IMG/VR virus record: IMGVR_UViG_3300012178_000024 | Location: 1-22,513 of that record | Length of the DNA: 22,513 nucleotides | Origin: a virus | Direction: 5' to 3' (one strand) | In this document: positions 1 through 22,513 of the stretch, one piece after another | Layout of the letters: each line of letters begins with the position of its first letter | Numbering within the stretch: the stretch's first letter is position 1 | Position numbers and translations under genes: made by a program | Notes under the pieces: model-generated | Told to the model about the DNA's origin: nothing | The model's database searches: none | The model's input: the letters and a program-made list of their open reading frames with translations, nothing else

Positions 1-141
1 AACCGGAATCAGAGCCTTCACCTGAGCAACAAAGTCTCGAGTTCGAGTAATTTCTCGTGCTCCCCAGCGAATACGGCCTTCTTCTCCTGTCTCAGGAACA
101 ATTGGTAGCCCAGCAGCTTGTGCATTGTCGCCAATAGCCAT
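1..141 (-). CDS. Tail-associated protein, N-terminal 47 codons only (runs off the left edge)
   Basis: An open frame starts at an ATG at 141 and is still open at base 1, so only its beginning is visible (MAIGDNAQAAGLPIVPETG...IRWGAREITRTRDFVAQ). A near-perfect AAGGAGGT lies seven bases before the ATG, which fixes the start. It is the next gene downstream of the Gp37-like tail protein, a position normally taken by minor tail or baseplate/receptor-binding proteins in siphophages. The charged, helix-like stretch RxxRDFVAQV would suit an N-terminal anchoring segment. No domain can be assigned from 47 residues; the tail role is inferred from gene order. Confidence 0.75.
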   Translation of the reverse strand, partial: MAIGDNAQAAGLPIVPETGEEGRIRWGAREITRTRDFVAQVKALIPV

Positions 142-160
142 TTCAAACCTCCTTCCCTAA

Positions 161-1306
161 TTACATGTCGGCCCAAACCTCAGTAGTAAAGTCTACCCAG
201 ACAAGGTCTTTGTAAGTCCATGAAGCCCATGTGTTGGCCCCAGTGAACAGGTTGAGTACCAACGTAGGATAAGCACGCTCACCAGTAGCATCTGATACAA
301 ATATCTGTTCAGTCACACGCTTATAGGTGATAACACCATCCTTATTGCGCATCTCAACAAGATCGCCGAGTTCATAGTCAACGCCATAGGTGTATTCAGT
401 ACGCTGATTGACCTCCCCATCGAAAAGTGTTACTCCACGGCTCTTTAGCAATGCTTCGTTTCCCTGCTGTACGAGGGGAGAGTCAACGTTAGCATTTACT
501 ACGAGCACGCGACGATCGAAACCATCCACATCAGGGTCTACATCATCAGCATACACAACCGCATAGCCTGTGTCAGAGAAAACGTAGGCCACGTTCTTAG
601 ACTTATCAATACTCAAGAACTCGGTTGTGTTCTGGATGTTGTCAAGCCCTACTGAAAATACCACCGGAGACAAATCAGACTGTCGAGTAGTTCGATCATT
701 TCCAGAATAGACATCAAAATATAGCTCTGACAAATCGAAGTTACGAACTATACGGAACCCTAGATCATACATTTTACAGATGTTTTGAATCGCATTGTAA
801 AGCGAAGCAGGACTCTGTTCCCATGTAATCGCTGTTACACTTTCAGGAATATTATCTGCTGGAAATATAGTTCCGGGTGTGATAAACGGAATCGCATCAT
901 TAAGATGCAAAGCAGCCGGAGGACGACAAATATGATCGAACATCGTTCTTACAATATTCGCTGGCGTATCTGTAAGAATCCACTTCGGTTCCGTAGTAAG
1001 GTCCGACATGGTTTCTTTAACTACTCTATCTTCCAGAAGCGCCTCAAGAGAACGCCCCTTAACCGTGAACGTCTCTTTTCCTTGTGCATCAGTCTTATCT
1101 TCAACAGTTTCTACTGTCATCACACGATATGAGTCGTTGATCGCAATACGAGTACCGATCATGAACTTGGTACGATTCTCGAGAGTAGACTTAAGATCCA
1201 GCTCAAAATCACCGGCCTCATGCCATCTCTCAGTCCAAATAAGAGACTCGAACTTATCAACTGCCCAGGTACGACGAAGAAGACTGTCAAGAATATACAT
1301 CTCCAT
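161..1306 (-). CDS. Siphovirus Gp37-like tail protein (ReqiPepy6 Gp37 family), probable tail hub/baseplate protein
   Basis: A 381-residue protein beginning MEMYILDSLLRRTWAVDKFE. The N-terminal part, with a W-x-E-R-W-H-E-A-G-D-F-E-L motif near residues 25-38 and later VKGRSLEALL, matches my memory of the Gp37-like tail family first named in Rhodococcus phage ReqiPepy6. Members lie just after the distal tail protein and are thought to form the hub closing the tail tube. The C-terminal half has the YGVDYELGDLVEMRN pattern typical of hub proteins. The start follows GGAGGG with a six-base spacer, and its ATG shares one base with the TAA of the Dit-like gene, so the two are translationally coupled. 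Family assignment is from recognition; the hub role is from family and position. No peptidase motif was seen. Confidence 0.8.
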   Translation of the reverse strand: MEMYILDSLLRRTWAVDKFESLIWTERWHEAGDFELDLKSTLENRTKFMIGTRIAINDSYRVMTVETVEDKTDAQGKETFTVKGRSLEALLEDRVVKETMSDLTTEPKWILTDTPANIVRTMFDHICRPPAALHLNDAIPFITPGTIFPADNIPESVTAITWEQSPASLYNAIQNICKMYDLGFRIVRNFDLSELYFDVYSGNDRTTRQSDLSPVVFSVGLDNIQNTTEFLSIDKSKNVAYVFSDTGYAVVYADDVDPDVDGFDRRVLVVNANVDSPLVQQGNEALLKSRGVTLFDGEVNQRTEYTYGVDYELGDLVEMRNKDGVITYKRVTEQIFVSDATGERAYPTLVLNLFTGANTWASWTYKDLVWVDFTTEVWADM

Positions 1307-2157
1307 TACAGCCCTCCGTATTTGTTCGTGTACTCAATACTGAATGGAATTGGTGCTCCTTCGGCATGGACACGGAAGTTGTTATCGCCAGCAAAGATCT
1401 CGAGCCAGTTCGATTGCGGGCTAATTGCATAGAGAAGCGAACTCTCTACACCCCAACGAGTCAAGGTAATATACTTGGACCCAGGGACACTGCTAATTTC
1501 TAGCTTATCTCCTGCAAGAAGCGGGTACGAGAAATATACAGTACGTAGTGTTTCGTCTGGAGGACGGTGGTAGATAGTAAACTCAGACAAAGAACGATCT
1601 GGTAGAAGGGTAAGAACAACACCCGTCTCTACAGTGCCTGTGTATTCGAGTACTGTTTCAGTCAGATCAGCAACAGTCGACCCCTCAAATATGATCAGAT
1701 TCGGATCAAAGAAGTCCGGATCAAAACACATAAGTGAGAGATCAACTGATGGTTGCTTCGTAAACATGTCTGGCTCAAACGATTCGATCCTTCCAGCGAT
1801 TTCTAGATCAAGATACTGAGTAAGGACACTATCTGAGAACTTATCAAACAGACTGAATATGAGCTTCGCTTGAGTCTTAGGCATAAAGAAATTGTAGAGT
1901 TGAGTTCTAAGATCATGCACAGAGGATATAGCATAGTCCGGGTCTAGGCCCAGCTTAACGATAAGATTTCGAGCTTCACGACGACTTGAATGGTATTGTT
2001 CCCCATCCATGTTCGCAAAACTCGAAGATACTAGCGTCGCTTTAACTGGGCCTAGACCCTCGATACCTTTAACGATAAAACCTCCTGAAATATCTTCAAG
2101 TGGGAGGTCCAGAGTGAAACCCCGACTGTTTGTTACTTTAAGCGTCTTGAGCAACAT
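1306..2157 (-). CDS. Distal tail (Dit-like) siphovirus tail component
   Basis: A 283-residue protein between the tape measure and the hub protein, the standard place for Dit, the ring joining the tail tube to the baseplate. The N-terminal half has features of that family: a strand-rich start (LKVTNSRGFTLDL), then IKVEG-like GIEGLGPVKATLVSSSFANMDGEQYHSSRREARNL (given here only as landmarks), followed by LRTQLYNFFMPK and FEPDMFTKQPSVDLSLMCFD, the usual 'phage tail family' pattern. The C-terminal half is probably the galectin-like part (WGVESSLLYAISPQSNWLEI...). Its ATG lies inside the end of the tape-measure gene (20-base overlap), with GAAGGGAGC rather far upstream, so initiation is probably coupled to the upstream gene. 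Confidence 0.8.
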   Translation of the reverse strand: MLLKTLKVTNSRGFTLDLPLEDISGGFIVKGIEGLGPVKATLVSSSFANMDGEQYHSSRREARNLIVKLGLDPDYAISSVHDLRTQLYNFFMPKTQAKLIFSLFDKFSDSVLTQYLDLEIAGRIESFEPDMFTKQPSVDLSLMCFDPDFFDPNLIIFEGSTVADLTETVLEYTGTVETGVVLTLLPDRSLSEFTIYHRPPDETLRTVYFSYPLLAGDKLEISSVPGSKYITLTRWGVESSLLYAISPQSNWLEIFAGDNNFRVHAEGAPIPFSIEYTNKYGGL

Positions 2158-5100
2158 TCGGCGTCAGAGCTCCCTTCGTTACAGATAGTTGGTTCTTCGT
2201 TTGGCGATAGATCTCAGCCGAAGACAAAGCCTTAGGCGAGTTGTTGTATTGGTTGAACGTAAGTTCCGCCGGAGACGAAATATCGCCAGCCGTTGTCGTC
2301 GCGTATCGTGCAGCTTCATTTGCCTGGTATCGAGTAGAGGCGTACTTAGCCTCAGAATATGCAACATCAACAGAAATCTGCTTACCCGACAGTGAGGAAT
2401 TAATTTGTGCAGCATCCTTATGGAAATCGGACAGATCCAATACTGGAGTAATAGTGGGATTCAGATCTGTGTCCATAGCAAGAAGATCAGACAAACCAGA
2501 TATAGACTTCTTCATCGTACTGATAGCATCTTTACCGACACCTCCTGCGGCTTTATTAACCAATGGCGCGGAATTTGTAAAACCAATGGCCAGGCCCTGA
2601 CCACCCGATGCACCAATCCTTTCAAATACCTTAGATGGAGAGCTAGATTCAAACCACCCCTTTACTGTGTCAATAGCATTGTTAGCCATGTCTCGAGCTG
2701 CTCTCGCAACTTCTCCAACCTTGCCTGCAATACCGCCTGTCAAGCCGTCAGCAATAGCGAAAGCCATATCTTTACCTGCAGACAGAAGCTCAGGCATATG
2801 CTCATCAATAGAATCAGTTATGCCCTCGATAAAGCTGACGATGGCTTCAAAACCAGCATCAACAATATCTACCATGCTATCGCTAATGCCCTCAATAAGG
2901 GCGATAATAACAGCAGCACCTGCATCAATAACATCTTGGACGTTGTCGGCAAGCTCCGTAAGAAAAGCCACAAGCAATGCTGCGGCTGCCTTAACCATCT
3001 TGGGGACGGCCTCAGTCAACTCTTTAAGAATCGCCACAATCAGGTTAGCAATCTCAGCGACAATGATAGGTACCTTCTCCACCATTGCTTCAAGGATTGC
3101 TATCATAATATCAAGAGCGGCTGTGGCAATCTTGGGAACAAACTCAACCAACAACTCAAGGAGCTTGTCCAATAGAACGGTAAACAGATCAATAATCCTG
3201 GGGACGTTCTCCTCAATTGCCCCAATAATTGCCCCAAGGACCGCAGACATTGCGTCAAGCATTGCTGGACCAGCAGCGGCAATTACTTCTGCAAATGCAA
3301 CTAGCGCATTGCCAATTTGCCTGGCGAACTCTGGAAGAAGTTTAAATAGACCTACGGCTATGGCAATAATAGCAGCAACGCCAGCGGCGCCGGCAGCAGC
3401 AAGAGCGGTGATTCCTGTAGCAAATAGAAACACCCCAGCTCCAGCAGCCAATAGTCCTATGCCAAGAATACCAACAGCTATTCCCAAAGCAAGAAGAACA
3501 GGAACAACAGCCGCGAGTGCAAGACCGGCAACTCCGAGAATAATGAAAACGCCAGCCATAACGCCGAGACCCTTAGCGATCATACCCAAAGACATACTAC
3601 CGAATGCTATCAGCACCGGTACAAGCGTAGCTAAAGCAGCTGCGACAAGAAGCGTAGCTGCAGCTCCTGGGAGAGCAGCTGTCATAGCCATCATAGCTAC
3701 CGCAATAATCACTAGAGAACCAGCAAGAGTAACAAGACCCTTAGCGATCTCTTCCCAACTCATCCCGCCCATCTGTTGCATTACGTTGGCAATTAGACCA
3801 AGAGCAACTGATACCACAACAAGAGCGGCTGCAGATGCTAGTGTTGACGGAGGCATAAGATTGAGCGCTGCTACAATAAGAATAAGCGCTCCAGCCATTG
3901 AGGATAGGCCCTTATCAATCTCTTCCCATGACAGATCGGCAATGTCACTCATAGCGCTCGCTAGAATCTTCATAGCTACGCTAACAAGAACCAGCGAGAC
4001 ACCAGCAGCCATAAGCTTAGCTGGATTGCCAACGGCCCTAGAGAATATAGCAAACGCAAAGAGAATAGCTGTGACAGAGGCTAGGCCCTTACCAACCTCT
4101 TCCCAACTAAGATCAGCAAAGTCCTTAACAGCGCTAGCAAGAATCTTAATACCGACGGCGAGAAGAACCAGAGCTGCTCCCTGCCCAATGGCACCCTTAT
4201 TAGCTTTGGAGAATTTGGTAAACAAGGTTAGTGCACCAAGAAGTGCGCCAACACCGACAAGACCCTTTGCCATCTCTTCCCAGCCAAGACCCGAAAGATC
4301 TGTTACAGCACTTACAAGCACCTTGATACCAAAAGCGAGAAGCAGAAGTCCTGCACCCGCTTTGATCATGCCAGCTGTTTGGCTAGACATGCCTCTTACA
4401 GCAAGAACAAGTGCTCCAATAAGAACAGTGACACCAGTTAGACCCTTAGCAAGTTCTTCCCAACTGAGTTCAGCCAAAGCCTTAACAGCCGAGGCTAGGA
4501 TTCTAATTGCTATTGCGAACAAGACCAGGCCAGCACCGATTGAGACGATACCTTTTGCGCCGCCGAGCATTGTGAGGCCCTTGAGCGACAAAACTAGTTG
4601 CCCCATCATTACAGACATTGCAGTGAGAGCTTTGGTAAGACCTGCTGCGTCGACCTTCGACAACATAAGTACAGAAGCAGACAAGATACCAATAGCGATC
4701 GCGAGCTGCATAAGCGTCGCTGCTCGTAGCGTATTCTGCATAGACCTAAGTGTGAAGGTCATCTTTCTGAAAGGCTCAGTAAGGTTGAATGCAATACTAC
4801 CCACAGTGTTGCTTGTGTTAGCGGCCATCCGTTGGAACATAAGGAAGATGCCGCCAAGCAGTCCAGTGTTTAGCGTGTCGAGGATTTGGTCGAAGTTTAG
4901 ACTGGTGAAGGCCTTGGTGATAGCATTAGTAATAGGTTCGAAGAAGCTCTGAAGCTTTTCAGCTAGAGGCTGAAATACATCCCAAATTCTATTTAGGGAA
5001 GCAAGTACACGATCCCAAACACTGATGAGAATCTCACCAAGACGTCCAAGAGGTTCGAATGAAGCTGTAAGATTATCTGCAGATGGTGCTTCAAAGTCGA

Positions 5101-6586
5101 ATATGCTAAGAAGGGCGCTAGCAAGATCTTTGATAAACTTGATAGGGCCTCTAAGAACATCTTTAAGACCCTCAAAGAACTTAGCAAGTCCTTCGCCATT
5201 CTTAACTGCTAGATCAAGAGCAACTAGGAAGTCGCCGATGTTAGCTGTTGCATCAAGAAATCCCCCGGAGCCTTCTGAGACCATGCCGAAGAGATCAAAG
5301 AGGAAAACAGTAACGGCCTTAACAACCGACCAACCAATACTGAAGACTGCGAAGACCCCAGCAAAAGTACGTTTAAGCTTCTCTGCGCTATCTCCTCCCA
5401 TTTTGATTGTTTCAGTGAAGTCTTCAACTACTTGAACCATCTTCCGGAATTCCATAATGCTAGAACTCGGGAAGATCTGACTAAATGCTTCTCGGATCGG
5501 TTTTATAATAGATGCAAAAGCAGCACCAAGATTTTTAACAGTACGAACCATCGGTGCAATTACAAGAATCAACCTACTGAAATCGAAACTGTCGATAATC
5601 GAGATTAGACCCTTGGTCGAAGCCCCACTGAAGTCAATCATCATGTCGATGACTGGTCCAAGAGCCTTCGCGATCGCATCAATAGCTGGTGTTATCGAGT
5701 TGAATAGATCTCTCTGATCTTTCAAGAACGGCGTGAAGAAAGATGCACCGATACGGGAGAGAGCTGCTTTCATGTTAGCCAGCGAACCAGTGTAAGTCTC
5801 GTTTGCCTTAGTAGCGTTCTCTCCAAAGGCATCATCCATAGCATCGGAGAACATCTTAAAGCTAATCTCACCGGCAGTAACCATCTCTCGAACTGCCGCT
5901 TCACTGACGCCCATAGAATCTGCCAGAGTTGCAGCAGCGTTAAGACCACGAGAAGACATCCGCAGTAGATCGGAGCCCATAAGTCGGCCGTTACCAGAAA
6001 CCTTTGTGAAGATGTCCGCAGTATCGGTGTATGTACTATTAGTCATAGCAGCAACACCAGCAATAGCTCTCAGAGAACTCGTCATCTCCTCGCCGGCTCG
6101 CATACCACTAGCACCGAACATACCTGCGGCTTTAGCTGCCTCGTCGAGTCCGAAAGCTGTACCAGTTACAGCAGCTAGGGCACTCGCCATTGTGTCTTCG
6201 ACGTCCATTTCGAGACCACGAAACTGGAACTTCGCTTGCTCAATATTCATGGCTCGTTTCTTACCCCCGGTAGCCAAGGGGTCCCAAACCATACCACTAA
6301 GTCGTTGTACAAAATCGAGTGCGCCACGAGTAAGGCTCTGAATAACAGTGAAACCAATTGCACCTAGGGCAGAAAACTTGCTAGAGATGTTCTCAACACC
6401 AGCAGCCATACCGTCAAGATTGACATCTTTTCCTGCTGCATCAATATCTTGCAGGCCTTTGGTGGCTCCTTCCAGCTTGAGTCCATTCTTAAGGGTCTCT
6501 AGCGAAGCTAGGGTATCTTGAATACCGTTCTCAAACTGTTTGTTGTCGAACTCCATCTCAACTACGCGACGGTCAATACTACTCAT
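2138..6586 (-). CDS. Tape measure protein
   Basis: The longest gene in the window (1482 residues from MSSIDRRVV). Tape measures set tail length and are threaded through the tail tube. The N-terminus (VVEMEFDNKQFENGI...LETL) is the usual tape-measure opening. A helical middle is followed by very hydrophobic Ala/Leu/Ile-rich segments at about residues 650-1090, with several possible membrane-spanning stretches. Nine 22-residue repeats follow, and then an SSSPSKVFERIG motif near residue 1315 that is common near tape-measure C-termini. I chose the ATG at 6586 because it forms an ATGA overlap with the gp10-like stop and follows AAGGTGGTGA. The upstream ATG at 6607 has no binding site. Two separate internal repeat arrays are listed on their own. 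Confidence 0.95.
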   Translation of the reverse strand: MSSIDRRVVEMEFDNKQFENGIQDTLASLETLKNGLKLEGATKGLQDIDAAGKDVNLDGMAAGVENISSKFSALGAIGFTVIQSLTRGALDFVQRLSGMVWDPLATGGKKRAMNIEQAKFQFRGLEMDVEDTMASALAAVTGTAFGLDEAAKAAGMFGASGMRAGEEMTSSLRAIAGVAAMTNSTYTDTADIFTKVSGNGRLMGSDLLRMSSRGLNAAATLADSMGVSEAAVREMVTAGEISFKMFSDAMDDAFGENATKANETYTGSLANMKAALSRIGASFFTPFLKDQRDLFNSITPAIDAIAKALGPVIDMMIDFSGASTKGLISIIDSFDFSRLILVIAPMVRTVKNLGAAFASIIKPIREAFSQIFPSSSIMEFRKMVQVVEDFTETIKMGGDSAEKLKRTFAGVFAVFSIGWSVVKAVTVFLFDLFGMVSEGSGGFLDATANIGDFLVALDLAVKNGEGLAKFFEGLKDVLRGPIKFIKDLASALLSIFDFEAPSADNLTASFEPLGRLGEILISVWDRVLASLNRIWDVFQPLAEKLQSFFEPITNAITKAFTSLNFDQILDTLNTGLLGGIFLMFQRMAANTSNTVGSIAFNLTEPFRKMTFTLRSMQNTLRAATLMQLAIAIGILSASVLMLSKVDAAGLTKALTAMSVMMGQLVLSLKGLTMLGGAKGIVSIGAGLVLFAIAIRILASAVKALAELSWEELAKGLTGVTVLIGALVLAVRGMSSQTAGMIKAGAGLLLLAFGIKVLVSAVTDLSGLGWEEMAKGLVGVGALLGALTLFTKFSKANKGAIGQGAALVLLAVGIKILASAVKDFADLSWEEVGKGLASVTAILFAFAIFSRAVGNPAKLMAAGVSLVLVSVAMKILASAMSDIADLSWEEIDKGLSSMAGALILIVAALNLMPPSTLASAAALVVVSVALGLIANVMQQMGGMSWEEIAKGLVTLAGSLVIIAVAMMAMTAALPGAAATLLVAAALATLVPVLIAFGSMSLGMIAKGLGVMAGVFIILGVAGLALAAVVPVLLALGIAVGILGIGLLAAGAGVFLFATGITALAAAGAAGVAAIIAIAVGLFKLLPEFARQIGNALVAFAEVIAAAGPAMLDAMSAVLGAIIGAIEENVPRIIDLFTVLLDKLLELLVEFVPKIATAALDIMIAILEAMVEKVPIIVAEIANLIVAILKELTEAVPKMVKAAAALLVAFLTELADNVQDVIDAGAAVIIALIEGISDSMVDIVDAGFEAIVSFIEGITDSIDEHMPELLSAGKDMAFAIADGLTGGIAGKVGEVARAARDMANNAIDTVKGWFESSSPSKVFERIGASGGQGLAIGFTNSAPLVNKAAGGVGKDAISTMKKSISGLSDLLAMDTDLNPTITPVLDLSDFHKDAAQINSSLSGKQISVDVAYSEAKYASTRYQANEAARYATTTAGDISSPAELTFNQYNNSPKALSSAEIYRQTKNQLSVTKGALTPNVAQDA
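2744..3337 (-). repeat. Nine gapless 22-residue helical repeats in the tape measure
   Basis: Counting from MSSID, residues 1084-1281 divide without gaps into nine 22-residue units. They start at LPEFA, GPAML, VPRII, VPKIA, VPIIV, VPKMV, VQDVI, MVDIV and IDEHM. Six of the nine have proline at the second position, and most end in an acidic or polar turn after A(I/F)LE(E/A/G)-like residues. Twenty-two is two hendecads, which suits a regular helical or super-helical rod. The DNA is 594 bases (9 x 66) with clear codon divergence between units. Confidence 0.8.
3566..4642 (-). repeat. Tape-measure hydrophobic repeats, about 56-60 residues each, six to seven units
   Basis: Within the tape measure, a WEE(L/M/V/I)xKGL signature recurs at residues (from MSSID) about 709, 769, 828, 887 and 944. 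Each is followed by a hydrophobic stretch and then by a variant of GIKILASAVxDLS. A degenerate unit precedes them (AAGLTKALTAM) and another follows (LGMIAKGLGVM). Spacing is 60, 59, 59, 57 and 56 residues. Each unit alternates an amphipathic WEExxKGL helix with a strongly hydrophobic helix, which would suit membrane-inserting hairpins. This is diverged protein-level repetition, not a recent DNA tandem repeat. Confidence 0.8.
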
Positions 6587-6960
6587 GCGGATGTCACCAC
6601 CTTCCATACTTCATCGGCAATTCTGTCAAATATAGGTTGGATAGCTGGATTGATGTAGTCTTGTCCTTGAACATAACCACCCGTTCCGGTACCGTAGCCG
6701 TATTGCAACATAATGGCTACAGGAAAACCGCTCTCAACGTCACTGTTAGTCCAGACAATAGTAACCGTACTATTGGATTGCTGAATATAGTAATCCCAGG
6801 AGCTTGCTGCAAGCCCGGAGTCCATTGGTGTAGCAGCAGCTAACGCATCTACTCCTTGTTGGGCGTAGAGCTCAGCAATCTTACGAATATCGAGCTTTTT
6901 CATTGAGTCTAAGAAAGACTCCAGCTTGTCGAAGGAGCCTCTATGATTAAATGAAACCAT
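6583..6960 (-). CDS. HK97 gp10-like head-tail/tail completion protein
   Basis: A 125-residue protein with the features of the HK97 gp10 family: an N-terminal helix (FDKLESFLDSMKKL), the conserved ATPMDSGLAASSWDYYI segment (Asp-Ser-Gly followed by Ser-Trp), a strand-rich middle (TIVWTNSDV), and the LQYGYGTGTGGYVQGQDYI motif followed by NPAIQP. Family members take part in joining head and tail or in finishing the tail. The start follows AAGGAG with a five-base spacer, and the TGA overlaps the tape-measure ATG. It lies directly before the tape measure instead of among the connector genes after the capsid, a placement I also associate with some Gram-positive phages. Confidence 0.8.
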   Translation of the reverse strand: MVSFNHRGSFDKLESFLDSMKKLDIRKIAELYAQQGVDALAAATPMDSGLAASSWDYYIQQSNSTVTIVWTNSDVESGFPVAIMLQYGYGTGTGGYVQGQDYINPAIQPIFDRIADEVWKVVTSA

Positions 6961-6990
6961 GCTGGCTCCTTGCGAAAAGATTAAACATGA

Positions 6991-7161
6991 TTATCGTGCT
7001 CTGGTTGTTTTTGTCCTACTGCGGGTTTCTGCAGTAGTACGGACTTCCTCGATTGGGACGTTAACCCGCTCGGCGAGCACCTCGATCTGTGCGTGCATAA
7101 TAGCAATCTCGTCGCGACGATCGGTCGGTGGACTATTACGATAAGCATTCATGATAGACAT
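6991..7161 (-). CDS. Small hypothetical protein, 56 residues, basic C-terminus
   Basis: An ATG at 7161 preceded by AAGGAGAG with a three- to four-base gap opens a 56-codon frame ending in TAA at 6991 (MSIMNAYRNSPPTDRRDEI...). Residues 14-40 are mixed-charge and could form one helix (RDEIAIMHAQIEVLAERV). The C-terminal 16 residues carry five Arg and one Lys with no hydrophobic stretch. It fills the otherwise empty gap between the propeller protein and the gp10-like gene, and the strong binding site argues that it is translated. Function unknown. The short helix plus basic tail could bind nucleic acid or a partner protein, but that is only a possibility. Confidence 0.65.
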   Translation of the reverse strand: MSIMNAYRNSPPTDRRDEIAIMHAQIEVLAERVNVPIEEVRTTAETRSRTKTTRAR

Positions 7162-7170
7162 ATACTCTCC

Positions 7171-8667
7171 TTATGAAGCAAAGCCAATGAACCAAAATAT
7201 GCGGCCCTCATTGGAGCTTCCTGGGGGGCGTGTGAGGGTGACACGCAAAGCGAACGACGTGCCCGAATGCGCCAACATAGTAGTGCTACCAGGAACGACC
7301 ACCTCCCATGTTGTACCACCATCAAGAGTAGCCTCATACGTTGCTGTCACGTTCGTGTCGAGTGTCTCCTCAGAAAGTAGATAAACATCAGTTGCAGTAG
7401 AAGGGAGGACAACCGTGTTGAGCACAAGAGTCCCGGTGTCTGTAGTCTCATCAACTGACGTCCACACCGTTCCGCCGTCGCCGACTGCGACGAATAGCGA
7501 CCCGGACCAGGTGACGCCGCGCATGGAATCGGTGCCTGGGGTTGTGCGGGATGTCCAGGTGATCCCGTCAGGTGACGTCAACGCCGTGCCGTCGTAGCCG
7601 ACTGCGACGAATAGTGACCCGGACCAGGTAACGGCGTACATAAAAGCATAGACTGGCGTTGTGCGGGATGTCCAGTTGATCCCGTCAGGTGACGTCCACA
7701 CGGCGCCACCACCAACTGCGACGAATAGTGACCCGGACCAGGCGACGCCGTTCATGTGATCAGTGTCTGGGGTTGTGCGGGATGTCCAGGTGATCCCATC
7801 AACTGACGTCCAGATGGCCCCACTATAGCCGACTGCGACGAATAGCGACCCGGACCAGGTGACGCCGTTCATGTTAGTAGTGCCTGGGGTAGTGCGGGAT
7901 GTCCAGTTGATCCCATCAACTGACGTCCACACCGTTCCGCCGTCGCCGACTGCGACGAATAGCGACCCGGACCAGGTGACGCCGTTCATGTTAGTAGTGC
8001 CTGGGGTAGTGCGGGATGTCCAGGTGATCCCATCAACTGACGTCCACACCGTTCCGCCGTCGCCGACTGCGACGGATAGCGACCCGGACCAGGCGACGCC
8101 GTCCATGTTAGTAGTGCCTGGGGTAGTGCGGGATGTCCAGGTGATCCCATCAACTGACGTCCACACTGTGCCGCCACCACCAACTGCGACGAATAGCGAC
8201 CCGGACCAGGTGACGCCGTTCATCTGATCAGTGTCTGGGGTTGTGCGGGATGTCCAGGCATCTATGTTCCCCGTAAATATCCCTACAGACCCGCCCAGCA
8301 GCCGAGCGCTCCGCATAACCCTCAGCCCGCCATCGACAGACACCTCGTCCTGACCAATCAGAAACCCGTCGCCCTGCCAGTTGGTGAACCCCTCAGCCGT
8401 ATTCAACACGGACGCTTCCAACTCCCACAATCGCAAATTCTGCTCGGCATCAATATAAAACGGAGCATCAAGGCCATCAACTCCAGGATCTCCTTGTGGA
8501 CCCACATAGTTGGGCAACTGACTCCATGGTCTTACACCATCGCCGACTCTCAGTAGATGAGAACCGTTTAGTTCTAGTGAGACACCAATCTCTCCGGCAG
8601 AAAGAACTTCATCATCAGCAGCCCATTCAGCTGGCGTACCACGCCTTTGTAGCATACGAGTAGCCAT
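7171..8667 (-). CDS. Receptor-binding-type virion protein: Mtd-like N-domain, collagen-like hinge and seven-blade repeat region
   Basis: A 498-residue protein. Residues 1-50 (QRRGTPAEWA...GEIGV...LRVGDG...W) match the small N-terminal domain found in the Bordetella phage Mtd protein and many phage fibre proteins. A short collagen-like hinge, GPQGDPGVDG, follows at about 56-66. Residues 138 to about 408 contain seven near-identical WTSRTTP...WSGSLFVAVG...WTS(V/P)DGI units, so a seven-bladed beta-propeller is likely. The last 90 residues form a strand-rich terminal domain. The TAA of the upstream tail-tube paralogue overlaps its ATG. The gene is much richer in GC than its neighbours, suggesting recent acquisition or recombination. 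A role in host recognition is inferred; an attached surface decoration of the tail is also possible. Confidence 0.75.
   Translation of the reverse strand: MATRMLQRRGTPAEWAADDEVLSAGEIGVSLELNGSHLLRVGDGVRPWSQLPNYVGPQGDPGVDGLDAPFYIDAEQNLRLWELEASVLNTAEGFTNWQGDGFLIGQDEVSVDGGLRVMRSARLLGGSVGIFTGNIDAWTSRTTPDTDQMNGVTWSGSLFVAVGGGGTVWTSVDGITWTSRTTPGTTNMDGVAWSGSLSVAVGDGGTVWTSVDGITWTSRTTPGTTNMNGVTWSGSLFVAVGDGGTVWTSVDGINWTSRTTPGTTNMNGVTWSGSLFVAVGYSGAIWTSVDGITWTSRTTPDTDHMNGVAWSGSLFVAVGGGAVWTSPDGINWTSRTTPVYAFMYAVTWSGSLFVAVGYDGTALTSPDGITWTSRTTPGTDSMRGVTWSGSLFVAVGDGGTVWTSVDETTDTGTLVLNTVVLPSTATDVYLLSEETLDTNVTATYEATLDGGTTWEVVVPGSTTMLAHSGTSFALRVTLTRPPGSSNEGRIFWFIGFAS
7444..8256 (-). repeat. Seven tandem 117-bp (39-residue) repeats, one unit of 114 bp
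   Basis: Units begin with the codons for WTSRTTP. On the plus strand their right edges lie at 8256, 8139, 8022, 7905, 7788, 7674 and 7557. All spacings are 117 bases except one of 114. The segments 7860-7976 and 7977-8093 differ at only two positions by hand comparison. One unit (8006-8122) contains 75 G or C bases out of 117. Frame is preserved throughout, so the array is coding and probably maintained by unequal recombination. Confidence 0.95.
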
Positions 8668-9416
8668 TATAGACCACCTCCATCAATAGTTGAAGTTTGC
8701 GGCTCGGGTACGACACCGCTGTCAATTGTAATATAATAGTCCTCGACCAGAGTTCCTGCGTCAAGTACCTCGGAATCGTATTCGTTAAATATGAATAGAA
8801 GCTCAGAGGCAGGCGGCAAACGAGAAGCTGATGCATCCGATCCATAAAGAATATCTTCTACCAGCTCTATTAGAATTGACGGAACATCTCGTGAATCAAT
8901 CACAAAGTGCGCAGTAGGCTTATAACTCGTGAATGTCGGCGGCTTTGTGACAATATCCCAGCTAAAGTTGAATGGGTCGACTGAATCACTGATAGTATTG
9001 TTAGGACGGTCCGTAGGTTCTGCCATAGCATTATACACAAGATGGATCTTATACGCATGATCTACCCCGTCGACATCGTTGCCAACCTTTGTCCTGTAAG
9101 CAAGCCCAAAAGATTTCTTTGGTTGTTGCGTTGCAAATAGGCCGTTTTTGACAAGACTAACTCCCTCACATTGAGCAAACTCTTCAGGATAGGTGTAAGC
9201 TTCAATAGTTGCTTCGAACTCTTCACTGGCAACGTGATTGAGGTACTTGATACCGTCGATATAATACGGTGTTATGTCTCCACCAGAGGGAGATTCGGAG
9301 ACAGCAACCAGACCATTCCATGGAACACCATCAATGCCCTCGATGAAAAGAACACCTTGGTCAACACCAGCTTCAAACGTTCGTTCCCCAACAGCATTCC
9401 ACATAAGTCGGGTCAT
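8667..9416 (-). CDS. Second tail-tube-like protein, paralogue of the gene at 10000-10866
   Basis: A 249-residue protein starting MTRLMWNAVGERTFEAGVD. It aligns along its length with the N-terminal 220 residues of the gene at 10000-10866. Shared landmarks are GVDx[26 protein letters not shown](Y/F)TYP(D/E)EFAQ, the YRT(K/Q)VGNDV motif, HLVY(N/G)AMA and LYG...RLP(L/P). It lacks the Ig-like C-terminal domain and ends in a short unrelated tail (STIDGGGL). The ATG at 9416 follows AAGGAGG with a four-base spacer. The chaperone gene lies between the two copies. It may be a minor or alternative tube subunit, or a specialised ring near one end of the tail. Confidence 0.85.
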   Translation of the reverse strand: MTRLMWNAVGERTFEAGVDQGVLFIEGIDGVPWNGLVAVSESPSGGDITPYYIDGIKYLNHVASEEFEATIEAYTYPEEFAQCEGVSLVKNGLFATQQPKKSFGLAYRTKVGNDVDGVDHAYKIHLVYNAMAEPTDRPNNTISDSVDPFNFSWDIVTKPPTFTSYKPTAHFVIDSRDVPSILIELVEDILYGSDASASRLPPASELLFIFNEYDSEVLDAGTLVEDYYITIDSGVVPEPQTSTIDGGGL

Positions 9417-9427
9417 GGTTCCTCCTT

Positions 9428-9970
9428 TCACCCTGTAGTGTTGAGTTTAGCTTTTCTTTCAGCGTTAAGAGCTCGTTGTCTTTCCGCTGCTTCTCGCTTA
9501 CCCATCTTATTCTTAGGAGCATTTTTAACGTTACAAACCTGAACAAGAGTCAATAGACGACTAAGATGCCAATGTTGGCACTCAAATGGGATACCTAGTG
9601 CAATCATCCAGTAGTAAATTAGTTCTGCAGTGATAATCTCACTACTTGGAGATTGCTTTGGTTTATCACTAAACCAGGTAGCAGTCATCTTAGCGTTGAT
9701 GTACTGATTAACTGCTACAAGGTTATCGTTAGAGAGCTTGCCATACACTTTTGAAGGGACGTCGGGGGTTATAATCATAGCCTTGATGTACCACAACGTT
9801 TCTTCAGAAGTCTTCTCAGTTGCGTTGAGAAACGGTTTCTCCCAAAACGACTCCCATTTTGATAGGGAAACCAGAGAGTGCTCAAGGTCCAAGACATAAA
9901 CCTCCGAAGCTACAAATTCATCCTTCGCTTCATCGAAAGCTTCTTCCATCGGGACAATTATTGTAAGCAC
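9428..9970 (-). CDS. Tail assembly chaperone-like protein, single uninterrupted frame
   Basis: A 180-residue protein in the place of the tail chaperones (after the tail tube, before the tape measure). Landmarks are [34 protein letters not shown] and [20 protein letters not shown] followed by [12 protein letters not shown]. The tail end is lysine- and arginine-rich. I recognise this as a conserved family in Gram-positive siphophages, usually unnamed or called a tail assembly chaperone. The start is GTG at 9970 because GAAGGAGG lies seven bases upstream; an ATG start is absent nearby. The classical chaperone pair is made by a -1 ribosomal frameshift. Here one frame covers everything, so no frameshift is needed. 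Confidence 0.65.
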
Positions 9971-9999
9971 TCTCTGGCCTCCTTCTAGTTTGTGGACTA

Positions 10000-10866
10000 C
10001 TACGCGATGTAGTAGAACGTCCAGTCGGTGTCCGAAATTGCCGAGAACACGTATCCCGGTTCCGGAGCAGCCGTAACAACTGTGTCCTCGGTAATTGGGT
10101 AAGGTCCTGCCGGAACCACTTCGCCGTCGATTGAGTAGACAACACCCACAACGGACGGAATAGTAATGTCGTCCGTGGTAGCATCATAGGTCGGGTTCTC
10201 AGTCGTAACTTCAGTCACCGTACCTGCGAACAAGCTCAGAATCTCGGCAGGAAGCGGAAGACGAGGATCGCCACCGGCTGTCCCATAGAGCATGTCCTCA
10301 AGAGCCGCCAAATTAGTTGCGTCGACCTTAGACGAATCGATCACCATCGATGCTGTCGGCTTGAAACCAGGCACATCGACCGGAGTCGTGCTAAGCTCCC
10401 ACGAGAACGTCAGAGCCTCAGGAGACTCATTGATAGTTCCGTAAGCCTTCTCCGTCGGAGCCGCCATGGCACCGTAGACAAGATGCAACTTGTAACCAAA
10501 GTCCGTGCCTGTGACATCGTTACCAACTTGGGTACGATATGAAAGACCGAACGTGCCACGAACCTGCTGTCCGATTAGAACACCAGCCTGAGGTTCAGCC
10601 GTGCCATCGAACTGAGCGAACTCATCTGGATAGGTAAATGCCTCAATCGTGGCGCCAAACTGCTCGGCGGACACAAGGTTGAGGTACTTAATATTGTCAG
10701 CATACTGAGGAGTTACCTCGGCACCGCTGGGAGACTCACTAACAGCCACCAAGCCGTTCCAAGCATAGCCCGCATCATATACACCAACGGTTGGAATGTA
10801 CAGAACACCATGGTCGACGCCGGTTTCATAGAACCGCTCGCCAACCTGATCCCACTTAAGACGCAT
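10000..10866 (-). CDS. Major tail tube protein with C-terminal Ig-like domain
   Basis: A 288-residue protein starting at the ATG at 10866 ([18 protein letters not shown]), preceded by AAAGGA; a longer upstream frame has no binding site. The N-terminal 220 residues are the tube domain shared with the gene at 8667-9416 and resemble major tail proteins of Gram-positive siphophages. Residues 222-288 form a separate strand-rich domain (NPTYD...ITIP...[11 protein letters not shown]...[13 protein letters not shown]...WTF) that looks like a bacterial Ig-like surface domain. A related domain ends the major capsid protein of this phage. Such C-terminal additions on tail-tube proteins usually project outward and may help weak binding to cell surfaces. 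It lies directly after the tail terminator gene. Confidence 0.85.
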
Positions 10867-10879
10867 GGGTTTTTCCTTT

Positions 10880-11185
10880 CTAAAAGAATAGGCTGAAGAC
10901 ATCATGGTTGAGGTTATTTGCTGTGAAATGCCTATTAAATATACACATAGGCAATGCGGCAATTTTATCAGGAATTTCGCTGTCGGGATCCTGACCGATA
11001 AAAGTTACCTGATATCGTTTAGTATAACGGTATGGAACGTTGCCAGCGAACCGAGTACGTGCGTTGTCACGTGTATAAACAATACACGGATACTGCATTT
11101 GCACATTGGCAGGAGGTTGAAAATATACATTGGTAGTGCCTAGAACATCCTCAAGGAGAGTTTGAAGTTCAAGCCTTCGGGCCAT
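10880..11185 (-). CDS. Tail terminator-like protein
   Basis: A 101-residue protein (from MARRLELQTLLEDVLG). The pattern LExVLG...VYFQPPANVQMQYPCIVYTRD, followed by YxxTFIGQDPDSEI, is the usual one for the small tail terminator/minor capsid proteins that cap the tail tube and join it to the head-closure ring. The ATG at 11185 is preferred because GGGAGG sits eight bases upstream; the in-frame GTG at 11194 would be inside that site. The start overlaps the end of the upstream gene by 17 bases. Its place between head-closure and tail-tube genes fits the role. Confidence 0.75.
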   Translation of the reverse strand: MARRLELQTLLEDVLGTTNVYFQPPANVQMQYPCIVYTRDNARTRFAGNVPYRYTKRYQVTFIGQDPDSEIPDKIAALPMCIFNRHFTANNLNHDVFSLFF

Positions 11186-11492
11186 TATAGACACCTCCCA
11201 ACCTCAAGATGAGGCGGGGGCTCTGCACATCGACGTTTTTAACCGTCCACAGAGTCCCCGCCCATCCAATATAGCGAATGGCAAAGAAGTGTTCGTTGGC
11301 ATATGCATCAGCGACAATACTAATGGAGTTTCCGACAGAGAGATCGTTGTTGACTCCCTCTCCTTCTCGCAACTGGCGTGAGTTTCGAATGACATCCCCA
11401 AAATATGATTTCTCGGTGATGACATCTTCCCACACACCAGGTGCTGTCTCCATAGACTCGCCGTAACCGATTTCGCCGTAGAACTTTGCCAT
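11169..11492 (-). CDS. Head closure (stopper)-like protein
   Basis: A 107-residue, strand-rich protein (MAKFYGEIGYGESMETAPGV) directly after the capsid gene and before the tail terminator, where head-closure or stopper proteins lie. The sequence WEDVITEKSYFGDVIRNSR, then LSVGNSISIVAD and the later IRYIGWAGTLWTVKNVDV, match a recurring small family in Gram-positive siphophages, which I recognise only by pattern. The binding site before its ATG is weak (GGAG), so it may rely on coupling to the capsid stop 16 bases upstream. Assignment depends mainly on gene order. Confidence 0.6.
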   Translation of the reverse strand: MAKFYGEIGYGESMETAPGVWEDVITEKSYFGDVIRNSRQLREGEGVNNDLSVGNSISIVADAYANEHFFAIRYIGWAGTLWTVKNVDVQSPRLILRLGGVYNGPKA

Positions 11493-11507
11493 TTGCAGCT
11501 CCGATTA

Positions 11508-13475
11508 TCAGGCCTCGTTAGTGAAGGTCCACTGGTCCTCAGCATTGGTGCCGAAGTAGTACCCAGTAGCTGCAACCGCGGTAACAATAACCGTGGCGCC
11601 GGAAGGAACTGCGTTGACAGAACCGTCAGCAACACTCACCTCATCGAGGAAGTAATCAGTAGTTGCGTCCGTCGGGATGGTCACATTACCGCTATCGTAC
11701 GTCGGAACCTCAGGCACAGTCAGAACATCAGTACCTAGGGCCGACCTGATGATCAGCGCAGACTTGATCTTGGTGAGAGCACCGGAAACCCGAGTCTCGA
11801 TCAAGTACTTGTACTGGTTGTAGTCGATGTCAAAGTCATCGAACATAGAAACCTGACCGCCCTGTTCGGCGCCCATGGCGTAGTCACGAAGGTTAACAAT
11901 GATTCCGAGCAAGTCGGTCTCATTCTCCATCACCTCAACCTCGACAATATCCGCAACCATTAGAGCCGACCTCAGCTCTTCTTTATTGTTCCACATACGA
12001 CGACCGAAGTTATCCTTCGTGAGGAGCATTTCAACCATAGTCTGGTTGGTCGTATAGAAGGTCGGCGAACCACTACCCTTGTAGAACTTGCGTGCACGCA
12101 TAATAGACTCAACAACCTCGAGGTAGCTCGAATCCGTGTCATTGATGTTCACATTGACCGTAGTAGCATACAGCTCGTGATCATTAACAACAGCACGAAT
12201 ACCAGCACCCTCAGCAGCGCCACCAGGGTCCTTGATCTTGTCCTCGTCTGAGATATCACGACCATCGCCGATGAGAACCGCACGGGCAAGCTCTTCATCG
12301 AGCATAACCCTCATTTCGCCCTTGAGCCACGAGACAACATTGAAGTCCGTGATATCAATAATATCATCACGGTCCAACTGCTGCTTCTTGTATACCGTAG
12401 TCGGCGTGGTAACTCGCTTGGTAAGTCCGAAGAACTCTTCCTTCTTCAGACTTCCCTTGACATAGCCCTTGGCACGAGCCTGATCGTGGGTAACATCTGC
12501 CGCACGAGTCTTGATTCGCGAGAACGGCGTGTGCCGGGTGCCATTAAGCACACCAGCGACCCACTCCATACGGCGAGTGACCCACTCGGGCGTTTCCCCA
12601 ACAGTCGTAGCGTCTGGGAAGAGAATATCGATGTTTTCGATACCGTGCTGAAGAGCATAGGACTCAACAGCTTCCTTCAATGACCCGTTCTTGGTTGCGT
12701 CGGCCACAATACCCTTAATGGCATCATGGGAAAGCTCGTAATGCTCAGGCGTATTGCCATCGTGCTTCTCTTCGAAGACATTACTCATTTCCTGCTTTCC
12801 TTCCTTGTGTGAGAGGTCGCCCTCTTCTTCTTTCTCGGATTGCTTCACGGACTTGTTAGCAGCCGCTTCGAGAGCGGACCCGATCATGTAGTGGACGACA
12901 TTCTTCTGCTCATCGGAGAGCGAGTCGTAAACATCCTGCACGGTCGTGTCTTCTTCGTGCTCGAACTTCTCTTCTTCCTCTTTCTCTTCTTCTTTTTCTT
13001 TGCCCAAATCATCACTGTGCTGAAAATCGAGACCAGTGTAGATAATAGCCTCATCATCAAGAATATCGGTTGAACCATCGCTGTGTGCAATGGCTACGTT
13101 ATCGATGAGGGCACCTGGGTTGGCACCAGAAAGAACCAAGCTAACCTCACGAATAACACCGTGAAAGACCTGCTTGGTTCGTTCAACCAACTGGTTCGCA
13201 TAGATGGACAGCGCAGTGATGTCCTTGTGCTGGACGAGCTGATTGGCATTCTTTGCGGATTCAGTGTCATTAAAGAAACCGTGAGCGTAAACTCCATCCT
13301 CACGATTCTCGAGCACAGCGTGCCCAAGAACGTTTGCTGGCTCATTATGCCCATGCTGCCACACCAGCGGAACTGTCATGCCATCCATGTGCTTAAATGC
13401 TTCGGGCATGATGGTTCGACCGTCGGAGCACTTGAGGCCAGCCTTCGTTGCGTAGCCGCCAAAATTAGCGTCCAT
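11508..13475 (-). CDS. Fused prohead protease-major capsid protein with C-terminal Ig-like domain
   Basis: A 655-residue protein. Residues 1-135 are an HK97-type (S78-like) maturation protease: WQHGHNEPANVLGHA around residue 40 supplies the likely His, and EVSLVLSGANPGA at 110-121 the likely Ser (S112). Residues 136-229 are an acidic linker rich in Glu and Lys, possibly acting as scaffold. From about 230 onward is an HK97-fold capsid protein (IENIDILFPDA, WVTRRMEWV...FSRIKTRAADV, LKGEMRVMLDEELARAVLIG, and TFYTTNQTMVE near the end of the fold). Residues 586-655 are an Ig-like domain. The ATG follows AAGGAAGGAGA and overlaps the portal stop by 11 bases. A second in-frame ATG at 12788 has its own binding site and would yield a 426-residue capsid protein. 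Confidence 0.9.
   Translation of the reverse strand: MDANFGGYATKAGLKCSDGRTIMPEAFKHMDGMTVPLVWQHGHNEPANVLGHAVLENREDGVYAHGFFNDTESAKNANQLVQHKDITALSIYANQLVERTKQVFHGVIREVSLVLSGANPGALIDNVAIAHSDGSTDILDDEAIIYTGLDFQHSDDLGKEKEEEKEEEEKFEHEEDTTVQDVYDSLSDEQKNVVHYMIGSALEAAANKSVKQSEKEEEGDLSHKEGKQEMSNVFEEKHDGNTPEHYELSHDAIKGIVADATKNGSLKEAVESYALQHGIENIDILFPDATTVGETPEWVTRRMEWVAGVLNGTRHTPFSRIKTRAADVTHDQARAKGYVKGSLKKEEFFGLTKRVTTPTTVYKKQQLDRDDIIDITDFNVVSWLKGEMRVMLDEELARAVLIGDGRDISDEDKIKDPGGAAEGAGIRAVVNDHELYATTVNVNINDTDSSYLEVVESIMRARKFYKGSGSPTFYTTNQTMVEMLLTKDNFGRRMWNNKEELRSALMVADIVEVEVMENETDLLGIIVNLRDYAMGAEQGGQVSMFDDFDIDYNQYKYLIETRVSGALTKIKSALIIRSALGTDVLTVPEVPTYDSGNVTIPTDATTDYFLDEVSVADGSVNAVPSGATVIVTAVAATGYYFGTNAEDQWTFTNEA
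12786..12806 (-). promoter_or_regulatory. Internal ribosome binding site and start for free capsid protein
   Basis: Inside the protease-capsid frame, AAGGAAGG (12799-12806) lies ten bases before an in-frame ATG at 12788. The resulting product begins MSNVFEEK...TPEHYELSH, which reads like an ordinary capsid-protein N-terminus just after the acidic linker. If used, the gene makes both the fusion and a larger pool of capsid subunits. Translation from here is inferred. Confidence 0.55.
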
Positions 13476-14724
13476 ATTGACTGTCTCCTTCCTTACTTAC
13501 AGGTTGTAGTTCCGACCCCGACGGAGCCGGTTTGTCACCAGGCTGAGGCATGTTGCTATTAATAAGCTTATCAGCCTTTTCGTCTGCACTCGGCTTGAAG
13601 CCGATAACTTGCCTAATTTCATTCGACGTTAGAATTTCATTTCTGGTAAATTTGTCAGCAATTTCCGCAATATCATTAACTGGAACAAGTTTGAACGGAT
13701 TGCGGAAGTACATAATAGACTGACGCTGCGATCGAGCCGTATTTGTAAGGAACGTACGCTTCATCGCATCGATAACAGCTGACACAATGGGCTCGACTGT
13801 ACGATTGTTGTAGTTCAGCATGGCCTTTTCATCAGCCGTACCATTCATAACCCCTTCCGTAAGGCCAAGTTGACCATACAACATTGCAGTCAAGTATTCA
13901 ATCTGCGCCAAGAGATTGTTCTCAGAAGGACGATTTAGTTGCGTAACTTTCTCAGTTCCATCAGTATAGGCAATGCCGTATTGGCTACCCTTAAGTTGGA
14001 ACTCAATGTCCTTTCGGCGTTGTTCCGCCTGCAGACGTCGGGCCTCCGACTTGATAACATACGGAAGTTGAATGATAAGATCGAGTTTCCCCGAGCTAGA
14101 TTGCTCATCAACCGCATCCAAAAGATTGAGCTTTCGAATTAGTCGCTGAAGAGTTGAGTTTGGCTCGTTCATTACAGAATATAGCGGGTTCTCAACAATA
14201 GCTACATACTTCTTTTCAAGCACGATCTCTTCACGTCGTCCTACAGCCTCATTATAAAGACTAATCTTAACATGCTTAGGCATCCAAGAAACAACTTCAC
14301 CAACACGCATCGTCTTGATTTCAAAACTTCCAGAAGCGCCTGGATTAACGGTTGTATCTACTGGAACAATTGCAGCAACACCCTTATCAAGAATTGTCAT
14401 AGCAATGTCTTGACGGAAAGCACGACCTGCTTGATCTATGTTAGCTTCAAGCGTCAAGCAATTATTCAGACCACTCAGAACATCTTCAGCATAGCGATCA
14501 TCTTTATCCAAACGAACATGACGAATATCAACTGCAGCGATGTCAACACTTAGACGTGTATAGATCGAGGAGATGATCGAACGCTCATTTGGAATTGAGA
14601 ATCTAATACGATCAGGACGACCGCCATAAGAAAGCGCACCAGAATATGATTGGATCCGAGATTCTGGATCCTGGTTCAAGAACGCATTCCAAGCATGCTT
14701 GATTCTATCACCAATTGTTCCCAC
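13465..14724 (-). CDS. Portal protein (HK97-like)
   Basis: A 419-residue protein between the terminase and capsid genes. Landmarks: SIIYTRLSVDIAAVDI-like N-terminal helix (here SSIYTRLSVDIAAVDIRHV), later LQLPYVIKSE-type segment (IIQLPYVIKSEARRLQ), GIAYTDGTEKVTQLNRPSENNLL near residue 275, and GLTEGVMNGTADEKAMLNY followed by the helix TVEPIVSAVIDAMKRTF. The last is the usual portal pattern before the C-terminal region (NEILTSNEIRQVIGFKPS). The portal forms the dodecameric DNA gate and the docking site for terminase and adaptor. The start is GTG at 14724, placed by a perfect AAGGAGGTGA. Pro/Ser-rich last 40 residues. Confidence 0.93.
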   Translation of the reverse strand: MGTIGDRIKHAWNAFLNQDPESRIQSYSGALSYGGRPDRIRFSIPNERSIISSIYTRLSVDIAAVDIRHVRLDKDDRYAEDVLSGLNNCLTLEANIDQAGRAFRQDIAMTILDKGVAAIVPVDTTVNPGASGSFEIKTMRVGEVVSWMPKHVKISLYNEAVGRREEIVLEKKYVAIVENPLYSVMNEPNSTLQRLIRKLNLLDAVDEQSSSGKLDLIIQLPYVIKSEARRLQAEQRRKDIEFQLKGSQYGIAYTDGTEKVTQLNRPSENNLLAQIEYLTAMLYGQLGLTEGVMNGTADEKAMLNYNNRTVEPIVSAVIDAMKRTFLTNTARSQRQSIMYFRNPFKLVPVNDIAEIADKFTRNEILTSNEIRQVIGFKPSADEKADKLINSNMPQPGDKPAPSGSELQPVSKEGDSQYGR

Positions 14725-14760
14725 GAGTCACCTCCTTTCCTTGGAAATATAGACGGCCGA

Positions 14761-15396
14761 TCACTTCTTCTCTTTAGCAGCCTTGTTGATTACTTTGGCG
14801 GATTCTTTCATCACATCCTTGTAGGTCTTTCCTTTCATGAACTCTGCTTCCAAAGTATTAGACCTACGGTTAGCAATTCGATCTGAATTTGCTTTAGCAG
14901 CACCCACAGCGCCAATGGTTGCCACGCCACCACTAAGAGGATTTCCTGTAGCCAAAGTAGTCAAAATCGCTATTGCGCCAATCTCTCCTGCCGTCATTTG
15001 AGCTGCAATTGCGCGGTGATGACTGGTGTCAAAGTCTGACTCAGCTTTATCAAATGCTTTTTTTGCTTTTGCTTTTTCAACAGATGTTTTAGCAGAATCA
15101 AGGCGATCCTCTGCATCCATCAATTTTTGATTAGATTTTCTAACTTGTTCTCGGGCATTCTTAACATCTTTATTAGACCCCATATAATTCCATGTGGATT
15201 TCTTGCCAACACCTCTATTTGGGGTTCCGCCAACATTTCGAACTGCTGCACGAGCAGATCTCGAGTTGTTAGGACGACCCGAAGCTTTATCTAGAGCCGC
15301 TTGGTCCCTACGAACACCCCACTTCATGCCCATTACGCCATAGTGCTCGAGAGCCTCTTCAAGAGAGGGCTTTTTGTCATCATTCGTAATCCTCAT
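14761..15396 (-). CDS. HYGVMGMKWGVRR-motif protein, coiled coil plus hydrophobic segment
   Basis: A 211-residue basic protein whose ATG overlaps the large-terminase TGA (ATGA). Residues 13-30 carry LEEALEHYGVMGMKWGVRR, a short motif common at the N-termini of phage head-region proteins and also present twice in the gene at 17157-18074. Residues 76-125 are Lys/Asp/Glu/Ala-rich and likely coiled coil. Residues 136-168 (GEIGAIAILTTLATGNPLSG onward) are hydrophobic and Gly/Ala-rich, then a basic C-terminus. It sits between terminase and portal, so a role in head assembly or a product ejected with DNA is plausible. The hydrophobic part could also suit membrane association. Function unknown. Confidence 0.75.
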   Translation of the reverse strand: MRITNDDKKPSLEEALEHYGVMGMKWGVRRDQAALDKASGRPNNSRSARAAVRNVGGTPNRGVGKKSTWNYMGSNKDVKNAREQVRKSNQKLMDAEDRLDSAKTSVEKAKAKKAFDKAESDFDTSHHRAIAAQMTAGEIGAIAILTTLATGNPLSGGVATIGAVGAAKANSDRIANRRSNTLEAEFMKGKTYKDVMKESAKVINKAAKEKK

Positions 15397-17141
15397 TCAA
15401 ACGCCTCCTTGTTAAGCTTGTATGCAATATAGGCATCCATCATCGCTGCTACATTGTCGATCTTTTCGTCTTGACGTTTCTTTAGAAGCTTCCGGTTACC
15501 ATTTGTATCTTCGATAGTGATTGCGTTACCCATAGCAAATGACATAAGCTCTTGATCAAAGATCAACAAGCGCTCCTCACTGAGATTTTTAAGTTCACCA
15601 AGTGGAACTGATTCAGTCTTTGCACCTTGAATTACCTTCTCAATACCAAACGGACCGTTCTCTGCTTCCCAACGAGTCACGAATTCTTTGGCATTGTATG
15701 GGTCAAACCCAAGCGCTCGAACATCATACTCTTCAGCTAAAACAAACTCATCAAGATCTTCGTAGACTTCCATCATGTCTAGGACAGTTCCCTCGAGAAC
15801 GTGTAGACTGCCCTCGTTGATGAACTGATCATACTTGAATCGCATAGCACCAGGAAGTTTCATAAGTGTTAGTGATGTAATATAACTTCTAGTCTTGATG
15901 CCGAACTTACCATTACGAAGAGGAAAGAGAAAAGTAAACGCACAGAAATCATCGCCTTGTGAAAGGTCAGCGCCAAGAGCACAAGGAAGTTGCCAGAACT
16001 TCTGAGGCCGCCGATGGGGTAGAGTTTCTTCATAAGTAAAGAAGTAGGTATAACCCTCCATCGGAATTCCAAAACGTTTAGCCAAAATATCGTTCCTAGA
16101 AGCTGGCGCTTTCTCAGCTCTTTCAACATCGAGATGATATGTCTCGTATGTGACAGTTGCTCCAAGATTCGGGTTTGCTTTCAACCAAGTTGAAGGATCG
16201 CTAACTTCATCCAACTCATCTAGCTTATAGTGCCAAATCGAGATGTGAGGAGCAACATAATCACCTTTAAGGATGTCAGCTAGTTCCATTTTGATTGTGT
16301 CACCCGAACCGTTTCGAACTGTTCCTTCAGAGCTGATAGCAACGATCAGATAGTCTTCAAGTTTTGATGCACCTTGTTCAACAGCACCGACAATGTCTTC
16401 TCGAATGTCGCCCGACAACCATTCGTCGATTGTTGAGACCTTAGGGCGAAGACCCTGCAATTTGTTGATAGTCATAGGGCGAATCTCGAGGATAGACCCA
16501 GTAAGGAAGTTCTCGACGCCCTTCTTAGTAGACGCCAACTTGACACGATTAGCTCTTGAGCCAGTAGTGTTCTGCAGTGATCCTTCAGTAAGGAATTTAA
16601 ACAGAGGACCCCGTGATCTAGTTATAGCTGTGCGTAACGGCGACATGATCTCTTCGGCCTGTTTCATTGTTGGAGCAGTAGTGATCTGATGTGTGGTTGA
16701 AGTATCAACATTTAGGAAGTACGCTTGAATACACTCACCATACATAGACTTAGCTGCCCCACGGGCAACGATAAGGTATTGCTTTGTTATCAGCCGTTTC
16801 TTTATGGTCTTTTGAACATAACGTCCGCCATGATTACCCGTTGAAGGCTCGTATACACTTCGCTCAACATAGTAATACCAACCAAAGATCTGTTCAGACC
16901 ATAACTTGAATGTAGGCAATAGGTGAAGATCATTACCATCGGTCAGTGTGAGCTCGTTCTCACAGAAAAGAATGAAACCGTCAACCGCTTTGTCATCGTA
17001 ATAAATATGTGGGTTGTCGATTAGTTCATCAATGCGATTCATCTCCATCGCAATTTCCCGGTTTACAGGAACATCGCCCCGAAGAACCGCTTCACGAAAC
17101 TGACCGTAATAGAACGGCACTGCTCTGTTTGACAACGCCAT
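15393..17141 (-). CDS. terL: Terminase large subunit (packaging ATPase and nuclease)
   Basis: A 582-residue terminase. It drives DNA into the prohead and cuts the concatemer. The ATPase has a Walker A variant ARGAAKSMYGE at about residues 126-136 and an acidic STIDEWLSGD (about 236-245) in the Walker B/catalytic Asp-Glu region. The nuclease begins with GADLSQGDDF at about 390-399, giving the first acidic metal ligand, and a later LGFDPYNAKEF supplies another. The ATG at 17141 is preferred because AAAGGAGGG lies six bases before it; an in-frame TTG at 17147 lies inside that spacer. Genes with the HYGxxGMKWGVRR motif lie on both sides. Confidence 0.95.
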   Translation of the reverse strand: MALSNRAVPFYYGQFREAVLRGDVPVNREIAMEMNRIDELIDNPHIYYDDKAVDGFILFCENELTLTDGNDLHLLPTFKLWSEQIFGWYYYVERSVYEPSTGNHGGRYVQKTIKKRLITKQYLIVARGAAKSMYGECIQAYFLNVDTSTTHQITTAPTMKQAEEIMSPLRTAITRSRGPLFKFLTEGSLQNTTGSRANRVKLASTKKGVENFLTGSILEIRPMTINKLQGLRPKVSTIDEWLSGDIREDIVGAVEQGASKLEDYLIVAISSEGTVRNGSGDTIKMELADILKGDYVAPHISIWHYKLDELDEVSDPSTWLKANPNLGATVTYETYHLDVERAEKAPASRNDILAKRFGIPMEGYTYFFTYEETLPHRRPQKFWQLPCALGADLSQGDDFCAFTFLFPLRNGKFGIKTRSYITSLTLMKLPGAMRFKYDQFINEGSLHVLEGTVLDMMEVYEDLDEFVLAEEYDVRALGFDPYNAKEFVTRWEAENGPFGIEKVIQGAKTESVPLGELKNLSEERLLIFDQELMSFAMGNAITIEDTNGNRKLLKKRQDEKIDNVAAMMDAYIAYKLNKEAFE

Positions 17142-17156
17142 CGACAACCCTCCTTT

Positions 17157-18074
17157 CTACTTCTTCAAATTCTTTTTAAGTTCTTTCATCATTGGACTAT
17201 TAGAAAGGTTATAAACCTCTTGAGCTGTCTTACCCAAACCAAGAAGTTTATTGGCCTTCTCCTGACCCTTAGCCATCTTCGAACTATTATCTCCGGTAGA
17301 CAATCTAGAATATTGCTGCTCCAAGTTCATACGCGTGGTAAGATCTTTAAGCTCCTGATTAGACAATGCCTTCGCGCCACCGCTCTTTGCCTTCTTACGC
17401 GCTGCTTCCGCTTTTTCAGAATCCTCGGAGCGATCTTGGCTTGAGCTCTTCTTAGTCTTGCGCGCGCGAGCGATCTGTTTATCACTTCTTCGGACACCCC
17501 ACTTCATACCAAGAATGCCATAGTGAGCAAGAATATCGTCAAGATCCTCGTGTTGAAGAGTTTTTACACCCTTGATCTTCTTGACCTTACCATTAGGCCA
17601 CCATTCAAGATCTATAACAATTACATCATCAGCATGTTTTGCCTTATCGACATCCACGATAGTGAGTTGCGGCATCATTCCTTCTTCGTACGATGTACTG
17701 AACACTGCCTTCTTAGTACCAGACTCGTTTGGGGCAATTTCTGCTGACACATCCTTTAGAATCTTGTTATACGTGGACTCCACGTCCTTAAGGTACTTCT
17801 TTCCAATCGGTGTTTTGAAATCCATAAGATCTTCGCCAACATCATTATACTCATACTTATCGTTGATTCGCTGGAGTTCGCCATTAGGACCATTAAGTTT
17901 ATCAGCCATCTTGTTATTTACATCTACAAATGTTTTAGTAGAACTTGCTTTCTTCTCCCAACGCTTATCGGCGCGAGCGATCTGTTTATCACTTCTTCGG
18001 ACACCCCACTTCATACCCATGATACCATAGTGAGCAAGTACATCATCGAGTGTTTCGTGTGTTTGCAGATCCAT
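17157..18074 (-). CDS. Protein with two HYGxxGMKWGVRR motifs (internal duplication)
   Basis: A 305-residue, Lys-rich protein starting after AAGGAGGAAGT. Residues 9-35 and 178-204 are the same 27-residue segment with only two substitutions (DDVLAHYGIMGMKWGVRR and DDILAHYGILGMKWGVRR, both then SDKQIARA). They are separated by exactly 169 residues. The region between (about 45-170) has a mixed alpha/beta look (VFSTSYEEGM...TIVDVDKAKHADDVIVIDLE). The region after the second copy is helical and charged. The layout suggests two formerly separate genes, each starting with this motif, fused end to end, or a duplicated N-terminus. The motif is widespread in phage head-region proteins of unknown function. 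No enzyme residues can be named. Confidence 0.8.
   Translation of the reverse strand: MDLQTHETLDDVLAHYGIMGMKWGVRRSDKQIARADKRWEKKASSTKTFVDVNNKMADKLNGPNGELQRINDKYEYNDVGEDLMDFKTPIGKKYLKDVESTYNKILKDVSAEIAPNESGTKKAVFSTSYEEGMMPQLTIVDVDKAKHADDVIVIDLEWWPNGKVKKIKGVKTLQHEDLDDILAHYGILGMKWGVRRSDKQIARARKTKKSSSQDRSEDSEKAEAARKKAKSGGAKALSNQELKDLTTRMNLEQQYSRLSTGDNSSKMAKGQEKANKLLGLGKTAQEVYNLSNSPMMKELKKNLKK
17464..18017 (-). repeat. Pair of exact 47-base direct repeats (17464-17510 and 17971-18017)
   Basis: The two DNA copies encoding GMKWGVRRSDKQIARA are identical over 47 bases and 507 bases apart, a whole number of codons. Flanking bases continue to match with few changes. Identity at silent positions points to recent copying or to gene conversion between the two. 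Confidence 0.9.
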
Positions 18075-18086
18075 ACTTCCTCCTTC

Positions 18087-18458
18087 CTACGGCTCAACTA
18101 CTACGGATGGGTCGACCCAATCATCTGTCTCTCGTACAACATTTAGACGCCACTCAAGCTCCTCAGCTTGATTCCTGAGCGAGTCGATGAGGTATGACGT
18201 TCCTGGCGGATCGAAAAGAATTCGTACTTTCAAATATACATATGTCTTGACAGAATTTAGTCGAGGATCTGTGCCAAGGAAAGTAGTCCACGTAGGTGTA
18301 GCATCCTCAATAAAGAATCCGTCAACAGGACCAATGCCCAACTGGTGAAGCGTAGAGAAAACAGAGTTGATGTGCATTAGAATATCGACATCAAATGCTG
18401 TGTAAAGTTCCTCAATTCCTAGAACCTTCTTTGTACTTGTAAGAATGCTATCGCTCAT
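18087..18458 (-). CDS. Head-tail adaptor/connector-like protein
   Basis: A 123-residue mostly helical protein (MSDSILTSTKKVLGIEELYT...FDVDILMHINSVFSTLHQLG...SVKTYVYLKVRILFDPPGT). It resembles the small head-tail connector proteins of the gp6-like/SPP1 gp15 group that dock under the portal. The start is fixed by AAAGGAGGTGAC before the ATG. Such genes usually lie just after the capsid gene; here it lies between the endolysin and the terminase block, upstream of the portal. The last residues (DDWVDPSVVVEP) look flexible. Identification is by pattern recognition and is good but not certain. Confidence 0.7.
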   Translation of the reverse strand: MSDSILTSTKKVLGIEELYTAFDVDILMHINSVFSTLHQLGIGPVDGFFIEDATPTWTTFLGTDPRLNSVKTYVYLKVRILFDPPGTSYLIDSLRNQAEELEWRLNVVRETDDWVDPSVVVEP

Positions 18459-18479
18459 GTGGTCACCTCCTTTAAACGA

Positions 18480-19373
18480 TTAGTAGTTGTTCAAATATTG
18501 ACTCCGAAGCGAAATAAACTTCGCATCGGTCTTTGGACCCCACAGCCCGTCAGACTCGACATTGATAATGTTCTGAAAGTCCTTAATCCATTGGACCAAA
18601 GCAGCCTGAGACAGAGGTCCCCAGATACCATCGACCTTCGTGTTAATAACCGACTGTGCTTCGCCAATGTGGAAGTGAATATCACGATTCGTAGGCCACC
18701 CACTCTTCGCACGAGAAACAGCCCGCATTTGCAAAGCAATCTTATCTGTCTTCGGGCCCCACTTATCGTCAATCGTCACCTCGAGGGCCGTCTGAATATG
18801 TTGGACCTGATTGAGAGATGTAGAAGGTGACTTTGGTGTAGGTGTGGAAATATCGGCGTTACCGTCATTATAGGCTACGTACTTGGCAAGAGGATCACCA
18901 GGACAACCAGTAGGCTTGAAGAACCAATGTGGCTTAACTGCATTTCCAGCCTTACCGTTTTCCCTAAGCTGAACAATCCACCAAGCAAGGGCGTCAAAAG
19001 CAGCCTGAGTAGGAGTCTGACCTTCGCCGCCGATCCAAACAACTGCATAATAGTTCTGGTTACCTGCATTAGTACCGTTTGCAGCCGTACGAACTCCCAC
19101 GCCACGACCTGCAAACGCGTAGCCATGGTTACAGAACCCGCCAGTATAGGCGATGTCGACCCAACCATGACTATCCATGTGATAGGCTTGCCAACTAAGC
19201 CACGTTGATACACAACGAGCGTGATCAGCATCTAGCTCAGCTGCAGACTGATGACCGCCACCGTAATGAGAAGAAACTCCGCCATTACCAGGAGTAATGT
19301 TTCGACTTACCGAACGAGGCGCACGTAGACCAGCCTCAGCACGAGAAATAAATCCTACAATCTGGGCAGTCAT
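18480..19373 (-). CDS. Endolysin: zinc N-acetylmuramoyl-L-alanine amidase with C-terminal DGxWGP repeats
   Basis: A 297-residue lysin. The N-terminal domain (about 1-165) is an amidase of the PGRP/Amidase_2 type, which cuts the amide bond between muramic acid and L-alanine of the stem peptide. Zinc ligands are probably H36 (SSHYGGGH), H149 (KPHWFF) and C157 (TGCPGD), with the family's YxFxGRGVGVRT at 85-95. A Thr/Ser/Pro linker (176-187) leads to a cell-wall-binding region with three diverged repeats, at DDKWGP (~202), VDGIWGP (~247) and SDGLWGP (~275), reminiscent of peptidoglycan-binding-1-like repeats. There is no signal peptide, so release would normally need a holin, which is not seen nearby. 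ATG follows GAGGAGA and overlaps the small acidic ORF by ATGA. Confidence 0.88.
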   Translation of the reverse strand: MTAQIVGFISRAEAGLRAPRSVSRNITPGNGGVSSHYGGGHQSAAELDADHARCVSTWLSWQAYHMDSHGWVDIAYTGGFCNHGYAFAGRGVGVRTAANGTNAGNQNYYAVVWIGGEGQTPTQAAFDALAWWIVQLRENGKAGNAVKPHWFFKPTGCPGDPLAKYVAYNDGNADISTPTPKSPSTSLNQVQHIQTALEVTIDDKWGPKTDKIALQMRAVSRAKSGWPTNRDIHFHIGEAQSVINTKVDGIWGPLSQAALVQWIKDFQNIINVESDGLWGPKTDAKFISLRSQYLNNY

Positions 19374-19489
19374 GCGTTCTCCTCTACTTCTTCCTCGCTG
19401 GCGAGGTGATCCACATTGGCATCAGAAGGCTCAGCCGAATCATCCGTAGGAATATCGGTGAGGTCTGGGGTGATGAAATCTGGTTCCAT
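19370..19489 (-). CDS. Small acidic protein, 39 residues
   Basis: A short frame from the ATG at 19489 to TGA at 19370 encodes MEPDFITPDLTDIPTDDSAE... It has seven Asp and seven Glu, one His and no Lys or Arg. The ATG is two bases past the HNH stop (TAAACATGG), and GGGAAAGGG lies upstream. The TGA overlaps the endolysin ATG, so the three genes are translationally coupled. There is no hydrophobic segment, so it is not a holin. Strong acidity with Pro could suit a protein-binding or DNA-mimic role; no function is claimed. Confidence 0.65.
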   Translation of the reverse strand: MEPDFITPDLTDIPTDDSAEPSDANVDHLASEEEVEENA

Positions 19490-19491
19490 GT

Positions 19492-19908
19492 TTATACCCT
19501 TTCCCATAGCTCGGTGTCCCCAGGTCTACGCTCAACAAGCGCGCGAGGGATTTGGTTTTCATCGCCATAGTGAATGGCGTTGTGTGTTCTATGCGTTGTA
19601 GTAATCAAGTACTCAGGATCAAGAATTCTTGGATCTCCATGAACAATTGAGTCGGGATCCATTGGATTCATATGATGGACAAGAAGTTCACTATGAATTT
19701 CGTAACCATCAATACCAAGATCGCAACCATTGTCTCGAAATATAACATAATCTCTAAGCTGGCGCCATTCCAGAGATTTGTAGAACCGTTGATTAACATG
19801 GCGATCGAATCCAAAACTCGTTCTTCCGATTGAACCTTGAAGACGTAAATATCGGTAGCGTTCTTCAAAGGTGTCAAGACGTCTCAAGTTAGAATATCGT
19901 CTAATCAT
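19492..19908 (-). CDS. HNH endonuclease
   Basis: A 138-residue HNH nuclease. The motif is LLVHHMNPMDP around residues 76-84 (metal-binding His pair H78/H79), then DPEYLITTTHRTHNAIHYG at 98-115 with N110 and H113. A possible start of a zinc knuckle (RDNGCDLG near 58-65) has one Cys only, so zinc ribbons are not complete. Residues 1-50 are basic and helical, likely DNA binding. HNH proteins near terminase genes act in packaging in some phages (HK97 gp74), but others are homing endonucleases. Here it lies away from terminase, between tail-like genes and endolysin. ATGA overlap with the preceding gene suggests an ordinary operon member. Confidence 0.88.
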   Translation of the reverse strand: MIRRYSNLRRLDTFEERYRYLRLQGSIGRTSFGFDRHVNQRFYKSLEWRQLRDYVIFRDNGCDLGIDGYEIHSELLVHHMNPMDPDSIVHGDPRILDPEYLITTTHRTHNAIHYGDENQIPRALVERRPGDTELWERV

Positions 19909-20225
19909 CAGGCGGTCACAGTATTCACGAAGGCCACCTGTAGTGGCTCATCAAAGACGCTTAAAGGCTCGCCACCGCTGACTCGTTTGAGATCCATGTA
20001 ACCAACTGAGTTTGTAATTGCTTCAGTTATGTCATTATCTAGGGTCAAAAGAATATCGCCATCTGTTCCATCAGTTACATAGGTCACAACCCAAGTCGCA
20101 ATAAGAGTTTCTGTTCTACTTTTACCAGCACGGATTTCACTTGTAATGGTATCTTGTGAAACATCAATACCTAGAGCTACTGGTAAAATCACGGTTCTTC
20201 CCTTGTATACTGTGACTTGTTTCAT
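19908..20225 (-). CDS. Small strand-rich virion protein, BppU N-domain-like
   Basis: A 105-residue protein (MKQVTVYKGRTVILPVALGIDVSQDTITSEIRAGKS...). The pattern of an N-terminal VxKGRTxxLPV, then TSEIR, then a YMDLKRVSGGE-like turn near the end resembles the N-terminal domains of baseplate upper proteins (BppU-like) that anchor fibres on the tail tip. The resemblance is in layout only; I did not see an exact motif. AAGGAGCTCTGA precedes the ATG. It sits among fibre-like genes, supporting a structural role. Confidence 0.55.
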   Translation of the reverse strand: MKQVTVYKGRTVILPVALGIDVSQDTITSEIRAGKSRTETLIATWVVTYVTDGTDGDILLTLDNDITEAITNSVGYMDLKRVSGGEPLSVFDEPLQVAFVNTVTA

Positions 20226-20239
20226 TCAGAGCTCCTTAC

Positions 20240-20824
20240 TTATAGTTGCGAACCATCAAATAATCTTAGCGAAGTAGCCAGGCCGTTTGGCATACGAACT
20301 CGAGCTTTGTTTCCATTAGCTAGTTTAACAAAAGAACCATCCCAAGATGCCGACGCCGTGTAGGTGCCGGTCAGTTGGAAGTAGTCGACCTCAATTCGAA
20401 TATTATCAGGGCCTTTGTTTTTGCTGATAGTCTGACGCAATTCTACAGATGCACCATCCCATGTAGCTTTTGTAGCCGCCGTGTTAACATAAGAAAATAC
20501 GGTCGGACCGACCGTCGTATCTGTAGCAGAGTGTGTATTACTCAAAGTCTTAGCAGTAACCCATCCACCAACAGAATCAGACGCAGCCAAAACTGTCGCA
20601 CCGTTCATCACCCGAATATCAAGCCCAATCGCATCGTCGGAAGTAACGACGTTAGTCCGCCACTGTAATTCCCAGGAGACGGTGTCCATCGATACAAAAT
20701 CCGCAGGAGTATCACCAATAGTTCTAGTCAGAACCTCAGGACCAAGATCTGTTGTGAATAGTAAGCGGGAAGTGTCATCTACATTTAAAGGAGTGGCTCC
20801 GACGATAACTGGAAGAGTTGTCAT
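20240..20824 (-). CDS. Hypothetical tail-fibre/virion protein, jelly-roll-like
   Basis: A 194-residue, strand-rich protein. It reads like a tail-fibre or lectin-like module: FVSMDTVSWELQWRT, IGLDIRVMNGATVLAASDSVGGW, VELRQTISKNKGPDNIRIEVDYFQLTGTY. The alternating hydrophobic pattern with few charged residues, rich in Thr, Ser and Gly, suits a beta-sandwich binding domain. The end (FVKLANGNKARVRMPNGLATSLRLFDGSQL) could be a small terminal strand. Coupled to the preceding gene through TAATG. Possibly carbohydrate binding, by analogy only. Confidence 0.6.
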   Translation of the reverse strand: MTTLPVIVGATPLNVDDTSRLLFTTDLGPEVLTRTIGDTPADFVSMDTVSWELQWRTNVVTSDDAIGLDIRVMNGATVLAASDSVGGWVTAKTLSNTHSATDTTVGPTVFSYVNTAATKATWDGASVELRQTISKNKGPDNIRIEVDYFQLTGTYTASASWDGSFVKLANGNKARVRMPNGLATSLRLFDGSQL

Positions 20825-21057
20825 TATACAGCCTCGTCTTCTCGGATTATAAGATCCGGTGTAACTGCGTTAGTTGCGTTACCTGTTGCATCGCATAGCC
20901 AAATAACACCTGCCCAGCCAAGTGGTCTTGCTAAAGAAGCATTTGTCCGAGCATCAACATAGGTCCATGATGCCGCTTTCAGTGCAATAACCGCATCACT
21001 GACTGCTGTGTTAAATGAGTTGAGTTGTGCTTCTGTTGTGAAGTCAGTATCGGCCAT
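20824..21057 (-). CDS. Short fibre-like protein, shares N-terminal motif with next upstream gene
   Basis: A 77-residue protein. The ATG at 21057 gives MADTDFTTEAQLNSFNTAV, parallel to MAATDFVTETQLDSLTTNI in the gene at 21062-21637, and so it is preferred to an upstream TTG. No clear Shine-Dalgarno is visible; it begins four bases after the previous stop, so reinitiation is likely. The rest (YVDARTNASLARPLGW...IWLCDATGNATNAVTPDLI) looks like a small beta domain. It may be a short fibre or tail-tip subunit. Confidence 0.65.
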   Translation of the reverse strand: MADTDFTTEAQLNSFNTAVSDAVIALKAASWTYVDARTNASLARPLGWAGVIWLCDATGNATNAVTPDLIIREDEAV

Positions 21058-21061
21058 AATA

Positions 21062-21637
21062 TCAGGCAATCGCAGTGTTGAAGTTCGATGCAAAATCTAC
21101 TGAAGAAGCAACAATGTTCAGATTTGCCTTACCCTGAACCTGTTGTGGAGCAGTGAATGCTTGTGCAGCATCTACGCGCACGCGCAAAGATAGTGCAGTA
21201 GTCATAGTAGTTGAAAAGCTAGCGTCATCACCAAGTGCTGCAGCAAGCTCATTAAGAGTGTCAAGAGCTGCAGGAGCAGCAGCGACAAGCGCATTGACCT
21301 CAGCTGCCGTATAGTCGGTAATCTTCTGACTAGACCAAGCATCCACAGTGTTTGTAACAGAATCGTTAATTGCTGTTCCACCACCTGCTGCGGCGTCAGC
21401 TACAACACGTACTTCTGCTAGAGCAGCTTCAACATCTGTTGCTGTGTAGTCACCAGCAACATCTAGAAAAGAAACTGCTGAAGCAGCATGTGCTGCTGCA
21501 GTATCAGCAATATGAGCGTCGACTACAGTGTCGTCAGTCTTATTATTAAGTGCTGTCGTGTTGTTCTTAACTGCTGTAGCAATGTTAGTTGTTAGAGAAT
21601 CTAGTTGTGTCTCGGTAACAAAGTCTGTAGCTGCCAT
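21062..21637 (-). CDS. Tail fibre-like protein with coiled, AH/ALxEL-type repeats
   Basis: A 191-residue Ala/Thr-rich protein. Its motifs are common in phage tail fibres: HIADTAAAHAASAVSFLDVAG followed by TATDVEAALAEVR (about 50-80), then SSQKITDYTAAEV...PAALDTLNELAAALGDDASF (about 105-155), and finally RVDAAQAFTAPQQVQGKANL. These modules form trimeric rod-like segments in other phages. Almost no Cys or aromatic residues. Host-recognition or adaptor role inferred. The start ATG at 21637 lies two bases from the preceding stop. Confidence 0.75.
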   Translation of the reverse strand: MAATDFVTETQLDSLTTNIATAVKNNTTALNNKTDDTVVDAHIADTAAAHAASAVSFLDVAGDYTATDVEAALAEVRVVADAAAGGGTAINDSVTNTVDAWSSQKITDYTAAEVNALVAAAPAALDTLNELAAALGDDASFSTTMTTALSLRVRVDAAQAFTAPQQVQGKANLNIVASSVDFASNFNTAIA

Positions 21638-21638
21638 G

Positions 21639-21977
21639 TTAACTTAGTCCATTCTGGAAGAGCGCCGCATAGTCGCGTCCGCTAGTCGCGTTAGTATGTA
21701 CTTCTTCTGCTTGTGCGTGCGTTGCGATCTTCGTATCAACTTCTTCGCTAGTTCCAACACTTAGCCAAACGGTACCTGTGTCTGCCTTGCCAATCACTTG
21801 ACCGGTAACACCTCCGTCAGGAATACCGCTTACCCCCGGAGGACCTTGGGGGCCAGTATTAATAACACTTACAAAATTATTAGGTTTTGCGCTTATTGTT
21901 TGTGGATCAATTGATCTAACACTAATAGAACCTAAAGAATCTACAACAATCTTTTGGGATGTGTAATTATCAACCAT
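21639..21977 (-). CDS. Short tail-fibre-type protein with collagen-like segment
   Basis: A 112-residue protein. Residues 42-51 are GPQGPPGVSG, a short collagen-like stretch, followed by DGGVTGQVIGKADTGTVWLS, a pattern seen after collagen repeats in phage fibres. The last 35 residues (DTKIATHAQAEEVHTNATSG...) look like a coiled coil. The N-terminus (VDNYTSQKIVVDSLGSISVR) may be the anchor. GGGAGATG lies before the ATG. Probably a trimeric fibre or adaptor subunit. Confidence 0.7.
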   Translation of the reverse strand: MVDNYTSQKIVVDSLGSISVRSIDPQTISAKPNNFVSVINTGPQGPPGVSGIPDGGVTGQVIGKADTGTVWLSVGTSEEVDTKIATHAQAEEVHTNATSGRDYAALFQNGLS

Positions 21978-21980
21978 TGC

Positions 21981-22346
21981 TCATCTCCCTTCTTCATCAT
22001 TGGTATCCTCTAGTTTATCAAGAGCCTCATGTCCAGCGTAAGCGCGCATAGCATCGATCGCAGCTCCGTAAAGTTCTTCAACACGCTGCGCTGAAGCCAT
22101 GGCTTCACGCTTCGCAGCCATAAGAGACACTTCTTGCGCCAAACGCTCTTGCTCCAGCTTCTCTCGAGAAGAACCAAGCTTCAGATAGTGTGTAATCACC
22201 TGAGCCGAAGCATTTCCTTCGCCAAGTTGCTTCTCAGCAAGGTCAACAGCCTTAGATATAAGCTGATTTTCTCTAGCCTCAGGAGTTGTAGCCGGAGGCC
22301 GCTTACTTGTCATAGCTTTAGGTACGTTTGTTTGTTTGCTAGCCAT
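21981..22346 (-). CDS. Helical phage protein, possible small terminase-like subunit
   Basis: The first gene of the leftward block, 121 residues (start ATG 22346, AGGAG nine bases upstream; an in-frame TTG at 22355 is rejected). It has a basic, proline-rich N-terminus (MASKQTNVPKAMTSKRPPAT) and then helices ENQLISKAVDLAEKQLGEGNASAQVITHYLKLGSS (given as landmarks, about 26-60), a coiled-coil-like SREKLEQERLAQEV..., and EELYGAAIDAMRAYAGHE. This helical pattern recurs in Gram-positive phages, often unnamed and sometimes called small terminase. It lies far from terL here, so the role is uncertain. Alternative: a DNA-binding regulator. Confidence 0.6.
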   Translation of the reverse strand: MASKQTNVPKAMTSKRPPATTPEARENQLISKAVDLAEKQLGEGNASAQVITHYLKLGSSREKLEQERLAQEVSLMAAKREAMASAQRVEELYGAAIDAMRAYAGHEALDKLEDTNDEEGR

Positions 22347-22360
22347 AGTTTTCAACTCCT

Positions 22361-22390
22361 TTCATACTAGTTTTTTAATGATTCTGTCAA
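22361..22390 (-). promoter_or_regulatory. Candidate sigma-70-type promoter for the leftward gene block
   Basis: On the minus strand TTGACA (22385-22390) is followed after 18 bases by TATGAA (22361-22366). The -35 is perfect, the -10 matches four of six. A start point about seven bases downstream would fall at or inside the AGGAG of the first gene, leaving little leader. That makes it doubtful. Confidence 0.3.
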
Positions 22391-22483
22391 CAAATATGGG
22401 CAGTTTAATCTCGTGCCCAGGAGGTAAGGGGTTTGCAGGCCTAAGCCGACGTTACCCGGTAAGCTGAAAACCAAAAACTTTTT

Positions 22484-22512
22484 CCTGAAATCTCCCGCGG
22501 GGAATTTTTAGG
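22484..22512. other. Imperfect dyad centred on CCCGCGGG, cos-like candidate
   Basis: An imperfect palindrome with arms cctgaaat and attttTagg around CCCGCGGG, in an otherwise AT-rich setting. GC-rich dyads at a genome end next to the first gene are typical of cos sites in actinophages, but the window edge alone cannot prove an end. Confidence 0.35.
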
Positions 22513-22513
22513 G

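Follow-up and report, generated by a model that had tools for sequence, protein, structure and literature searches.

We identified a tandem array of seven near-identical blades in a putative fibre or adhesin gene of a siphophage. The array is predicted to close into a seven-bladed propeller that varies on one face, and related phage propellers copy short tracts from one blade to another. The window, the whole stretch of DNA that was analysed, is a 22.5-kb virus record (22,513 nucleotides) and is probably a fragment. Its minus strand encodes terminase, portal, a protease-capsid fusion, two major tail proteins, tape measure and distal tail genes, and relatives of the phage infect Streptomyces, Arthrobacter, Gordonia and Microbacterium. 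The best explanation of these data, and as a whole a fairly probable one, is that the array gene encodes a virion-attached adhesin whose seven-bladed ring varies on one face by blade conversion.

Seven near-identical blades in a putative adhesin gene

A reading of the sequence alone had claimed seven near-identical 117-bp repeats at 7444-8256, encoding WTSRTTP units of 39 residues with a single unit of 38. The repeats are present on the minus strand from 8256 down to 7441 (Table 1), in units of 39, 39, 39, 39, 38, 39 and 39 residues (six of 117 bp and one of 114 bp). Tandem Repeats Finder reports the array at 7449-8258 with a 117-bp unit, 6.9 copies and a score of 1123, and finds no second array in the window. 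The self-match at lag 117 is 0.78, as compared to a maximum of 0.31 among 500 shuffles. Pairwise blade identity averages 78% with a minimum of 64%, which places the array among the highly repetitive propellers, defined by a median blade identity above 60%. The G+C content of the array is 61% and that of the window 47%. A recount gives exactly two base differences between the stretches 7860-7976 and 7977-8093, as had been noted, and the view that the array was recently copied or is being homogenised is supported. The longest exact repeat in the array is 79 bp, so short-read assembly should resolve the number of units, which we judged from the assembled sequence rather than from reads.

Table 1. 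Positions of the array gene, its domains and units, and the borders of the variable slot within the window.
Feature	Position	Strand	Remarks
Second major tail protein (phrog_2645); bounds the slot on the upstream side	8667..9431	-	
Putative fibre/adhesin gene containing the array, 498 aa	7171..8667	-	
Mtd_N-like N-terminal domain, presumed virion attachment	8536..8646	-	weak Pfam match
Collagen-like stretch GPQGDPGVDG	8473..8502	-	residues 56-65; read directly
Seven-unit blade array, predicted closed seven-bladed propeller	7441..8256	-	residues 138-409
Unit 1	8140..8256	-	D-A loop DTDQ
Unit 2	8023..8139	-	D-A loop GTTN
Unit 3	7906..8022	-	D-A loop GTTN
Unit 4	7789..7905	-	like unit 3; 9/10 differences in codons 27-31 (B-C loop)
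Unit 5, 38 aa	7675..7788	-	D-A loop DTDH
Unit 6, most divergent	7558..7674	-	D-A loop VYAF
Unit 7, last strand C	7441..7557	-	D-A loop GTDS
C-terminal beta-rich domain	7174..7440	-	residues 410-498; low model confidence
Variable slot, replaced in nearest relative L131	6971..8618		DNA homology boundaries
Conserved gene of 125 aa directly preceding the tape measure gene; bounds the slot on the downstream side	6583..6960	-	

The array is predicted to fold as a closed seven-bladed propeller

Structure prediction had been proposed for residues 130-410 as a check on a seven-bladed propeller. AlphaFold2, run with an alignment that took in 15 related arrays, gives a closed ring of seven blades in which residues 141-408 form seven times four strands at a pLDDT of about 90-98, with 222 residues at 90 or above. 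Unit 1 begins with strand D and unit 7 finishes with strand C, a circularly permuted blade set; since the array runs from strand D to strand C, the first and last strands would close the modelled ring by velcro pairing.

The top five Foldseek ranks are chains of YCF48, followed by 2ymu, a highly repetitive propeller, and by 7big, the designed seven-bladed WRAP-T (TM-score by target 0.83). The best match among viral models is a phage DUF6242 protein (TM-score by target 0.88). Superposition of the predicted model on closed seven-bladed rings covers 263-276 residues at Z 30-32, with VIA-align matches to 2z2o (Z 32.5, rmsd 2.3, 276 residues), 2ymu (Z 32.0) and 7big (Z 31.6, rmsd 2.3, 271 residues). 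An AlphaFold2 control from the single sequence gave a low-confidence, beta-solenoid-like model and no propeller, with zero residues at a pLDDT of at least 90 and all listed Foldseek probabilities at or below 0.15. The fold assignment thus rests on the alignment-based model together with independent arguments.

One such argument is the number of units. We found exactly seven in 23 of 30 complete homogeneous arrays from other loci, counted with a blade profile that was seeded partly from the window and favours no count, and in the L190 family of phage propellers the arrays that are complete and distinct also have seven blades. Seven recurs across unit lengths of 39 to 44.5 aa, which argues for a propeller independently of the model. 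Given the alignment-based model, the fold comparison and the conserved count, the repeats very probably fold as a closed seven-bladed propeller, as the sequence-only reading had suggested.

The Asp-box motif S-x-D-x-G-x-T-W (PMC2716378) is not found at the C-D turn of the units, which reads S-[VP]-D-G-I-[TN]-W and is one residue shorter from D to G. The model is structurally alike to members of the Asp-box group, as YCF48 leads the Foldseek ranking and PSII-like propellers are placed in this group in PMC9218822. The protein looks like a phage Asp-box-type version of the highly repetitive propellers.

Variation is concentrated in two loops on the same face

Variation had been ascribed to one loop per blade, directly after WTSRTTP. 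Mapped on the model, this loop (D-A) does vary; it is not the sole variable loop, and B-C varies on the same face. The varying positions of the unit are 8-11 and 13 (D-A) and 27-31 (B-C), and the four-stranded meander of the model places both loops on one face. On the opposite face, the A-B and C-D loops are also exposed, yet A-B is fixed and C-D almost so. In the window array, the D-A and B-C loops account for most of the non-synonymous differences (Fisher p 1e-4), and pN/pS is 0.92 in the loops as compared to 0.28 outside. The pS is also higher in the loops (0.38 vs 0.14), so block replacement accounts for the pattern without amino-acid selection. Between units 3 and 4, nearly all differences lie within one block of 15 nt (simulated p 5e-6), a pattern indicative of block replacement; no donor for this block was seen in the window.

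Other arrays vary at matching positions (rho 0.60), with peaks at 11, 13, 27 and 28. At these positions pN is 0.55 in the pooled data as compared to 0.11 outside the loops, and it is higher in 20 of 20 arrays. The pooled pN/pS at the hot positions is about 1.0, with synonymous sites saturated; in some low-divergence arrays (e.g. L206) pN is about twofold above pS. These values do no more than suggest positive selection at D-A and B-C positions.

Related phage propellers show blade-to-blade conversion

Recombination of blades had been put forward as a mechanism for changing binding specificity. Conversion tracts, and with them recombination of blades, are found in related phage proteins; in the window array itself, incompatible sites are not clustered by the PHI test on the seven units (p 0.91 with 18 informative sites). 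Because no orthologue of the window array was found, we compared blades in the L190 family of propellers, which share about 42% identity with that of the window.

The alleles L430 and L433 are 95.5% identical over 1620 bp, and of the 59 differences between them, 17 lie within 46 nt of blade 2 (binomial p 1e-14). Here L430 is identical to blade 4 of the same gene over 71 nt, and L433 to blade 1 of the same gene over 41 nt. Outside the tract, which carries the D-A loop, blade 2 is identical between the alleles. In each allele, blade 2 has taken over a stretch from a different blade of the same gene, which accounts for the difference. Likewise, blade 3 of L408 (the L190 gene) closely copies blade 4 of the same gene, with 2 differences in the first 75 nt, as compared to 16 differences between blade 3 of L413 and blade 4 of L408. 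Between L190 and L254, blades 6-7 are 97.5-100% identical and the upstream blades 1-5 are 66-85% identical, a shift that places a breakpoint inside the array. The exact L430 allele occurs on another contig (L431) and the L254 allele in three further contigs, so these two alleles are not single assembly accidents; L433 is known from one contig. A scan with L262 returned only relatives that are identical, 55% identical or short and partial, none of them suited to comparing blades.

Blade conversion, seen in these relatives, may well act in the window's phage too. We infer that ligand binding, and a change of specificity by blade conversion, may apply to this phage.

The array gene occupies a variable slot among the tail genes

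The array gene starts on the stop of the second major tail protein gene, with one base shared. Compared with the nearest relative, L131, DNA homology is lost at 8618 and returns at 6971. We delimited the corresponding slot in relatives as the space from the last detected major tail protein to the 125-aa gene before the tape measure gene; in more distant relatives this space also includes further conserved tail genes. Other proteins occupy the slot in about 95 relatives with both borders visible (mostly IMG/VR contigs), and the window's blade type is absent from the slot in all of them. Among ten slot proteins scanned are Mtd_N fibres, a Collar/Gp10_C protein and a GDPD enzyme (L352), and the L131 slot protein is a separate PQQ/WD40-type propeller. 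The slot reads as an exchangeable position with a putative role in host contact.

The array protein scores below the Mtd_N (PF18454) cutoff (18.8 vs 26.3 bits), and the match is strong in the slot proteins of L131, L329 and L156 (42-63 bits). Based on gene position and domain resemblance, the array gene product is likely to be a virion adhesin. Its C-terminal domain (residues 410-498) had zero matches among the phage records searched, and we found no close relative of the array fibre itself in the viral collection.

A contig from another assembly, L130, is 99.85% identical to the window over 5394 bp and ends at window position 8723, 56 bp before the fibre gene. This single case may be an assembly break at a gene that varies in the population. 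The two phrog_2645 major tail proteins of the window (8667-9431 and 10000-10962) are paralogous and lie in the same operon; relatives hold two or three.

Weighing the explanations

In the explanation that we favour, the Mtd_N-like N-terminus and a short collagen-like linker would carry a propeller of the Asp-box/YCF48 type, and the repeated D-A and B-C loops of its seven blades would make up one variable face that binds a host-surface ligand. All blades would have been amplified from a single blade. Short-tract copying within the gene and exchange with other phages would keep the blades alike and re-assort their loops, and the requirement of ring closure would hold the count at seven. If instead the propeller were a recently amplified structural or decorating tail domain, the likeness of the blades would reflect recency and the loop variation neutral drift on a tolerant surface. 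Such an origin agrees with PMC9218822, in which recent amplification of a single blade has often given rise to highly repetitive propellers, in viruses as in all other lineages. It agrees also with the tolerance of surface loops to change, with a pN/pS at the hot positions that is about 1 and not clearly above it when pooled, and with the negative PHI test in the window. We nevertheless consider a purely structural domain unlikely, as related phages show conversion tracts and recombination breakpoints, the A-B and C-D loops of the opposite face are exposed yet much more conserved, and pN rises to about twice pS at the hot positions of some low-divergence arrays such as L206.

The propeller could also be an enzyme that cuts a host surface glycan, sialidase-like or a lyase. 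The top VIA match is virginiamycin B lyase, many glycoside hydrolases are found among the Asp-box propellers (PMC2716378), and L352 carries its GDPD enzyme domain in the same slot. We regard this as very unlikely, because near-identical blades leave the ring without a unique catalytic site, the invariant residues, which are structural Asp-box-like and aromatic positions, are each repeated seven times, and the propeller has no sequence match to an enzyme family. A beta-solenoid or fibrous shaft, which the resemblance of the single-sequence model to beta-helices would favour, is hardly credible: that model has no residue at the pLDDT level reached by 222 residues of the alignment-based one, and a solenoid leaves the recurrence of seven across unit lengths unaccounted for.

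Relation to known propeller systems

The highly repetitive Asp-Box propellers of Pereira and Lupas (2022, PMC9218822) resemble the array in being of a related class, here with seven blades that are about 78% alike. The location in a phage tail slot, the blade-to-blade conversion documented between related phages and the variability of one face set the array apart from the propellers covered by the available text of that paper. YCF48, the photosystem II assembly factor (5ojr, 2xbg), is a propeller with the best Foldseek E-value, but it is 17-18% identical to the array protein and has diverged blades and a cellular function. DUF6242 (PF19755) matches by sequence, at 29.1 bits just past its cutoff of 29 bits, a marginal score whose best matched stretch spans only about two blades. 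Propellers are also part of phage adsorption structures, among them phi11 Gp45 with five blades, PhiKZ gp131C with seven and PRD1 P2; repetitive blades are not reported for these in the available text of PMC4901313. We found no sequence relation of the array protein to any of the three.

The fungal WD40 proteins HET-D and HET-E are similar in their pattern of variation. Their blades evolve in concert and exchange, with positive selection at repeat positions 7 and 9 (D-A) and 25 and 27 (B-C) on one face (Paoletti et al. 2007, PMC1805685). The same two elements, the D-A loop and the B-C turn, vary on one face here, at positions 11, 13, 27 and 28. The number of repeats is highly variable in the fungal proteins, whereas it is mostly seven in the phage arrays, and positive selection was shown there, whereas here pN is raised. 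Repetitive propellers, the concerted evolution of HET-E blades and phage adsorption propellers are thus already known; our search of open papers found neither their combination in phage tail proteins nor a report of blade conversion in phage propellers.

Perhaps phage adhesins in general are diversified by the conversion of loop-sized tracts between the near-identical blades of one gene, a possibility that we raise tentatively. If so, the ring would present some 28 variable positions on a single face, and copying of loops between blades could yield new faces at a constant blade number. Such a system would be a phage counterpart of fungal HET-E, parallel to a self-recognition system that uses the equivalent two loops, and an alternative to diversity-generating retroelements, of which neither a reverse transcriptase nor a template repeat came to notice in the window, probably a fragment. 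Many environmental phages could then reshape their host-binding surface by loop swaps on a fixed fold, and the diversification of adhesins would be testable with ordinary long-read population data.

Further arrays and fibre-like genes

Arrays of the blade class occur in four ORFs of one viral locus (L274), three of them with seven units. A seven-unit array in another locus (L235:2197-4491) lies within a protein matching the minor-tail families phrog_110 and phrog_538; the protein at 161-1306 of the window belongs to the same family as this minor-tail protein and has no array. Two ORFs of L326, a contig binned as Nitrospirota, have eight detected units each, about 75% alike, and the same bin also contains the viral contig L004/L303.

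A second group of fibre-like genes is located at 19908-22355 of the window, upstream of the terminase gene, and one of them has a collagen-like GPQGPPG stretch. One ORF contains two copies of a motif like LAHYGIMGMKWGVRRS, and a second ORF has a single copy of similar form (17157-18074 and 14761-15396); the two ORFs with LAHYGIMGMKWGVRRS-like motifs flank the terminase gene on either side.

What the first reader, a model, noticed from the sequence alone, without database searches (positions are those of the whole stretch)
14761..18074. Three copies of the HYGxxGMKWGVRR motif bracket the large terminase
One copy opens the gene after terL and two lie in the gene before it, including an exact 47-base DNA repeat 507 bases apart. 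The three are otherwise joined to different bodies (coiled coil with hydrophobic segment; alpha/beta region; charged helical region). The motif therefore acts like a portable N-terminal tag. It could be a targeting signal for packaging into the prohead, a docking site on portal, terminase or scaffold, or a processing signal cut by the protease.
Basis: partly seen in the sequence, partly recalled or inferred. Interest (0 to 1): 0.72.

Follow-up and report, generated by a model that had tools for sequence, protein, structure and literature searches.

The report
Shared N-terminal tag on phage effectors
A roughly 25-residue tag sits at the front of many otherwise unrelated, mostly positively charged proteins in one large group of bacterial viruses, and it most likely marks them for loading into the virus head so that they enter the next host cell with the DNA, which would make it a flag for finding new host-takeover and counter-defence proteins.

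Summary
In detail: three copies of HYGxxGMKWGVRR flank terL, two share an exact 47-bp repeat, and chance gives none. The motif is Pfam PF23847 (DUF7211, 25 aa, function unknown; no paper found). In 261 non-redundant loci I found 751 copies on 702 ORFs. In 88% of complete ORFs the tag lies in the first 20 residues; the bodies fall into 333 clusters (289 singletons), so only the tag is shared. Bodies include GNAT acetyltransferases, 2H phosphoesterases and toxin-like domains. All 652 placeable ORFs lie on the head-gene strand, mostly beside terL; 96% of bodies are net basic against 3% of head/tail proteins. In 50,697 phage records the tag (244) and the capsid/protease fusion (245) match genus by genus. 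Each locus has at most one "core" tagged protein with a conserved helical tail; the window's 305-aa protein is a tagged alpha/beta cargo fused to it, which explains its two tags. Best explanation: a portable head-targeting tag that works like the T4 and P1 capsid-targeting sequences, with no sequence relation to T4's detected. Packaging, injection, binding partner and cleavage are inferred, not shown.

The parts
17157..18074 (-). Core tagged gene (305 aa): tag 1 - alpha/beta cargo - tag 2 - helical tail; a tagged cargo fused to the single-copy core protein
17988..18056 (-). DUF7211 tag 1 (N-terminal)
   Evidence: PF23847 51.5 bits
17550..17984 (-). Alpha/beta-like cargo region (about residues 31-175); also found as a stand-alone gene with one tag (L136, L169)
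17481..17549 (-). DUF7211 tag 2 (front of the core module)
   Evidence: PF23847 50.1 bits
17157..17378 (-). Conserved helical tail of the core protein (LSNxELxxxxxRMxLExQY)
17464..17510 (-). Copy A of the exact 47-bp repeat
17971..18017 (-). Copy B of the exact 47-bp repeat
14761..15396 (-). Second tagged gene (211 aa): tag 3 - coiled coil - hydrophobic MTxGE segment; small recurring cargo family
15301..15366 (-). DUF7211 tag 3 (N-terminal)
   Evidence: PF23847 49.9 bits
15393..17147 (-). Large terminase
   Evidence: PF20441, phrog_9
18087..18458 (-). Head-tail connector; record counts match those of the tag
   Evidence: PF24829
13465..14724 (-). Portal protein
   Evidence: PF04860
11508..13475 (-). 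Prohead protease / delta domain / major capsid fusion; record counts match those of the tag
   Evidence: PF04586, PF05065, phrog_3270

Best explanation
The motif is a portable head-targeting tag of one siphophage head lineage. SHOWN by sequence: the same 25-residue segment stands at the N-terminus of hundreds of otherwise unrelated, mostly basic proteins encoded on the head-gene strand next to terL; the same cargo occurs either as a separate tagged gene or fused to a single-copy tagged core protein; and the tag's phage records match, genus by genus, those with this capsid/protease fusion. INFERRED: during prohead assembly the tag binds one shared partner (delta domain/capsid shell, portal, or the core protein), so tagged proteins are enclosed in the head, lie among the DNA (basic bodies), possibly lose the tag to the prohead protease, and enter the next host with the DNA, where the enzyme domains act early (for example 2H phosphoesterases on immune nucleotide signals, GNATs on host proteins). 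The core protein is probably the structural anchor and the other tagged genes are interchangeable passengers. In the window, the 305-aa protein is core plus alpha/beta passenger and the 211-aa protein is a coiled-coil/hydrophobic passenger.
For: Only the tag is conserved among 148 representatives. 702 tagged ORFs; H of HYG within the first 20 residues in 572 of 646 complete ORFs and at residue 9-17 in 30 of 38 annotated CDS; 333 body clusters, 289 singletons. Bodies include GNAT, 2H phosphoesterase, Gln_amidase papain-fold toxin, DUF6883 and barstar. All 652 placeable ORFs on the head-gene strand, 457 between connector and portal. At most one core/tail ORF per locus (130 loci), 128 tagged. Same cargo free or fused: GNAT free in CastorTray gp11, fused in Bilo gp6 and L120; the window's alpha/beta region free in L136/L169. 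Co-occurrence: tag 244 records, capsid/protease fusion 245, connector 243, same genus counts. Net positive bodies 96% vs 3% of head/tail ORFs; 89% vs 16.5% on annotated CDS. Among non-capsid ORFs the delta-domain motif was significant only in one tagged core protein, L201. Lactococcus phage 1706 orf7, which carries the tag, is annotated 'structural protein'.
Against: No virion proteomics was available; the 1706 'structural protein' label is annotation only. Co-occurrence may reflect inheritance as one syntenic block. Siphophages are not known for large loads of internal proteins. Most cargo bodies match no known enzyme. The co-evolution test did not single out a partner. AlphaFold gave no confident tag structure. 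2H-bearing core proteins are nearly neutral, not basic.
Confidence: 0.72

Rival explanations
1. Assembly-only model: tagged proteins are scaffold/core or assembly helpers that bind the growing prohead or portal through the tag but are removed or stay outside, and are not injected.
For: A single-copy core protein with a helical tail in every locus where it was seen; one core carries the delta (scaffold) motif; nearly all lie in the head block.
Against: Several fast-changing accessory genes per genome with enzyme and toxin-like domains fit passengers better than assembly factors; 333 body clusters.
Confidence: 0.13
2. Motor-docking model: the tag binds terminase or portal and the proteins act on packaging or DNA ends in the producing cell.
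For: Tagged genes bracket terL; portal and TerL distances give the largest, still weak, partial correlations with tag distance (0.14 and 0.12).
Against: TerL and portal relatives also occur in phages without the tag (1,697 and 266 records), whereas the capsid fusion and connector match the tag's record counts.
Confidence: 0.08
3. Processing-signal model: the motif is mainly a prohead protease site that activates or releases the bodies.
For: Phages with the tag encode a capsid/S78-type protease fusion; T4 capsid-targeting sequences are also cut (established knowledge).
Against: No conserved residues downstream of the tag that would mark a common cut site; not exclusive of the targeting model.
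Confidence: 0.04
4. DNA-level or neutral model: the repeat is a recombination hot spot or RNA/DNA signal that happens to be translated.
For: Exact 47-bp repeat in the window; synonymous codon identity between tags of one genome is above expectation (0.54 vs 0.42).
Against: Across 597 tags the invariant residues use synonymous codons freely (His CAC 0.52/CAT 0.48, Gly four ways), so selection acts on the protein; start-proximal position is constant.
Confidence: 0.02

Closest known systems
Pfam PF23847 DUF7211
   Same: The motif is this family (all three copies score about 50 bits, cut-off 27).
   Different: Pfam gives no function and no account of its use as a tag on unrelated bodies.
T4 capsid targeting sequence (IPI-III, Alt)
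   Same: Short conserved segment as the only common part of a highly diverse set of internal proteins, some acting against host defences (PMC3012670).
   Different: No T4-like genus named among the tag hits; different lineage (siphophages with a capsid/protease fusion, Gram-positive hosts); the tag also sits on a single-copy core protein; packaging not yet shown.
P1 DarB N-terminal packaging signal
   Same: First 30 residues suffice to send a reporter into the capsid; P1 may use an MCP N-terminal scaffold domain (PMC9024508).
   Different: P1 signal shown for one giant protein; here the tag is on two to seven or more proteins per genome and across hundreds of phages.
MuF-effector and polyvalent proteins (Iyer et al. 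2017, PMC5512222)
   Same: Head-associated module joined to 2H and toxin-like domains predicted to be injected; GNATs also listed among such proteins.
   Different: No MuF domain among the listed Pfam matches of 260 tagged proteins; the carrier here is a 25-residue tag.
Encapsulin cargo-loading peptides (own knowledge)
   Same: HK97-fold shell loaded through a short shared peptide on diverse enzymes.
   Different: C-terminal peptides, cellular compartments, no DNA packaging or injection.

Membership tests
Pfam DUF7211 (PF23847) | Score over the curated cut-off of 27 bits | tested here: met
   49.9-51.5 bits for the three copies
T4-type capsid targeting sequence | Short N-terminal segment shared by otherwise unrelated proteins | tested here: met
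T4-type capsid targeting sequence | Sequence similarity to T-even sequences | tested here: not met
   no T4-like genus named among 244 records at E<=10
T4-type capsid targeting sequence | Tagged proteins are inside mature virions | tested here: inconclusive
   only the annotation 'structural protein' for 1706 orf7 and 'virion structural protein' for ReqiPoco6 gp20 by similarity
T4-type capsid targeting sequence | Sufficient to carry a foreign protein into the head | not testable with these tools
   needs a reporter fusion
T4-type capsid targeting sequence | Removed by the prohead protease | not testable with these tools
   needs N-terminal peptides from virions
MuF-effector fusions | MuF domain | tested here: not met
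   not among the Pfam families matched by 260 tagged proteins
2H phosphoesterases (Acb1-like anti-CBASS enzymes; for the 2H cargo) | 2H domain with two HxT/S motifs | tested here: met
   PF13563 matches and two HxT motifs (HLTL, HMTL or HITL) in Kardashian gp6, Eddiemania gp15, L157; same motifs seen in L133, L148
2H phosphoesterases (Acb1-like anti-CBASS enzymes; for the 2H cargo) | Cleaves cyclic oligonucleotide immune signals | not testable with these tools
   needs an enzyme assay

The most novel reading that the evidence does not exclude
DUF7211 is the universal loading tag of a protein-delivery system of siphophages: one head lineage across phages of Actinobacteria and Firmicutes delivers interchangeable sets of effectors (2H signal-degrading enzymes, GNATs, toxin-like enzymes) with its DNA, using a tag unrelated to the T4 signal and a dedicated single-copy core protein as anchor, so that hundreds of unannotated counter-defence and takeover proteins can be read off by the tag.
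Probability: 0.55. Interest if true: 0.88.

Novelty: new variant of a known kind. Interest (0 to 1): 0.76.

Why it matters
Proteins injected with phage DNA act before any phage gene is expressed, yet few are known outside model phages such as T4, P1, N4 and podophages. A sequence tag that marks them would turn a long-standing search problem into a database query, predict early effectors in at least 244 sequenced phage records (Arthrobacter, Gordonia, Streptomyces, Lactococcus, Faecalibacterium and others), and offer a testable route for carrying reporter proteins into Gram-positive bacteria. It would also explain why the genes around terL in these phages change so fast.

Tried and rejected
Literature search for the motif and for DUF7211 found nothing relevant. 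PDB search by sequence found nothing relevant. AlphaFold models of both window proteins are low confidence, with the tag poorly defined, and Foldseek gave no significant match. A mirror-tree style test for the tag's partner was inconclusive. A jackhmmer search with the 211-aa body drifted onto the tag and was discarded; direct phmmer hits and a motif count were used instead. Tags of one genome are more alike than those of near relatives (0.54 vs 0.39-0.42 at variable positions), but silent sites show that part of this is duplication or exchange, so it is not proof of a common receptor. DNA/RNA-signal reading rejected on synonymous codon use. Promoter scan of the region was no better than shuffles. 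The Lactococcus 1706 paper (Garneau 2008) is not in the library, so its virion proteomics could not be read. Two of the three Firmicutes-style test peptides were composed by me, so that call only shows that PF23847 also accepts the HHGIKGQKWG form.

Full report
OBSERVATION. The window is a 22.5-kb virus fragment. On the minus strand the order is HNH endonuclease, lysin, connector (18087-18458), 305-aa tagged gene (17157-18074), TerL (15393-17147), 211-aa tagged gene (14761-15396), portal (13465-14724) and a protease/delta/capsid fusion (11508-13475) (HNH and lysin by position and comparison). The motif is Pfam PF23847, DUF7211, a 25-residue family of unknown function. No paper on it was found.

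SURVEY. tblastn with the motif hit 244 of 50,697 phage records at 931 places; 13 records searched with PF23847 carry 2 to 7 copies each. DNA-pattern scans of IMG/VR gave, with the fetched phages, 261 non-redundant loci with 751 tags on 702 ORFs; reversed decoys gave none of comparable strength. The consensus is L-x-H-(Y/H)-G-(I/V)-x-G-(M/Q)-K-W-G-x-R-(R/K). In 572 of 646 complete ORFs the His lies within 20 residues of the chosen start; in 30 of 38 annotated CDS it is residue 9-17. After removing the tag and its short extension, the bodies form 333 clusters at 50% coverage, 289 of them singletons. In an alignment of 148 representatives only tag columns are conserved. So the tag is not part of one fold that is always present in full.

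CARGO. Pfam scans of 260 tagged proteins found GNAT acetyltransferases, 2H phosphoesterases (2'-5' RNA ligase superfamily), Gln_amidase papain-fold toxin, DUF6883 and barstar; most bodies match nothing. (The two Phage_connect_2 matches come from connector genes that I included by their annotated coordinates, L006:2679-3077 and L009:2798-3172, and I do not count them as cargo.) The 2H domains keep two HxT motifs. T4 Acb1, an anti-CBASS enzyme, has a 2H phosphoesterase fold (PMC9117128). About 21% of bodies have a hydrophobic 19-residue stretch against 3% of head/tail ORFs, and 96% are net positive against 3%; on annotated CDS the figures for charge are 89% against 16.5%. Basic proteins are what one expects of proteins enclosed with DNA (inference).

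CORE PROTEIN AND THE WINDOW'S TWO TAGS. A short helical tail, LSNxELxxxxxRMxLExQY, occurs on exactly one ORF in each of the 130 loci where it was found, and 128 of these ORFs are tagged. Where it can be placed it usually lies between connector and TerL (97 of 124). In most loci the core is just tag plus tail; in others a domain precedes it: 2H-tag-tail (Kardashian gp6, L157, and by their HxT motifs L133, L148, L064, L061), tag-GNAT-tag-tail (Bilo gp6, L117, L120), 2H-tag-alpha/beta-tag-tail (L123), and tag-alpha/beta-tag-tail (the window, L049, L090, Cheesy gp7). The GNAT and the alpha/beta cargo also exist as separate genes with one tag (CastorTray gp11; L136:4731-5249, L169:2125-2607). The window's 305-aa gene is therefore read as a fusion of a tagged passenger and the tagged core, and the 47-bp repeat as a recent duplication or exchange between the two tags. 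The 211-aa protein belongs to a small recurring family with a coiled coil and an MTxGE hydrophobic segment.

CONTEXT. All 652 tagged ORFs that could be placed are on the same strand as the head genes; 457 lie between connector and portal. In bacterial genome contigs with the motif, 37 of 39 stretches also carry genes of this head module. Records with the capsid/protease fusion (245, one of them a weak partial match), the connector (243) and the tag (244) agree genus by genus (Arthrobacter 95, Gordonia 55, Streptomyces 53-54, Lactococcus 13), while portal relatives extend to 21 Streptococcus records and TerL relatives to 1,697 records. Record identities were not compared one by one, and inheritance as a block could produce the same agreement. 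Among non-capsid ORFs in the survey the delta-domain motif was significant only in a tagged core protein (L201).

MECHANISM. The pattern of a diverse set of proteins united only by a short N-terminal segment is the one described for T-even internal proteins and their capsid targeting sequence (PMC3012670), and P1 DarB carries a functionally similar signal within its first 30 residues (PMC9024508). I therefore propose that DUF7211 is a head-targeting tag whose passengers are injected. Shown: portability, position, cargo diversity, charge, synteny, co-occurrence, free/fused cargo swaps. Inferred: packaging, injection, partner, cleavage, counter-defence role. The annotation of Lactococcus phage 1706 orf7 as a structural protein agrees, but I could not read the underlying proteomics.

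ALTERNATIVES. Assembly-only factors, motor docking and a pure processing signal are not excluded; the tag as a DNA or RNA signal is disfavoured because invariant residues use synonymous codons freely. Partner tests were inconclusive, and structure prediction gave no confident tag fold.

VERDICT.

Noticed in passing
window 7449-8258: Tandem array of a 117-bp unit, 6.9 copies, encoding 39-residue repeats (such as VWTSVDGITWTSRTTPGTTNMNGVTWSGSLFVAVGDGG), possibly a beta-propeller-like tail protein.
   Followed up: partly
L006:3026-3553 (CastorTray gp7) and L013 near 3020-3517 (Giantsbane gp6): Deposited starts (3077, 3059) lie inside the tag; for CastorTray an upstream ATG at 3026 preceded by AGGAGGTG would include it, so the core gene's tag is missing from the annotation.
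   Followed up: partly
L009:43-967 (GirlPower): A tagged open frame with no annotated gene, upstream of gene 1.
   Followed up: no
L004:7953-8435, L005:15695-16303, L010:7441-8052, L011:14783-15391, L013:9644-10378, L015:13814-14362: A basic but untagged gene of 160-244 aa between portal and the capsid fusion, absent in the window; possibly another internal protein.
   Followed up: no
L164:1639-3057 and L037:3-785: Core proteins with an N-terminal region around 'QCKLPVRTPxGA...GVHAAAAALAGARGGV'; for L164 it matches no Pfam family; it recalls segments of prohead proteases, from memory only.
   Followed up: partly
L290, L298, L303, L306, L311: The head module on contigs binned as Bacteroidales, Bacteroidota, Kiritimatiellae, Burkholderiaceae and Thermoplasmata; misbinned phage contigs or a wider host range.
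   Followed up: no
window 8667-9431 and 10000-10962: Two related tail-protein genes flank a third gene, as the two 'major tail protein' genes do in the related phages.
   Followed up: no
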